Shown: positions 1 through 55,940 of the stretch, piece after piece | Layout of the letters: every line of letters begins with the position of its first letter | Numbering within the stretch: the stretch's first letter is position 1 | Origin: Bacteroidales bacterium | GTDB taxonomy: Bacteria; Bacteroidota; Bacteroidia; Bacteroidales; UBA932 | Direction: 5' to 3' | DNA: 55,940 nt | Assembly: GCA_024401825.1 (NCBI GenBank) | Contig: JAKSKF010000007.1 | Coordinates: 1 to 55,940 of the forward strand | The notes under the pieces: generated by a model | Told to the model about the DNA's origin: nothing | Database searches by the model: none | What the model saw: the letters and a program-made list of their open reading frames with translations, nothing else | Program-made: the position numbers and the translations under genes

Positions 1-3000
1 GGTCTTCACGCGCATCGTGAAGGTGGATGAGAGACGGGAGTCGTTCCTGCCGTTGTAGATGGTGGTGAAAACGCTTTCCTTCCTGTTTGTGAAACGGCAC
101 AGCGTGTAGCCGAAAACGGAATTGAAGAAAGCGTTCATAGTCAAGCCGCCTGCGGCGCAGAACGTGTGGACGGAGTCAGCCTTGACGCTCAGGCTGACGC
201 TTAGCCTTCCGGCCTCGTCTCCGGCATCGGAAGAACCTCTTTCGGGTGATTTGGGAGGAAGACACTCCGTCTCGCATCCGGAAAGAAGATTCCGGTAATA
301 TCCTTCCGCTTCGGCATAACGGGGCGACATCCTCATCTTCTCCTCGTCAAGGGCCGCCTCGAAACCGGTGTATTTCTCCCTTTCAAGTTTTTCTCCGGCA
401 TACGCCCTGTCTATGTCTGAAAGGAGAATGGCCTGGGACATTCCGTCCGATATGATATGGTGGAAATCAAGGAAGAGGCAGTCGCCCTCGGGAGTCCTGA
501 TGACCGACGCCCTGTAAAGGGGCGAATCCAGGAGCCGGAAAGGACGGACGAGTTCTGAACCTTCGGGAACTCGTTCCAGCATCTCAATCTCCACGTTGAC
601 GGGCGCATCGTCGTTCCTGCGCGCGCGGACGTTGCCTTCCTCGTCTGCGAAAAGCGTCGTCTTGGCATAGGGATGGGCGTCGATTGCCGCCTTAACCGCA
701 TCGGAAAGCCTGTCAGCGTCGATGCCGGGGCCCAGGCGGAAGAGCATCGGTATGTTGTAGGTTATGGAACCCTGGGACGAGTTGCACTCCACGAATATGC
801 CCATCTGGGTCTGTGTAAGGGGATAATCGGGCAGGATTTCATAACTTTCGTCCCTCTCCGAGCCAAGGAGCATCTTCTCCAGTTTGCGTACTGTTTCGTT
901 GGACTTTATGTCGTCTATCCTCACTGAAACGTCGAAGAGGGTCCCCAGTCGGACGTTGAGTTTGAGCACCGCTATGGAGGTCAGGCCGACCTCGAAGAGA
1001 TTGGTGTCTATTCCGAACGATTCGTGGCCCAGCACGTCGGCTACAATGGCGCATATCTTCTTCTGCGTGTCGTTCTGGGGCGGGACAAGATTCTCCAGCT
1101 TGCGCCGGGGAACGGGAAGTGCCTTCCTGTTGACCTTCTGGTTCTGGTTCAGTGGTATGCGGTCAATCTGCATCGTCACCGCGGGAACCATATACGGAGG
1201 TTTCTCGGAACGGATGAATTCGTTGAGGGCCTCAATGTCGACGGTGGAGTCGGACACCACGTAGGCGGCGATGAACTTGCCGCCGGCCGGGTCGTCGAAC
1301 GCCGCGACGGTGGCATCCCTGATGCCGTCGAATCTCCTGACCACCTCCTCGACCTCGGTGAGTTCAACCCTGAATCCGCGGACCTTGACCTGCGCGTCCT
1401 TCCTGCCTATGAACTGCAGGTTTCCGTCTTCCAGGAAGCGGACGACGTCTCCCGTGCGGTATATCCTGCCGTAACCTTCATCGGAGCAGAACGGGTTCTT
1501 TCCGTAGGCCTCGGCCGTCTTTTCCGGGCGGTTGAGATATCCCGCGGTCACGTGGGCTCCGGAAATCCAGAGTTCGCCCGCCGCTCCGGGAGGAAGAAGC
1601 CTGCCGAAACTGTCGACGACATAAAGTTTGACGTTGTCAACCGCCTTTCCTATGGGAATGTCACGGTACAGTTTGTCCACGGTGAAGCCGCTCGCGACGA
1701 TGGAGCCCTCAGTGGGGCCGTACAGATTGCACAGCAGAATTCCTTCCGGAGGGGTGAGCGGGGTAAGTTTCTCACCCGCGACGCTGATGAAGCGAAGAGT
1801 CGTGAAGCCTCCCATCTGCGCGAACTGACGTCCGACCTGCGTCGTCATCGTGGTGTGTGTGATTCCGTTGTCGTTGAAATATTTGCGGAGCACTGGAAGG
1901 TCCAGTCTGATTTCATCTGAAATGATATGCAGGCAGGCGCCGGAAATTATCGTGGCGTAGGTGTCGAACACGTTGGCGTCAAATCCGAAACTTGCGTAGG
2001 CGGTGACGTTGCATCCGGGTCCGAGCGTATAGAAACGCTGTTCCCAGGAAGCGGTTACCATTGTGTTGGCGTGGGTGAAAACCACACCCTTGGGTGTTCC
2101 TGTTGAGCCTGAGGTGTACAGAATCACGAACTTGTCCTCCGGCTTGCTCCGGGGCAGGGTCCCGCAATCGGCAAGCGGTTCATCAAGTTCGGCAGTCATA
2201 ATGCGTGGGCCAGTGAACTCATCGGAAACGAGATGGCTGAGTTCGGGGGTTGTGATGAGCATCGCGGCTCCGGAATCGCGGAACATCAGGTTGAGGCGCT
2301 CCTCCGGGTAAGTGGGGTCCATCGGAAGATATGCGCAGCGGGCCTTGAGCACGCCGAGGGAGGAAAGGAGCATATGCTCGCAACGGGGAATCAGAATTCC
2401 AACCACGGAACCCTGCGGAAGGCCGGAGCCGAGAATTCGGGATGCGATGGAGTCGGAAATGCGGTCCACGAGACCGTAACTGAACTTCCTGTCCCCGAAG
2501 ACAAGGCAGGGGGCGTCGGGATTTTCGGACGCTCTCCTTCGGAAGAGTTCCACCACGGTGCTTCCCGACTCGTAGGGTACTTCAGTGCGGTTGAATTCCG
2601 TGACGGCCCTGCGGGCAGACTCGTCGGCAAGTTCGATTTCCTTCAGGGTCGCCGCTTTCATCATCGAGCGGACCACCTGGAAGAAAGTCGCCGCGAACCG
2701 GGACGCGAAGGCTTCGGAATAGAGTTTCCTGTCATAACCCAGGTTGAGAGTATAACCGTCGCCGGACCTGTACAGCATAAGATGCAGGTCGGACTGTATG
2801 TCGGAAGTGTCCGGCATCCTGACTTTCATCCTGCCTCCCGCCATCTCGGGACCGGAGAACATTTCCGCCTGATAGACGAAGGATACGCTCATCCCTATTC
2901 CGTACTGTGATGCGAGGGAACTGAAACTTATGCAGTCGTGCTCCATCGTGCCGAAGAACTCGTCCCTGACTCCGGTCAGGAATTCTCCGACGGCGGCGTT

Positions 3001-5517
3001 CTCGTCGATTTGCATATATACTGGAAGAGTCCGCACGAACATACCTGTGGAACCGGCAAGGCGAGGGTCGTGCCGTCCGTTGTCCACGGTGCAGAAGAAA
3101 CTCTCGGCGGCGCCGTTGAACTTTGCCAGAGTGTAGGCGAAGGCGCCGAGGAAGAGCGTGTTCTCCGTTATTGAGTGTGTCCTTGCAAAATGAACCGCAT
3201 CCGCGGCGTTTATCCCTTCGGAACAGGCTGTCACGTGGCCTGCGCCGGACAGGCCGTCGTCAAAGGTCTTGTCGGGCACGGGGGTGGAGTCGCAGTCCAT
3301 TCCCTCGAAACGCTGCCTGAAGAAATCCTCGGCCCCGGCGTAGATGTCCCCCTGCCTGAAGGAGACTTCGTCCAGGGCTATGTCGAACTGGTTCAACGCT
3401 TCCTCTCCGGGACACTCCCCTCCTTCATATACGGATGCAATCTGGCTCAGGAACTCGGTGACTGAAGTCCCGTCGAACACAATGTGATGTATGTCGAAGA
3501 AGAATGCAACTCCCTGCGGAGAATTCAGCAACCAGAAGCGGTACAGGGGACCGGAGGACAAGTCTAAGGGCCGCACGAGTTCACGGCAGGCCGAATCGAA
3601 ATCGTCGGTATCCATTTCCGTGATTGCCGTTTCCCTTTCGGAGATTTTCATACCCGGGACTCCCCCCTGCTCCGTCACTGTGACGTGCAGCGCCCTGTGG
3701 CGGGCGGCCACGGTCCTGACGGCTTCCTTGAAACGGTCAGTGTCCGTTCCGGAAGGAAGTTCGCAAAGCACGGGTATGTTGTATTTCGAGGAGTCAGGCT
3801 CCGAAACGCAGTCGAGATAGACGCCAAGCTGAGAATCGGAGAGCGGACAGAAATCAGGAATATCTTCCAGGTGTTCAATCGGGCTTCGGCGGGGGCTGTG
3901 GCACAGCGCCGCTATGGTCCTCGGCGTGCGTGACTTGAAGATTATCTCAGGGGTAAGTTCTGCCGAGGGAATCTCCTGAAGCAGACGGAGCACCTTTATG
4001 GAATCTCCTCCGAGAGAGAAGAAATCGTCGTCAGCGCCTACTGTTCCGCAGTGAAGCACAGACTCGAACGCCTGGCAGACAGCGCTTTCAAGTGCGTCCG
4101 CAGGCGCGCGGTAAACTGTCTTGAAGGAATCCGCGGCAGGAGGAGCGAGGGCCTTGCGGTCAAGTTTTCCGTTGGGATTGCGCGGCAGTTCGTCCTTCTT
4201 CACGAAGAAACGCGGTATCATATATTCGGGAAGATTCCTGGCAAGTTCCCTGCGCAGGTCATCCGTCCCGATTTCCTCTTTTTCGACGTAGAAGGCCACA
4301 AGATAGTTCTGCGAGTCGGCATCCTCGAATGCCTTCACGGCCGCGTTCCCGATTTCGGGAATATCCATAAGGCGGCTTTCAATCTCAAGGGTCTCGACCC
4401 TCTGTCCGTTAACCTTCACCATCCAGTCCTTCCTGTTGGAATAGACAATGTCGCCGTCGGGATTCACGTAACCTATGTCGCCGGTATGTATCCGGGTTTT
4501 GCCGTCCGGCATCTTCTCCATAGTGCGGGACGTACGCTCAGGGTCCTTGAAATAGACGGTGTCGAATTCGCCGAGGGCGCAGATTTCGCCTTCGGTGCCG
4601 TCGGGGACGGGATTCATATTGTCGTCAAGGACGGACACGCTGACACCTTCCATACTCTTTCCGACCGGAGTGTTGTCGTACCCGTGCGTCACCCGGAACG
4701 TCGTGACGAACGCCAGGGTCTCGCTCATACCGTATCCGTTCAGCAGTTCATAGTCCTGGGGCGCCACTCTGGAAAGTCTCTCCCCGCAGGTGATGACCCT
4801 TTGGAGAGAGGGGTCCTCGTTGCGGTACAGGCGCAGCATCTGGGGTGTGATGATGCCCGTGGTGATGCCGTGCTTCCTGTAATATGCGGCGAGTGACACC
4901 GCGGACTTTCGCACGCTGTCATCCAGTATATGGGTGGTTCCGCCTATGGAAAGGACGGTGAGGTATTCGATGAGATGCAGCAGGAACGAGAACAGGGCCG
5001 CGCCGGCGTATATGACCGGGCTCACTCCCCCGAACACTGACTCGTGACGGATGGCCGTCCTTGCCAGGTCTGCAGTGCTGAAAAGCATTCCCTTGGGGGT
5101 TCCGGTGGAGCCGGAGGTATAAGCAAGGAGGGCGGGCTCGGCTCCTTCGGCAGGACTGTAGAAAGGTTCGTAATTCTCTATGTCACTGAAGAATTCCTGC
5201 GTTATGGCAAGACGGGCGCCGCAGTCGGAACGGATGAACTCCACCCTGTCTTCAGGATAGTCGGGGACCACGGGGACAACTATGCAGCCGGCCTTGAGCA
5301 CTCCGAGATAGGATGCGATGTATTCCATACACCGTCCATTATTGACAAGAATGAAATCTCCCTTGCCAAGACCCTGCGCCTTGAGTTTGCCGGCAACCTG
5401 GCCGCTCAGGCGGTCCAACTGTGAGTAACTGGTGCTTCTTTCACCGTTCCTGTCCACAAGGGCCGTCCTTGAAGGCCACTTTGCCGCTGACTGTCTGAAC
5501 AAACTGGTATATTCCAT
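1..5517 (-). CDS. Nonribosomal peptide synthetase, A-PCP-C-A-PCP-C... (3' end off window)
   Basis: This is the first 1839 residues of a large NRPS; it is still open at base 1, so the C-terminus lies outside. Domains in order are A1 (about 1-480; YTSGSTGTPKG near 134; NGYGMSE; HTGDIGYV; NPNGKLDRKAL), PCP1 (LGGDSI near 505), C (HHIVFDG near 676), A2 (YTSGSTGTPKG near 1134; NLYGPTE; YRTGDVVR), PCP2 (FEVGLTSI near 1510) and a second C domain (HHIISDG near 1685). It begins directly with an adenylation domain, so this protein likely starts the assembly line. A2 has the canonical FDANVFD (Asp235 equivalent), while A1 has a hydrophobic stretch at that position, so A1 may not load an ordinary alpha-amino acid. 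The start is the ATG at 5515-5517, 38 nt after the upstream lipoprotein hydrolase gene, with no visible promoter between. The family is certain; the product is unknown. Confidence 0.95.
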   Translation of the reverse strand, partial: MEYTSLFRQSAAKWPSRTALVDRNGERSTSYSQLDRLSGQVAGKLKAQGLGKGDFILVNNGRCMEYIASYLGVLKAGCIVVPVVPDYPEDRVEFIRSDCGARLAITQEFFSDIENYEPFYSPAEGAEPALLAYTSGSTGTPKGMLFSTADLARTAIRHESVFGGVSPVIYAGAALFSFLLHLIEYLTVLSIGGTTHILDDSVRKSAVSLAAYYRKHGITTGIITPQMLRLYRNEDPSLQRVITCGERLSRVAPQDYELLNGYGMSETLAFVTTFRVTHGYDNTPVGKSMEGVSVSVLDDNMNPVPDGTEGEICALGEFDTVYFKDPERTSRTMEKMPDGKTRIHTGDIGYVNPDGDIVYSNRKDWMVKVNGQRVETLEIESRLMDIPEIGNAAVKAFEDADSQNYLVAFYVEKEEIGTDDLRRELARNLPEYMIPRFFVKKDELPRNPNGKLDRKALAPPAADSFKTVYRAPADALESAVCQAFESVLHCGTVGADDDFFSLGGDSIKVLRLLQEIPSAELTPEIIFKSRTPRTIAALCHSPRRSPIEHLEDIPDFCPLSDSQLGVYLDCVSEPDSSKYNIPVLCELPSGTDTDRFKEAVRTVAARHRALHVTVTEQGGVPGMKISERETAITEMDTDDFDSACRELVRPLDLSSGPLYRFWLLNSPQGVAFFFDIHHIVFDGTSVTEFLSQIASVYEGGECPGEEALNQFDIALDEVSFRQGDIYAGAEDFFRQRFEGMDCDSTPVPDKTFDDGLSGAGHVTACSEGINAADAVHFARTHSITENTLFLGAFAYTLAKFNGAAESFFCTVDNGRHDPRLAGSTGMFVRTLPVYMQIDENAAVGEFLTGVRDEFFGTMEHDCISFSSLASQYGIGMSVSFVYQAEMFSGPEMAGGRMKVRMPDTSDIQSDLHLMLYRSGDGYTLNLGYDRKLYSEAFASRFAATFFQVVRSMMKAATLKEIELADESARRAVTEFNRTEVPYESGSTVVELFRRRASENPDAPCLVFGDRKFSYGLVDRISDSIASRILGSGLPQGSVVGILIPRCEHMLLSSLGVLKARCAYLPMDPTYPEERLNLMFRDSGAAMLITTPELSHLVSDEFTGPRIMTAELDEPLADCGTLPRSKPEDKFVILYTSGSTGTPKGVVFTHANTMVTASWEQRFYTLGPGCNVTAYASFGFDANVFDTYATIISGACLHIISDEIRLDLPVLRKYFNDNGITHTTMTTQVGRQFAQMGGFTTLRFISVAGEKLTPLTPPEGILLCNLYGPTEGSIVASGFTVDKLYRDIPIGKAVDNVKLYVVDSFGRLLPPGAAGELWISGAHVTAGYLNRPEKTAEAYGKNPFCSDEGYGRIYRTGDVVRFLEDGNLQFIGRKDAQVKVRGFRVELTEVEEVVRRFDGIRDATVAAFDDPAGGKFIAAYVVSDSTVDIEALNEFIRSEKPPYMVPAVTMQIDRIPLNQNQKVNRKALPVPRRKLENLVPPQNDTQKKICAIVADVLGHESFGIDTNLFEVGLTSIAVLKLNVRLGTLFDVSVRIDDIKSNETVRKLEKMLLGSERDESYEILPDYPLTQTQMGIFVECNSSQGSITYNIPMLFRLGPGIDADRLSDAVKAAIDAHPYAKTTLFADEEGNVRARRNDDAPVNVEIEMLERVPEGSELVRPFRLLDSPLYRASVIRTPEGDCLFLDFHHIISDGMSQAILLSDIDRAYAGEKLEREKYTGFEAALDEEKMRMSPRYAEAEGYYRNLLSGCETECLPPKSPERGSSDAGDEAGRLSVSLSVKADSVHTFCAAGGLTMNAFFNSVFGYTLCRFTNRKESVFTTIYNGRNDSRLSSTFTMRVKT

Positions 5518-5555
5518 AACTGCAGTCTGACTTGTTCGCTGAATTTAAACCTGTT

Positions 5556-6956
5556 CTATTCCACTTCCAGGGGATTTGCCTGCCGAACCGTATGGAATTC
5601 CCAATGGAAGGAAGACATTGCGTGGTCGCTGACACCCTTGAAGTCAGAATCAATCTCATACCAGAGCAGATTCACCTCCTCCTTGGAGTTGAAAGAAAGT
5701 TCCGTGTACATTTTCTCCACGTCTTCAGGTGACGAAATATCATCCGTCGGGCAGAACGCCAGAGTGATTGGATGCCGGGGGCTCCATCCGCTTACGAGGT
5801 CGGACTGACTGTCGATTCTCTGCAGAGCCTTGTACTGCTCCGAGTCCTCATTCAGGTTTCCGTCTTCATCGCACAGTTCCCTGTTCAAAATATCGTAGCC
5901 GTGACCATTCGAAATCCCTCCCCAGGCCGCAATGCATTCCAAGAGGGACCAGTCCTGGTAGAGAAGGGCGGTAATCATCGACTGGGTCGAGCCCCCAACC
6001 GTCACTTTCCTGTTGTTGAATTCGTCTGTGAAGAAATCCGATACCTGCAGGGGTTCGAGCGCTTCGGGATAGTTGTACAGCGCGCTCATGACCGTGATGG
6101 CGAAGGCGGTCTTGTTGAGAAACAGACCGCTCAGGGACATACGGGAGAACTTTGATATCAGATATGGACTGACCTCCGCATAGAATGTTCCGGACAGGTT
6201 GATTTCCTTCTGCACCGCCTCATCGGAGAGGGACTCGAGGTACCTTTGGAATCCGAGCGCGGCAAGCGCGCCGCGGGAAATTCCTATGTTGTCCGTGTGG
6301 AAAGCGGAGGAGATTTGGGCGTGCCTGTCCTTTTTGACGATGTCCTTCGCTATGAGAAGCGCTTCCGTGCTCTGCATTCCGTCGACCAGGGGTGCAATGG
6401 AATTGTTGGGTGAGCCTGTCGAAAGTCCGTAACCCTGGAAATCGGGGACCACCACCATTGCTCCGTGGAACACCCTCAACTCATTTATACAGAAGAAATT
6501 GGTAGGACAGTAGCTGTTCGTGGGCACAAAGATATGGTTGAACAGTGTGCAGGAATTGATGAGGACCTCACCGTTGCCTCCGACGGGATAATCCAGCCGT
6601 ACGGACATATGGATTTTCTTTCCCGACTTGTCAGTGGTGTAATAACTGAAAATGACGCGCTTTATGTTCACGCCGTTGTCCTTGAATGACTGAATCCTGG
6701 AGGACAGGGCCTGCATTGTCGCGCTGTACTCTTCCTGAAAGAAATCCACCGGAATTATTTCCGCAAGCGGATTGTCGAGCAGGGAGACGAAAGTGTCAGG
6801 GTCTATGAATTCAGACTCGACAATGGTATATTCAGGTATCACGATTTTTTCACCGGGGTCAGGTTCGGGCACGTCAGGGTTGTTTCTGGTACAGGCAAGC
6901 GGTACCAGGCAGATAACGGCGACATTCAGACAAAAAATGACATTTCTGACTTTCAT
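5556..6956 (-). CDS. Lipoprotein alpha/beta hydrolase (secretory-lipase-like)
   Basis: A 466-aa protein with a lipoprotein signal (hydrophobic stretch ending LVPLAC, lipidated Cys near 22), so it is probably anchored in the envelope. The body is an alpha/beta hydrolase: PDFQGYGLSTG before the nucleophile elbow GISRGALAALG (GxSxG), an acid region CPTDDISSPEDV, and a late His-containing SDHAMSSFHWEF. The layout resembles secretory lipases or large acyl-peptide-type hydrolases; the substrate cannot be read from sequence. It lies 12 nt after the upstream gene and 38 nt before the NRPS on the same strand, so it may be cotranscribed with the NRPS and could act on an exported product or its precursor. 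That link is inference from position only. Confidence 0.85.
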   Translation of the reverse strand: MKVRNVIFCLNVAVICLVPLACTRNNPDVPEPDPGEKIVIPEYTIVESEFIDPDTFVSLLDNPLAEIIPVDFFQEEYSATMQALSSRIQSFKDNGVNIKRVIFSYYTTDKSGKKIHMSVRLDYPVGGNGEVLINSCTLFNHIFVPTNSYCPTNFFCINELRVFHGAMVVVPDFQGYGLSTGSPNNSIAPLVDGMQSTEALLIAKDIVKKDRHAQISSAFHTDNIGISRGALAALGFQRYLESLSDEAVQKEINLSGTFYAEVSPYLISKFSRMSLSGLFLNKTAFAITVMSALYNYPEALEPLQVSDFFTDEFNNRKVTVGGSTQSMITALLYQDWSLLECIAAWGGISNGHGYDILNRELCDEDGNLNEDSEQYKALQRIDSQSDLVSGWSPRHPITLAFCPTDDISSPEDVEKMYTELSFNSKEEVNLLWYEIDSDFKGVSDHAMSSFHWEFHTVRQANPLEVE

Positions 6957-6968
6957 ATGTATAACATT

Positions 6969-7805
6969 TTATTTCAACACAAAACCGGATTTTTTGAAAC
7001 GCAGTTCGAGAGCTCCGTAGTTGGAGGAAAGTATGAATGCGGGCAGCCTCTCCTGAAGCAGTCCGACTATCAGGACGGAAAGCCTGTTCCTGTCCTTTTC
7101 CTTTCTCACCAGTTTCTTCAGTTCCTTCTCAAGCCGGCCGCTTGTCCTGGAGTCTATTCTTCTCAAGGCGTTCATTATGTCTGCGGCGATTGCGGAGGGT
7201 TCCGTCACGCCTTCGAAGTCCGAATTGTCTTCAGGATTCCAGTCCCCTAGCAGATGGACGTCATAGACAATGGCCAGGATTCCGTTCGCCCAGGCCGCCT
7301 CCTTGCCTTCGGACGCAAAGCCGAACAGTCTCTCCGCCGCCTCGTTGGCGGCTCTGTTGCGTCTCGCCTGTTCAAGGGCGAGAGCCTTCCTGAAAGCGTC
7401 CTTCTTCTGTCCGTCAGGATACCAGGGACATTTGGAGAGCCTTTCTTCAAGAGCGTCGGACCAGGGCTCGGAGTTGAAGCCCCAGTGGAAAAGAAGCCTG
7501 TGCTTGCAGTGGAATTCGAATTCGTCACCGGCATACTGATAGAAAGTCCTGTCCCCGAATTCGGGCATCGGAACTCCCTTGTAATTGTCAATCAAATCGC
7601 TCGTGATGAGGCGGAGCCAGGCCTCGATTTCCTTGTTCTCACTTACGGCATTGCCGTTCCCGTCGGCCTTGAAGGGCAGCACGGAATACATTTCCCTCAC
7701 GTGGATGCCTCCGTTGGGATGGGCCTGAGCCGGCCGCAATCCTGAAAATGACAGGGCGGCCAGGACAGTAAGGAATGCAATCCGCAAGTCAGGCAAGTTT
7801 TTCAC
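6969..7805 (-). CDS. Secreted helical protein, possible zinc-dependent phospholipase C / S1-P1-like fold
   Basis: About 278 aa. The open frame reaches a TTG at 7820, but the GTG at 7803-7805 gives a better signal peptide (short polar N-terminus, then a hydrophobic stretch ending AQA before HPNGG). Mature-protein motifs include HCKHRLLFHWG and YDVHLLGDWNPED; the HLLGD element with scattered His and Asp residues recalls metal-binding helices of S1/P1 nucleases and zinc phospholipase C. A basic helix near the C-terminus carries many Lys and Arg. I do not recognise a named family with certainty. The gene overlaps the preceding small membrane protein by 17 nt and belongs to the hyp series. Confidence 0.7.
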   Translation of the reverse strand: MKNLPDLRIAFLTVLAALSFSGLRPAQAHPNGGIHVREMYSVLPFKADGNGNAVSENKEIEAWLRLITSDLIDNYKGVPMPEFGDRTFYQYAGDEFEFHCKHRLLFHWGFNSEPWSDALEERLSKCPWYPDGQKKDAFRKALALEQARRNRAANEAAERLFGFASEGKEAAWANGILAIVYDVHLLGDWNPEDNSDFEGVTEPSAIAADIMNALRRIDSRTSGRLEKELKKLVRKEKDRNRLSVLIVGLLQERLPAFILSSNYGALELRFKKSGFVLK

Positions 7806-8130
7806 GGCGACGGGCGACAAGGACCATACACAACCAGGCCAGGCTGACAGCCAGAGAGACGGGCACTCCCACGGTGAGCATTTCCCGTAGCATCACAAGA
7901 GCTCCGCCTTCTGAGGCAAGCGCGCTGAAGAACGGGAATCCGAACACAAGTTCACCGCTGAGGATATGGTCGATGACCAGCATCAGCGTGCCGCCCCAGA
8001 GCATCTTCTCCAGGGAAGGCAGGTTGCGCTTGAGGATTGAACAGTCACCGGATGCGATGGCCTGTGAATTGCGCTTTCTGTAAACGGTCGTGGCAACAGC
8101 CTGGACCATAGGTACCAAAAAACAAGACAT
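7789..8130 (-). CDS. Small membrane protein of the hyp gene cluster, unknown function
   Basis: A 113-aa protein with two clear hydrophobic segments, one around residues 45-65 and one near 88-107 ending in a positive RRREKL tail; the N-terminus is also mildly hydrophobic. No enzyme motif is seen. It begins 3 nt after the hypA stop and overlaps the following gene, so translation is probably coupled within the hypB-led series. Position next to nickel-maturation genes could mean a role in hydrogenase maturation or metal transport, but nothing in the sequence shows that. Confidence 0.65.
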   Translation of the reverse strand: MSCFLVPMVQAVATTVYRKRNSQAIASGDCSILKRNLPSLEKMLWGGTLMLVIDHILSGELVFGFPFFSALASEGGALVMLREMLTVGVPVSLAVSLAWLCMVLVARRREKLA

Positions 8131-8133
8131 AAT

Positions 8134-8481
8134 CTATTCTTTTACTTCAATTTCCCTTATTTCAACTTCATTTCCCCTAAGCAGGTATGTGGAACCTCCG
8201 TTGCAGACGGGACAGGTCCTGCCGTACCTGACGGTAGGGTATTCCCTCTTGCAGTCTTCACACCAGCTTACAGCGGGTACAGTGCATATTTCAAGTTCGC
8301 AGCCTTCAAGCAGGGGTTCCTTCCCGACCGCCCATTTCCAGCAATCCTGAAGGTACTCCGGAACCACGGTCGAAACCTCCCCTATGTCCATCACCACCTT
8401 CGAGACGAGTCCGACATTGTTCCTCTCCGCCACTTCCTTTACGTCTCTGATGATGTAGAAGACTATACCGAGTTCGTGCAT
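8134..8481 (-). CDS. hypA: Hydrogenase/urease nickel incorporation protein HypA
   Basis: A 115-aa cytoplasmic metallochaperone of usual family length. It starts with MHEL, whose His2 binds nickel in HypA proteins, and carries the zinc site as two Cys pairs, CEDC and CPVC, in the second half. HypA delivers Ni to [NiFe]-hydrogenase large subunits together with HypB. Its ATG overlaps the stop of the upstream 942-aa redox gene by one base (TGATG), so the two are translationally coupled. hypB lies one gene further upstream. No hydrogenase or urease structural gene is in this window. Confidence 0.93.
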   Translation of the reverse strand: MHELGIVFYIIRDVKEVAERNNVGLVSKVVMDIGEVSTVVPEYLQDCWKWAVGKEPLLEGCELEICTVPAVSWCEDCKREYPTVRYGRTCPVCNGGSTYLLRGNEVEIREIEVKE

Positions 8482-11309
8482 CAGCCTTTCTTCTTGAGGA
8501 CAATGTTCCCGGTCCGCTTGAGCATATACGGCAGTATGGCTCCGAACTTGTCCTCGGATACCGTGAGCCGGCTCGCCTCGGGATGTTCCCTGTGCAGGTG
8601 AATCGCGTCAAACGCGCACTTGGTCGTGCAGACTCCGCAGCCTATGCACTTGTTGGGGTCCACAACGGATGCGCCGCAGCCCAGGCACCTTGCGGTCTCC
8701 CTGCGTACCTGCTCTTCGGTGAGGGTGAGGCTGTACTCGCTGAACGGCGCGGCGCCGGAGTCGACGCCGGGCTCCTGACGACCGGAATTGTCGTAGGACT
8801 CCAGCGCGATGTCCGACTTGTCAAGTTCTATGAACTGCCTGCGGTTCCTGCCTATTGTCATATGGCCGTGCTGTACAAAGCGGTGCAGGGATTCAGCGGC
8901 TTCCTTGCCCGCCGCTATCGCGTCTATGGCGAACTTGGGACCCGTGAGGCAGTCGCCTCCGGTGAAGATGTCCGGTTCGGCGGTCTGATAGGTCAACTTG
9001 TCCGCCACCGGATAGGTTCCACGGAAGAGTTCGACTTTTGTATCCTTAAGCAAATCACCAAGTTCAACGGTCTGACCTATAGCAAAGATTACGAGGTCGG
9101 CATCCGCCGTCAAGGTTTCTTCTTCATTGAAAACGGGCGCGAAGCGGTGCTGCGCGTCGAACACGGAGACGCACTTCTTGAACTCGATACCGGTCACCTT
9201 GCCTTCTCCGAGCACCTTCGAAGGACCCCAGCCGGGTTTGATTTCCACTCCGTCCGTGGCCGCCTCCTTCCTTTCCGCGGGAGATGCGGGCATTATGTCC
9301 TCCGTCTCCAGGGAGAACATTGTCACGGATTTCGCTCCGCTCCTCTTCGCCACCCTGGCCGCATCTGTCGCAACGTTGCCGCCGCCTACCACCACGACCT
9401 TTCCGTCGAGTCTGACATTGCCGGTATTGGCTTCCTTCAGGAATTCGACGGCCGTCACGGTTCCCGGGAGAGTGTCGCCTTCCACGCCCGGCCGCCTTGC
9501 TCCCTGGCAGCCGACGGCGAGGTAGAAGCCCTTGTAACCCTGAGCGCGCAGGTCCGTTATGCTGACGTCCTTCCCCACTTCCACTCCTGTCCTGATTTCG
9601 ACTCCAATTTCCCTGAGTATGTCGATTTCGGCCTTTATTACGTTCTTGTCAAGCTTGAAGGAAGGTATGCCGTATCGGAGCATTCCTCCCGGCTCCCGAT
9701 TCTTCTCGAACACGGTGGGCTTGTAACCCATCACCGCAAGATAATATGCGCAGGAAAGACCTGCGGGACCGCCACCTATTATGGCTATCTTCTCCTGCCA
9801 GGGTCCGCGGTTTGATGCAGTCACGATTTGAGGGACGAACCTCGTCTCTGCCTTGAGGTCCTGCTCGGCGATGAACTTCTTGACAGCGTCGATGGCCACG
9901 GGATTGTCTATAGTGCCGCGGGTGCAGGCATCCTCACAGCGCCTGTTGCAGATTCTTCCGCAGACGGCGGGGAAGGGATTCTCCCTCTTGATGAGTTCGA
10001 GCGCTTCGCGGTACTTCCCTTCCGCGGCCTTCTTCAGGTAGCCCTGAACCGCAATGTGGGCCGGGCAGGCTGTCTTGCAGGGGGAAGTGCCCACAGGGTA
10101 GCAGTTGATTCTGTTGTTGTCCCTGTAGTCCTCATCCCACTTGTCTTTCCCCCACTTCACGTTGTCGGGGAGTTCGTGTCTCGGATATTCCACAGGCCCC
10201 TTCCCGGTGCAGAGTTTCCTGCCGAGTTTCACGGCTCCGGCGGGACAGTACTCCACGCATCGGCCGCAGGCCACGCAGTCGGCGCTCTCGACCCTGGCCA
10301 CGTAGGCGCTGCGGGAGAGGTTGGGGGTATTGAACAGCTGCGACGTCCTCAGCGCATTGCATATCTTGACGTTGCAGTTGCAGATGGCGAAAATCTTTCC
10401 TTCTCCGTCTATGTTGGTTATCTGGTGCACGTAGCCGTTGTCCTCCGCGCGCTTGAGAATCTCCATAGCCTCGTCGTAGGTTATGTCACGGCCACGGCCC
10501 GTCTCACGGCAGTAGTCGGCCATGTCGCCGACGGCGATGCACCAGTCACGATAGTCGTCAGCGCAGCCTTCGTCCAGTTTCTTGCGTCCGTACCGGCAGG
10601 AGCAGATGCCCGCTCCTATGTGTCCTTCATAGCGCTTGAGCCAGTAGGATATGTGTTCTATGTCAACAGACTTGTTCTCGACGGATATCGCCTTCTCCAC
10701 GGGGATGACGTGCATACCTATTCCCGCTCCGCCCATAGGAACCATCGGAGTGATTTTCTCCAGGGGAAGGAAGGTCATCCGCTCGAAGAACATTGCGAGT
10801 TCCGGATGACGGTCCATCAGTTCGGTGTTCATATTGGTGTATTCGGCAGAGCCCGGGACGAACAGGGGCACCCAGTAGAACCTGTCCTCCCTGTTGTAGG
10901 TCGCGCCCTTTTCCGGGCCGTCCTTGGTGTATCTGTCGCCGTAGTCATATTCCAGCATACCGAAATACGCCAGCTTGTCCAGAAGGGCGTCGAACTCTTC
11001 CGCGGTACGGGTGTAATGCTTTTCCGCGTTCCACTGCTGCAGTTCCCTGTAGGAACGGCGCTCCCTGACCCTCAGGAATTTCTTGGAAACCACGTCGAGC
11101 AGAAGGTCAAGGGCGGCCTCCCGGGTGGCGGCGTCCATCTCGTCCTCGAACAGGCAGGCGAGCCCCCAGTATTCCGGGTCGTCCGTCGTTATGCCCTTCA
11201 CTTTTCCGGGCACCCTGTCGGTAACCTTCCGCACGAACTTCAGGAGTTTGGGATTGGGATTCTTGTCACCCTTGTGAGCGGGGACGAACTTTTTAGAAAT
11301 CTCAGGCAT
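8481..11309 (-). CDS. Multi-domain Fe-S / FAD / NAD(P) oxidoreductase (GltD/NfnB-like fusion)
   Basis: A 942-aa fusion. Residues 1-330 form a region with several Cys clusters (CSCRY near 236, CNCNVKIC near 310-317). A ferredoxin-like site CVACGRCVEYC is near 345-355. The helical GltD N-terminal domain with its own Cys ladder spans about 403-470 (CPAH, CGRICNRRCEDAC). The FAD site GGGPAGLSCAYYL is near 513 and the NAD(P) site GGGNVATDAA near 642, followed by TGGDCL near 784. A C-terminal ferredoxin motif CIGCGVCTTKC is near 888. The GltD-like core normally moves electrons between NAD(P)H, flavin and Fe-S centres. Lying between hypB and hypA suggests a role in hydrogenase-linked electron flow, but the partner is not visible. 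It starts 6 nt after hypB. Confidence 0.88.
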   Translation of the reverse strand: MPEISKKFVPAHKGDKNPNPKLLKFVRKVTDRVPGKVKGITTDDPEYWGLACLFEDEMDAATREAALDLLLDVVSKKFLRVRERRSYRELQQWNAEKHYTRTAEEFDALLDKLAYFGMLEYDYGDRYTKDGPEKGATYNREDRFYWVPLFVPGSAEYTNMNTELMDRHPELAMFFERMTFLPLEKITPMVPMGGAGIGMHVIPVEKAISVENKSVDIEHISYWLKRYEGHIGAGICSCRYGRKKLDEGCADDYRDWCIAVGDMADYCRETGRGRDITYDEAMEILKRAEDNGYVHQITNIDGEGKIFAICNCNVKICNALRTSQLFNTPNLSRSAYVARVESADCVACGRCVEYCPAGAVKLGRKLCTGKGPVEYPRHELPDNVKWGKDKWDEDYRDNNRINCYPVGTSPCKTACPAHIAVQGYLKKAAEGKYREALELIKRENPFPAVCGRICNRRCEDACTRGTIDNPVAIDAVKKFIAEQDLKAETRFVPQIVTASNRGPWQEKIAIIGGGPAGLSCAYYLAVMGYKPTVFEKNREPGGMLRYGIPSFKLDKNVIKAEIDILREIGVEIRTGVEVGKDVSITDLRAQGYKGFYLAVGCQGARRPGVEGDTLPGTVTAVEFLKEANTGNVRLDGKVVVVGGGNVATDAARVAKRSGAKSVTMFSLETEDIMPASPAERKEAATDGVEIKPGWGPSKVLGEGKVTGIEFKKCVSVFDAQHRFAPVFNEEETLTADADLVIFAIGQTVELGDLLKDTKVELFRGTYPVADKLTYQTAEPDIFTGGDCLTGPKFAIDAIAAGKEAAESLHRFVQHGHMTIGRNRRQFIELDKSDIALESYDNSGRQEPGVDSGAAPFSEYSLTLTEEQVRRETARCLGCGASVVDPNKCIGCGVCTTKCAFDAIHLHREHPEASRLTVSEDKFGAILPYMLKRTGNIVLKKKG

Positions 11310-11315
11310 AGGATA

Positions 11316-11993
11316 TCACTTGTTTTTCCAATTATTCACTTCATCGGTCAGCCATCCGGCAAGCTCGTCCACACCTTCGCCGGTCCTTGCGCAGATGGGA
11401 ATGACACGCGCGCCGGGATTGCGCAGGCTGATATGCCTCCGGCACCTCCCGATGTCGAAGTCGAAATAAGGGAGGACGTCAATCTTGTTTATGATGACAA
11501 GGTCGCACACGGAGAACATCAGGGGATATTTCAGAGGCTTGTCGTCCCCTTCCGGCACGGAAAGAATCATTGCGTTGGCGCAGCTTCCGGTGTCGAACTC
11601 GGCGGGACAGACAAGATTGCCGACGTTCTCCAGGATTACAATGTCCGTGTCCTTGAGGTCGAGGTTCCGGAGACCCTGCTCCGTCATACCCGCGTCAAGG
11701 TGGCACATTCCGCCGGTGTGCAGCTGAATGGTTTCTATTCCGGTGGCCTCCCTGATTTTCACCGCATCCACGTCGCTGTCGATGTCGGCCTCCATAACGG
11801 AAACCTTGAACTTGTCCTTTATCCTGTCTATCAACTGAATCAGGGTGCTCGTCTTTCCGCTTCCGGGCGAAGACATCAGATTCAGGAGGAACACTCCGTC
11901 GCGCTTGAGTGACGCGCGCAGTTTTTCAGCCTCCAAATTATTGTCTTCAAAGACGTTGCGCTTGATTTCTATGATTCTTACCTTGTCATCCAT
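11316..11993 (-). CDS. hypB: Hydrogenase/urease nickel incorporation GTPase HypB
   Basis: A 225-aa SIMIBI GTPase. It has Walker A SSPGSGKTS, switch Asp residues in EADIDSDVDA, HTGGMCHLDAG for metal and nucleotide binding, ENVGNLVCPAEFD, and the NKID guanine-specificity motif. With HypA it loads Ni into [NiFe] hydrogenases. The frame extends to 12068, but the ATG at 11991-11993 fits the family and lies downstream of the -7 box at 12027-12034, so the longer N-terminus would not be on the transcript. It lacks the N-terminal His-rich nickel-storage stretch of some HypBs. It leads the minus-strand series towards the NRPS. Confidence 0.93.
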   Translation of the reverse strand: MDDKVRIIEIKRNVFEDNNLEAEKLRASLKRDGVFLLNLMSSPGSGKTSTLIQLIDRIKDKFKVSVMEADIDSDVDAVKIREATGIETIQLHTGGMCHLDAGMTEQGLRNLDLKDTDIVILENVGNLVCPAEFDTGSCANAMILSVPEGDDKPLKYPLMFSVCDLVIINKIDVLPYFDFDIGRCRRHISLRNPGARVIPICARTGEGVDELAGWLTDEVNNWKNK

Positions 11994-12011
11994 ACCGTCC
12001 CCGGCAACTAA

Positions 12012-12023
12012 TTTCACGTGAAA
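12012..12023. promoter_or_regulatory. Perfect 12-bp palindrome at the hypB transcription start
   Basis: TTTCACGTGAAA is an exact inverted repeat. It lies 4-15 nt downstream of the hypB -7 box, about where transcription should begin, so a dimeric regulator bound there could block hypB. No regulator is identified. Confidence 0.4.
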
Positions 12024-12026
12024 AAC

Positions 12027-12034
12027 CAAATATA
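12027..12034 (-). promoter_or_regulatory. hypB -7 promoter box
   Basis: On the minus strand this reads TATATTTG, matching the Bacteroidota TAnnTTTG box, 33 nt before the hypB ATG. It forms a divergent pair with the box at 12047-12054. Confidence 0.6.
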
Positions 12035-12046
12035 AGGAAAAATATC

Positions 12047-12054
12047 TATTTTTG
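12047..12054 (+). promoter_or_regulatory. M13 peptidase -7 promoter box
   Basis: TATTTTTG matches TAnnTTTG and ends 28 nt before the ATG at 12083. Confidence 0.6.
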
Positions 12055-12082
12055 CGAATCCCAACCAATCAGGTAAGATTTT

Positions 12083-14116
12083 ATGTCAGATATGAAACAG
12101 AATTTCAAGAACATCATCTGCTTCGCCCTGGCGGCGAGCGTACTGTCAGCCTGCGGAAACAGGAACGAAGCCGTTCCCGCAATAGACCCGGCAAACTTCG
12201 ACCTCTCGATAAATCCCGGCGAGGACTTCTACGGCTACGCCACGGGAGGATGGCAGAAAAACAACCCCCTGAAACCTGAATTCTCCCGCTACGGCGCATT
12301 CGACGTTCTGGCTGAAAACAACCAGATAAGGCTCAACGAACTGTTCAAGGACCTGGCGGACAAGAAATCAGAAGAAGGCAGCGTGGAAAAGAAGATAGCC
12401 GACCTCTACACGATGGGTCTGGATTCCACGAGACTGAACGCCGAAGGCGCGGCTCCCGTGACGGCATATCTTCAGAGTCTTGAAGGCATAGGCTCAACGG
12501 AAGACTTTGCAATGGCCAGCGCCCGTTGCGAGCGCGACGGAGCAGGCAGCATATTCGGAATCTATGTCACTTCCGACATGAACGACAGCAACAGCAATCT
12601 CCTGTACCTCGGAGAAAGCGGACTCGCGATGCAGAACCGCGACTACTACCTGCTCGAACAGCACAGCGCCCTGCGAGACGGTTACAAGGAGTTCCTGCGG
12701 AAGATATTCAGTCTTGCGGGATATGAAGACGCAGACAGGAGGGCCGAAGACGCATTCCAGGTGGAGATGGCCATCGCCGTTCCCTACTGGTCAATGGTCC
12801 AGCAGCGGGACGTCCAGGCGCAGTGCAACCCCACAAGCGCAAGGGAACTTTTCAACGCCTACCCCAACCTCCACCTGGACTTGTATTTCCAGACACTCGG
12901 AATCGGCGAACAGGAGAAACTCAACGTTGACGAGCCTTCCTACTTCGAGGCCATCAACGCTCTGGTAGCGGTGACCGAGCCTTCCAAGCTCGCCCATTAC
13001 CTCCAGGCGCAGGTCCTCAGTTCAGCCTGCGGCGCCGTCAGCGACGACTTCTATAACGCCCGGTTCGAGTTCTTCTCAAGGCAGATGGCCGGAATCCAGG
13101 AGCCCAAGCCCCGCTGGAAGAGGGCGATGAGCGTACCCAACGGAATCCTTGGAGAAGCGGTGGGACAGATGTATGTGGCAAAATATTTCCCCGAGGCCGA
13201 CAAGGAGCGTATGCTCGGCATAGTGAAGAACATCCAGGCCGCCCTCTCCGAACACATAGCGAAGTTGGACTGGATGAGCGACGAAACCAAGGCGAAGGCA
13301 CAGGAAAAGCTCGCGGCCTTCACCATCAAGATAGGATATCCCGACAAATGGAAGGATTATTCGGACCTGGAGATAGACAGCACGCTCCCCTATTTCGAGA
13401 ACATCTGCAACGCGCGGCGATGGATGTTCGCCGACAACCTGTCGAAGCTCGGCAAGAGCGTTGACCGCGAGGAATGGTTCATGACTCCCCAGACCGTCAA
13501 CGCATACTACAATCCCACCACCAACGAAATCTGCTTCCCCGCCGGAATACTCCAGCCTCCCTTCTACAACACCGACGCTGACGACGCAGTCAATTACGGA
13601 GCCATAGGAGTAGTAATCAGCCACGAGATGACCCACGGATTCGACGACCAGGGAAGGCTTTTCGACAAGGACGGCAATATGAACAACTGGTGGAAGGATG
13701 AGGACTCAGAGGCCTTCAAGGCAAGGACCGGAAAACTCGTCGAACAGTTCAACGGAGTCGAAGTCCTTCCCGGCGTGTTCGCAAACGGAGCCGCTACCCT
13801 GGGAGAGAACATTGCAGACCAGGGAGGCCTGCGGATAGCGTACACCGCATTGCAGAATTCATTCGGCTCAGAGCATCCCTCGGACATCGACGGACTGACT
13901 GCTGAACAGAGATTCTACATAGCCTACGCCACCGTATGGGCCCAGAACATAACGGACGAGGAAATTCAGAAGAGAGTCCTGACGGACGTTCACTCCCTGG
14001 GGAAGGACAGGGTCAATGTATCACTCCGCAACCTCCAGACCTTCTTCGACGCATTCGGGATAAAGGAAGGAGACAGCATGTGGCGCCCCGAGGAAGAGAG
14101 GGTCATCATCTGGTAA
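12083..14116 (+). CDS. M13 family zinc metallopeptidase, lipoprotein (PepO/neprilysin-like)
   Basis: A 677-aa protein, normal for M13 endopeptidases. The N-terminus is a lipoprotein signal ending SVLSAC, so it works in the periplasm or at the cell surface. The N-terminal M13 domain begins with NPGEDFYGYATGGW. Catalytic motifs near the C-terminus are SHEMTHGFDDQGR (HExxH) and GENIADQGG, which supplies the third zinc ligand. The last residues, VIIW, lack the Cys of the usual CxVW end. An in-frame ATG nine bases later (12092) would give a more typical MK-start signal. Such enzymes cut peptides of limited length. mtnN follows 17 nt later and may be cotranscribed. Confidence 0.95.
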   Translation: MSDMKQNFKNIICFALAASVLSACGNRNEAVPAIDPANFDLSINPGEDFYGYATGGWQKNNPLKPEFSRYGAFDVLAENNQIRLNELFKDLADKKSEEGSVEKKIADLYTMGLDSTRLNAEGAAPVTAYLQSLEGIGSTEDFAMASARCERDGAGSIFGIYVTSDMNDSNSNLLYLGESGLAMQNRDYYLLEQHSALRDGYKEFLRKIFSLAGYEDADRRAEDAFQVEMAIAVPYWSMVQQRDVQAQCNPTSARELFNAYPNLHLDLYFQTLGIGEQEKLNVDEPSYFEAINALVAVTEPSKLAHYLQAQVLSSACGAVSDDFYNARFEFFSRQMAGIQEPKPRWKRAMSVPNGILGEAVGQMYVAKYFPEADKERMLGIVKNIQAALSEHIAKLDWMSDETKAKAQEKLAAFTIKIGYPDKWKDYSDLEIDSTLPYFENICNARRWMFADNLSKLGKSVDREEWFMTPQTVNAYYNPTTNEICFPAGILQPPFYNTDADDAVNYGAIGVVISHEMTHGFDDQGRLFDKDGNMNNWWKDEDSEAFKARTGKLVEQFNGVEVLPGVFANGAATLGENIADQGGLRIAYTALQNSFGSEHPSDIDGLTAEQRFYIAYATVWAQNITDEEIQKRVLTDVHSLGKDRVNVSLRNLQTFFDAFGIKEGDSMWRPEEERVIIW

Positions 14117-14133
14117 CAGGAGTCCGACCCGAT

Positions 14134-14781
14134 ATGAGAATGAAAAAGGCGGGGGTAATAGTCGCGATGCAGAAGGAACTCGGTCTCATCGGTCCGCTGC
14201 CCGGGACAGAAGGCGTGCAAATCCGCACGGTACTGTCCGGGATGGGAAAAGTCAACGCGGCGGTTGCGACCCTGAAACTGATTATGGAATTCAGACCGGA
14301 TTTCATACTGAACGTGGGCGCCGCCGGCAGCCTGAACCCTGACTGTGTCCTGGGGACGACTGTCCTTGGCGCCCGGACTTCCTACCACGACGTATGGTGC
14401 GGAGCGGAAGCGGGTGAAAACGGCGCGCAGGGAATTGCAGTGGATTTCGATGCCGACCCGGGTCTTCTTGAAAAGGCGGCGTCCCTCCTTCCCGGAGCAA
14501 GAGTCGGCAGGATTGTCACCGGCGACCAGTTCTTCATAAGTGAAGAGGAGGACAGGAGGCAGAAGACCCTGTACCCGGACGCCCTTGCGGCGGATATGGA
14601 ATCGGCCGCAATCGCCCAGACCTGTCAAATGGAGGGAGTTCCCTTCCTTTCCATAAGGGTCATCAGCGACATTCACTCGGATGCCGGACAGGCGGAGAGT
14701 TACGCTTCGTTCTGGGACGGGGCCTCAAGTCCGGCCGGGGAAGCCTTCAGGTCCATCCGCAGAATCATCCCGTTGCTTTAA
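14134..14781 (+). CDS. mtnN: 5'-methylthioadenosine / S-adenosylhomocysteine nucleosidase
   Basis: A 215-aa cytoplasmic enzyme that cleaves adenine from MTA and SAH in methyl-cycle detoxification. Motifs are the opening VIVAMQKEL, VNVGAAGSL, the substrate-binding MESAAIAQ with the conserved Glu, and VISDIHSD with the catalytic Asp. The start is ATG 14134; an ATG at 14140 is possible, and the frame further upstream lies inside the M13 gene. It is 17 nt after the M13 stop and converges with rmuC across the repeat at 14793-14952. Confidence 0.92.
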   Translation: MRMKKAGVIVAMQKELGLIGPLPGTEGVQIRTVLSGMGKVNAAVATLKLIMEFRPDFILNVGAAGSLNPDCVLGTTVLGARTSYHDVWCGAEAGENGAQGIAVDFDADPGLLEKAASLLPGARVGRIVTGDQFFISEEEDRRQKTLYPDALAADMESAAIAQTCQMEGVPFLSIRVISDIHSDAGQAESYASFWDGASSPAGEAFRSIRRIIPLL

Positions 14782-14792
14782 GGTACACTACC

Positions 14793-14952
14793 CGGCCCTG
14801 CCGGGACCGTGGCAAGGGAGGAATTGATTTGCGGAGGCAAATTGAAGTTCGACAAGTCTGCTGTCGGCCCTGCCGGGACCGTGGCAAGGGAGGAATTGAT
14901 TTGCGGAAGCAAATTGTATCCTGACGAGTCTGCCACGGTCCCGCAGGGCCGG
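14793..14952. repeat. Tandem 52-bp repeats plus inverted partial copy (hairpin-forming intergenic element)
   Basis: Copy 1 (14793-14844) and copy 2 (14865-14916) are 52 bp each, differ at a single base, and repeat with a 72-bp period. A partial copy at 14931-14952 is inverted and pairs with the first about 22 bases of either copy, missing one C. The result is a long GC-rich stem-loop between the convergent mtnN and rmuC genes that could also end transcription from both sides. The 14-mer CTGACGAGTCTGCC at 14921-14934 recurs exactly at 37941-37954, in another intergenic gap, suggesting a dispersed family. Confidence 0.8.
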
Positions 14953-14972
14953 AGTTCAAAAGCGGCGTGGAA

Positions 14973-16349
14973 TCACGAATTATCTGAAGAATCCGGGGAA
15001 AGGAGGTGCGGAGTCCCGAAAGCGTCGGGAGCAGGAAGACTCTTCTTCCCCTTGACCCCCAGCGAGACAACCTCGCGGGCGGCGTGCAGGATGCTCTGTC
15101 CGCTCTCGGATATCTTGGCCGCGCCCTTGTCGTAGAAATTCCTGGCATCCTCCAGTTTCCTCCCCATCTGGGCATAGGCGTCACAGAAATCCGCCACCCT
15201 GTCAATCATCCTCTGAGCCGCCGTGATTATCTTCTCCTGATTCCTCGCCTGCTCAGTGTTGACCCAGGCGGAGCGCACCAGATTGAGGAACGGAATGAAA
15301 GTCTCTTCCGAAGTAATCAACACACCTTTCCTGAACGCATTCGCAACCACAAGAGGGTCCTTCTGACGCGCCAGGACGAGAGCGTTCACGTTGGGCACAT
15401 ACATCACGGTATAGTCCAGACATTTGTGGCCCGGCCTGAGGTATGAGGCATAGTCCTTCCGGGAAAGTCCCTCCACCTGGTCGTTCACGGCCTTGAGATT
15501 ACGGACTGCGGCATCCTCGCGGGCGGCGTCGTCCTCAGCGGACATATAGTCGGACAGAGCGTTCAGGGAAACCTTGCAGTCCACAATGATGTCAGTGTTG
15601 TCAGGGTAATGCAGTATGAAGTCCGGACGCATCCTCTTGCCGGTGTCTTCGTTCTTCACTATGAGTCCCAGCTCATTGCGCAGAGTCTCCTCCCTGTCGA
15701 AGTCGCGCCCTTCCCTCAGGCCCTCGTCCGCAAGGACGTTCGCCAGCTGCGTCTCTCCCCAGCACCCCTGCATCTTGTTCTGACCGCGGAGCGCCGAAGC
15801 CAGGTTGTCCGCCTTCTTCCCTATGTCCGAGGTACTGTCCTTCAGGTTCTTGACCGCCTCCTCCAACTTGGTCTTCATCTCGGTCGAAGACTCGGTCTGT
15901 GTCTTCTTGCTGGCCTCGAAGGCAGTCTTCATATCCTGGAGATTCTTGTTGAAATCGCCCGCTATCGTACTGAAAGACTCCTTCGCGCTCTTGCTGAACT
16001 CCTCCTGACGGGCCTTGAGAACCTTCTCGCTCTCGACGGAAATCTGGTTCTTGACGGCATCAAGCTGCTGCTTCAGGGATTTCTCGTACACTTCCCTCTC
16101 CTCCTCCAGCCTGGTCCGGAAATCACGTTTCATATCCTCTATCGTCCTGTTCCCGCGTTCCACGTCCTTCTCCAGCAACTTTACCTTGAGTTCGGATTCG
16201 GCAAGGGACGAACGGAGTTCCTGAACGGTCCTGTCTTTCTGCTCCGAAACGGATGAGAATCTCCTGCGGGCAAGAAGAAACGCCGCGAGGGCAGAGAAAA
16301 GGCCGGCTGCGGCCGCAACGGCTATGACGGAAATGACAAAAGATGACAT
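14973..16349 (-). CDS. rmuC: DNA recombination protein RmuC
   Basis: A 458-aa protein. An N-terminal membrane segment (about 5-27) is followed by a long coiled coil rich in Glu, Lys and Arg (about 30-190), then the RmuC nuclease-like domain with GCWGETQLANVL, RPDFILHYPD, DCKVSLNAL and VMYVPNVNAL. The Asp-x-Lys of VDCKVSL is consistent with a restriction-nuclease-like core. RmuC limits inversion at short inverted repeats in E. coli. It starts 3 nt after the esterase gene, so the two are likely cotranscribed. Confidence 0.93.
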   Translation of the reverse strand: MSSFVISVIAVAAAAGLFSALAAFLLARRRFSSVSEQKDRTVQELRSSLAESELKVKLLEKDVERGNRTIEDMKRDFRTRLEEEREVYEKSLKQQLDAVKNQISVESEKVLKARQEEFSKSAKESFSTIAGDFNKNLQDMKTAFEASKKTQTESSTEMKTKLEEAVKNLKDSTSDIGKKADNLASALRGQNKMQGCWGETQLANVLADEGLREGRDFDREETLRNELGLIVKNEDTGKRMRPDFILHYPDNTDIIVDCKVSLNALSDYMSAEDDAAREDAAVRNLKAVNDQVEGLSRKDYASYLRPGHKCLDYTVMYVPNVNALVLARQKDPLVVANAFRKGVLITSEETFIPFLNLVRSAWVNTEQARNQEKIITAAQRMIDRVADFCDAYAQMGRKLEDARNFYDKGAAKISESGQSILHAAREVVSLGVKGKKSLPAPDAFGTPHLLSPDSSDNS

Positions 16350-16352
16350 AGT

Positions 16353-17192
16353 TCAGTGTTTTTTGTATTTTTCCCTGGGAATCGGGTCCCCGGGCGTGAG
16401 TTTATCGTAAACGTTTTCAAAATCCGCATTGGAAATTCCGGCTCCGGGGTGCATAGGGCGGCCTTTTTCCGCAAGACTGTGGCTGAACAGCCAGTCATAG
16501 AAAACCGGCAGATAGAAGGCCCGGGCAAGGATACCGTGGGAGAAGCCGGACAGCCAGTCGTAGAGCAGCCTGCCGTTCTTGCGCCTGACGAGCATATCAT
16601 CCACCACCTTCTTGGAATCTTTCAGGGGCACTGACTTGTCGGCAGTGCCGTGGATAATCCACAACGGCAGTTCCGACAGGGACGAGAAGTCCTTGAGCGA
16701 GGTTCCCCCGCAAAGCGATATTCCGGCCGCCAGCCTGTCGGGATAGGTGCCGCAGAAATCCATTGTGCCGAAACCGCCCAGGCTCATACCCATAACATAG
16801 ACCCGGGAACTGTCTCCTCCGTATTCCGTAAGGCACCAGTCCAGCAGGTTCAGGAGTTTCTCAGGGTTCCAGGGGCCGTCGGGATTCTGGGGCGCAATCA
16901 CGTTGGCCTCAAGCTCGAGCCCGCGTTCCAGCGCATCCAGCGTCCCGTACTTGAAGAGCATCTGCAGATTGTTTCCGCAAAGACTCCGGCCGTGAAGGAA
17001 TATGACCGTGGGAAGATTGTTGCTCTCCGCATCGAGAGTGTCCGAAGGACTGTAATACCAGAAATCGTATGAGCCCTCCACCACTCCCGTGTGGGAGATG
17101 AACCTGCGCGCGGACCCCTGGCCGGAAACAATCAGCAGAAGGGCAAGGACGGCGAGGAACCTGCGAACGGGACTTTGTACCATAGACTTCAT
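16353..17192 (-). CDS. Secreted alpha/beta hydrolase (carboxylesterase/phospholipase type)
   Basis: A 279-aa protein with an N-terminal signal peptide ending near GSA. Motifs are the oxyanion strand VIFLHGRSL, nucleophile GMSLGGFGT (GxSxG), acid HGTADKSVP and catalytic His in FSHG. The length and motif order fit polyhydroxybutyrate-depolymerase-like or feruloyl-esterase-like enzymes; the substrate is unknown. A TATATTCG box ends 6 nt before the ATG, implying a very short leader; the in-frame ATG at 17183 would allow about 15 nt. It is followed by rmuC. Confidence 0.85.
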   Translation of the reverse strand: MKSMVQSPVRRFLAVLALLLIVSGQGSARRFISHTGVVEGSYDFWYYSPSDTLDAESNNLPTVIFLHGRSLCGNNLQMLFKYGTLDALERGLELEANVIAPQNPDGPWNPEKLLNLLDWCLTEYGGDSSRVYVMGMSLGGFGTMDFCGTYPDRLAAGISLCGGTSLKDFSSLSELPLWIIHGTADKSVPLKDSKKVVDDMLVRRKNGRLLYDWLSGFSHGILARAFYLPVFYDWLFSHSLAEKGRPMHPGAGISNADFENVYDKLTPGDPIPREKYKKH

Positions 17193-17198
17193 TTGGGG

Positions 17199-17206
17199 CG
17201 AATATA
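17199..17206 (-). promoter_or_regulatory. Esterase/rmuC -7 promoter box
   Basis: Minus strand TATATTCG, a one-base variant of TAnnTTTG, only 6 nt from the annotated ATG at 17192. Confidence 0.4.
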
Positions 17207-17232
17207 TGAAATATCGGGCTCAGAGACAAATG

Positions 17233-17751
17233 TCAGGAGGCAAGATTGCGCATTGAACCGACACTCATACGCCCGTACAGGCACAACATCATCGAGATGT
17301 CCGCAGAGTACAGAATCACGTCCTCAAGATGCTCTCCAGTATTGTCGTAAACCACATAGACATTCATCCGCGCTCCCAAATACGTCACAGTCATCACGGG
17401 CTCGACGTTCAGGAGCAGACGGTCCATCTGACGGTCAAAGCCCTGTCTGTCGGAATCGGAGGAACCTCCGTACTGAATCAGGACCACGCTCTCCACACCG
17501 TCGACCAGGTTGAGGAAGTCCCCCACCCTGGGGTCATCGATACCCTTGGCGTAGGAATGTATCATAGACTTCAGCCCGAAGACGGCGAACATCCCCAGTT
17601 TCTCTGTCCTGAAGCCCTCGACCTTGGAATATCTGTTGACAAGCTTGTTGAGTTTCTGTTTCCTGACATTGGCGCAGAAGGACTCCTGCGAAAGTCCGAG
17701 GCACACCGCGACCACAAGCGAGACGGCGGCAATACGCTTCAAAATTCTCAT
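17233..17751 (-). CDS. DUF4252-like secreted protein
   Basis: A 172-aa protein with a signal peptide ending near SFC-ANV. The rest alternates short helices and strands (LNKLVNRYSKVEGFRTEKLG, then MTVTYLGARMNVYVVYDN), as in the Bacteroidota DUF4252 family of small exported proteins of unknown role. The start ATG overlaps the thiD stop (ATGA), so it is the last gene of the thiamine series although no link to thiamine is evident. Confidence 0.75.
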   Translation of the reverse strand: MRILKRIAAVSLVVAVCLGLSQESFCANVRKQKLNKLVNRYSKVEGFRTEKLGMFAVFGLKSMIHSYAKGIDDPRVGDFLNLVDGVESVVLIQYGGSSDSDRQGFDRQMDRLLLNVEPVMTVTYLGARMNVYVVYDNTGEHLEDVILYSADISMMLCLYGRMSVGSMRNLAS

Positions 17752-18566
17752 ATTCCCGAATTGTTTTTATAGAAATGATTGACGGGACCGTGCCCGTTGC
17801 CTATCCTGTAGAGGATGGAAGTCTCCACCGCCCTGGCGATATAGTCTTCGGCAGAGCCGACCGCATCGTCCAGACTTTGCCCGCGGGCGATGAAAGAGGC
17901 CACTGCCGAAGATAGGGTGCAACCCGTGCCGTGCGTGTTGGGGGTGTCGGTACGGGGCTTGCGGAACCAGGTGAACCCGCCGGTCCGGGCGTTGTAGAAA
18001 AGGTCGGAAAGGATGTCCGAATGAAGGTGACCTCCCTTGAGGAGAACGGAAAGGCCCGGGGAGGAAAGTTTGGAGATGACGGACGCGGCTTCCCCGAAAT
18101 CGGACTCGGAACGGATTTCGACGCCGGACAGGGCTTCGGCCTCCGGAATGTTGGGAGTTATCAGAGTGCACAGGGGCAGGAGTTCTCCTGCAAGCGCCCC
18201 GGCCGCTCCGTCTTCCATAAGGGAGTGTCCGGAAGTGGAGACCATCACAGGGTCCAGCACAACGGGAGGAAGGTCATATCCGGAAAGGGCACGGGCGACT
18301 TCGCTTACGGCCCCGGCCGAGAAAAGCATACCAATCTTTATCGCGTCTATGCGGATGTCGTCCAGCACGGCCCTTATCTGGGAGCCTATGACCTGCGGGG
18401 GAACGGGAAAAACCTCCCTGACACCCAGGGTGTTCTGCGCAGTGACTGCCGTAATCGCGCCGGCCGCGTAGGAGCCGGTCGCGCTTATGGTCTTGATGTC
18501 TGCCTGAATGCCGGCGCACCCGCCCGAATCGCTGCCCGCTATGGTAAGTACAGAAGGAAATATCAT
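17748..18566 (-). CDS. thiD: Hydroxymethylpyrimidine / HMP-phosphate kinase ThiD
   Basis: A 272-aa ribokinase-fold enzyme that phosphorylates HMP and then HMP-P for thiamine synthesis. Motifs: TIAGSDSGGCAGIQADIKT at the N-terminus, KIGMLFS, LDPVMVSTSGHSL, TPNIPEAEAL, and the anion-hole and catalytic NTHGTGCTLSSA near the C-terminus. The start is the ATG at 18564-18566, 5 nt after the thiL stop; the longer frame upstream would run into thiL. It overlaps the DUF4252 gene by 4 nt. Confidence 0.95.
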   Translation of the reverse strand: MIFPSVLTIAGSDSGGCAGIQADIKTISATGSYAAGAITAVTAQNTLGVREVFPVPPQVIGSQIRAVLDDIRIDAIKIGMLFSAGAVSEVARALSGYDLPPVVLDPVMVSTSGHSLMEDGAAGALAGELLPLCTLITPNIPEAEALSGVEIRSESDFGEAASVISKLSSPGLSVLLKGGHLHSDILSDLFYNARTGGFTWFRKPRTDTPNTHGTGCTLSSAVASFIARGQSLDDAVGSAEDYIARAVETSILYRIGNGHGPVNHFYKNNSGI

Positions 18567-18571
18567 ATTGT

Positions 18572-19498
18572 TCAAAAATGTCGGAAGCCGCAGAAGTCCC
18601 GGTCTGAATCTCTCCATACGAGTCTGCCGCTGTCAGTTATCTTCCCTATCACAAAATGTTCCACGGGAAGACTCTTCTGTGCGGAAGGGTCCACCGTAAA
18701 CAGGAGTTCATAGTCTTCTCCGCCGTCAAGGGCGTGTTCTCCGAAGTATGCGGGATTCCGGCTGTCCATTTCCGCCCCTACCGAGGACTCCTCCATAATG
18801 CGCCTTATGTCGGAAGCCACCCCGTCTGATAAGTCCATCATAGAGTGTACGCCGGGAACGGATGCGAGCAGTTGTCCCTCCCTGACCCTGGGTTCCGGCA
18901 TAAAGTGCCTGCGGACAAGCCTGAGGTCCTCCTCGTTCCGCGCCCCGCCGCCAAGGATTATGTCCAGCCCCGCTGCGCTCTCTCCGAGTATGCCCGTAAC
19001 GCACACAAGGTCGCCCGGCCTGGCTCCGGCCCTGGTGAGCGCCCCGCCTTCGGGGCATTCGCCCACTACGGCCACGCTGATGAAAAGCCGGTCCTTGGAA
19101 GAGGAGGTGTCCCCTCCGGCGAGGACTGTGTCATATCTGGCGGAGATGTCACGGTAACCTTCCATAAACCTTTCAAGCCATCCTGCGGGAAGATTGGAGG
19201 GCAGCGCGAGCGACAGCAGGCTGGCCACCGGTTTGCCGCCCATTGCCGCCATATCGCTCAGGTTCACCGCCAGGGACTTCCAGCCGAGCCGGAATGGGTC
19301 TGTCTTCGAAAGTATGAAGTGAATGTCCTCGACCAGCATATCCGTACTCATCAAGGTCGAAAGACCGGAGCGCTGGGGAAGAATCGCGCAATCGTCCCCA
19401 ATCCCTTTGATTGACGTCTTTTCAGGGAACATCTTCCTGATTTCGGAGATGAAGCCGAATTCGCCGCCGGACCTTATGTCTTCTTTCATATAAGTCAT
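18572..19498 (-). CDS. thiL: Thiamine-monophosphate kinase ThiL
   Basis: A 308-aa PurM-like ATP-dependent kinase that converts thiamine phosphate to thiamine diphosphate. Motifs: FGFISEI, GIGDDCAIL, STDMLVEDIHF, NLSDMAAMGG, GGDTSSS, MMDLSDGVASDI and DGGEDYELLFT. The ATG overlaps the thiE stop as ATGA; a second ATG three codons later is also possible. It is the third gene of thiM-thiE-thiL-thiD. Confidence 0.96.
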   Translation of the reverse strand: MTYMKEDIRSGGEFGFISEIRKMFPEKTSIKGIGDDCAILPQRSGLSTLMSTDMLVEDIHFILSKTDPFRLGWKSLAVNLSDMAAMGGKPVASLLSLALPSNLPAGWLERFMEGYRDISARYDTVLAGGDTSSSKDRLFISVAVVGECPEGGALTRAGARPGDLVCVTGILGESAAGLDIILGGGARNEEDLRLVRRHFMPEPRVREGQLLASVPGVHSMMDLSDGVASDIRRIMEESSVGAEMDSRNPAYFGEHALDGGEDYELLFTVDPSAQKSLPVEHFVIGKITDSGRLVWRDSDRDFCGFRHF

Positions 19499-20112
19499 AT
19501 CTTCAACAATTCGGATGCCGCCCGTTCAGGGTCCGGAGCGCCCATTATCGCGCTCACCACCGCTATTCCCGCAACTCCGCAGGCTTTCACCCGGGCCGCG
19601 TTGGAAAGGTTCACGCCACCTATGGCAACACAGGGATGCACGGACATCCGGACAGCCTGACTCAGCCCTTCCTCGCCGAAGGCGGGAGCAGTGTCCATCT
19701 TGGTAGGAGTGCTGAATACTGGTGAGACTCCTATATAGCTTACATCCAACGAATTGGCAACGCTCACCTGCTCCAGTGATTCAACGGACAGGCCTATAAT
19801 CTTTTCCTCGCCCAGAAGGGCGCGCGCCATTACGACAGGCATATCGGACTGACCGGTGTGAACTCCCTCGGCGCCGCAGGCCAGGGCCACGTCCACCCTG
19901 TCGTTGACAATCAGGGGAACCCCGAGTTCCCTCAGAAAATCGTGCAGGGCCACAGCCCTTTCCACAAAGTCGCGGGTGCAGGTGTCCTTCTCCCTCAACT
20001 GGACCATAGTTACCCCGCCCCTTACGGCGGCGCCGACAACGTCCAGGAAGTCCCTCCCGTTCAGGAAGGAAGAGTCGGTCACGAGATATAAGGAAAGTTG
20101 TTCCCGGTTCAT
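19495..20112 (-). CDS. thiE: Thiamine-phosphate synthase ThiE
   Basis: A TIM-barrel enzyme of about 205 aa that joins HMP-PP and thiazole phosphate. Motifs: MVQLREKD, LIVNDRVDVALACGAEGVH, SYIGVSPVFSTPTK, AIGGVNLSN. The frame extends to 20124, but the ATG at 20110-20112 overlaps the thiM stop as ATGA, the arrangement used at the thiE-thiL junction, so that start is preferred. Confidence 0.95.
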   Translation of the reverse strand: MNREQLSLYLVTDSSFLNGRDFLDVVGAAVRGGVTMVQLREKDTCTRDFVERAVALHDFLRELGVPLIVNDRVDVALACGAEGVHTGQSDMPVVMARALLGEEKIIGLSVESLEQVSVANSLDVSYIGVSPVFSTPTKMDTAPAFGEEGLSQAVRMSVHPCVAIGGVNLSNAARVKACGVAGIAVVSAIMGAPDPERAASELLKI

Positions 20113-20888
20113 AGCGACATCCATATTTCATCCAGGAAACGGACCGCAAACTCACCCGGACCTTCGCAAGAGTGCCCGGCGGCGAAACCGGCGTTCTTCA
20201 TAAGCGCCATAGCGTTGAAACAGGCCTCGAAAGGGTATCTGTTCACGGCGGCGAAGGCCGCCGAAAGCGCAGTGGCGGCACATCCCATCCCCGTTACCCG
20301 GGACATAAGGGCAGAACCTCCGGAGAGAGTCCTGAAAGAGTTTCCGTCCGTCAGCAGGTCTTCTTTCCCGCTTACGCAGACCGCTGCTCCGCAGCTGCAG
20401 GACAGAAGTTCCGCGCTCCGGCGGGCGTCATCGGCACCGCACAGGGAATCGACTCCTCTTGAAAGCCGCCTGACCTCACGGGCGCAGCCGTTGGCGAGAG
20501 CTATGATTTCGGCGGCATTGCCTTTTATGATGGACGGTTTGAAACGCGCTATAAGTTCCAGACAACATTCGAGTCTGTAGGAGGAAGCGGCCGCCCCGGC
20601 AGGGTCCAGAGCCCAGGGTATGGATTTCTCCGCCGCGATTGACGCCGCCTTCGCCATCAGTTCCCTCTGAGGGGCGTCAAGAGTCCCCACGTTGATGCAG
20701 AGGGCGCCGGCTTTCTCCATTATGTCGGGGAGTTCCCCGGGCCAGGATGTCATAAGGGGTGACGCTCCCGCCGCCAGAAGGACATTGGCAGTGAAACCGG
20801 CGCTCACAAGGTTGCATATGTTGACAACGAGCGGAGACTTGTTTCGCAAGGATTTCAAATCCTCGTGGTAAACGAATGAATCGGCCAT
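20109..20888 (-). CDS. thiM: Hydroxyethylthiazole kinase ThiM
   Basis: A 259-aa ribokinase-like salvage enzyme that phosphorylates hydroxyethylthiazole. Motifs: SPLVVNICNLVSAGFTANV, the product-side LDPAGAAAS, IKGNAAEI and the GMGCAATALSAAF active-site glycine-rich loop, with Cys in the catalytic position. It is first in the thi series, which has thiazole and HMP kinases but none of thiC, thiS, thiF, thiG or thiH, so the operon looks like salvage. The -7 box at 20901-20908 lies only 12 nt upstream, leaving no room for a TPP riboswitch. Confidence 0.94.
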   Translation of the reverse strand: MADSFVYHEDLKSLRNKSPLVVNICNLVSAGFTANVLLAAGASPLMTSWPGELPDIMEKAGALCINVGTLDAPQRELMAKAASIAAEKSIPWALDPAGAAASSYRLECCLELIARFKPSIIKGNAAEIIALANGCAREVRRLSRGVDSLCGADDARRSAELLSCSCGAAVCVSGKEDLLTDGNSFRTLSGGSALMSRVTGMGCAATALSAAFAAVNRYPFEACFNAMALMKNAGFAAGHSCEGPGEFAVRFLDEIWMSL

Positions 20889-20900
20889 TTTTTATTATGG

Positions 20901-20908
20901 CAAATATA
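20901..20908 (-). promoter_or_regulatory. thiM operon -7 promoter box
   Basis: Minus strand TATATTTG, 12 nt before the thiM ATG, predicting a leader of only several nucleotides. It is divergent from the box at 20920-20927. Confidence 0.6.
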
Positions 20909-20919
20909 CAAAATTTGAC

Positions 20920-20927
20920 TAAATTTG
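20920..20927 (+). promoter_or_regulatory. Threonine-aldolase-like gene -7 promoter box
   Basis: TAAATTTG matches TAnnTTTG and ends 32 nt before the chosen ATG at 20960; it shows that the earlier in-frame start at 20876 is not transcribed from here. Confidence 0.6.
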
Positions 20928-20959
20928 CCAGCTCCAAAAGAGAGAAACCAAAAGAGAAA

Positions 20960-21982
20960 ATGACAAGATTCGATTGCGACTATATGGCCGGGGCGCACCC
21001 TGAGATTCTGAAAGTGATAAACGAGAACAACAGAATCCAGACTCCCGGTTACGGAGAGGACTCTTTCTGCGACGAAGCCCGCGAACTCATCCGCAAGGCC
21101 TGCGGGAAACCTGATGCGCAGGTTTACTTCCTTGTCGGCGGGACACAGACGAACGCGGCGGTCCTGGACTGCATACTTCCGCATACCAGAGGAGTGCTTT
21201 CCACCGAAACCGGGCACATCAACGTCCACGAGGCGGGCGCCATCGAATTTTCCGGGCACAAGGTGCTCAGTCTCCCCTCCCACGACGGCAGGATGGACTC
21301 TTCGGAACTCAGGGACTGGATTCAGAAATTCAACGCTGACGACACGAGGATGCATATGGTCGCGCCGGGAGCCGTATATATCTCGTTTCCCACGGAACTC
21401 GGCACCGTTTACAGCAGGGATGAACTGGAGTCTCTCTACGGAGTCTGCCGCGAAGCCGGTCTTCCCCTGTTCATAGACGGAGCAAGGCTCGGCTACGGAC
21501 TCGCCGCATCATTTGAACTGGACCTGAAGGACATCGCCAACCTGTGCGACGTCTTCTACATAGGCGGGACCAAGATGGGAGCCCTGTTCGGAGAGGCCGT
21601 GGTCTGCACCCGTCCCGACCTGATGAAAGATTTCTTCACGCTTATGAAAGCCAGGGGGTCCGTACTCGCCAAAGGCAGGCTTCTCGGGATGCAGTTCGCC
21701 CGCTTCTTCAGGGACGACCTCTACCTGGAAATCGGAAAGCACGGCGTCAAGATGGCTCTCGAACTCCGTGACATCCTGGAATCCAAGGGCTTCAGGACCT
21801 TCATAGACTCCCCCACCAACCAGCAGTTCTTCGTACTGCCCAACAAGGTTGCGGACAGGCTCCTCAGGGAAGTGAGCTTCGAGTTCTGGGGACCTCGCAC
21901 AGAGGAAGAGTCTCAAGTCAGGTTCGTCACTTCCTGGGAGACCACACAGGAAGACATAGACAGGCTGGCGTCCCTGCTCTAG
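20960..21982 (+). CDS. Low-specificity threonine aldolase-like PLP enzyme
   Basis: A 340-aa fold-type I PLP enzyme. It opens with MTRFDCDYMAGAHPEIL, as expected for the family. GGTQTNAAVLDC forms the phosphate cradle, FIDGARLGYGLA carries the Asp that holds the pyridine nitrogen, and YIGGTKMGALFG carries the Schiff-base Lys. It would cleave L-threonine or L-allo-threonine to glycine and acetaldehyde, though related beta-eliminating lyases cannot be excluded. The start at ATG 20960 lies after the promoter box. Its TAG overlaps the stop of the convergent porin gene by 4 nt (CTAG). Confidence 0.88.
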   Translation: MTRFDCDYMAGAHPEILKVINENNRIQTPGYGEDSFCDEARELIRKACGKPDAQVYFLVGGTQTNAAVLDCILPHTRGVLSTETGHINVHEAGAIEFSGHKVLSLPSHDGRMDSSELRDWIQKFNADDTRMHMVAPGAVYISFPTELGTVYSRDELESLYGVCREAGLPLFIDGARLGYGLAASFELDLKDIANLCDVFYIGGTKMGALFGEAVVCTRPDLMKDFFTLMKARGSVLAKGRLLGMQFARFFRDDLYLEIGKHGVKMALELRDILESKGFRTFIDSPTNQQFFVLPNKVADRLLREVSFEFWGPRTEEESQVRFVTSWETTQEDIDRLASLL

Positions 21983-23256
21983 AAGCAATAGGCCATCACG
22001 AAGGCAAGACGGTGGGCCTGACCGAAGTCGGGAGCGCCGTTTGCGGCGTAAAGTCTCTTGTTCAGGAACATATACTCTATCCCGCAGTAGGCGTAGTCGT
22101 CGAAGTTCCAGAAGAAGTTTGCAAGTCCCCCCAGGGCATTCCTGAAGTTGTCGTAGAGGGTGTATCGGGGAGAATCGAACACGTGGGAGTCGAACAGTAC
22201 GAATGAAGAGCAGAATTTCCTGGACCAGGCGGCCTCGAATGAAATTCCGGCGTTGACGCTCGGAACCGCTGACATAGACTTGTAAACGCCGTCGGTGGAA
22301 TTGTTGATTGCAAGGTCCAGCTTCATCCCCTGGAAACTCCTGAGGTACGAGTTGATGCCCCTGCCGCCTATGAAATCCCAGGAAATCTTGAACATCGGCG
22401 ACAATTTGACGCCACCGCTGAAGGCAATTGCGTAGCCCGGAACGTGACCGTTGATGCCGACATTGTCGTATTCCGGCGGATATTCGAAACTCCAATAGGA
22501 AAGATAACGGAACATACAGGCAAACTGGAGGTGGCCTCCGGTCCAATTGTACTTGAGCTTCAACGCTATGTCAGGCAGGGGCTGGTATGTGGTTCCTATT
22601 CCGCTCTGCTGTCCGTAATGGTCCAAGTCCACCGTGGGAAGTTCGAGCGACCCGGCAAGACTCAGCCCGCATTTGAAGCGCTGAGTGTATCCTATCAGGA
22701 AATGGGGTTTGTCAACCAGGGAGGTGAGGGCCGTTCCCGTGGACTTGACTCCATATTCAAGGTCCGTCAGGAAGGTCGGTATCATTCCGAGCGAGAAACC
22801 GTTAAGGGAAAGATAGGCCTCTGCAAGCTTGATTTTGTTGTTGTCATCCCCGTCAATCTTCAGGAATGCGGTAATCTTGTACTTTCCGAGTTTTGCCCTG
22901 GCCTTGGCGTACAGGTAACTGTCCGACAGTTTTCCGTAGAACCCGGGGCTCTTGTCAGTGGGCACCGACAGGCTCCAGGGATTGAAAGCCACCGTACTGA
23001 CGGCCCCTCCGAATCCGTAGGAGGCAACGCCCTTCACTACGCCGCCGACACCGAAGTCTATGCCTGTCCTCTTGTCGGAAAACATAAAGCGGGGGTCTCC
23101 CATATCGCGGTTCGCCTTCTGGTAGAAACCCATCTCGTCCCTGTATTGGGTGATATCCTTGACGGTGGTGTCCCTGACTATGGCCTGCGCATTCGCCGTG
23201 AAGGGAATCACGACGGCAAGCGCAAACGCAATCAAAATCATATTCTTTCCTTTCAT
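21979..23256 (-). CDS. Outer-membrane beta-barrel porin (DcaP-like)
   Basis: A 425-aa protein with a signal peptide ending near ANAQA. The mature part is a series of alternating amphipathic strands with many aromatic and Gly residues (DFGVGGVVKGVASYGFGG, LYAKARAKLGKYKITAFLKI) and ends in Phe (VMAYCF), as outer-membrane barrels do. It best resembles DcaP-type porins, but the exact family is uncertain. The ATG overlaps the upstream HAD gene stop by 4 nt; it is the last gene of the eleven-gene series starting at 31345. Confidence 0.75.
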   Translation of the reverse strand: MKGKNMILIAFALAVVIPFTANAQAIVRDTTVKDITQYRDEMGFYQKANRDMGDPRFMFSDKRTGIDFGVGGVVKGVASYGFGGAVSTVAFNPWSLSVPTDKSPGFYGKLSDSYLYAKARAKLGKYKITAFLKIDGDDNNKIKLAEAYLSLNGFSLGMIPTFLTDLEYGVKSTGTALTSLVDKPHFLIGYTQRFKCGLSLAGSLELPTVDLDHYGQQSGIGTTYQPLPDIALKLKYNWTGGHLQFACMFRYLSYWSFEYPPEYDNVGINGHVPGYAIAFSGGVKLSPMFKISWDFIGGRGINSYLRSFQGMKLDLAINNSTDGVYKSMSAVPSVNAGISFEAAWSRKFCSSFVLFDSHVFDSPRYTLYDNFRNALGGLANFFWNFDDYAYCGIEYMFLNKRLYAANGAPDFGQAHRLAFVMAYCF

Positions 23257-23870
23257 AAGCCAAAACCGTTCAGTTTGTCCGGGACGGCGTCCGCCGGCAG
23301 AAAGCCGGCGCCGAGCGCTTCCGCGCTCCGTTTGTCGGTGTCAGTCCTGTCACCGACAAACAACGCCTCCTGCGGTGTGGTTTCCAATATCTCCAGCACC
23401 TTGGCCGCCGCCTTCGCGCAGGGTTTGGGTCCTCCGAACGAGACAGCGTCGGCGAGAAGGTCAAAAATTTCCGGGTCTATCCCCAGCGCCTCCAATTTTT
23501 CGGCAATATAGCAATAGTCTGAAAAACAAGCAAGTCTGACGCCTTCGGCCTTGAGCCTGGACAACAGAGGAACAACCCACTTGCGTGGTTTGAAGCGGCG
23601 TTTCAGGAGTCTTGCCTGGAGTGGAAGGTATTCCCGGAAGAACCATCTTTCCACCTCTGACCTTTCTATCCCGGATTCCAGAGAGACCGCCTCCAGAAAA
23701 CTTTCCTCCGGATTGTCGCCGAGACAGCGGCCCGCAAGCCTTTTCCTGCAACGCCGTTCGGCCGCAAGCAGGCGCAGCCTCCCCGGGCTGTTCAGGATTA
23801 CCAGGAGCGGCAGGGCGGAATTGTCATACAGGGTTCCGTCCAGGTCAAATATGACTGACTTAATCTTCAT
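23253..23870 (-). CDS. HAD-superfamily hydrolase
   Basis: A 205-aa phosphatase-like protein. HAD motif I is FDLDGTLYDN at the N-terminus, motif II the Ser in LACFSDY, the motif III Lys in GPKPCAK, and motif IV is VGDRTDTD. A helical cap of about 80 residues sits between motifs I and II, as in subfamily I enzymes. The substrate is unknown. It overlaps plsC by 11 nt and the porin gene by 4 nt, so translation is likely coupled. Confidence 0.88.
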   Translation of the reverse strand: MKIKSVIFDLDGTLYDNSALPLLVILNSPGRLRLLAAERRCRKRLAGRCLGDNPEESFLEAVSLESGIERSEVERWFFREYLPLQARLLKRRFKPRKWVVPLLSRLKAEGVRLACFSDYCYIAEKLEALGIDPEIFDLLADAVSFGGPKPCAKAAAKVLEILETTPQEALFVGDRTDTDKRSAEALGAGFLPADAVPDKLNGFGL

Positions 23871-24687
23871 TCCAGAATGCAGGCCAGGGATTTTCTATGA
23901 TGCCGGCCATATCGCATACGGATGCGTGGGCCTCACGCAACAGGCGTTCCACCTCATCCTTTCGGGGCCGGCTCCTGTCCGGGAAGAGCGGCTCTCCCAC
24001 GGTCAGGGTGAGAAGAGGAATCTCCGGCTTGCCGAAAAGTCTGTAGATGCCCTTGCGCTCTCGATAACTGATATTCAGCGGAAGTACGGGCACTCCGTAC
24101 TTGTATGCCATGGTGAACGCTCCCTTCCTGAAAGGCTTCACCGGCTTGTAGAAATGCCAGTTGCGCGCCTCCGGGAACACCAGAATCCATTCCTTGCGGC
24201 GGTGAATCTCGTCGAAGGCCTCGTTGAACTTCCGCAGACCCCCGAAATCGTCGGGAACGGGGATTCCCCCGAAATATTTCAGATACCAGGCCTGGTCTCC
24301 GTTGAAATGGTCCTGCAGCATAGGCGTCCTCAGACGGTGTCCCAGAATCCTCGCCACCGCGGCTCCGTCGTGGGGATAACAGTGGTTGCATACGGCAATG
24401 ACTCCGCCCGCAAACTCCCTGCGGTACTTGCGGAGCACCTTCCTGTTGCGGAAGCGCATTCCGTAGCGGAAGACGTCGGAAAGCATCAGGGGCACGTATA
24501 CCACAAGGTCTGCCAGTATGTGCTGCAGCCTGAAGGACAGCGAGTCGTCCAGGTACGTATAAGTGTCGTCGAACTTGAGGTCGCGGAGTTTCCGCACGGG
24601 AACAAGACGCGCATAGGGGTCGTCGGTGGGATAGTCTATTCCGACATCGGGCAGATATACGCCCTTCCTGAGTTTGAGATTCTTCAT
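23860..24687 (-). CDS. PlsC-like 1-acylglycerol-3-phosphate acyltransferase
   Basis: A 275-aa glycerolipid acyltransferase-family protein. The catalytic NHCYPHDGA (Hx4D) is near residue 100 and the phosphate-binding FPEARN near 170. A hydrophobic stretch near 55-75 (LADLVVYVPLMLSDVF) could be membrane-embedded. It would transfer an acyl chain to lysophosphatidic acid or a related lipid at the inner membrane. It begins 7 nt after the secreted-protein gene and lies late in the alarmone/partner-switching series. Confidence 0.85.
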   Translation of the reverse strand: MKNLKLRKGVYLPDVGIDYPTDDPYARLVPVRKLRDLKFDDTYTYLDDSLSFRLQHILADLVVYVPLMLSDVFRYGMRFRNRKVLRKYRREFAGGVIAVCNHCYPHDGAAVARILGHRLRTPMLQDHFNGDQAWYLKYFGGIPVPDDFGGLRKFNEAFDEIHRRKEWILVFPEARNWHFYKPVKPFRKGAFTMAYKYGVPVLPLNISYRERKGIYRLFGKPEIPLLTLTVGEPLFPDRSRPRKDEVERLLREAHASVCDMAGIIENPWPAFWNED

Positions 24688-24694
24688 AAGTACG

Positions 24695-25327
24695 TCATTT
24701 TCTTTTCCAGGTGGTAACGGGAGTACCGGGTCCCCCTTCCACTGACTTGTATCCTGTAAGCGAGCCGTCTTCCGGCGAATAATAGTAGTCCGCGTGCCAC
24801 AATTTCTTCTTGACGCCGACCGGGGTCGCCCTCACGCATATGCCGTCGAGGTCGTGGCACTTGACGGTGCGGGCCTCCATAGTCACCAGCGAAAACTCTC
24901 CGGGGCGGAAACATTCATAGCGGACGACCTCTCCGGGAGAGACGGTTCTTCCGCAAATATAGGCAAGGTTCTGATACCACGGAAGTCCCCGACCGCTTTC
25001 ATATTTGTCAACACTCTTTCCTTTTGTAACACCGCACAGATGATAACGGTCGCCCTCACGGGTTATTGACATATCGAAATCCTTGCTGGAATCGACTATA
25101 CGCCAGAATACGGTCTGGTTGTCACTGTCTATCCTATGGTAACTTTTCTGTGTCCCAATTTGTATGAACAAGTTTGTTACATTTCCGTCCTTGGAAATTT
25201 TGTATATAACCTCGGATGTCCTGAAGCCCGTTTTCTTTGTAAATTTGATAGTCTGGGCATAATTTGGAATTGACAACAGTAAAAACAGCGTTGACAGATA
25301 GAAAATTATGCGTTTGACGGATTTCAT
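24695..25327 (-). CDS. Secreted protein of unknown function
   Basis: A 210-aa protein with a signal peptide (KRIIFYLSTLFLLLSIPNYA, cleavage before QTIKF). The mature chain is rich in beta-strand patterns and has four Cys residues (LCGV, YICG, YECF, VKCHDLDGICV) that could form disulfides in the periplasm. The TVKCHDLDGICV...TPVG... segment and the YYYSPEDGSLTGYKSVEGG end recall DUF3108-like periplasmic proteins, but I do not assign a family. It lies 7 nt after the esterase gene and 7 nt before plsC. Confidence 0.75.
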   Translation of the reverse strand: MKSVKRIIFYLSTLFLLLSIPNYAQTIKFTKKTGFRTSEVIYKISKDGNVTNLFIQIGTQKSYHRIDSDNQTVFWRIVDSSKDFDMSITREGDRYHLCGVTKGKSVDKYESGRGLPWYQNLAYICGRTVSPGEVVRYECFRPGEFSLVTMEARTVKCHDLDGICVRATPVGVKKKLWHADYYYSPEDGSLTGYKSVEGGPGTPVTTWKRK

Positions 25328-25334
25328 CTTGCAA

Positions 25335-26237
25335 TCAGAAGAGTGATTTTACAAATGTTTCCAGATATTCAGACCAATTGTACCAGTCGTGACCGCCTTT
25401 TGACTCTTCATAAATGTAGCAGAATCCGTTTTTGTTCAGGTAATGACGGTAATCTTCGACGTGTCCGTAAAGAGGGTCGGCTGTCCCGACTGCAAGCGAG
25501 TAGATTCTTGGTGTGTCGCTGAACTGTTCTCTCTGCGCGGAGCGCAAATCCCTGTAAATTCCGGAATAAGGACTCTTTTGCGGAGGCCAGGGTTGCCACA
25601 AGGGGGAAAACAGGCCCACATAGTCGAACATATGCGGATTCAGAGCCGAAATGTATATGCATTGAAGCGCTCCAATCGAAAGTCCGGCTATTGCCCTGTC
25701 GGACTTGTCGGCGCGTACCCTGAAATTGCTCTCCACAAAGCCTACGACGTCATTCACGAAACTGCTCTCCACAGCGCCGTTTACTTCAAAAAAGCTCTCC
25801 ATGGCGTTCTTGAAACGCGACAGGCCGTAGTCGGCGTCGTCGTCATACTGGTTCGTATTGGGCAGGACAACTATGAAATCCCTGCACTCCCCCTTGCGGC
25901 GAAGGGTATCGAGCATCTCCACCAAACCTCCGTCCTTTATCCAGGAGGTCTCGTTGCCCCTTGCGCCGTGCAGGAGGTAGAGGACAGGGTACTCCTCCGT
26001 GTTGCCGTAATAGTCAGGAGGCAGATAAACGAGCATCCTGCGCCTTGTGGGGCCGATATCGGCGCTGCAAGGATAATAGAACTCCTGGAGGGACGATGAA
26101 GGCCTGAACAGCGAGTCAATCGCCTGGAGCGTCAGATATTCCTTGTCAACAGTAAAAATGCGGTTTATGACCGAACATCCGCAGAAGATTCCGGTCATCG
26201 CAAGAAAAATCAGTGCCGTGCCTGTGCGCCTCCTCAT
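25335..26237 (-). CDS. Lipoprotein esterase (esterase D / enterochelin esterase type)
   Basis: A 300-aa alpha/beta hydrolase with a lipoprotein signal ending FCGC. Motifs: YLLHGARGNETSW (oxyanion), VVLPNTNQ, nucleophile elbow AGLSIGALQ (GxSxG), acid GTADPLYG and catalytic His in GGHDW. The pattern is that of the putative esterase family (Fes/esterase D), which includes carbohydrate acetyl and feruloyl esterases. The preceding phosphatase gene ends 1 nt upstream. Confidence 0.88.
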   Translation of the reverse strand: MRRRTGTALIFLAMTGIFCGCSVINRIFTVDKEYLTLQAIDSLFRPSSSLQEFYYPCSADIGPTRRRMLVYLPPDYYGNTEEYPVLYLLHGARGNETSWIKDGGLVEMLDTLRRKGECRDFIVVLPNTNQYDDDADYGLSRFKNAMESFFEVNGAVESSFVNDVVGFVESNFRVRADKSDRAIAGLSIGALQCIYISALNPHMFDYVGLFSPLWQPWPPQKSPYSGIYRDLRSAQREQFSDTPRIYSLAVGTADPLYGHVEDYRHYLNKNGFCYIYEESKGGHDWYNWSEYLETFVKSLF

Positions 26238-26238
26238 C

Positions 26239-27042
26239 TCAATCCCTCTCCAGATAACGTTCCTTCAGTACTGAAATATCATAATCCGTGACGCAAAGGG
26301 GCCCCTTGAGATATTCGGTCAGGGAGCCGAATCTTCTGTCAATCAAGTCCAGGGCATTGACAAAATACCTGGGGTTCACGCTTATGAAAGTACGGATTAC
26401 TTCCTTTTGGGCATCGGTCTGAACCTTGCGGAACAGGGCCTGGAGTTCGTTTTCATAATATTGCGCGGAAATCATATAGTCATACATTATCAGTTCCCTG
26501 TCTGCCCCAAGGGCGGAAAGTATGAACGCGGCCCCCAGTCCCGTGCGGTCCTTTCCCTGCGAGCAATGCCAATAGACGGCGCCGTCCGGCGCTCCCGCTA
26601 TCTCCGACATAAAAGCGGCGTACTGAAGCTGGGTGTATTCGTTCATTACCATTTCCGAATACAGCGACGCGGCCACCCTCTGCACGAATGTGTCTCCGCT
26701 GTTCCTGAGCAGCCAGGAAGCAAGGTCACTGAATGCCTCCTTGGGCAGGGTCGAGCCCGCGGCCTTCTCCGTATCGGGGTCAATGGCCGGCAACCATATC
26801 CTGTCCGCCCCCGGTACCTCCCGGTCCGGAGCCGCAGTCACCTCCTCAAGTGTGCGGAAATCAAAGATGCGCCTCACCCCGTAACGGGCAGAAAGCCCGG
26901 CGATATCCTCATCCGAGGCATCGCTGAGCGCTCCTCCACGCAACAGGAGTCCCTTCCTGATTCTTGAACCGTCGGGAAGAACGTACCCTCCGAGTTCCCT
27001 TGCGTTGGATATGCTCGGAAGGATGAAGAGGCCGGAATCCAA
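26239..27042 (-). CDS. Tyrosine-protein phosphatase (Y_phosphatase3 type)
   Basis: A 267-aa phosphatase. The N-terminal ARELGGYVLPDGSRIRKG is the family start, and HCSQGKDRTGLG is the CX5R phosphate loop with the extra GKDRTG typical of this class. It may act on phosphotyrosine or phosphoinositide-like substrates. The start is a TTG at 27040-27042, since no ATG precedes the conserved N-terminus. It lies in the same frame as the upstream STAS gene, only one sense codon after that gene's TAG. It is the sixth gene of the series from 31345. Confidence 0.85.
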   Translation of the reverse strand: MDSGLFILPSISNARELGGYVLPDGSRIRKGLLLRGGALSDASDEDIAGLSARYGVRRIFDFRTLEEVTAAPDREVPGADRIWLPAIDPDTEKAAGSTLPKEAFSDLASWLLRNSGDTFVQRVAASLYSEMVMNEYTQLQYAAFMSEIAGAPDGAVYWHCSQGKDRTGLGAAFILSALGADRELIMYDYMISAQYYENELQALFRKVQTDAQKEVIRTFISVNPRYFVNALDLIDRRFGSLTEYLKGPLCVTDYDISVLKERYLERD

Positions 27043-27045
27043 ACC

Positions 27046-27348
27046 CTACTGAATCTTTATGATGTTGGAAAAGCCGGTTATGTCGAACACTTCCTTGACC
27101 TCGGGACGCATATTCTTCATCACCATATTGCCGTTCTTGAGAGACACGGCCTTCTGAAGCATCAGGAAAAGCCTGAGTCCCTGGCTTGAAGTATATTCCA
27201 TATCAGAGCAGTCAATCTCTATGTCAGGGTGCTCGAGTTCCATCAGAGGAGCCATATCCTGTTGAAACTGACTTGCATTGGTCGTGTCCAGTCTTCCTTT
27301 GAGTGTTGCGAAGGTCTTGCCTTCACCTGTGGTAATCTGTAAATCCAT
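27046..27348 (-). CDS. STAS-domain anti-sigma factor antagonist (RsbV/SpoIIAA-like)
   Basis: A 100-aa single STAS domain. KGRLDTTNASQFQ and SDMEYTSSQGLRLFL are the family hallmarks; Ser54 or Ser55 in TSSQG is at the position phosphorylated by the partner kinase in RsbV and SpoIIAA. It lies 1 nt after the SpoIIE-type phosphatase gene, which would dephosphorylate it, and two genes after the RsbW-like kinase that would phosphorylate it. Together they make a partner-switching module. Confidence 0.93.
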   Translation of the reverse strand: MDLQITTGEGKTFATLKGRLDTTNASQFQQDMAPLMELEHPDIEIDCSDMEYTSSQGLRLFLMLQKAVSLKNGNMVMKNMRPEVKEVFDITGFSNIIKIQ

Positions 27349-27349
27349 A

Positions 27350-29251
27350 CTATTTGAAATAAGTTATTGTCATTATCGTTATATCGTCGTTCTGGGGATT
27401 TTCGTCCACGAAAGACCTTATGTCCTCCAGAAGTCCGTCGCTTGCCTCCCTTGAGTCGAGTCCTGAGGAAGAGCCGGCCCATTGCAGCAACCTGTCGTTG
27501 CCATACTGGCTTCCGTCCTTTTTCTCAGCCTCGTTCACGCCGTCCGTATAGAGAATGATGCGGCCGCCTTTCTGCAAAGTGACGGTTTCCACCTCATAAG
27601 GGAATGAGGAGTCCAGGCCGAGCGCAAGATTGGGGCGGGGTCTGACAAACTCCGCCTTTCCATCCGGAGACACCAGGATGAACGGGTTGTGGCCCGCATT
27701 GCAGAAAATCAGTTCCCCGGTATCGAGGTTCAGACGCCCGAAGAGCAGGGTGACAAAGAAGAATTCCGAATTGTTCTCGCAAAGGTTCGAGTTAATCTTC
27801 TGGACGGAAGACTTCAGGTCCTGGTCGTGAATGAGATGGCAGGCCATCCTGGTCAATGCCATATACAATGATGCGGGAACACCCTTTCCGGACACGTCTC
27901 CAACCGAGAAATACAGGAGATTGCCGTTCAGCTTGAAGTCGTACAGGTCTCCGCCCACCTCCCTCGCAGGTCTCAGCAGGGCGTAGAGGTCAATCCTGTC
28001 GGTCTGCGGGAAGTTGACCGGAAGCATTGCCTTCTGAATCCTTTCGGCTATGTTGAGTTCGCTTTCGAGGCGTTCGTTCGCCGCCGTGGTCTGCTTCAGT
28101 TCTCCTATGTAGTTCTGCAGGTTGTTCTGCATATATTCGAAAGAGTCCCTGAGCTGGCGTATCTCGTCCTCGGACTTGATGTCCGGCAACTCGCTCCCGA
28201 AGTCTCCGGTAGCTATTCTTTTTGCAGAATTGCTGAAAATCACAAGGGGACCGGTCTGGGACTTGACGAGCAGGTAGCAGACAAGGAAAATCAGCATAAG
28301 CCCCAGAACAGCAATTAATATAACAAATCTGTTAAGGTTTCTGATATGACCCAGGACGTCTCTGATTTCCGTGTGGATGGACATTTTCCACCCGTTGTGA
28401 AGGGAGCCGTAAACCACGTAGCACAGGTGGTTGTCCATCACATAGACATTTGCTTCCTTTTCACCGGCCATCATTGATTTGAGGATTTCAGACACCCCGC
28501 TGGAATTCCTTTCGTTCTTCTGAAAATATGAATACACCGTTTCTCCCGCAAGAGAATCGCTCTCGCTGACGTTGAGATAAGAGCCCTGGCGGCTGCAGAG
28601 AATCACGAGCGAATGTTCGTATGCCTGCACGTCGTTCACGGTTTCAGAGAGCCAGTCGAGCGTGACGTCAGCGGTGATTACCGCATAGACTTTGCCGGAA
28701 GCGTCCTTCAGGGGCCAGCTGTAGGTTGTCATCCTGTAATCTCCCCCACCAAGGTCGACATACGGTTCACACCAGCCGGCTTTACCCGTGTTGAACGGTT
28801 CGGTGAACCAGCCCATGGAGAAGTAATCGTAATCGTCGGTCCCCAACTGTCTGGAGACTATCCTTTCCGTATCGCGTTCAACGTACGAATAGGGTGAAAA
28901 ATAGTGTCTGCCCTTGAAATGGTCGCGGCTGAACGCTATGGCGGAGCCCACTATGTAGGGGCTCTCGGACACTATTCTCTCAGTTATGTGATAGAGATAT
29001 TCTTCGTCAAGACTGTTTTCCCTCACGAGCCAGGCCTCGTTCTCGACGGACAGTTCAACCTCCCTCAGAACAGACTCGACCTCGCGGATGTTGGCGTCCA
29101 GCAGATTGAGAGACGACTTCTGCGACTCCCGCACTATTTCCCTGTAGGACAGAACGGACACGGCGAGCAGCGCCACCAGGAAAAGTATTGAGGTGGCGGT
29201 GAGCAGCTTGAGGCTCAACCTCAGGGAAAACGACTTGCTGGCCGGTTTCAT
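27350..29251 (-). CDS. Membrane sensor Ser/Thr phosphatase: sensor-HAMP-SpoIIE (RsbU-like)
   Basis: A 633-aa protein. TM1 at about 14-37 is followed by an extracytoplasmic Cache-like sensor domain (about 40-300), TM2 at about 305-328 (VILIAVLGLMLIFLVCYLLV), a HAMP linker (RIATGDFGSELPDIKSEDEI), a short coiled coil, and a PP2C-type SpoIIE domain with VGGDLYDF, VGDVSGKGVPASL, LYTDGVNEA and NDDITIM, which supply the Asp metal ligands. It should dephosphorylate the STAS protein in response to a signal outside the membrane. The ATG overlaps the RsbW-like stop by one base (TGATG). Confidence 0.93.
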   Translation of the reverse strand: MKPASKSFSLRLSLKLLTATSILFLVALLAVSVLSYREIVRESQKSSLNLLDANIREVESVLREVELSVENEAWLVRENSLDEEYLYHITERIVSESPYIVGSAIAFSRDHFKGRHYFSPYSYVERDTERIVSRQLGTDDYDYFSMGWFTEPFNTGKAGWCEPYVDLGGGDYRMTTYSWPLKDASGKVYAVITADVTLDWLSETVNDVQAYEHSLVILCSRQGSYLNVSESDSLAGETVYSYFQKNERNSSGVSEILKSMMAGEKEANVYVMDNHLCYVVYGSLHNGWKMSIHTEIRDVLGHIRNLNRFVILIAVLGLMLIFLVCYLLVKSQTGPLVIFSNSAKRIATGDFGSELPDIKSEDEIRQLRDSFEYMQNNLQNYIGELKQTTAANERLESELNIAERIQKAMLPVNFPQTDRIDLYALLRPAREVGGDLYDFKLNGNLLYFSVGDVSGKGVPASLYMALTRMACHLIHDQDLKSSVQKINSNLCENNSEFFFVTLLFGRLNLDTGELIFCNAGHNPFILVSPDGKAEFVRPRPNLALGLDSSFPYEVETVTLQKGGRIILYTDGVNEAEKKDGSQYGNDRLLQWAGSSSGLDSREASDGLLEDIRSFVDENPQNDDITIMTITYFK

Positions 29252-29649
29252 CAGGCGTTCAGATTCAGTTTCATCAACAGGGAATTGCTCCTGTCCTTGT
29301 ATGTGTAAACAATCTCACTCATCATCTTCTTGCAGATAAGAATGCCAAGGCCGCCTATCTGACGCTTTTCGACGGGGGCTTCGAGGTCCGGCTCGCCATT
29401 GTCGAGGGGATTGAATTCCACACCTCCGTCCCGAAACCTTATGTTCAGCTGGGAGTTGTCAATCCAGACACCGAGTTCCACCCAGGTGGTGCCGGAATAA
29501 CAGAGAATGTTTTCCTCCACTTCCTCGACGCAAAGCCTGATTTTGAACTTGATGTTCTCCGGAAGAGAATCGACGTCGGAGCAGTTCATCACAGTCTCGA
29601 TTATTTCCTGGTTTCTGCCTTCTACCGGCTCAAATCTTTTTTTCAGCAT
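29251..29649 (-). CDS. Anti-sigma factor / STAS kinase (RsbW-like HATPase)
   Basis: A 132-aa GHKL-type ATPase. The N-box CVEEVEENIL has Glu and Asn, the G1 box is FRDGGVEFNPL and the G2 box GGLGILI. This is the small RsbW/SpoIIAB class that phosphorylates the STAS antagonist and binds a sigma factor or another client when the STAS protein is unavailable. No sigma factor gene is present in the operon, so the client must be elsewhere. It starts 5 nt after the HD hydrolase gene. Confidence 0.92.
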   Translation of the reverse strand: MLKKRFEPVEGRNQEIIETVMNCSDVDSLPENIKFKIRLCVEEVEENILCYSGTTWVELGVWIDNSQLNIRFRDGGVEFNPLDNGEPDLEAPVEKRQIGGLGILICKKMMSEIVYTYKDRSNSLLMKLNLNA

Positions 29650-29654
29650 ATCGG

Positions 29655-30245
29655 TTATCGTTTTTGTTTTTCAAATACCTGTTCTATTGCTTGGGTGAAT
29701 TCGGAATATGCGGGCGTACCGTCAAGTTCCTTCAATGACTGCGCAAGCCCCCTGTAATGCCATTCGTGGTCGGCCGCGCCGCCGGGAGCGTGGAAACGGC
29801 TCCAAAGGGCGTCGCCCAGGACGGCGAAATCCCGCCTTATGGCCCTCATATTGGAGAGTTTGTCCCCCAGCGCCACAATCTTGGCATCACGTCCGACCGT
29901 CGCGAGACGGTCTATTGCGGCCTGCTTGCGGGCGCGCCAGCTGCGCCTCTCCGAAACGTCCGGGAGGACGATGTCGGTATCAGCCTCGACAAGGGACGCC
30001 ACCCTGTTTCCGAACTCGCGTCGCAAAATCTCCGCGGTCACGTCCGTGTCCTCTATCGTGTCGTGAAGGACTGCGGCGGCAAGCACTTCCTGGTCTGAAG
30101 TCATCGTAGCCGCAATTTCAAGCGCTTCCAGGACGTGTACCACGTAGGGGAAGCCCTTGCCCCGGCGCTCCGTACCCGAATGCGCGTCAACGGCAAATTT
30201 TATTGCGCGGTCAAGCAGTTCTGTATTCAAGGGAGCGTTTGCCAT
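29655..30245 (-). CDS. Small HD-domain alarmone hydrolase (SAH/MESH1-like)
   Basis: A 196-aa single HD domain. VVHVLEALEIAA holds the first His, AAVLHDTIEDTD the HD plus ED pair, and GDKLSNM the last Asp and Asn, the same order as (p)ppGpp hydrolase domains of Rel and MESH1. It should hydrolyse (p)ppGpp or a related alarmone. The ATG at 30243-30245 follows the synthetase stop by 2 nt; a GTG at 30251 would overlap it. Being paired with a synthetase gene recalls toxic small alarmone synthetase / hydrolase pairs. The hydrolase assignment is strong; its exact nucleotide is not known. Confidence 0.88.
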   Translation of the reverse strand: MANAPLNTELLDRAIKFAVDAHSGTERRGKGFPYVVHVLEALEIAATMTSDQEVLAAAVLHDTIEDTDVTAEILRREFGNRVASLVEADTDIVLPDVSERRSWRARKQAAIDRLATVGRDAKIVALGDKLSNMRAIRRDFAVLGDALWSRFHAPGGAADHEWHYRGLAQSLKELDGTPAYSEFTQAIEQVFEKQKR

Positions 30246-30247
30246 AT

Positions 30248-31345
30248 TCACTTGTTGAGGAAAGGGATGTTGGACGCCGTGTTAAGCAGGCGTTCGGCCA
30301 GTTCATAATTGTGGTCGGACTCGCCGCCCACAGTGTCATAGAATTTCTTTATTTCTTTCACGCCGGCGCCGTTGCGCAGCAGATACACCAGACAGAGGTT
30401 GCGAGGCGCCACGGAAGATGATATTATGTCCAAATCCGTGTCGGCTATCTGGAAAACCGCCAGGCGGTAGGCGGACTCGCTGTTCCTGTTGATGAAGGAA
30501 TTCAGGTCCGCGATGGTCCGGAAGCCGAACTGAAGGAAAACCTGCAGGTAGTTGGACAGGGGCACGTCATAGATTTCCGCCTGATTGATGGCGGCAACCT
30601 TGCGGAGCAGCCTGTCGAAAGGCTGGAGTTCCAGGTAACTCGCATACGAGTCCGCATTCAGGGGGACATCCTCGAACTTGCCGCTGCTGACCAGAGACTT
30701 GACGTTGAACCTGTAGTTGTTTATTTCCATCCTTATGGCGCTGAACTGCTCGTCCGCAAGTTCCAGGACTCCGGCAAGCCTGTTCAGGTTGCGCACGTAC
30801 ACGGAGGGGATTTCCACACCCGCCTTGTAACCTATGTCGTGGTTCAGCGTAGCCCACACGTGCTGGAGGGCGGTGCGCATCTGCAGTTCGAACCTGACAT
30901 TGTTGATTTCAGGCCAGGAGGGGTCGCTGAAGAGACTTTCAGGGATGCTGCAGATATAGTGGAGGGAATTGTACCCGAAACTGTCCAAATCGTGCATATT
31001 CCTCTTGTCCACGCTGTTTACCCAGTCAACCTTGAAAACCTTGTCAACTATTCCGGAAATCTTGTCCACGTCATCCGTATAGAAGGTGATGACCCTTGCG
31101 CCCACTATGTCAGTGAGGTCGAAGACGTCGGCGTACTTGGCTCCCTTCTTGGAGAGTTTGCCCACAAGGCTCGCCTCCGTCTTGATTCTGGTTTCAAGCG
31201 CATTGATGAGAACACCCTTTTCAGAGATAGCCTGCTGGAGAAAATCTCTGACAAGAGACTCCAGCTTGGCAAAAAGGAGCATATTCTCACGATACTGTTC
31301 CAGAATGGAAGAGCAATGTGCGTCAAGTCCGTAATTTTCCATCAT
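30248..31345 (-). CDS. RelA/SpoT-domain alarmone synthetase (GTP pyrophosphokinase-like)
   Basis: About 365 aa. The synthetase core is at about 45-175: TRIKTEASLVGKLSKK (ATP-site basic residues), FDLTDIVGARVITFY, FGYNSLHY (G-loop) near 123-130, and FELQMRTALQHVW with the catalytic Glu near 153. A C-terminal region of about 190 residues of unknown function follows; there is no HD, TGS or ACT domain, so this is not a long Rel. The start is taken as the first of two adjacent ATGs at 31343-31345, since the promoter box at 31373-31380 lies downstream of the longer frame's start. Nothing indicates whether it makes (p)ppGpp or pyrophosphorylates another target, as toxSAS enzymes can. Confidence 0.88.
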   Translation of the reverse strand: MMENYGLDAHCSSILEQYRENMLLFAKLESLVRDFLQQAISEKGVLINALETRIKTEASLVGKLSKKGAKYADVFDLTDIVGARVITFYTDDVDKISGIVDKVFKVDWVNSVDKRNMHDLDSFGYNSLHYICSIPESLFSDPSWPEINNVRFELQMRTALQHVWATLNHDIGYKAGVEIPSVYVRNLNRLAGVLELADEQFSAIRMEINNYRFNVKSLVSSGKFEDVPLNADSYASYLELQPFDRLLRKVAAINQAEIYDVPLSNYLQVFLQFGFRTIADLNSFINRNSESAYRLAVFQIADTDLDIISSSVAPRNLCLVYLLRNGAGVKEIKKFYDTVGGESDHNYELAERLLNTASNIPFLNK

Positions 31346-31372
31346 TCCGCTGAAAAAGGGGCACCTATTCCG

Positions 31373-31380
31373 CAAATTTA
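31373..31380 (-). promoter_or_regulatory. Promoter box of the alarmone synthetase operon
   Basis: Minus strand TAAATTTG, 27 nt before the ATG at 31345. It may drive the whole series down to 21979. Confidence 0.6.
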
Positions 31381-31392
31381 GCAAAATTTTAA

Positions 31393-31400
31393 TAGATTTG
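31393..31400 (+). promoter_or_regulatory. HAD-IIA gene -7 promoter box
   Basis: TAGATTTG matches TAnnTTTG and ends 28 nt before the ATG at 31429; divergent from the box at 31373-31380. Confidence 0.55.
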
Positions 31401-31428
31401 CAACGCAAAAATCAATGAGAGGAAACAT

Positions 31429-32259
31429 ATGGACAAGTATCTGAGGGACAGTTTGCGGAACATTTCACACATTGCTCTGGATATGGACGGAACCATTTAC
31501 CTGTCCGACACGATATTCCCTTTCACGCGAGACGTTCTTTCCCGGTTCAGGGAGATGGGACTCGGATATTCGTTCCTGACCAACAACCCCACCAAATCTC
31601 CGGCGGACTACCTGTCCAAACTCCGGGCGATGGGAATAGAGGCCTCGGAAGACCAGATATGCGCCACTTCGCGCGCCACGGTGGACTACGTACGGTCCAA
31701 CTTCCCCGACGCCCGCAGACTTTTCATTCTGGGGACGCCCTCTCTTGAAGGGCTGTTCAGGGAGGAAGGGTTCGAAATCGCCTCGGACAGCCCCGGGGAC
31801 GTTCCCGACATCGTAATAGCATCTTTCGACACCACCCTCACCTATTCAAGGCTCTGCCGGGCGGCCTGGTGGGTCAGCAAGGGAGTGACATACCTTGCCA
31901 CAAATCCCGACAGGATATGTCCCACAGACCTCGACACTGTCCTGGTGGACTGCGGAAGCATATGCAAATGCATCGAGCACGCCACCGGACGCAGGCCCGA
32001 CGCCACCCTCGGAAAGCCGAACCCGGATATGCTGGCCGGAATCTGCAGGAGTCACTCCCTGGAAAAGAGGCAGGTGGCAATGGTCGGAGACCGCATCTAC
32101 ACCGACATCGAGATGGCGCGGCGCGCAGGCGTCTTCGGAGTGCTCGTCCTGAGCGGAGAATCGGATGCCGGAGCCGTCAGCAAAGCCCCCTGCCGTCCGG
32201 ACCTTGTATGTTCCGACATAAAAGAATTTGCGGACCTCCTGACGGAAGCCCGCAGATAA
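31429..32259 (+). CDS. HAD-IIA family sugar/nucleotide phosphatase (NagD-like)
   Basis: A 276-aa protein. Motif I is LDMDGTIYLSD, motif II SFLTNNPTKSP (the class-II cap follows), the Lys of motif III is in LGKPNPDM, and motif IV is MVGDRIYTDIEMA. Proteins of this class dephosphorylate sugar phosphates or nucleotides (NagD, 4-nitrophenylphosphatase, phosphoglycolate phosphatase). The natural substrate is not predictable. It is a single gene divergent from the alarmone operon and converges with the GNAT gene 25 nt later, where I see no clear terminator. Confidence 0.92.
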   Translation: MDKYLRDSLRNISHIALDMDGTIYLSDTIFPFTRDVLSRFREMGLGYSFLTNNPTKSPADYLSKLRAMGIEASEDQICATSRATVDYVRSNFPDARRLFILGTPSLEGLFREEGFEIASDSPGDVPDIVIASFDTTLTYSRLCRAAWWVSKGVTYLATNPDRICPTDLDTVLVDCGSICKCIEHATGRRPDATLGKPNPDMLAGICRSHSLEKRQVAMVGDRIYTDIEMARRAGVFGVLVLSGESDAGAVSKAPCRPDLVCSDIKEFADLLTEARR

Positions 32260-32284
32260 TCCGGCCTCGAGAGGGAGCCCTTAC

Positions 32285-33409
32285 TCAGATTATTGTCTTG
32301 ACGTAGCAGCGACGCCTCATAAAAGGCTTGGGGTCGTAAGAGTCGAACAGGGTCTGGACCTTGAAATTGTCCTCCAGCTGGGGATTCATCACCAGTTTGC
32401 GTATTCCCATATCCAGGCATCCCTGGTGGATGTACTTCATCAGCAGCATAGATGCTCCCTTGCCCTGATATTCGGGAAGCACCCCTATCATAAGCGCCTC
32501 CAGCGTGTCATTCTTGCGAAGAGCTTTCAATATGTCTATGAAGCCGAAGGGGAAAAGCCTTCCGCCGATTTTCTTCACAGCCTTGCTCAGTGACGGAACG
32601 CAGAATGCGAACCCCACAGGCTTGTCCTCGGCGTTGACGCAGACCGCGACGAAGCGCGGGTCCAGTATCGCAATGTAAGTCTTGAGATAACGCTTGATTT
32701 GAGTGTCGGTCAGAGGTGTGAACTCGAACAGTTCGGAGAAGGATTCGTTGCACAGGTGGAACAGGTCCATTCCGTATTTCCTGCCCAGTTCCCTGGTGCT
32801 GCGGGCCTCGTAAATCCTCAGTCCGAAGCGTTCCGTGACCCGGTCAGTGTAATTGTAAGATTCCGGCACCTGGTCAGGAATGTCGAAAATCTTCTGGGTC
32901 CAGTCGGCATCCTTTTCAAAGCCTATTTCCTTGAGAATCCTGTCATAATACGGATAGTTGTACAGACAGGTGAACGGGCTCAGGTTTTCATATCCTTCGA
33001 CCAGGGAACCCTCCTTGTCCATATCGGTGAATCCGAGCGGGCCCTTGATTTTGGTACAGCCCTTCGACTTGCCCCATTGGGCGACCTTGTCGGTCAGCGC
33101 CTTGGCCACCTCGACGCTTTCTATGAAGTCGAACCAGCCGAAGCGGACAACGTTCTCCTTCCAGATTTCATTGGCCTTGCGGTTGATTATTCCGGCAATC
33201 CGGCCAACTATTTCATCGTTCTCATTATAAGCAAGATACAACTGCGCTTCGCAGAATTCGAATGCGGCGTTCTTCTTTGGATTCAGGGTATCGAACTCAT
33301 CCCCCAGGAGGGGCGGCACCCAATTTTCACATCCCTTGTAAAGGGTCTCCGGCCAGGTGATGAACTTCCGGAGTTGTTTTTTGGTTTCTACGATAGAGAT
33401 ATAAGTCAT
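32285..33409 (-). CDS. GNAT-superfamily acyltransferase (candidate bacterial ceramide-synthase-like)
   Basis: A 374-aa protein. The C-terminal half has a GNAT core: ALMIGVLPEYQGKGASMLLM holds the Q/RxxGxG/A acyl-CoA loop, and the N-terminal half repeats a GNAT-like segment (AYNENDEIVGRIAGIIN). This double-GNAT length matches proteins annotated as N-acetyltransferases, including the bacterial ceramide synthase described in Caulobacter. It lies divergent from an acyl-activating enzyme and an acyl carrier protein, a setting also seen around sphingolipid genes. The acyl-transfer role is inferred; no serine palmitoyltransferase is in the window. Confidence 0.8.
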   Translation of the reverse strand: MTYISIVETKKQLRKFITWPETLYKGCENWVPPLLGDEFDTLNPKKNAAFEFCEAQLYLAYNENDEIVGRIAGIINRKANEIWKENVVRFGWFDFIESVEVAKALTDKVAQWGKSKGCTKIKGPLGFTDMDKEGSLVEGYENLSPFTCLYNYPYYDRILKEIGFEKDADWTQKIFDIPDQVPESYNYTDRVTERFGLRIYEARSTRELGRKYGMDLFHLCNESFSELFEFTPLTDTQIKRYLKTYIAILDPRFVAVCVNAEDKPVGFAFCVPSLSKAVKKIGGRLFPFGFIDILKALRKNDTLEALMIGVLPEYQGKGASMLLMKYIHQGCLDMGIRKLVMNPQLEDNFKVQTLFDSYDPKPFMRRRCYVKTII

Positions 33410-33439
33410 TTGTTCTCTATTTTTGGTTCAGTACGTTCG

Positions 33440-33447
33440 CAAAAATA
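33440..33447 (-). promoter_or_regulatory. GNAT gene -7 promoter box
   Basis: Minus strand TATTTTTG, 30 nt before the ATG at 33409. Confidence 0.6.
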
Positions 33448-33459
33448 GCAATATTTTCT

Positions 33460-33467
33460 TATATTCG
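33460..33467 (+). promoter_or_regulatory. AMP-ligase gene -7-like promoter box
   Basis: TATATTCG, one base from TAnnTTTG, ends 26 nt before the chosen ATG at 33494. Confidence 0.45.
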
Positions 33468-33493
33468 CAGTATTGACAGAAAATAGTGCGTGT

Positions 33494-34990
33494 ATGATGA
33501 ACAATTACTTCTTTGAAATGTTGCCCGCTGAAGAAATGAAACAGCTGGCGTACCTGCCCACAATACCGGAATTCTTGGATTGGATTCAGGAAAAATGGGC
33601 TGACAGGCCTGCACTCAACGACCTTGGCTCCAGATACAGTTATTCGCAGATGTGCGACAGAATCGCCCGCCGCAGGGCGTGGCTCGACAGCCAGGGCCTG
33701 AAGAAAGGAGACAGGGTGGCCGTCTGGGACAGGAATTCGATAGACGCGGTAGAGAATTTCCTTGCCGTCACGTCAGGCGGAATGACCGTGATAATGCTTC
33801 CGACAGCCCTCCCCGCCCCCGCGGTGGCAGGGTGTTGCGCGAAGTTCCGGACTTCCGCCATCATAGTGCGGGACGAATTCAGCGGACTTGTCCCGCAGGT
33901 GGGATGCAAGGTACTGCCGGCAAACGGTATGGCATCCTCACCGGCCCCTTCAGTCAAGGTGGACAAGGATGAACCCGCCGCCATCTTCTTCACCGGCGGA
34001 ACCACGGGAGCGCCGAAGGGGGCTGTCCTTCCGCATCGCGCCCTTATGCGCGGGGCATTCAACGGAATATTCGCCCCGGGCAGCCAGCTTTTCGGACACA
34101 GGACCATAGGTTTTCTTCCCCTGAGCCACGTATTCGGACTGATAAAGGGCACCCTGTCCATCCTCTACACCGGAGGCGAATGGTACGCCGCTGAAGACAT
34201 GAAGGCCTCCGTCGGCAAGATTCCCGTCATAAGGCCCACCACCCTGACGCTGGTTCCCGGACTCTGCGAAATCATCCTGGGACTGGCCGGGATGTACGGC
34301 GAGCAGTTCCTGGGCGGAAACCTCAAGACCATAATCGCGGGAGCCGCCAGCGTTCCTCCGAGAATCATCAGGCAGATGAAGAAGCTGGGAATAGAAGGTT
34401 TCCCCGGTTACGGAATGACGGAGGGAGCCAACCTCAGCACAGGCAACGCGGACATCGGCACCAGACCGGACTCCGTGGGCAAGGCATACCCGGAGCAGGA
34501 AATCAAGACCGTGGACGGAGAGTTGTGGATTCGCGGGGACAATGTGTTCCTGGGTTATTACAATGACCCGGAGAGCACCGCCGGGGTTCTTACCGAAGAC
34601 GGATGGTTGAGGACCGGAGACCTCGGGCGCATAGATGAAGACGGATTCATCTACATCACCGGAAGAATAAAGAACCTGATTATACTGCCCAACGGAGAGA
34701 ACGTTTCCCCGGAGAGCATAGAAGAGCCTTTCTACAAATGCGACGCCCTGAAGGACTGCCTGGTGCGGGAAGTTGACAAGAACGGCGGGAAAGTCATAGG
34801 AATAGAAATACTTCCCAACCCGGCGGCGTTCGAGGGAAAGAGCGCGGAGGAGACGGAGAACTTCTTCAAGACTCTGGTCGATGAGGTCAACCTCACCCTT
34901 CCGGCGACGCACAGGATACAGGACGTCGTCATCCGCAAGGAGGACTTCAAGAGAACAGGTTCGATGAAAGTGGCAAGAAACCAGAATTAA
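33494..34990 (+). CDS. AMP-dependent acyl-CoA/acyl-ACP ligase
   Basis: About 498 aa. ANL-superfamily motifs: FFTGGTTGAPKGA (P-loop), GYGMTEG, WLRTGDLG, and GRIKNLIILPNGENVSPESIE, with a C-terminal Lys in FKRTGSMKVAR. It adenylates a carboxylic acid, probably fatty, and hands it to CoA or to the carrier protein encoded 3 nt downstream. The frame extends to a TTG at 33473, but ATG 33494 (followed at once by another ATG) is more plausible. Its divergent neighbour is the GNAT acyltransferase. Confidence 0.9.
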   Translation: MMNNYFFEMLPAEEMKQLAYLPTIPEFLDWIQEKWADRPALNDLGSRYSYSQMCDRIARRRAWLDSQGLKKGDRVAVWDRNSIDAVENFLAVTSGGMTVIMLPTALPAPAVAGCCAKFRTSAIIVRDEFSGLVPQVGCKVLPANGMASSPAPSVKVDKDEPAAIFFTGGTTGAPKGAVLPHRALMRGAFNGIFAPGSQLFGHRTIGFLPLSHVFGLIKGTLSILYTGGEWYAAEDMKASVGKIPVIRPTTLTLVPGLCEIILGLAGMYGEQFLGGNLKTIIAGAASVPPRIIRQMKKLGIEGFPGYGMTEGANLSTGNADIGTRPDSVGKAYPEQEIKTVDGELWIRGDNVFLGYYNDPESTAGVLTEDGWLRTGDLGRIDEDGFIYITGRIKNLIILPNGENVSPESIEEPFYKCDALKDCLVREVDKNGGKVIGIEILPNPAAFEGKSAEETENFFKTLVDEVNLTLPATHRIQDVVIRKEDFKRTGSMKVARNQN

Positions 34991-34993
34991 GAG

Positions 34994-35233
34994 ATGACAG
35001 AGCAAGAGATTTTTGAAAAACTGAAGGAAGTCCTGAAGCAAATAAAGCCCAGGATGGACACCGGCGCGGTGACTATGGACTCCAGTCTCACGACCGATTT
35101 GGGAATGGACTCCCTGGCGATGCTGCTGATTTCATTCGCCTGCGAGGACAAGTTCAAGATTCGGTTCGAGCCGAAGGTTCAGTTCCGGACGGTGAAGGAC
35201 GTTGTGGAATACATCAGCAAAGAACACGACTGA
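34994..35233 (+). CDS. Acyl carrier protein
   Basis: A 79-aa carrier protein. The phosphopantetheine site is the Ser in LGMDSLAMLL. Length and acidic helices fit the ACP family. It lies 3 nt after the ligase gene, suggesting a dedicated ligase-ACP pair rather than housekeeping AcpP. Its TGA stop is followed, in the same reading frame and with no spacer, by the TTG start of trmO. Confidence 0.92.
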   Translation: MTEQEIFEKLKEVLKQIKPRMDTGAVTMDSSLTTDLGMDSLAMLLISFACEDKFKIRFEPKVQFRTVKDVVEYISKEHD

Positions 35234-35935
35234 TTGGAAATCGAGGCAATAGCATACTATCGCTGTCCCCTTCCCGGGAAGTTCGGAGCGCCGAGGCAGG
35301 CGGGGCTTGCGCCCGCCCTGAAGGGCCTCGTCACTCTCGAGGCTCCTTATGCGGGCTCCCAGGCCTTGCGCGGGCTGGAATCATTCTCGCACGCCTGGCT
35401 CATCTGGGGGTTTCATCTGAACGGGAGCAGGAATTCCCGGACGGTGCGTCCGCCACGGCTCGGAGGAAACGTCAGGGTGGGCGTATTCGCGTCCCGCTCG
35501 CCTTTCAGACCTAACGGGATGGGACTCTCCGCCGTCAGGATAGAGTCAGTGGATTTGCGGAAGGGCACAATCGAGGTATCCGGCGCCGACCTCGCGGACG
35601 GAACTCCCATTTATGACATCAAGCCCTATGTCCCCTACTCCGACAGCATTCCGGACGCAACCCCCGGTTTCTGCGCAAAAGACTGGCCGGCCCTCGAGGT
35701 GAACTTCACCCCGGAAGCGGAGGCGAGCCTGCGCGACGCCCTTGACGATGACCGCTTCGATGCCCTTGTCCAGATACTGCGCCTGGACCCCCGCCCTCAG
35801 TATCAGGACGACCCGGACAGAATCTACGGGCTCGATTTCAGCGGCCTTGACGTGATGTTCAGGGTGGATTCCGGGTATCTCATCGTCACCGGCGCCCGGG
35901 AACAGGATTGCAATCAAACACAGAATGACTTATGA
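35234..35935 (+). CDS. trmO: tRNA (N6-threonylcarbamoyladenosine37-N6)-methyltransferase TrmO
   Basis: A 233-aa TsaA/TrmO-family methyltransferase that adds a methyl group to t6A37 of some tRNAs. Motifs: KFGAPRQAGLAP, FSHAWLIWGFH, ASRSPFRPNGMGLS, DLADGTPIYDIKPYVPYSDS and the C-terminal DPRPQYQDDP. The start is TTG at 35234, directly after the ACP stop and in the same frame, since no ATG precedes the conserved beta-strand. It overlaps the next gene by 4 nt. Confidence 0.93.
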   Translation: MEIEAIAYYRCPLPGKFGAPRQAGLAPALKGLVTLEAPYAGSQALRGLESFSHAWLIWGFHLNGSRNSRTVRPPRLGGNVRVGVFASRSPFRPNGMGLSAVRIESVDLRKGTIEVSGADLADGTPIYDIKPYVPYSDSIPDATPGFCAKDWPALEVNFTPEAEASLRDALDDDRFDALVQILRLDPRPQYQDDPDRIYGLDFSGLDVMFRVDSGYLIVTGAREQDCNQTQNDL

Positions 35936-36807
35936 GAATAGCTGAATCAGAACTGATTATCAATGCGGACGGCAGCGTATTTCACCTTCATATGAAGCCC
36001 TGCCAGCTGGCCGACACCGTGATTGTGGTGGGAGACCCGGAAAGAGTCGCCGTATTCGCCTCACTTTTCCGGGACATCGAGCACAGGGGCTCCCACAGGG
36101 AGTTCGCATTCGTTACCGGAACTTACAAGGGCAGGAGGATGACCGTTCTGTCAACCGGAATAGGGACTGACAACATAGACATAGTGATGAACGAGCTTGA
36201 GGCGCTGGCCAACCTGGACTTCGTGACCAGGGAGTTCAGGCCGGAGCGGCGCAAGCTGACCGTCGTCAGGGCCGGCACCTGCGGCGCCATCCAGCCGGAC
36301 GTTCCCACGGGCTCCCTGATATTGTCCCATTATTCCATCGGTTTCGACGGGCTTATGAACTGGTACGCCGACAGGGAGAAAATCCTTGACCTCGATATGG
36401 AGAAGGCCTTCGTGGAACATATGAACTGGCTTCCCGCACTTCCGCGACCCTGCATAGTCAGGAACTCGGAAAAGCTCATAAAACTGTTTTCTCCGGGCAC
36501 GGTGAGCGCAATTACGGTTTCCGCTCCCGGCTTCTACGGGCCTCAGGGCAGGGTCATCCGCCAGGGGCTGGCTATGCCGGATATGCTCGACAGGGTCGAG
36601 TCCTTCCGCTATGCGGGTATGAAAATATGCAACATAGAAATGGAAGGTTCGGCGCTTGCGGGACTGGCCGCGCATTTCGGTCACGACGCCATAACCATTT
36701 GCGTTGCGCTGGCCAACCGCTACCACAGGAAGGCGGACGTTGTCGAAAGCGAGGCGGTGGCCGGACTTGTAAAATTCACCCTGGACAGGCTGGCTGAAAT
36801 GCGATGA
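35932..36807 (+). CDS. Nucleoside phosphorylase (uridine phosphorylase-like)
   Basis: A 291-aa PNP/UDP-family enzyme. Motifs: VVGDPERV, STGIGTDNIDIVMNEL, RAGTCGAIQ, NIEMEGSALAGL. It would cleave nucleosides with phosphate in salvage; uridine is likely but the specificity is inferred. The ATG overlaps the trmO TGA (ATGA). It converges with the CNNM-family gene 7 nt downstream. Confidence 0.9.
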   Translation: MRIAESELIINADGSVFHLHMKPCQLADTVIVVGDPERVAVFASLFRDIEHRGSHREFAFVTGTYKGRRMTVLSTGIGTDNIDIVMNELEALANLDFVTREFRPERRKLTVVRAGTCGAIQPDVPTGSLILSHYSIGFDGLMNWYADREKILDLDMEKAFVEHMNWLPALPRPCIVRNSEKLIKLFSPGTVSAITVSAPGFYGPQGRVIRQGLAMPDMLDRVESFRYAGMKICNIEMEGSALAGLAAHFGHDAITICVALANRYHRKADVVESEAVAGLVKFTLDRLAEMR

Positions 36808-36814
36808 CCAGACG

Positions 36815-37885
36815 CTAGCGACGCTTCTGGAGTCTGCGCCATCTGTCCTTGGCCAGCTGCTGCATATCCACTATGGTGTCCCGTTCATCCACGATTTCGT
36901 CGCCGAGCACGGTCTCGATGACGTCCTCCATAGTGATGAGACCGAGGAACGAGCCGTATTCGTCAATGATGACGGCCATCTGTTCCTTGCGGGACAGCAT
37001 ATCGTCCCATATCTTTTCTATGGGAGTGTCTTCCGGATAGCTTTCGACGTCCCTGCGGATTTGCGACAGGGTCATTTCGTACTTGTCGTCAGCCATAAGC
37101 TGGAGGGCGTCGATGCGCAGGATGTACCCGGTTATGTAGTCAGGATTGTCGGCATACACGGGAATGCGGCTGTGATGTATGAAACGCGTGTCCTTGTAGA
37201 ACTTCCTGATTGTCATCGATTCCGGCGCCGTGGCCGCCACCACCCTTGGGGTCATCGCCTGCTTTGCGGTAAGTTCGTCTATGTTGATGAGATTCTGGAT
37301 GATTTCGTTCTCATCCTCCTCCAGTTCGCCGGATTCCTCCGCCACGTCCGCTATGGCTCCGACCTCCTCCCTCGAAACGGAGTTGTCGGATGTCTTGGAC
37401 GATATCAACTTCTGGAGGAACTCCACGCTCACGACTATCGGGAAAAGGATTATTATCAGAAACCGGACGGTCCTTGCGCAGAATACGGTCAGGTCCTTCC
37501 AATGGGCGGTCCCGATGGTCTTGGGGATTATTTCGGCGAATACCAGAATCAGGATGGTGGTCAGGGCGCTGACCAGACCGAACCAGCCGGAGCCGAACAC
37601 TTCTGTTACCTGACGTCCCACACCCGCCGCTCCTATGGTATTGGCGATTGTGTTCAGGGAAAGTATTGCTGCAAGGGGCCTGGATGAATCGTGCTTGTAT
37701 GAGCGGAACAGGGCGATTGCAGCGGCTTTCTTCCGCTTGCGTTCCTGCCCCCCTTCATTTTCAGACAGCTCTGATTCGAGCATTGTAAGATAAGATATGG
37801 GAGTGCTCATAAGCGTCGCTTCAAGTATGGAGCACAGGAAGGAGACGCACAGGGCGCCGAGCAGAAAAGCAATCAATTGTATCAT
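36815..37885 (-). CDS. CNNM/DUF21-CBS membrane transporter (HlyC/CorC family)
   Basis: A 356-aa protein with three or four membrane segments in the DUF21 domain (about 1-180), including PLAAILSLNTIANTIGAAG and VFAEIIPKTIG, then a CBS pair (about 200-335; MTPRVVAATAP, VIDEYGSFLGLITMEDVIE). The usual C-terminal CorC_HlyC domain is missing; the protein ends soon after the second CBS in a basic tail. Relatives export magnesium or cobalt, or take part in gliding (GldE-like). The -7 box is 8 nt from the ATG, predicting an almost leaderless transcript. Confidence 0.92.
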   Translation of the reverse strand: MIQLIAFLLGALCVSFLCSILEATLMSTPISYLTMLESELSENEGGQERKRKKAAAIALFRSYKHDSSRPLAAILSLNTIANTIGAAGVGRQVTEVFGSGWFGLVSALTTILILVFAEIIPKTIGTAHWKDLTVFCARTVRFLIIILFPIVVSVEFLQKLISSKTSDNSVSREEVGAIADVAEESGELEEDENEIIQNLINIDELTAKQAMTPRVVAATAPESMTIRKFYKDTRFIHHSRIPVYADNPDYITGYILRIDALQLMADDKYEMTLSQIRRDVESYPEDTPIEKIWDDMLSRKEQMAVIIDEYGSFLGLITMEDVIETVLGDEIVDERDTIVDMQQLAKDRWRRLQKRR

Positions 37886-37893
37886 ACGCGCCG

Positions 37894-37901
37894 CAAAGAT
37901 A
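37894..37901 (-). promoter_or_regulatory. CNNM gene -7 promoter box
   Basis: Minus strand TATCTTTG, 8 nt before the ATG at 37885. Confidence 0.55.
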
Positions 37902-37912
37902 ATAAAAAAGAG

Positions 37913-37939
37913 ACTGACCGAAAAGGAATTCCGGTCAGT
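37913..37939 (-). terminator. Rho-independent terminator after the EEP-domain gene
   Basis: On the minus strand an 8-bp stem ACTGACCG / CGGTCAGT with an 11-nt loop is followed by CTCTTTTTTATT. It lies downstream of the EEP gene stop and would end transcription before the CNNM promoter. Confidence 0.75.
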
Positions 37940-37940
37940 T

Positions 37941-37954
37941 CTGACGAGTCTGCC
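37941..37954. repeat. 14-bp match to the intergenic repeat at 14921-14934
   Basis: CTGACGAGTCTGCC occurs exactly in both intergenic regions, here followed by a GC-rich segment (CCGTCCGCGGACCTGG) loosely like the inverted arm of the 14793-14952 element. It may be a remnant of the same dispersed repeat. Confidence 0.4.
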
Positions 37955-37995
37955 TCCGTCCGCGGACCTGGCGAAGTGGCTACCTTGCGGGAAAA

Positions 37996-39705
37996 TTATT
38001 TGACCAGGATACGGAATTCGGCTTCTGCGGGACGATGGTCGGAAATCTGTTTCCCGTCTGCATCCACAATACCCGGCAAATAGTCCATTGAGACAGGTTC
38101 CAACGCTACGGGAGAGTTGTCCCTGTTGAGGAACAGAATCTTGTCAAGTTTGTCTTCGGCTTTTTCGGCCGAGGCGGAACCGTATTCGGGATAGATGCCG
38201 CCGTTGTGACATTCCACCCAGGCGTCGCTCACGCTGATTCCCTGAATCTCATTGAGTTTGTCTATGAAAAGAGCCTTGAAATTGTCACGGAAGTAACGGG
38301 TATTCCAATCTCCCATCAGAATCATCGGAGCAGTTGAATACAGGCCTTTGATGAAGTTCAGAATCTGGGTGTAACCGTTTTCCCTCGCCTTTTTGTCCTC
38401 GGGGGCGCTTCCGGCATCAGCGTGCATTATTATGAAATCAACCCGGGTGGAGATTCCGTCCTTGTTCACAGCGACACTGTAATATCTGAAACCCTTTTTT
38501 GTCAGTTCATCGCTGTCGTTGGTGAAATATCCGTACACTGCATCAGAGTTCCAGGGCACGATTCTTTCTGCATCGATGGAGAAGAAATCGCTCCTGACAC
38601 CGAATTCAAGGCCGTCGATTTCAAAGAGGGGCTGCTGCGCCGCCACTCTCGCCACAAGCGCAAGATATTCCAGCCCGCTTGCTTCGAAAGCGCCCAGATA
38701 GGTTCCCCTGTAGTATCGTTCGAGAGATGCCCAAATCTCATTGTGATAGTTGAAGTCCTCATTGAGTCCGAACACATCCCAGTCCTTGCCGGAGATAGCC
38801 TTGCCCAGTTCCCTTGAACCCCTGGCGCCGGGACCGTCCTCATTTATATAAATGTTGTTGTCGTCGTCGATTCTCCTGTCCGGGATGTTGAGACTCCTCA
38901 CAAAAGCGCCCAACACGGAACCCAGGGATACGTAAACCGGCAGGCCGTCAACGTTGAAGGTGGCCACCCGGAGTCCGGTGTTCCTGCGTATGTCGAACGA
39001 AAGGGCGGTGACGGAAGCCCGTCCAACCACAATCCTGCGGTCTTCCAAAGACTCCCTGTCTATGAGGAAGCCGGAACTGTCCTTGAAACTGATGCTGACA
39101 GAGGAATAGCCCGAGTCGCTCGGGGGCAAAGCTATGTTGAACTGCACGCCGGATTCGGGATTCAACTCCACGGGAGAGCCGCAGGTCAATGTTATGGCGC
39201 CTTCCAGTTCGCCGGCGGTCACTTCCACTGACTTGACCCTGATGTCAGAAGGGCCTTTGACCGTAATGCGCAGGACGCCTCCCGCGTTATTGAAATGCAG
39301 TTCACTGACGTTCGCTCCGGACACGACGGCCTCCGCCGTCATAGGCGCTCCCACAATTTTGTCCCCTGCATAGGTCTGAGCGTTCACCCAGGAGCCACCG
39401 CTGTAGGATGCCGGAAAATATGCCACGTATTTGCCGTCCGCGGGCATCTCGTCAGAAACAATGCGGAAAACGGCGTCCGAAGTCCCTGCTCCGGAATGAA
39501 GCCGGAATATCTTTCCGCCTATGGAAATCTCATCACCCTCCTGCCAGAGAACGTCGTACCCTGTCTGCCCTTCCCCTGAGACTTGAGGCTCAGTAGTAGC
39601 GCGGACGGAATTTTTCCCTTCCGGGTCGAGAGAGGAGGAGCAGGATACGGATACTGTCACCAGGGTAAGCCACAGAAACAGATGCTGAAGCAATGTCTTT
39701 TTCAT
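37996..39705 (-). CDS. Lipoprotein with fimbrillin-like N-domain and endonuclease/exonuclease/phosphatase domain
   Basis: About 569 aa. The lipoprotein signal ends SVSC. Residues about 30-260 are a beta-rich segment with the WQEGDEISIGG and YVAYFPASY features of Mfa/fimbrillin-like domains. The rest is an EEP-fold domain: LRVATFNVDGLP, LNEDFNYH (catalytic Glu), IIMHADAG, MGDWNTRYF and the final ISDHRPAEAEF with Asp-His. It could be a surface DNase, sphingomyelinase or phosphatase; the substrate is open. The start is ATG 39705, because the longer frame lacks a signal. It lies 4 nt after the GH3 gene. Confidence 0.83.
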   Translation of the reverse strand: MKKTLLQHLFLWLTLVTVSVSCSSSLDPEGKNSVRATTEPQVSGEGQTGYDVLWQEGDEISIGGKIFRLHSGAGTSDAVFRIVSDEMPADGKYVAYFPASYSGGSWVNAQTYAGDKIVGAPMTAEAVVSGANVSELHFNNAGGVLRITVKGPSDIRVKSVEVTAGELEGAITLTCGSPVELNPESGVQFNIALPPSDSGYSSVSISFKDSSGFLIDRESLEDRRIVVGRASVTALSFDIRRNTGLRVATFNVDGLPVYVSLGSVLGAFVRSLNIPDRRIDDDNNIYINEDGPGARGSRELGKAISGKDWDVFGLNEDFNYHNEIWASLERYYRGTYLGAFEASGLEYLALVARVAAQQPLFEIDGLEFGVRSDFFSIDAERIVPWNSDAVYGYFTNDSDELTKKGFRYYSVAVNKDGISTRVDFIIMHADAGSAPEDKKARENGYTQILNFIKGLYSTAPMILMGDWNTRYFRDNFKALFIDKLNEIQGISVSDAWVECHNGGIYPEYGSASAEKAEDKLDKILFLNRDNSPVALEPVSMDYLPGIVDADGKQISDHRPAEAEFRILVK

Positions 39706-39709
39706 AATT

Positions 39710-41986
39710 CTATCTGAATATGGAAGTCGAACTGCAATGAATGGTCTTGTTACAGTCAAGGGCGGAAATGCGGAAGTCGCCCTCTTCAAGATGCCAGCGG
39801 CCGTCATCGGAAGCGAAAGCCAGTTCCCGGGCGGGAATTTCCAGCCTGACAGGGCGCTTTTCACCCGGCTTGAGATTTATCTTGGTGAAAGCCCTCACCC
39901 TCCTGACGTCGGGAATCATAGTCGCCAGAAGGTCGCTGGAATAGACTATCACGCTTTCCCGGCCTTCCCTTTCACCCGTGTTCTCGACAGTGAGGCTGAC
40001 CTCTATGGTGTCATCGGCGTCGAATTCTTCCGGGGTAACGCTGAAATCGGAATATTTGAAAGTGGTGTAGCTCAAACCGGCGCCGAAAGGCCACTGGACG
40101 TCCATAACCGCATCATAATTGTATGCTCCGTCCATCGTGGAACGGTTCTCACATACCTTATAATCATAGGTATGGAGGGAATTGGGATACTTGGGATAGG
40201 TGAAAGGCAGCTTTCCGCTGAAGTTTTCCTTGCCGCGCAGGAGCAGGGCAAGGGCGTCCGCTCCGTAATTTGAAGGGAGCATAATGTCAACCACGGCGTT
40301 CGAGAGAGGTTCGATTTGCGATATGACGCGGGGACGTCCTTCGTTGAGAATAAGGACGAGAGGCTTGCCGGTGGAGGCAAGGGCCTCGACAAGTTCAATC
40401 TGGTTACGGGACAGGGTGAGGTCGTTAAGGTTTCCGGGGGTCTCGCAATAGGAGTTCTCCCCTATGCAGGCAAGGATTACGTCAACGTTTCCTGCCGCGG
40501 AAACTGCGGCGCTGATGTCGATGTCCTTCTCTTCCCACCACTGGCCTTCTTCGTCATAGCACACTCCAGGCACGAAAACGGTCCGGGGAAACTCGTTGCG
40601 GACGGCCTCGAATATGGTGTTGAACCTTCCGACGTAGTGAGGGTCGCAGGTTCCCTGCCAGGTGTTCGACCAGCCTCCGCTGAGGCTGCGAACGGAATTT
40701 CCGTTGGGGCCTGTCACGAGGATTCTCGTATCGGGATTCAGGGGAAGAATTCCGTCATTCTTCAGGAGAACCTCGCTCTCGACTGCGGCCGCAAGGGCCA
40801 TCTGCTCGAATTCCGGGCAGTTAACCTTGGGATAGTCGCGCTTCCAGATGGGATTGTCGAACAGTCCGAGACGATATTTGAGTCTCAATATCCTGGCGAC
40901 CGCATCGTCCAGACGCTCGCGGGAGATTCTGCCTTCCCGTACAAGCTCGCATATGTCCCGGGCGACCTCGGGATGATAGGGGTCCATAATCATATCCACA
41001 CCCGCGTTGATGCCTGCGGCAAGGGCTTCTTTCCTGTCGGATGCAACAAAATAGGCGTTCCACAGGTTGTCTATGTCCGCCCAGTCCGTCACAATCATTC
41101 CGTCCCAGTCGAGTTCCTCCTTCACCCACTCCGTCAGGAGTTTGTGGCTGGCGTGCACCGGAATTCCGTTGATTGACGCGGAATTCACCATAAGGGTCAG
41201 GGCTCCCGCTTCTATGCAGGCCCTGAAAGGGCGGAAATATCGTTCCCGGAGTTCATAGTCCGGAATATACGCAGGCGTGCGGTCCTTTCCGCTTGCAGGT
41301 ACGCCGTAACCCATATAATGCTTTACGGATACAGCGACGTTCTCCTGTCCTATTCTGTTGAAATCGTCACCCTGGCTGGCCCTGACGGCAGTCTCTGACA
41401 TAACAGTCTGCAGCCACGGGTCCTCGCCCCAGCTTTCCCACTGGCGCGGCCACCTGGGGTCGCGGCCCAGGTCCATCACAGGGGAGAATACCCAGGGAAC
41501 CTGCATCGACCTGGTTTCATACGCCATCACAGTCGCCATATTCCGCGCGTGAACGGGGTCGAAAGTGGCCGCTATATTCACTTCCTGGGGGAAGAATGTT
41601 CCTCCGTCCAGGTAGGTGGCTCCGTGTATCATATCCAGGCCATAGACACAGGGCACGCCGCAGGCCTCCAGGGATTTTTCCTGGATGGCGGAGATGACTC
41701 CGCCCATCCACTCCGCGGTGGGGCCGCTGACGTTGACGTTAAGGATGGAGCCCACCTTGTACTGACCTATGACATAATCGAGTTTATCCGCGTCGAGTTC
41801 ACCTGTCTGAGGGTCAAGCAGTACGTCTATGTTGATTTGGACCATCTGGCCGGCCTTCTGCTCAAGCGACATCCGGGATAATTTTACCTTGATTTCAGAC
41901 TCATAGGGAGAATGACCGCCCGAAGTGCAGCCGACAAGCATAAAAGCCACTGCCACAGCGGAAATAACAAGAATGTTCTTATTCAT
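39710..41986 (-). CDS. Glycoside hydrolase family 3 beta-glucosidase, lipoprotein
   Basis: A 758-aa enzyme with a lipoprotein signal ending LVGC. The GH3 N-terminal barrel (about 40-370) has the nucleophile Asp in MIVTDWADI; the GH3 C-terminal domain has LLKNDGILPLN, LPSNYGADAL and FPFTYP-like LPFTYPKYP; a fibronectin-III-like domain (FGAGLSYTTFKYSDF onward) ends the protein. It resembles BglX-type periplasmic beta-glucosidases acting on oligosaccharides. It starts 18 nt after lpdA, without a visible promoter in the gap, and is followed closely by the EEP gene. Confidence 0.95.
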   Translation of the reverse strand: MNKNILVISAVAVAFMLVGCTSGGHSPYESEIKVKLSRMSLEQKAGQMVQINIDVLLDPQTGELDADKLDYVIGQYKVGSILNVNVSGPTAEWMGGVISAIQEKSLEACGVPCVYGLDMIHGATYLDGGTFFPQEVNIAATFDPVHARNMATVMAYETRSMQVPWVFSPVMDLGRDPRWPRQWESWGEDPWLQTVMSETAVRASQGDDFNRIGQENVAVSVKHYMGYGVPASGKDRTPAYIPDYELRERYFRPFRACIEAGALTLMVNSASINGIPVHASHKLLTEWVKEELDWDGMIVTDWADIDNLWNAYFVASDRKEALAAGINAGVDMIMDPYHPEVARDICELVREGRISRERLDDAVARILRLKYRLGLFDNPIWKRDYPKVNCPEFEQMALAAAVESEVLLKNDGILPLNPDTRILVTGPNGNSVRSLSGGWSNTWQGTCDPHYVGRFNTIFEAVRNEFPRTVFVPGVCYDEEGQWWEEKDIDISAAVSAAGNVDVILACIGENSYCETPGNLNDLTLSRNQIELVEALASTGKPLVLILNEGRPRVISQIEPLSNAVVDIMLPSNYGADALALLLRGKENFSGKLPFTYPKYPNSLHTYDYKVCENRSTMDGAYNYDAVMDVQWPFGAGLSYTTFKYSDFSVTPEEFDADDTIEVSLTVENTGEREGRESVIVYSSDLLATMIPDVRRVRAFTKINLKPGEKRPVRLEIPARELAFASDDGRWHLEEGDFRISALDCNKTIHCSSTSIFR

Positions 41987-42004
41987 ATATGTAATTTTTT
42001 CGCG

Positions 42005-43285
42005 TTACTGACGCAGGGCGGACTGCAGAATTTCGCTGAGCGTCGGGTGCGCGTGGATTATCCAGCGGGCATCTTCAATCCTGAGGCCGGATGCCATAAG
42101 TACGGCGGCCTCGTGTATGAGTTCGGCGGCGTGCTCTCCAAGGATGTGACACCCTATAATCCTGCCGTCCTCTCCGGCAAGGACCTTGAGGCAACCCTCT
42201 GCCGCGTCGGATGCGAGCGCCTTGCCGTTTGCACGGTAATTGCTCCTCAGCACCCTGTAGGGAATCTCCCTTGCCTTGCAGTCCTCTTCAGTCAGACCCA
42301 CGGCGGCAAGTTCGGGGCGGGTGAACACGACGGAGGGAATTATTCCGAAATCTATTCTGTCCTCCAGGGCGCAGATGTCATTCAACGCCCTGAGTCCCTG
42401 ATATGAGGCGACGTGGGCGAGCATAATGCCTCCCGTGACGTCACCGACGGCATAGACGCCTTCAGCGCTCGTGCGCATCTTGTCATCCGTCCTGATACCC
42501 TTGTTGTCGTACTCCACTCCGGCGGCCTCCAGATTCAGAGCGGAGACCACGGGTCTGCGTCCCACCGCCATAAGAGCGCAGTCTGTCCTCAGGGAGAGGT
42601 TCTCGTCCTTCAGGCGGTAACTGACCTCGAGGAGTCCGTCAGGAAGTTCGGTCAGGGACGTCACCGCGGCGGAAGTCACTATGCCGATGCCGGAACGCAT
42701 CAGTTGTGATTTCAGGCGTTTTGCGATGTCGAGGTCGAAGCGGGGAAGAATTCCGGGACAATATTCAAGGACGGTTACCTTTGTGCCGAGGGAATTGAAG
42801 ATGCCCGCGAATTCGAGACCTATCACTCCCCCGCCTATGATTACCATACTTTCAGGAGCCTTGGCAAGTTCCAGGACACTGCTTGATGTCAAGGCCAGTT
42901 CTGCGCCGGGAATCGGAAGAGAAGCGCTCTGTGAACCGGTTGCGATTATGATTCTGTCCGCCTCGTAAGTCCTGTCGCCCACACTTATGCGGCGGGGGCC
43001 CACGAAACGGGCCCTGCCCTGCACTACGGTGACAGGTTTCAGGAGTTGCTCTATGCCCTGAGCCAACGTTGCCACCACGGCGGCCTTGGCCTTCTGCGCC
43101 TCTTCAAGAGGAAGGGACTTGTCACAGCAGTTGTGAATGAGGGATTTGGTAGGGATGCAGCCTTCATTGAGGCAGGTGCCTCCGAGCGGGCCGTCACTCA
43201 CCAGAGTGACCTCGAGGCCGCGACGCGCGGCCTCGACGGCGGTTTCATAACCGCCGGGGCCCGCTCCTATCACTATGAGTCTCAT
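42005..43285 (-). CDS. lpdA: Dihydrolipoyl dehydrogenase (glycine cleavage L-protein)
   Basis: A 426-aa flavoprotein disulfide reductase. FAD site VIGAGPGGYETAV, redox disulfide GGTCLNEGCIPTKSL, NAD site IIGGGVIGLEFAGIF, FAD contact YAVGDVTGG, and the C-terminal His-Glu pair in HAHPTLSEI. It reoxidises lipoyl-GcvH. Located 38 nt after gcvPB in the glycine cleavage operon, so it is likely dedicated to that complex. It is somewhat shorter than typical Lpd proteins of about 450-475 aa. Confidence 0.95.
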   Translation of the reverse strand: MRLIVIGAGPGGYETAVEAARRGLEVTLVSDGPLGGTCLNEGCIPTKSLIHNCCDKSLPLEEAQKAKAAVVATLAQGIEQLLKPVTVVQGRARFVGPRRISVGDRTYEADRIIIATGSQSASLPIPGAELALTSSSVLELAKAPESMVIIGGGVIGLEFAGIFNSLGTKVTVLEYCPGILPRFDLDIAKRLKSQLMRSGIGIVTSAAVTSLTELPDGLLEVSYRLKDENLSLRTDCALMAVGRRPVVSALNLEAAGVEYDNKGIRTDDKMRTSAEGVYAVGDVTGGIMLAHVASYQGLRALNDICALEDRIDFGIIPSVVFTRPELAAVGLTEEDCKAREIPYRVLRSNYRANGKALASDAAEGCLKVLAGEDGRIIGCHILGEHAAELIHEAAVLMASGLRIEDARWIIHAHPTLSEILQSALRQ

Positions 43286-43323
43286 AAACGCAATCTTATT
43301 TTGTCAAACAACGGCTCCCTGTT

Positions 43324-44766
43324 TCAGGCCTTTCCCGTCCATTTCAACACGGGCTGCCTCGCCGCGGCGGTCTCGTCGGGACGCCCAATCGGCGTGTTGT
43401 GAGGGGCGCCGTGAAGGATGTCGGGGTCCTGCGCGGCCTCTGCGGCTATCCTGCGCATCACGTCAATGAATTCGTCCAGCGTTTCAAGACTCTCTGTCTC
43501 AGTGGGCTCAATCATAATGGCCTGATGGAAAAGCAGGGGGAAATATATGGTGGGCGCGTGGAAACCGTAGTCCAGCAGTCTCTTGGCGACGTCCAGCGTC
43601 GTTGCTCCGGACTTGCCGGTGTGAGCGCCGTCATCAACGAGGCCGTCGAACACGAACTCGTGCTTGCACACCTGAGGAAGAGGCAGCCTGTAACAGTCTT
43701 TCAGACTCTCCTTTATGTAATTCGCCGCAAGGGTTGCAAGGCGTCCCGCCATAGGCAGGTTATCCTTTCCCAGCATCAGTATGTAGGCGTAAGCCCTGAG
43801 AATCACACCGAAGTTGCCGTGGAAACCTGACACCCTCAGGGCGTCGGATGCGGGATTCAGGCTGAAACTTCCCCCGCCGAATTCGGGAAGGAAGCGCACG
43901 AGTTTCTCACAGACTCCAACGGGACCGCTTCCGGGGCCGCCGCCGCCGTGAGGCGTGCTGAACGTCTTGTGAAGGTTGAGGTGCATTACGTCGAAGCCCA
44001 TATCTCCTGGCCGCGCCACACCCATAAGAGGGTTCATATTGGCTCCGTCATAGTAAAGAAGGCCTCCGCAGCCGTGCACGAGCTCCGCAATCCTGCGTAT
44101 GTCCTTCTCGAAGAGTCCCAGCGTGTTGGGATTGGTCATCATTATTCCGGCGACGTCAGGACCGAGAAGAGGCTTCAGGGACTCCACGTCCACCAGACCG
44201 TCCGCTCCGGATTTCACTTCCACGACTTCAAGACCGCAGACCGCGGCGGAAGCGGGGTTGGTGCCGTGCGCGCTGTCGGGAACTATGATTTTTGTCCTGG
44301 CCGAATCGCCCCTGTCCATATGATATGACCTTATGAGCATAAGGCCGGTGAGTTCTCCGTGAGCGCCCGCGCAAGGTTCGAAGGTGAAATGCTTCATCCC
44401 GGTTATTTCCGCCAGGGACGCATCCATCGCCTCATAAATCTTCCTTACTCCCGCAAGGCTCGACTCCGGCTGCAGGGGATGAATCCCGTTGAAATGGGAA
44501 ACCGCCTCCTCATTGATTTTGGGGTTATACTTCATCGTACAGCTGCCCAGAGGATAGAATCCGGTATCGACTCCGAAGTTCATCTGGCTCAGGTTGGTGT
44601 AATGCCTTACCACGTCCGGCTCGCTCAGGGACGGAAGTTCAGGGTCCGACTGTCTCCACAGGGGTCCCTCGAAGGTTTCGGAACGGTCCAGGCCGTTGTC
44701 AGCAAGGGTGAAGGCGCTCCTGCCGGGACGTGAAAGTTCGAAAACAAGTTTGTCGTAATATTTCAT
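43324..44766 (-). CDS. gcvPB: Glycine dehydrogenase (decarboxylating) subunit 2
   Basis: A 480-aa C-terminal half of the P-protein in the two-subunit form. It has PLP Lys in LNLHKTFSTPHGGGGPG, DSAHGTNPASA and YDGANMNPLMG. With GcvPA it decarboxylates glycine and passes the aminomethyl group to lipoyl-GcvH. It is 12 nt after gcvPA. Confidence 0.97.
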   Translation of the reverse strand: MKYYDKLVFELSRPGRSAFTLADNGLDRSETFEGPLWRQSDPELPSLSEPDVVRHYTNLSQMNFGVDTGFYPLGSCTMKYNPKINEEAVSHFNGIHPLQPESSLAGVRKIYEAMDASLAEITGMKHFTFEPCAGAHGELTGLMLIRSYHMDRGDSARTKIIVPDSAHGTNPASAAVCGLEVVEVKSGADGLVDVESLKPLLGPDVAGIMMTNPNTLGLFEKDIRRIAELVHGCGGLLYYDGANMNPLMGVARPGDMGFDVMHLNLHKTFSTPHGGGGPGSGPVGVCEKLVRFLPEFGGGSFSLNPASDALRVSGFHGNFGVILRAYAYILMLGKDNLPMAGRLATLAANYIKESLKDCYRLPLPQVCKHEFVFDGLVDDGAHTGKSGATTLDVAKRLLDYGFHAPTIYFPLLFHQAIMIEPTETESLETLDEFIDVMRRIAAEAAQDPDILHGAPHNTPIGRPDETAAARQPVLKWTGKA

Positions 44767-44778
44767 ATCCCTGTCCTC

Positions 44779-46086
44779 CTATATTGATTTTGCTATCCGG
44801 ACAATGTCGTCAAGTTCCTCCCTGCGCGCCTTTTCGGTACAGCAGAAAGTCACGTAACCCTCTTCCGTCTGAAGAGCGGCGAAGTACCCGGCCTCCAGCA
44901 GGGCCGCCTGCAGTACGCCGACAGGCACCAGCGGCTTGAGGCAGAATTCCTTGAGGAAAGTCCGGCCGGGGAAAGGGTCCTCGAAGCGTCCCGTCGAGAG
45001 CAACGCGTCGTGAAGGTAATGGGAAGCGGAGTGACAGAGAGCGTTGAGTTTCTTCATACCCTCCTTGCCCATTATGGAAAGGTAAACTGTGCACCACAGA
45101 GCCATCAGAGACTCGTTGGAGCAGATATTGGAGGTGGCCTTGTCCCTGCGGATGTGCTGTTCGCGGGCCTGTAGGGTCAGGACGAAGCAGCGCTTGCCGG
45201 AAGCGTCAGTGCTCTGCCCCACAATCCTGCCGGGCAGTTTGCGCATATATTCCTGACGGCAGGCCATAAAGCCCACGTAGGGACCGCCGAAACAAAGGGG
45301 AATTCCGAGACTCTGTCCCTCGCCCACCGCTATGTCGGCGCCCCATTCGGCAGGGCTCTTGACCACCGCGAGAGCGGAAGGGTCGCAATACTCCACGAGC
45401 AGCGCGCCCAGGGAATGTACCGCATCGGAAAGCCCGGTGTGGTCTTCGACTATTCCGAACCTGTTTATGGAAGGGACCACCACTCCCGCCAGGTCGGCCC
45501 CGGCTTCACCTGCCGCCTTGGCGACGTCGGAACTTTCTACCAGCCTTATGCCGGAGAACTTCACGTATGTCCTGACTGTCTGAAGCACGGAGGGAAGCAA
45601 AGCGGAACTCACCACTACCGTGTTGCGCCTGCGGGTGGAGGCGACGCACATCCTCACCGCCTCGGCGGCCGCTGTCGGTCCGTCGTACATAGAGGCGCGG
45701 GCGACGCCCAGGCCCGTGCGGGAGCAAATAATAGACGGCCACTCGAAAATGTATCTCAGCGTTCCCTGCGAGATTTCACACTGGTAAGGCGTGTACGCCG
45801 TGAGGAATTCGCTGCGAGAAGTTATGTAGGGTATCACGGCGGGGACGTAATGGTCATATGCGCCCTGGCCGACGTAAACCTTCAGTTTGGGATTCAGGGC
45901 CGCGAGCGATTCGAAAAACTCGCGGACCTCCTGCTCGCTCTTTGCGCGCGGGAGGTCGTATCCGCCCTTGTGGATGAAATCCGCGGGAACGTCGGAATAC
46001 AGGTCATCTATCGAACCTGCTCCGATTTTGTCCAGCATCCTGCGGATATCTTCCTCTGTCTGAGGAAAATATGCGAATGTACCCAT
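44779..46086 (-). CDS. gcvPA: Glycine dehydrogenase (decarboxylating) subunit 1
   Basis: A 435-aa N-terminal half of P-protein: opening FAYFPQTEEDIRRML, AYTPYQCEISQGTL, MYDGPTAAAEA, GGPYVGFMACRQEYMRKLPG. This split arrangement with gcvPB is common in anaerobic bacteria and thermophiles. It is 2 nt after gcvH. Confidence 0.97.
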   Translation of the reverse strand: MGTFAYFPQTEEDIRRMLDKIGAGSIDDLYSDVPADFIHKGGYDLPRAKSEQEVREFFESLAALNPKLKVYVGQGAYDHYVPAVIPYITSRSEFLTAYTPYQCEISQGTLRYIFEWPSIICSRTGLGVARASMYDGPTAAAEAVRMCVASTRRRNTVVVSSALLPSVLQTVRTYVKFSGIRLVESSDVAKAAGEAGADLAGVVVPSINRFGIVEDHTGLSDAVHSLGALLVEYCDPSALAVVKSPAEWGADIAVGEGQSLGIPLCFGGPYVGFMACRQEYMRKLPGRIVGQSTDASGKRCFVLTLQAREQHIRRDKATSNICSNESLMALWCTVYLSIMGKEGMKKLNALCHSASHYLHDALLSTGRFEDPFPGRTFLKEFCLKPLVPVGVLQAALLEAGYFAALQTEEGYVTFCCTEKARREELDDIVRIAKSI

Positions 46087-46088
46087 AT

Positions 46089-46469
46089 TTATTTTTCTGT
46101 CTGTGTCCTGTATGCCGAAGGCGAGAGAAGGGAGTCGAGTTCTGTCCTGTCAGACATTTCGACTTTGATTATCCAGGCCAGATAAGGGTCCTTGTTGATG
46201 AGTTCGGGGGCGGACTCGAGTTCGAGGTTGGTGGCCACCACCGTTCCGCTGACCGGGCTGTAGAGTTCACTGGAAGCCTTCACGCTCTCCAGGGCTCCGA
46301 AATCCTCTCCGCGGCCGACTTCATCTCCCTCTGCGGGCATATCAACGTAGGTTATGTCTCCCATTTCAGACTGAGCGAAGTCGCTCACTCCTATTATCGC
46401 GACGTTTCCGTCGACTTTCACCCACTCGTGTGACTCGCTGTAAAGCAGTCCTTCTTCGATTTTTGCCAT
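46089..46469 (-). CDS. gcvH: Glycine cleavage H-protein
   Basis: A 126-aa lipoyl carrier. The lipoylated Lys is in the ESVKASSELYSPVSG motif. It shuttles the aminomethyl group between P-, T- and L-proteins. It starts one base after the gcvT stop. Lipoate could be attached by LplA encoded at the head of the operon. Confidence 0.97.
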   Translation of the reverse strand: MAKIEEGLLYSESHEWVKVDGNVAIIGVSDFAQSEMGDITYVDMPAEGDEVGRGEDFGALESVKASSELYSPVSGTVVATNLELESAPELINKDPYLAWIIKVEMSDRTELDSLLSPSAYRTQTEK

Positions 46470-46470
46470 A

Positions 46471-47574
46471 TTATTTCTTGTAGTTTGTTTGATAGAATCT
46501 TTTCTTCACGACCCTTCCGGGGAAGGTCTTGTGCCTTATCTGAATCTGCACCGGGGTTCCGAGCGCCGCGCTTGCGGAATCCACGAGGGCGAAGCAGACG
46601 CTCCGGTCCAGAGAGATGCTGTGATATCCTGTGGTGACCGTCCCAAGAACTTCTCCCGCCTCATTCAGCACGGGATATCCGGCGCGGGGAATGGCGTTGT
46701 CATCGATTTCTATTCCGACGAGTTTCCTTTCCACGCCGCAGGTCTTCTGGTTCAGCAGGGCCTCCCGGCCTATGAATTCCTCCTTGTCGAGTTTGCAGAA
46801 AATCGAAAGGCCGGCCATCACGGGACTGATTTCCGCGCTGAGCTCGTCTCCGTAGAGGGGAAGTCCCGCCTCGAAGCGGAGAGTATCCCTGCACCCGAGT
46901 CCGCAAGGCTTGACGCCCGCGTTCAGGAACAGGTCCCAAAGGTGGCATATCACGTGGTGGGGAGCATAAATCTCGAAACCGTCCTCGCCGGTATATCCCG
47001 TACGGCTGACTATGATGTCGGAACCCAGAAGGCTCGCGTGACGGAATTCGTAGAAACCGAGGGCCGCGGACGGCGAGAGTTCCGGAATCCCGCACAGATA
47101 TTCCTGCGAGCGGGGCCCCTGGACCGCAATCTGTCCCCAGGAATCGGAAGCGTTGTCTATGCTGACCTCGAATCCTGCGGAATTCTCCTTCATCCAGGCG
47201 TAGTCCTTGTCTATGTTTGCGGCGTTGACAACCAGGAGGAAAAGGTCCGGAGCGGCTTCCTTGTACACCAGGAGGTCGTCAACGGTTCCTCCGTCCGGAT
47301 AGAGCATCATTCCGTACAGAATCTTCCCCGCTTCCAGGGCGCCGACGTCATTGGTGAAAATGTGGTTGACGAACTTGCGGGCATCCGCGCCGCTGACGAA
47401 AATCTCTCCCATATGGGACACGTCGAACATACCGGCGGCGTGCCGGACGGCATTGTGTTCGTCTATGATTCCCGAATACTGGATGGGCATATCAAAGCCC
47501 GCGAAAGGGCTCATCCTGGCGCCCAACTGAACGTGCCTGTCGTGAAGGCAGGTGATTTTGAGTGTATCTTCCAT
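46471..47574 (-). CDS. gcvT: Aminomethyltransferase (glycine cleavage T-protein)
   Basis: A 367-aa folate-dependent enzyme. Motifs: MPIQYSGIIDEHNAVRHAAGMFDVSHMGE (the N-terminal folate region), the catalytic NDVGALEAGKILYG segment, RTGYTGEDGFEIY, and LGCRDTLRFEAGLPLYG. It releases ammonia and makes methylene-tetrahydrofolate. It is 30 nt after lplA, too short a gap for a glycine riboswitch. Confidence 0.97.
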   Translation of the reverse strand: MEDTLKITCLHDRHVQLGARMSPFAGFDMPIQYSGIIDEHNAVRHAAGMFDVSHMGEIFVSGADARKFVNHIFTNDVGALEAGKILYGMMLYPDGGTVDDLLVYKEAAPDLFLLVVNAANIDKDYAWMKENSAGFEVSIDNASDSWGQIAVQGPRSQEYLCGIPELSPSAALGFYEFRHASLLGSDIIVSRTGYTGEDGFEIYAPHHVICHLWDLFLNAGVKPCGLGCRDTLRFEAGLPLYGDELSAEISPVMAGLSIFCKLDKEEFIGREALLNQKTCGVERKLVGIEIDDNAIPRAGYPVLNEAGEVLGTVTTGYHSISLDRSVCFALVDSASAALGTPVQIQIRHKTFPGRVVKKRFYQTNYKK

Positions 47575-47604
47575 TTCCCAAAAATACTGTTTTCGGGCGA
47601 CATT

Positions 47605-48318
47605 TCAAATTTTATCGGGACGAATTATGAACGCAGGGTCAAGATACGCGCGTTCAATCTCAAGAATACGTTCCGGGGCATCGTCCGGGAGAGTCACGGT
47701 CCCGTCGGAGAAGAAGCCGGCAATGTGTTCGCCGAGTTCGCCGATTCCGCATTCCAGTCCGAGTTCCTTGAGATTCGAGACCCTCTGGCGGACACTTTTC
47801 ACTCCGTGGGACGAAAGTTTCTCCGCGGATGGGGTGATGGCCTTTTCCAGACGTTCGAAATCGACGTCATACATCAGAGTGCCGTGAATTATGCAGGAAT
47901 TCTTGTCCGCGAAGCAGGCGTTGCCGCTGACCTTGCGCCCGTTCACCGTTATGTCATTGTGACTCGTGCCCACTGCGGGCAGCCCAAGGGCGCGGAGGGC
48001 CGAGGCCAGACTTTCAAGGTAGGAGCCGAACGCGGCCCGCACGTCGGTTCCGGGAACGATGCAGGAAATCATAAGGTTCCCCTCGTCGGAATAGACGCAG
48101 CCGCCTCCGCTCTTGCGCCGCCACATCCGTATCCCCTGCTCGCGGCAGTACGGCACGTTGACCTCGGCTTCCATATCCTGGTTCCTTCCGAATATCACGC
48201 AGGGCTCGGTACGCCAAACAAAAAAGCCCTCTCCAAGGGCCTGCGCCACATATTCTTCTGCGGCTAAATAATATACGAGTTCTTTTGTCCGTGTGCAGGG
48301 AAGCAGAATCCTTTTCAT
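47605..48318 (-). CDS. lplA: Lipoate-protein ligase A
   Basis: A 237-aa biotin/lipoate ligase-fold enzyme. Adenylate-binding RRKSGGGCVYSDEGN and the catalytic Lys in ITVNGRKVSGNA are present. The C-terminal accessory domain of full LplA is absent, as in short LplA forms. It can scavenge lipoate and attach it to GcvH, encoded two genes downstream. It starts 2 nt after the unknown gene at 48321. Confidence 0.93.
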   Translation of the reverse strand: MKRILLPCTRTKELVYYLAAEEYVAQALGEGFFVWRTEPCVIFGRNQDMEAEVNVPYCREQGIRMWRRKSGGGCVYSDEGNLMISCIVPGTDVRAAFGSYLESLASALRALGLPAVGTSHNDITVNGRKVSGNACFADKNSCIIHGTLMYDVDFERLEKAITPSAEKLSSHGVKSVRQRVSNLKELGLECGIGELGEHIAGFFSDGTVTLPDDAPERILEIERAYLDPAFIIRPDKI

Positions 48319-48320
48319 CT

Positions 48321-48785
48321 CTACCTCACCATTTCATAGTCCTTCCTCAGAATCATCTTGGGTTCCATCAGGGAGACTTTCTGGAAGAGTTTTATCTGCC
48401 ATCCCGCGGACAGATGCACCTTGTCTTCGTGCTTTCCTTTCCTCCACCACTTGTAGAAGCCCACCGGGTCATTTTCATAAGGGATTCGCGCCACGATTCC
48501 GGAACTGTAACCGGGATAGTCTATGACAAGATTCAGACCCATATAGCGCTTGTAGTACTCAGGGTCGGCCCTGCGCAGCTTGCTCATCAGAGGATTCATC
48601 ACCTCTATGTCGTCAACCTTCAGAAGTTTTTCCCTGACAATCATCCTGTGGATACGCACGGGGTCGAAATTGAGCCAGGCGCCCAACCTCATAGTCTTCA
48701 CTCCTTCATCGTCCTCCAGAGACAGAAAGTCCATTGAAAAATAGACCCTTTCCGTGTCAAGGGGATATGTCAGTTCTTCTGGCAT
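48321..48785 (-). CDS. Conserved-type hypothetical protein at the head of the glycine cleavage operon
   Basis: A 154-aa soluble protein of mixed alpha/beta character with no membrane segment or recognisable motif. It is charged and has many aromatic residues (VYFSMDFLSLEDDEG, GFYKWWRKGKHED). The start is the ATG at 48783-48785; a GTG one codon earlier is less likely. It precedes lplA by 2 nt and shares the promoter box at 48814-48821, so it belongs to the gcv operon. I do not recognise the family. Confidence 0.7.
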   Translation of the reverse strand: MPEELTYPLDTERVYFSMDFLSLEDDEGVKTMRLGAWLNFDPVRIHRMIVREKLLKVDDIEVMNPLMSKLRRADPEYYKRYMGLNLVIDYPGYSSGIVARIPYENDPVGFYKWWRKGKHEDKVHLSAGWQIKLFQKVSLMEPKMILRKDYEMVR

Positions 48786-48813
48786 CACAAATAATCTTCA
48801 TCGAATCGACATA

Positions 48814-48821
48814 CAAAAATA
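48814..48821 (-). promoter_or_regulatory. Glycine cleavage operon -7 promoter box
   Basis: Minus strand TATTTTTG, 28 nt before the ATG at 48785. No glycine riboswitch-like structure is apparent between box and start. Confidence 0.6.
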
Positions 48822-48901
48822 ATAAAAATATCTTAATCAACGCATTGAATTGAAGAAAAATCGCATTTTCGGTCCATTTTCAGATATTCCTTGGAATATA
48901 G

Positions 48902-48909
48902 TATCTTTG
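48902..48909 (+). promoter_or_regulatory. SGNH-MBOAT operon -7 promoter box
   Basis: TATCTTTG matches TAnnTTTG and ends 20 nt before the ATG at 48930. Confidence 0.6.
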
Positions 48910-48929
48910 CAAGTTTGCATTCAAGAAGG

Positions 48930-50285
48930 ATGAAAAGAGGGGAAATAGTGGCCTTTATCCTGGGCGTCCTGGCGCTTCTCGGCGCTGTCTGCGCAGTGTT
49001 TCCGAAAGACGGAATCGATGCCGGGAGTCTGCACCTGGGCTTCCCCACTCTGGCACAGATGTTCCGGGACGACGATGAGGGCGCGCAGGAAGCGGAGGAA
49101 GAAAACCCGGACGGGCCGGACCCCTGCAGTGAAGGGCTTTATGAGATGCGGACCGCACTGCTTGCCGACAGTTGCGGCATAATGATGCCGACCGACAGCC
49201 TGGACGCGCTCGACAGATTCTTCGACGCGCTCGACTCCGCCGGCGTCAATCCTGTCCGGATAGTCTATTACGGAGATTCCCAAATAGAGGAGGACCGTAT
49301 GAGCTGCACCCTCAGGGACAGCCTCCAGTGCCGCTTCGGAGGCGGAGGAGTAGGACTGCTCCCCGCGGAGAGGCATTACACCTACAGGGCAGGAGTCAGC
49401 GCGACGGAAGGCTTCACGAGATATTCCCTTTACGGCGAAGGCGAGAGGCGCGCAAACCGGAAATACGGGCCCCGGTTCTCGTTCAACAGGATTGAAGGTT
49501 CGGGCGGTGTCTCGATTTCCTCTTCATCGCGCAGCAGGGACAACGCGAGGCTGTTCAGTAACGTGACGGTCTATGCCGGCAACGTGTCCTCGATGCTCAG
49601 GGTTTCCCTCAACGGGCAGACGGACACCCTTCCTGCGGGAACGGCGGCGGGTTCGCTGACCTTCGCCCTGGGCGACAGCGTGTCGAAAGCAAGGCTCAGC
49701 CTCACGGGCCGCGCGGACATTTACGGCATCAGCGTTGACGGCGTGAACGGCGTGTGCGTGGACAACGTGGCGCTGCGCGGCTGCTCCGGAACCATATTCA
49801 CCTCCCTTGACCGTGAGGCTCCGGAATACTATTTCAGCCACAACGGCGCCCGCCTGGTGATTCTGCAGTTCGGAGGAAACACCATCCCGGGAGTCGGCTC
49901 CGCCAAAGGCTGCGGGAAATACGCGCAGTCCATCCGGGAACAGATAGGATACATTCGTGAAGTCGCGCCGCGCGCCGACATCCTCTTCATAGGGCCTTCC
50001 GATATGGCGACCGTCCGAAGAGGTGTCAGACAGACCTACCCCGTTCTGCCGGAATTCATAGATTCGCTCAAGACGGCGGTCCTGGACTGCGGGGCCGCAT
50101 ACTGGGATATGTACAGGGTTATGGGAGGAAACGGCAGTATGGTCAGATGGGTCAAGGCCTCACCCGCCCTGGCGGGCCCCGACTACATCCACTTCACCCC
50201 GGCAGGCGCGGAAAGGATGGGCGCAAGGCTTTACGGGGCGCTTATGGAAATGTACGGATACTACAGGCTGAGGAAGAGAAAATGA
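48930..50285 (+). CDS. Membrane-anchored SGNH/GDSL hydrolase-family protein
   Basis: About 451 aa. An N-terminal membrane segment (about 5-25) is followed by an acidic linker and an SGNH fold: block I YYGDSQIEEDR (catalytic Ser), the oxyanion QFGGN, and a catalytic pair in DYIHFTPAG. A beta-sandwich-like insertion (about 200-320) lies inside. Together with the adjoining second SGNH protein and the MBOAT gene it resembles PatB-type O-acetyltransferase systems acting outside the membrane. The start is ATG 48930, after the promoter box. Its stop overlaps the next gene by 4 nt. Confidence 0.87.
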   Translation: MKRGEIVAFILGVLALLGAVCAVFPKDGIDAGSLHLGFPTLAQMFRDDDEGAQEAEEENPDGPDPCSEGLYEMRTALLADSCGIMMPTDSLDALDRFFDALDSAGVNPVRIVYYGDSQIEEDRMSCTLRDSLQCRFGGGGVGLLPAERHYTYRAGVSATEGFTRYSLYGEGERRANRKYGPRFSFNRIEGSGGVSISSSSRSRDNARLFSNVTVYAGNVSSMLRVSLNGQTDTLPAGTAAGSLTFALGDSVSKARLSLTGRADIYGISVDGVNGVCVDNVALRGCSGTIFTSLDREAPEYYFSHNGARLVILQFGGNTIPGVGSAKGCGKYAQSIREQIGYIREVAPRADILFIGPSDMATVRRGVRQTYPVLPEFIDSLKTAVLDCGAAYWDMYRVMGGNGSMVRWVKASPALAGPDYIHFTPAGAERMGARLYGALMEMYGYYRLRKRK

Positions 50286-51541
50286 GAAGACTCCGGCATA
50301 CGATAGTGTTCCTGCTGGCTTTCACCGCCGTCTGCCAGGGAAGGGGGAAGGTTACGGAAGAGACCGTCGCCGCAACCCCGGACGCCTGTATCCGGACCGA
50401 ACGCGCGCACCTCAGGTTCCCGGGCTCGGCCGACTCCTACGGCCTTTTCATAGCAAAACTGGATTCACTGCTCCGGGGCGAGAAGGACGAAGTCAGGATA
50501 TGGCACATAGGGGCCTCCCACGTCCAGGGAGGCACTTTCAGCAACACGGTCCGGGAGAACTTTGCGTCGATGGCAGCCGGAATGCGGGGAAACCGCGGTT
50601 TCCTTTTCCCGATGCGGCTGGCGGGAACCAACCAGGAGAAGGGTTACTTCATTTCGACCGAAGGGAAATGGAAATCCGAGCTGATGACAAAATCGTCTGA
50701 CAGGTCAGGGACCAGATACGGGGTCACGGGCTTCGCGGCAACCACTTCCGACCCGGGAGCAAAAGTGTTTCTCGACCTGGGTATCAACGGGAAAGGCCTA
50801 TGGAGTTTCAACAAGCTCCGCATACTTGGATACAGTTCCGGGGAAGGGACCGCGGCCCCTTCCGTGAGATGCGGTCAGACATCCGTGGAATTCGTCCGCG
50901 AGGAAGAAACCGCCAGTTTCCTTTTCAGTCTGCCGGAAGATACGGACACCCTGTCGATAGGATTCGACATCCCGGAGAACCAGAGTTTCACCCTGACCGG
51001 CATCCAGCCCCTGAGTTCAAGGCCCGGTGTAAGTTATTACAGTTCCGGGGTGAACGGTTCCACCAGCGCGCAATGGGCGGCAAGGGCGGTTGACCTGGAA
51101 AGGGACCTCGCCCTGATAAGACCGGACCTGTGCATAATAGGTCTGGGGATAAACGATTCGGCCGGCAGTTCCGGCAGATTCAACGCCGAAGCCTTCAAGG
51201 GCAACATCCGTTCCCTAATAGCCAAGGTAAGGCACAGTTCCCCCGGCTGCGCCTTCGTCTTCATAACCACGAACGACTGCTATTATTTCGTTTCCAGAAG
51301 GAGGATGGCGTACAATTCCAACGCTCCCCTGGAACGCAAGGCCATATACGAACTGGCTCAGGAGTACGACGGAGCCGTCTGGGACCTGTACGACCTTATG
51401 GGCGGCGCAAAGTCCGTGAACGGATGGAAGGCCGCCGGCCTTATGTCCCGGGACAGGCTTCATTTCAGCCCGGAGGGATACAGGCTGCTGGGAAACGCAT
51501 TGTTCAACGCATTGATTGAAGGAACCGATGATTTGGACTGA
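50282..51541 (+). CDS. Secreted SGNH hydrolase-family protein
   Basis: A 419-aa protein with an N-terminal signal peptide (RRLRHTIVFLLAFTAVCQG). SGNH blocks: I IWHIGASHVQGG (Ser), III IGLGINDSAG, and V RDRLHFSPEG with the Asp-His pair. It resembles the preceding protein in overall layout and probably arose by duplication. The GASH block I departs from the usual GDS sequence. The ATG overlaps the upstream TGA; the MBOAT gene starts 14 nt before its end. Confidence 0.87.
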   Translation: MRRLRHTIVFLLAFTAVCQGRGKVTEETVAATPDACIRTERAHLRFPGSADSYGLFIAKLDSLLRGEKDEVRIWHIGASHVQGGTFSNTVRENFASMAAGMRGNRGFLFPMRLAGTNQEKGYFISTEGKWKSELMTKSSDRSGTRYGVTGFAATTSDPGAKVFLDLGINGKGLWSFNKLRILGYSSGEGTAAPSVRCGQTSVEFVREEETASFLFSLPEDTDTLSIGFDIPENQSFTLTGIQPLSSRPGVSYYSSGVNGSTSAQWAARAVDLERDLALIRPDLCIIGLGINDSAGSSGRFNAEAFKGNIRSLIAKVRHSSPGCAFVFITTNDCYYFVSRRRMAYNSNAPLERKAIYELAQEYDGAVWDLYDLMGGAKSVNGWKAAGLMSRDRLHFSPEGYRLLGNALFNALIEGTDDLD

Positions 51542-53345
51542 CGCGCTTCATTTCCTGGACAAGATTCTGGGGTTCAACCCGGACTCTCCCCTGCTGTTCA
51601 CCCAATTCTATTTCTGGGCATTTTTCTTCATAGTGTTCTGCGTCTTCTCCCTGATAGGAAACCGCAGGCTGCTCAGAAACGCCTTCCTCTTCCTGATGAG
51701 CCTGCTGTTCTACTTCAAGACCAGCGGGCCCGCCGTCCTCATCCTGATTTTCATCACCTGCTCGGACTTTCTCATCGCCCGGAGGATAGACTCAAGCCGG
51801 AAAACGATTGCAAGGAAACTGTGGCTGGCCCTCAGCGTCTGCATAGACCTCACCATCCTCTTCTACTTCAAGTACAGTTACTTCTTCGCCGACTTCTTCA
51901 GGAGCCTCACCGGAATTCCCTTTCAGGTTCACGACATATTCGGAGCCGACGCCATCGTCCTCCCCGTAGGAATATCCTTCTTCACCTTCCAGGTCATCAG
52001 TTATACCGTGGACGTTTACAGAGGCGCCGTCAAACCGGTGGACAACATACTGGACTTCGGATTCTACGTCAGTTTCTTCCCCCAGCTCGTAGCGGGCCCC
52101 ATAGTCCGCGCCAGCGAGTTCATCCCGCAGTTGTACAAACCTTTCAATCTCGGCCGCAGGCAGTTCGGAATAAGCGTGTTCTGGATACTGAACGGTCTTG
52201 TGAAGAAGATTGTCCTGAGCGACTACATTGCCGTCAACTTTGTCGACAGGGTGTTCAACAGTCCCCAGCTTTTCACCGGATTCGAGAATATCTGCGCGCT
52301 CTTCGGTTACTCTCTCCAGGTTTACGCCGATTTCAGCGGATACACCGACATAGCCATAGGAGTTGCGATGATGATGGGCTTCTATCTCCCTCAGAACTTC
52401 AACTCCCCCTACAAGGCCGCCAACCCGCAGGATTTCTGGAGGAGATGGCATATGAGCCTGAGCAACTGGCTGAAGAATTACCTCTACATACCCTTGGGAG
52501 GCAACAGAAGCGCAAGTTTCGCAACCTACTTCCTGATAATCCTGTTCGCCGTGATAGCCGTGTTCCTTTCCGGGCACTGGGCGGTTTCGCTCCTGTTCGC
52601 GGGGATTGCGGCGGCTATGGGGCTGGTCGCTCTCCTGCGGCCGGAAAGAAAAAAGAAAATCACCGCCAACATAAACCGCTTCATAACTATGCTTCTGGGC
52701 GGAATGTGGCACGGGGCCTCCTGGAACTTCATAATCTGGGGCGGCCTGAACGGCATAGGACTGATTGCATACCAGTTCTGGAAGGATATGGCCTGGTGGG
52801 TGAGAATCCTGCTCGTCGCCTCGGTGACGGGCCTGCTGGCCTGCCTGCGCGCTTTTGCTCCCCTGCCCGTCTGGAATATGCTTTTCTGGTGGGCGCTTCT
52901 GATTCTCGCCGGAACTGCGGTCAGATTCATCTATCATCTGCTTGGAGGCAAGGGGTGCGGGGCCCTGGGAAAAGTCTGGGGAATAGCGCAGACCTTCATC
53001 TTCGTCACCTTCACCCGTCTTTTCTTCCGCAGCGGCTCCAACCTTGACCCCGCCACTGCCAACGAAGAAGCCTGGAGAACGGCCACCAATATGGTAGAGC
53101 GGATAGGCTCGGACTGGAACTGGAGCCTTGTTCCCGAGATTGTCTCCAACTACTGGAAAGTGTTCGGACTCATCATCCTGGGAATGATTGTCCACTGGCT
53201 GCCGGCACGTTTCAAACGGTGGTACAGGCTGAATTTCGCCCTGCTGCCACTGCCGGTTATGGCGCTTGTGGCCGCTGCGGTAATCTTCGTCATCTACCAG
53301 TTCATAACCGCCGACCTCCAGGCCTTCATCTACTTCCAGTTCTAG
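51528..53345 (+). CDS. MBOAT O-acyltransferase (AlgI/PatA-like)
   Basis: About 605 aa, with roughly ten hydrophobic segments. MBOAT signatures: SYTVDVYRG, FFPQLVAGPIVRA, YSLQVYADFSGYTDIAIG, NSPYKAANPQDFWRRWH, and the catalytic His in LGGMWHGASWNFIIWGG. It moves acyl groups across the inner membrane for transfer by partner SGNH proteins, as in AlgI or PatA/PatB systems. The start ATG 51528 overlaps the upstream gene by 14 nt. It ends one base from the convergent glsA stop. Confidence 0.93.
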   Translation: MIWTDALHFLDKILGFNPDSPLLFTQFYFWAFFFIVFCVFSLIGNRRLLRNAFLFLMSLLFYFKTSGPAVLILIFITCSDFLIARRIDSSRKTIARKLWLALSVCIDLTILFYFKYSYFFADFFRSLTGIPFQVHDIFGADAIVLPVGISFFTFQVISYTVDVYRGAVKPVDNILDFGFYVSFFPQLVAGPIVRASEFIPQLYKPFNLGRRQFGISVFWILNGLVKKIVLSDYIAVNFVDRVFNSPQLFTGFENICALFGYSLQVYADFSGYTDIAIGVAMMMGFYLPQNFNSPYKAANPQDFWRRWHMSLSNWLKNYLYIPLGGNRSASFATYFLIILFAVIAVFLSGHWAVSLLFAGIAAAMGLVALLRPERKKKITANINRFITMLLGGMWHGASWNFIIWGGLNGIGLIAYQFWKDMAWWVRILLVASVTGLLACLRAFAPLPVWNMLFWWALLILAGTAVRFIYHLLGGKGCGALGKVWGIAQTFIFVTFTRLFFRSGSNLDPATANEEAWRTATNMVERIGSDWNWSLVPEIVSNYWKVFGLIILGMIVHWLPARFKRWYRLNFALLPLPVMALVAAAVIFVIYQFITADLQAFIYFQF

Positions 53346-53346
53346 T

Positions 53347-54273
53347 CTAGAATATGGATTCGCTGGTTTCCGTGGTGAAGAGTTCAAGGGCCTTCATCCC
53401 CATTATGCTGTTGCCCCTTGAATTGAGTCTGGGGCTCCAGACGGCGATGGAATAGCGTGAGGGATAGATTGCAGCTATTCCTCCTCCCACTCCGCTCTTT
53501 CCCGGGAGTCCCACCAGGAAGGAGAATTCTCCCGCCTCGTCATAGAAGCCGCAGGTCTGCATTATGGAGTTGATGCGCTTGACCTGGGACTTGGTGAGAC
53601 GTACGTTCCCGTGGGAGAACGGCTCGTTGCTCCTGGCATAGCAGACAAAGGCGTCGGACAGCTCCGCGCAACTCATCTCCACGGAACACATATAGGTATA
53701 GAGGCGCAGGACGTCCCTGATGTCATTGTCTATGTTCCTGTGATATTTGAGCAGATTGACTATTGCCGCATTAAGATAGGCCGTCGACAGCTCGGACTCG
53801 GCCACATTCCTGTTGTAGTCTATGCCGGGGTTTCCCGCGAGCGTGCGCACGAAGTCTATGAAAAACCCTTCCGGGTCTTCAAGACGGGACAGCATTATGT
53901 CCGCGAGCACGAGGGCGCCCGCATTGACGAAAGGATTGCGGGGGATGCCTTTCTCCAGTTCCAGCTGGAACAGGGAGTTGAACGACGAGCCGGAAGGCTC
54001 CTTTCCCATCCTCTCCCAGAGATTCTCCCCCACAAGGCTGACCGCGATGCTCAGGGCGAACACCTTGGAGATGCTCTGTATGGAAAATCGCACGGCGGAG
54101 TCGCCCAGTTCGAATCCCCTGCCGTCCATCAGCCTGAGACTTATTCCGAACTGGTCGGGATTCACCTGCGCCAGCGCCGGGATATAGTCCGCCTGTTCCC
54201 CCTCCCCTCTCAGGGGAAGAACTTCGCTGTAAATGTTTTCGAGTATTTTCTGATAATCCATAGTTCCTTTCAT
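53347..54273 (-). CDS. glsA: Glutaminase A
   Basis: A 308-aa serine-dependent beta-lactamase-like-fold glutaminase. Motifs: FSIQSISKVF (catalytic Ser-x-x-Lys), NPFVNAGAL, NRNVAESE, and GLPGKSGVGGGI, which carries the substrate-binding loop. It converts glutamine to glutamate and ammonia, often in acid resistance. The ATG overlaps the stop of the upstream PriA-like gene by one base (TAATG); a second ATG four codons later is possible. Confidence 0.95.
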   Translation of the reverse strand: MKGTMDYQKILENIYSEVLPLRGEGEQADYIPALAQVNPDQFGISLRLMDGRGFELGDSAVRFSIQSISKVFALSIAVSLVGENLWERMGKEPSGSSFNSLFQLELEKGIPRNPFVNAGALVLADIMLSRLEDPEGFFIDFVRTLAGNPGIDYNRNVAESELSTAYLNAAIVNLLKYHRNIDNDIRDVLRLYTYMCSVEMSCAELSDAFVCYARSNEPFSHGNVRLTKSQVKRINSIMQTCGFYDEAGEFSFLVGLPGKSGVGGGIAAIYPSRYSIAVWSPRLNSRGNSIMGMKALELFTTETSESIF

Positions 54274-55781
54274 TAAACAGGGTCCACGTCTATTGTCGCA
54301 TCAGGGCCCAGACTTTCCGCCAGGGCCGCTTTTCTGCGGGGAAGGTCGCTGTCCTTGGGCAGGAATTCCGACCTGCTTCCGGTCTTGTCGCTGATTCTGA
54401 TTTCGCGGGTGAACGGCGGAAGTCCGAACGCCTTGCGCTCTGACAGAATGGTATCCATCGGGGACTCCAGGGTGAAGACGGGATGGTCCGCAAGCGAAGT
54501 CTGGATGAGAAGGGCGTTGCAGTGCGACTTCAGCCCCGCCAGTTCACGGCAGGCTTTTTCATCCGCGCGGAAATCCTGCCTCGAAAGCATAAAGTCCGCA
54601 TTCAACAGGGCCGTGAGCCCGTATTTTGACAAGGTCGCGGGGTTCGCCTTCCACAAGGGCAGGGAGTTGAGCCTGGCGCCTGCCTTGGGAAAGATGGCCC
54701 TGGCCTCTATCTCTATGTCCGAAGTATCCTTCCAGGGTTGCAGCAGGAGCACGCTTCCTCCGTTTCCGAGTTCATCTTCCATCCGTTTCAGCAGGGCGAG
54801 CGAGAAACTGCCTTTCATCCCCCGCCTGCGCTTCATTGCGGCGGTGTCTATGATTTCCGGGACGAGGGAGCACCTGGATTGGAGGCTGACCTCCGAATAT
54901 CGCCCGACCTTGCAGTTGTAGTAGGATTCCATCGAGGGGACGGATGAACAGAGCAGGACGTCCGCGCGGAAGAGCGAGCCCAGGAAAACGGCGGTGTCCC
55001 TCGCGTTGTAACGGGGAGCCGCGCTTTCCTGCTTGTATTCCCTCGAATGTTCGTCATCTATTATTATGAGGCCCAGAGTCCGCCAGGGCAGGAACACCGA
55101 CGAGCGGGTTCCGAATATGAGTTGCCCGGGATGTTCGCGCAGAAGCCGCCTTAGTTCCCTTCGTGATGCGGGAGTGGTTCTGGATTCATACCTGAGGGGG
55201 CCGTCCGATTCCTTCAGTTCCGGCCTGAGGACAAGGACGTCCCTTCCGGATTCGAGTGTCCTGCGGGCCAGCTCCCTGTATATTCCGTTCCTCTCTTCTC
55301 CCGCGCGCAGGAGCGCAGGTTTCCCGGCCTGGAAAGAGTCCAGTATGAGGGTCACGGCGGCTTTCTCCCTGTCGGACAGGGATGGTCTGCGGGGAATTTC
55401 CGTCAGCGGCAGAGTCTTGCGGCGCCTGTCGGAGGAAAGGGCCGCAGGGGTTGCGCCGGGAGCAGGGGTTGACTTGGGGACCGCCATACGGAAGACCTCG
55501 CCCAGCGTGCACAGATAGTATCCGCTGAGAAACTCCCAGAGCTTCAACTCCTCCGCCGTCACCGCCGGGCCGCCTTCGACGCAGAGCACTTCCGACAGGC
55601 GGGAGCCGTCCACGTCAGTTTCTGAACTTATCCTGTAGACGACGCCGGAATATTCCTTGCCGGACAGCCTTACGCGCACTCTGTCACCCTCCGAGACTTC
55701 CTGCCCTCCCGTCAGGACATAGGTCGGGAGCCACTTGAGTCTGAGCGGCAGTATTACCTTTATGTATCTTGTATCGGGCAT
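54273..55781 (-). CDS. Degenerate PriA-like primosomal helicase, likely catalytically inactive
   Basis: A 502-aa intact frame, while PriA proteins are commonly 700-820 aa. The N-terminal 3'-DNA-binding part fits PriA (LRLKWLPTYVL, VRVRLSGKEYSGVVY). The helicase core keeps IIIDDEHSREYKQE (DEAH-like), RYNARDTAVFLGSLF and SSVPSMESYYN. The Walker A region has no GxGKT/S (it reads ALLRAGEERNGIYREL), the eight-Cys zinc module is absent, and the C-terminal helicase motifs are shortened. Thus replication-restart binding might remain but ATP-driven unwinding should not. No frameshift is visible, so it may be functional rather than a pseudogene. Two -7-like boxes precede the ATG. Confidence 0.8.
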   Translation of the reverse strand: MPDTRYIKVILPLRLKWLPTYVLTGGQEVSEGDRVRVRLSGKEYSGVVYRISSETDVDGSRLSEVLCVEGGPAVTAEELKLWEFLSGYYLCTLGEVFRMAVPKSTPAPGATPAALSSDRRRKTLPLTEIPRRPSLSDREKAAVTLILDSFQAGKPALLRAGEERNGIYRELARRTLESGRDVLVLRPELKESDGPLRYESRTTPASRRELRRLLREHPGQLIFGTRSSVFLPWRTLGLIIIDDEHSREYKQESAAPRYNARDTAVFLGSLFRADVLLCSSVPSMESYYNCKVGRYSEVSLQSRCSLVPEIIDTAAMKRRRGMKGSFSLALLKRMEDELGNGGSVLLLQPWKDTSDIEIEARAIFPKAGARLNSLPLWKANPATLSKYGLTALLNADFMLSRQDFRADEKACRELAGLKSHCNALLIQTSLADHPVFTLESPMDTILSERKAFGLPPFTREIRISDKTGSRSEFLPKDSDLPRRKAALAESLGPDATIDVDPV

Positions 55782-55822
55782 TGGACGCAGTCTGTCTTTC
55801 AGGACACAGGAAATGAGTACTG

Positions 55823-55839
55823 CGAAGATAGCAAAAATA
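55823..55839 (-). promoter_or_regulatory. PriA-like/glsA promoter boxes
   Basis: The minus strand has TATTTTTG (55832-55839) and, overlapping downstream, TATCTTCG (55823-55830), about 41-50 nt before the ATG at 55781. Confidence 0.5.
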
Positions 55840-55842
55840 ATT

Positions 55843-55872
55843 TTTGGGAATTGAAAAAATTACCTATCTTTG
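55843..55872 (+). promoter_or_regulatory. tRNA-Phe promoter (-33 TTTG, -7 TATCTTTG)
   Basis: A TTTG at 55843-55846 and TATCTTTG at 55865-55872 are separated by 18 nt, a good match to the Bacteroidota consensus, 17 nt before the tRNA. Confidence 0.7.
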
Positions 55873-55889
55873 CACTCCCGAAAACAAAC

Positions 55890-55940
55890 GGTGCTGTAGC
55901 TCAGGTGGTAGAGCAATGGACTGAAAATCCATGTGTCGGC
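55890..55940 (+). tRNA. tRNA-Phe (GAA), truncated by the window edge
   Basis: The 5' acceptor strand GGTGCTG is followed by the D-arm GCTC...GAGC, then a five-pair anticodon stem ATGGA/TCCAT around loop CTGAAAA with anticodon GAA. The window ends inside the T-arm, so the 3' acceptor strand is outside. Confidence 0.93.

Follow-up and report, generated by a model that had tools for sequence, protein, structure and literature searches.

The locus considered here raises the question of what a partner switch of the RsbUVW type controls when its genes lie in one run with those for alarmone synthesis and hydrolysis. The window, i.e. the whole analysed stretch of 55,940 nucleotides from contig JAKSKF010000007.1 of a Bacteroidales bacterium, contains 11 consecutive minus-strand ORFs (g1–g11, 21979–31345) with successive gaps of −4, 5, −1, 1, 3, 1, 7, 7, −11 and −4 bp. 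The first six genes almost certainly constitute one conserved functional module. By analogy with the control of c-di-GMP by SiaABCD and HsbA, this module is best read as a partner switch that would set (p)ppGpp in place of a sigma factor.

Gene content of the run

The first-pass annotation had described an eleven-gene operon with tight gaps and several overlaps. The compact same-strand arrangement is confirmed, with a spacing of −11 to +7 bp, and Pfam backs nine of the 11 gene labels (RelA_SpoT, HD_4, HATPase_c_2, MCP-like_PDC_1/HAMP/SpoIIE, STAS, Y_phosphatase3, Esterase, Acyltransferase and HAD). As a unit, however, the run resolves into a conserved core, g1–g6, and a tail, g7–g11, that is absent from relatives and lies outside the conserved module. 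The tail comprises a putative esterase g7 (25335–26237; PF00756, 88.2 bits), previously labelled a lipoprotein, g8 (24695–25327), an acyltransferase g9 (23860–24687; PF01553, 45.6 bits), a HAD phosphatase g10 (23253–23870; PF00702, 54.9 bits) and the 425 aa product of g11 (21979–23256). The labels ‘secreted protein’ for g8 and ‘porin’ for g11 are unconfirmed; g8 has no match in Pfam or NCBIfam, and searches with family models gave no match for g11. Near the small alarmone synthetase (SAS) gene of 103 related loci, g8–g11-like genes were not found (0/103) and g7-like esterases occur in three loci. An envelope or lipid output of the switch was rejected because g8–g11 are not conserved near the SAS, and the link to lipid and envelope changes suggested earlier is unsupported.

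Alarmone enzymes

The SAS g1 (30251–31345, minus strand) is a 365 aa protein consisting of a RelA_SpoT domain (residues 52–176) and a conserved C-terminal region (approximately 211–365). It was attributed to the SAS by its PF04607 match (61.1 bits, cut-off 27), with no match to an HD domain. The synthetase motifs, which include the catalytic residues, are present in 104 of 104 SAS, including that of the window. Solved relatives, among them YwaC and YjbM, span no more than profile positions 12–217. The synthetase domain of g1 aligns with that of RelQ/RelP-type (YjbM/YwaC) SAS (profile positions 12–210, E about 3e-16), but, unlike them, g1 has about 155 extra C-terminal residues, for which no PDB or Pfam match was found, and it is found alongside the partner-switch module. 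Two 372–373-residue chains annotated as ‘RelA/SpoT family protein’ match the SAS profile weakly (E = 9e-4, positions 13–217). Judging from its sequence, g1 is a predicted (p)ppGpp synthetase; pGpp or (p)ppApp are also possible products.

Protein g2 (29655–30245, minus strand, 196 aa) is a predicted small alarmone hydrolase (SAH), as indicated by an HD_4 match above the cut-off (PF13328, 72.3 bits) and by the presence of the metal and substrate residues. Among solved structures, g2 matched 7qoe, an HD-domain protein (E = 2.9e-28), and 6z3o, a chain named Small Alarmone Hydrolase (E = 1.3e-10). The HDxxEDT motif is present in 86 of 86 SAH ORFs and [DN]KLxNxR in 84 of 86; H22, H37, H61–D62, E65–D66, D128 and N132 are invariant in 19 aligned sequences. 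The window genome also holds one long Rel, on contig C51; the Rel and RshB proteins of Bacteroidia belong to the same superfamily as g1 and g2. The table of a 2011 survey of RSH proteins gives Rel and RshB for its eight Bacteroidia genomes, and no SAS (PMC3153485).

Partner-switch proteins

The RsbW-like serine kinase g3 (29251–29649, minus strand, 132 aa; HATPase_c_2, PF13581, 45.8 bits) scores 171.8 bits with the family profile, while the next match in its own genome (C12, a 593-aa frame) scores 31.7 bits; by Pfam, this second match is also above the cut-off (42.4 bits). The ATP-site residues E42, E43, N47, D74, G76 and G99–G102 are invariant in 20 of 20 aligned RsbW sequences, and the EExxxN (N-box) and GGLG motifs occur in 82/82 and 81/82 proteins, respectively. 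The receptor phosphatase g4 (27350–29251, minus strand, 633 aa) has a PDC/dCache–HAMP–SpoIIE PP2C architecture (MCP-like_PDC_1, 92 bits; HAMP, 37.7 bits; SpoIIE, PF07228, 153.6 bits). The SpoIIE motifs GDxSGKG, TDG and DDxT are present in 70, 71 and 71 of 71 proteins, and the stricter QNDDxT in only 18. The RsbV-like STAS protein g5 (27046–27348, minus strand, 100 aa) matches PF01740 (56.3 bits) and TIGR00377 (63.3 bits, cut-off 53.45). Its motif Y-x-S-S-x-G-L is found in 81 of 81 STAS proteins, and neither S54 nor S55 varies among 20 aligned sequences; this serine pair is a putative phosphorylation site. Thus, all three components of an RsbUVW core are encoded here: the SpoIIE phosphatase, the RsbW kinase and a STAS protein with conserved serines.

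Accessory genes

The tyrosine-type phosphatase g6 (26239–27042, minus strand, 267 aa; Y_phosphatase3, PF13350, 193.7 bits) is a peripheral member of the module. In 15 of the 103 loci, a gene similar to g6 is no farther than 9 kb from the SAS, and one lies beside the displaced small SAH in L159–L161, three of the seven such loci; the motif C-x2-G-x2-R is present in 16 of 16 proteins. Other accessory input genes vary from locus to locus, including those for an NMT1 binding protein (7/103) and a K+/H+ antiporter (16/103), while the core recurs. A kinase-fold protein of the TIGR02172 family, a name not found in the literature searched, is encoded near many SAS genes and has an intact HGD...N motif in 72 of 72 cases; the window genome retains a single copy on another contig.

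Recurrence in related genomes

The count of related loci started from 111 regions and the window: 17 same-genus regions, the best 80 of 537 relatives, which makes the sample lean toward close relatives, and 14 regions from a sample of the order. Three regions below the SAS score threshold (L134 and L135 with a distant SAS, L037 with a partial one) and five duplicates (L133, L021, L022, L023 and L024) were dropped, leaving 103 non-redundant loci and the window. Within 9 kb of the SAS, these 103 loci, drawn in part from the best 80 of 537 relatives, contain SAH in 85 cases, RsbW in 81, STAS in 80, SpoIIE in 70 and the TIGR02172 kinase in 73; for the 68 loci flanked by 5 kb or more in each direction, the counts are 58, 59, 57, 51 and 52, respectively. 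Eighty-three of the 103 loci encode one or more partner-switch components no farther than 9 kb from the SAS. The connection between the SpoIIE/RsbUVW switch and alarmones proposed by the first-pass annotation therefore stands as a conserved genetic linkage; its effect on (p)ppGpp levels is, as there, something we infer. The window's own flanking genes occur near the SAS in 0, 1 and 0 of the 103 loci. The gene set recurs in gut bacteria related to the source organism.

Family groups f1, f2, f41, f76 and f78 of the order, five in all, have the partner switch near the SAS, and in a sixth (f95) it is found elsewhere in the genome. Beside two distant SAS (G409 and G381), no partner switch was found, L135 being only 4 kb long. 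The SAS is patchily distributed, with matches in 15 of the 392 genomes examined from the order and none in three other same-genus genomes of that set. Core genes neighbouring the SAS share its strand without exception in 92 of 95 loci. Sixty-one loci have SAS, SAH, SpoIIE, RsbW and STAS; 40 of them share one order and 21 are distributed among six other orders, or 15 arrangements in total when TIGR02172 and fusions are counted. The order of g1–g6 in the window, the absence of which from every related genome would have argued against the first-pass reading, is also kept in L043 and L046. Fusions join SpoIIE with RsbW (52 loci), SAH with TIGR02172 (15) and SAS with SAH (1); none of those in the 103 loci connects a partner-switch protein with an alarmone enzyme, and fusions stay within each half. 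A quick SAS tree required three transitions between the fused and the separate form of RsbW and five changes for the SAH–TIGR02172 fusion.

Co-occurrence of dispersed genes

In a profile search of 41 genomes, most of the genomes compared being incomplete MAGs, the SAS was found in 17, and STAS of at least 124 bits in exactly those 17. RsbW of at least 148 bits is present in 17 of 17 SAS genomes, and small SAH in 16 of 17 (G012 lacks it) versus 0 of 24 others. Among the 25 same-genus genomes, the 17 with SAS all have strong STAS and RsbW, and 16 have SAH; the eight genomes without SAS contain no SAH, one has a weaker STAS, and in the other seven STAS was not matched at E ≤ 1e-6, whatever score threshold is chosen. 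The corresponding Fisher tests, uncorrected for kinship, gave p = 9e-7 for STAS (17/0 vs 0/8) and p = 8e-6 for SAH (16/1 vs 0/8); the STAS, RsbW and SAH profiles were built from module members and so favour them. In genomes at least 90% complete, the genus table comprises five with SAS, SAH, RsbW and STAS versus three with none. RsbW and SpoIIE are also present without SAS in G018 and G021.

Dispersal was probed in analyst-selected loci: 10 of the 23 without STAS and 12 of the 18 without SAH. All 10 genomes with a STAS-less SAS locus encode STAS elsewhere, eight of them at 121–152 bits; these eight displaced STAS genes have RsbW in the same cluster (8/8), six with SpoIIE as well. In the other two (G425 and G426), the only STAS is weaker, at 88–89 bits, and has neither RsbW nor SpoIIE as a neighbour. 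Of the 12 genomes probed for a small SAH, seven encode one elsewhere, and none was found in the remaining five. In G019, the SAH is about 50 kb from the SAS.

Promoter and transcript signals

The promoter-like box claimed earlier is present: TAAATTTG (31373–31380, minus strand), which we take to be a −7 box by the Bacteroidales consensus TAnnTTTG, sits 27 bp from the likely g1 ATG (31345), in the 83-bp gap to a divergent HAD gene (31429). The window contains 21 matches to TAnnTTTG versus 13.6 expected, and the box alone is weak evidence; no TTTG was found 16–24 bp upstream of it. In the 150 bp preceding the match to the SAS profile, TAnnTTTG occurs in 34 of 103 loci versus 5.2 expected from mononucleotide shuffles, with the window counted in and L091 left out because of its short upstream sequence. 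One further minus-strand match lies inside the gene run, in g8 (24954–24961). Scans for sigma-70 promoters on both strands (12 matches vs 6.2 expected, sd 2.1) and for terminators (13 vs 11.3) do not settle the extent of the transcript.

Proposed mechanism and known systems

As with RsbUVW–sigma-B of Bacillus, the module has a SpoIIE phosphatase, an RsbW kinase and a STAS substrate with intact motifs, but, unlike that system, no sigma factor is seen among g1–g6. In the SiaABCD system, in which SiaA acts as a membrane receptor, a sigma factor is not known to take part. SiaABCD of P. aeruginosa includes a PP2C phosphatase, a kinase and an anti-sigma-antagonist-like phosphoprotein that form a partner switch onto a c-di-GMP enzyme (PMC7647112, PMC8457831). 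A partner switch on an enzyme making a nucleotide second messenger is likewise proposed here, from the genes; the output, however, would be a predicted (p)ppGpp synthetase and hydrolase rather than a c-di-GMP enzyme. SiaC belongs to DUF1987 (PMC8457831), whereas g5 is a PF01740/TIGR00377 STAS protein. Protein g4 scores 74.7 bits with SiaA model NF038263 (cut-off 700) and was not assigned to SiaA orthologues; no GGDEF match typical of SiaD-type cyclases was found among g1–g11, and no SiaC/SiaD pair was recognised. Direct control of diguanylate cyclases by STAS or STAS-like proteins is described for SiaC–SiaD, HsbA–HsbD and BgrV–BgrR (PMC8457831, PMC5085249). In the HptB–HsbA–HsbD system of P. 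aeruginosa, an anti-anti-sigma factor interacts with a second-messenger synthase; as described there, the messenger is c-di-GMP and the input comes from the HptB pathway (PMC5085249), in contrast to the dCache receptor and alarmone enzymes of the present locus.

In the proposed mechanism, the dCache domain of g4 would sense a periplasmic ligand and set the activity of the cytoplasmic SpoIIE phosphatase. This phosphatase would strip phosphate from the serine pair of g5, and the g3 kinase would put it back. Dephosphorylated g5, or the g3 kinase that it frees or captures, may then bind g1 directly; of these options, activation of g1 by free g5, as SiaC activates SiaD, is the one adopted here. Hydrolase g2 would reset the alarmone pool. 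In this way a periplasmic signal would set (p)ppGpp, no dedicated sigma factor being needed. Direct control of the alarmone enzymes by the partner switch is slightly favoured by the analysis.

Alternative explanations

The classical outputs of RsbUVW are sigma factors. The switch might control an ECF sigma factor or a transcription factor whose gene lies elsewhere, with the alarmone enzymes serving as a parallel arm or feeding the same response without direct contact, and the genome does encode three ECF-size sigma-70 proteins (187–199 aa) besides a 286-aa RpoD-like one. With these four proteins as queries, however, the window yielded no sigma-70-like ORF and no sigma-B/F-type cognate, and only in three of the 103 loci was an ECF-like ORF found within 9 kb, far out at 5.7–8.5 kb from the SAS; a second sigma factor of sigma-B size was likewise not seen in the genome (89% complete; the model does not cover RpoN). 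This explanation is considered unlikely. A sigma factor as the output within the module was rejected, none having been found there in the own-genome and near-locus searches. It is improbable that the direct client is instead the TIGR02172 protein or a transporter such as the antiporter, with the alarmone enzymes upstream or alongside: the frequency of TIGR02172 near the SAS, its fusions to SAH, its intact motif and the copy retained by the window genome speak for such a client, but it is absent from the locus in the window, L038, L039, L043 and L051, all of which have SAS, SAH, RsbW, STAS and g6, and the antiporter is confined to the few loci counted above.

The pair g1–g2 might instead be a toxSAS toxin–antitoxin pair with SAH as antitoxin and the partner-switch genes as passengers, SAH being the next recognised gene after SAS in 71 of 103 loci (unrecognised intervening genes uncounted). 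That reading is rated very low because SAH is separable from SAS, which persists with SAH at a distance (G019), elsewhere in the genome or undetected, and because STAS and RsbW track SAS as closely as SAH does. A chance or neutral operon, held together in the lineage without functional connection, does fit the tail g7–g11, and common descent alone could yield the order shared by 40 of 61 complete loci; given the six further orders, the fusions and the co-occurrence of dispersed genes, it is scarcely credible for the core.

Significance

A literature search found no paper describing a module of partner-switch proteins and alarmone enzymes. What is known about (p)ppGpp signalling in the Bacteroidetes has been called limited (PMC6994654), and the 2011 survey of RSH proteins suggests that small synthetases and hydrolases are controlled transcriptionally (PMC3153485). 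The module ties a receptor phosphatase and a partner switch to a synthetase/hydrolase pair, which opens the path from an external ligand to the alarmone pool to direct testing, and supplies a genomic context for TIGR02172 proteins. The chances appear evenly balanced that it represents a new class of alarmone circuit, in which interchangeable periplasmic sensors act through an RsbW–STAS switch on a small (p)ppGpp synthetase that is accompanied by a hydrolase, and the TIGR02172/Y_phosphatase3 pair may modify the same enzymes; outside signals, not ribosome stalling, would then set (p)ppGpp in Bacteroidales. If true, partner switching would reach beyond its known targets, sigma factors and c-di-GMP cyclases, to a second nucleotide messenger.

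The eleven-gene run

On the minus strand of the window, ORF calling places eleven reading frames (g1–g11) at 31345-21979 with a spacing of -11 to +7 bp, which bears out the tightly spaced same-strand run described in the first-pass annotation. According to Pfam and NCBIfam, g1 is a RelA_SpoT synthetase lacking an HD domain (small alarmone synthetase, SAS), g2 an HD_4 hydrolase (small alarmone hydrolase, SAH), g3 a HATPase_c_2 protein of RsbW type, g4 a PDC/dCache-HAMP-SpoIIE receptor, g5 a STAS protein above the TIGR00377 cut-off, g6 a Y_phosphatase3 protein, g7 an esterase, g9 an acyltransferase and g10 a HAD hydrolase. These nine labels of the first-pass annotation have family matches; the same searches returned none for g8 and g11.

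Distribution of the synthetase

The SAS is present in 17 of 41 genomes, namely the window's own and 16 of 24 same-genus genomes; among the 16 from other families it was found in none. The order as a whole, sampled with 392 genomes, yielded 12 more strong SAS matches (546-593 bits; 607 for the window's own gene) in family groups f2, f41, f76, f78 and f95, as well as two weak ones, and no SAS in three other same-genus genomes. A genome_contigs scan with an SAS alignment gave 537 relatives, the best 80 of which were examined as loci. The titles of these best 80 name Bacteroidales, Bacteroidia, Bacteroidaceae, Prevotella(ceae) or Candidatus genera (Cacconaster and Cryptobacteroides, both Bacteroidales, and Colimorpha), with two exceptions labelled Fibrobacter; horse faeces and the digestive tracts of ruminants are the source of many of the 80. 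After duplicates and sub-threshold rows were dropped, 103 loci besides the window were retained, including loci from the best 80 of 537.

Gene neighbourhood of the synthetase

Within 9 kb of the SAS, the 103 loci (partly the best 80 of 537) contain SAH in 85 cases, RsbW in 81, STAS in 80, SpoIIE in 70 and a TIGR02172 kinase in 73; in the 68 loci flanked by 5 kb or more on both sides, the counts are 58, 59, 57, 51 and 52, respectively. Accessory genes at the same distance include a K+/H+ antiporter (16 loci), a g6-like phosphatase (15) and an NMT1-type binding protein (7). Genes g8–g11 from the tail of the window's run are near the SAS in 0 of 103 loci and a g7-like esterase in 3 of 103, so the envelope component of the proposed operon is a local addition; the upstream and downstream flanking genes recur in 0, 1 and 0 of 103 loci. 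The order g1–g6 is present in loci L043 and L046.

Same-genus loci mostly have SAS, SAH, an extra gene, then genes for a SpoIIE protein of ~680-735 aa and for STAS. The extra gene of L022 encodes a TIGR02172/APH-fold kinase, and a HATPase_c_2 domain is fused to the C-terminus of its SpoIIE protein; according to our own profiles, SpoIIE and RsbW are fused in 52 of 103 loci. The window differs from these loci: its RsbW gene is separate, its SpoIIE protein has no RsbW domain and its run lacks TIGR02172. All five of SAS, SAH, SpoIIE, RsbW and STAS are found at 61 loci, 40 of them in the order SAS-SAH-SpoIIE-RsbW-STAS and the remaining 21 in six other orders. A dCache profile was matched in 68 of 71 SpoIIE loci.

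The promoter-like box TAAATTTG lies upstream of g1 at 31373-31380 and, taken alone, is weak evidence for a promoter. The pattern TAnnTTTG is found no more than 150 bp ahead of the SAS match in 34 of 103 loci, whereas mononucleotide shuffles predict 5.2.

Co-inheritance and dispersed cases

Among the 41 genomes, a STAS of at least 124 bits is found in exactly the 17 SAS genomes, RsbW of at least 148 bits in 17 of 17, and a small SAH in 16 of 17 and in 0 of the 24 others. RsbW and SpoIIE proteins occur in two of the eight SAS-negative genus members (G018 and G021), and G018 has a weaker STAS of 98.8 bits. Within the genus, Fisher's p values are 9e-7 for STAS and 8e-6 for SAH, with kinship ignored and genomes incomplete. 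At a completeness of at least 90%, five genomes have SAS, SAH, RsbW and STAS versus three with none of them.

The most telling evidence of co-inheritance comes from dispersed cases. STAS is missing from 23 loci; in all ten genomes probed it was found elsewhere, with 121-152 bits in eight, where RsbW is clustered with the displaced STAS in eight of eight and SpoIIE also in six. Genomes G420 and G422 divide the set among three sites: SAS alone, RsbW-SpoIIE-STAS-TIGR02172, and fused SAH+TIGR02172 next to a g6-like gene. Counting against co-inheritance, the only STAS of G425 and G426 is a weaker one with no partners adjoining it, and a small SAH was found elsewhere in just 7 of 12 genomes probed for the 18 loci without one. 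With a count of no more than seven gene orders, the argument from rearrangement is weakened; since the linkage is carried by the dispersed cases, this does not alter the odds given below for direct control.

Active sites and structural relatives

The following motifs, which we take to be active-site marks, are preserved in almost every member: SAS motifs (104/104), SAH HDxxEDT (86/86) and [DN]KLxNxR (84/86, one of the two exceptions being a truncated ORF), the RsbW N-box (82/82), the STAS motif (81/81), SpoIIE GDxSGKG (70/71) and DDxT (71/71; the stricter QNDDxT, 18/71), TIGR02172 HGD...N (72/72) and g6-like C-x2-G-x2-R (16/16). SAS positions 12-210 align with YwaC/YjbM, SAH with solved HD-domain hydrolases, and RsbW with solved chains of RsbW and of anti-sigma F factor. 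The SAS C-terminal region (residues ~211-365; window:30251-30715) has no Pfam or PDB sequence match and is conserved across the SAS family; it is a candidate docking site.

Kinase, fusions and paralogues

The window's genome has a single TIGR02172 match (L137:907-1734, contig C34), and the 10 kb examined there contains nothing else of the module, as expected of a dispersed module part. SAH and the TIGR02172 kinase fold share one frame at L037:542-1963 and in 15 further loci (e.g. L041, L042, L045); this uncharacterised family may be functionally tied to alarmone hydrolysis. A single 565-aa open frame at L128:10265-11962 comprises a synthetase followed by a hydrolase.

A paralogous dCache-SpoIIE gene of the window's genome lies directly 3′ of an NMT1-type binding-protein gene (L118:6815-9660, contig C49), with no RsbW or STAS in the surrounding 15 kb. 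The adjacency recurs in module loci L039, L041, L042 and L148 and suggests a binding protein-receptor pair. Another SpoIIE-STAS pair is found on contig C12 (565 and 100 aa; L119:5822-7826), then a 1718-aa open frame, and weaker STAS copies (~89-113 bits) occur in several genus members.

Other genes at the loci include a cytidylate-kinase-like gene between SAS and SAH (L024:13911-14564, PF13189; also L025, L104, L107 and L092) and a CitMHS/TrkA_C transporter gene between RsbW and STAS (L116:5487-7277), a position occupied in other loci by an antiporter or receptor phosphatase. A HipA_C-domain gene (L032:3456-4403) is located a few hundred bases 3′ of a g6-like gene. In f95, an ABC transporter and an adenine-deaminase-like gene precede the SAS-SAH pair and a cupin gene follows it (L132:9898-16238); NMT1, SpoIIE+RsbW and STAS are away from the pair, at L153.

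Output of the switch

Sigma-70 region 2 is matched by four ORFs of the window's genome: one of 286 aa, which is RpoD-sized, and three of 187, 195 and 199 aa, which are ECF-sized. A sigma-70-like ORF lies within 9 kb of the SAS in only 3 of 103 loci, at a distance of 5.7-8.5 kb; a sigma-B-type output is therefore unsupported. Action of the switch through an ECF or another factor whose gene lies elsewhere is a less likely alternative. Direct control of the alarmone enzymes by the switch is our best guess, by analogy, at slightly better than even chances. The receptor phosphatase and the kinase would set the phosphorylation state of STAS, and STAS would in turn set SAS activity directly, the phosphorylation, the contact and its sign all being presumed. 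c-di-GMP enzymes are established clients of partner switches, as in SiaC-SiaD, HsbA-HsbD and BgrV-BgrR (PMC8457831, PMC5085249, PMC7647112); whereas those act on c-di-GMP, the proposed system would be an alarmone counterpart.

Among the matches listed, no title or abstract beginning describes a module with such a gene set, preprints and most subscription papers being outside the scope. By term search, ppGpp, alarmone and SiaC are all absent from a review of STAS-only proteins (PMC8256260). The 2011 RSH survey gives Rel and RshB for Bacteroidia (PMC3153485).

The functional linkage of alarmone and partner-switch genes is well supported. The gene set is real: conserved, modular and sometimes dispersed, and as a conserved module it is of more interest than a single operon.
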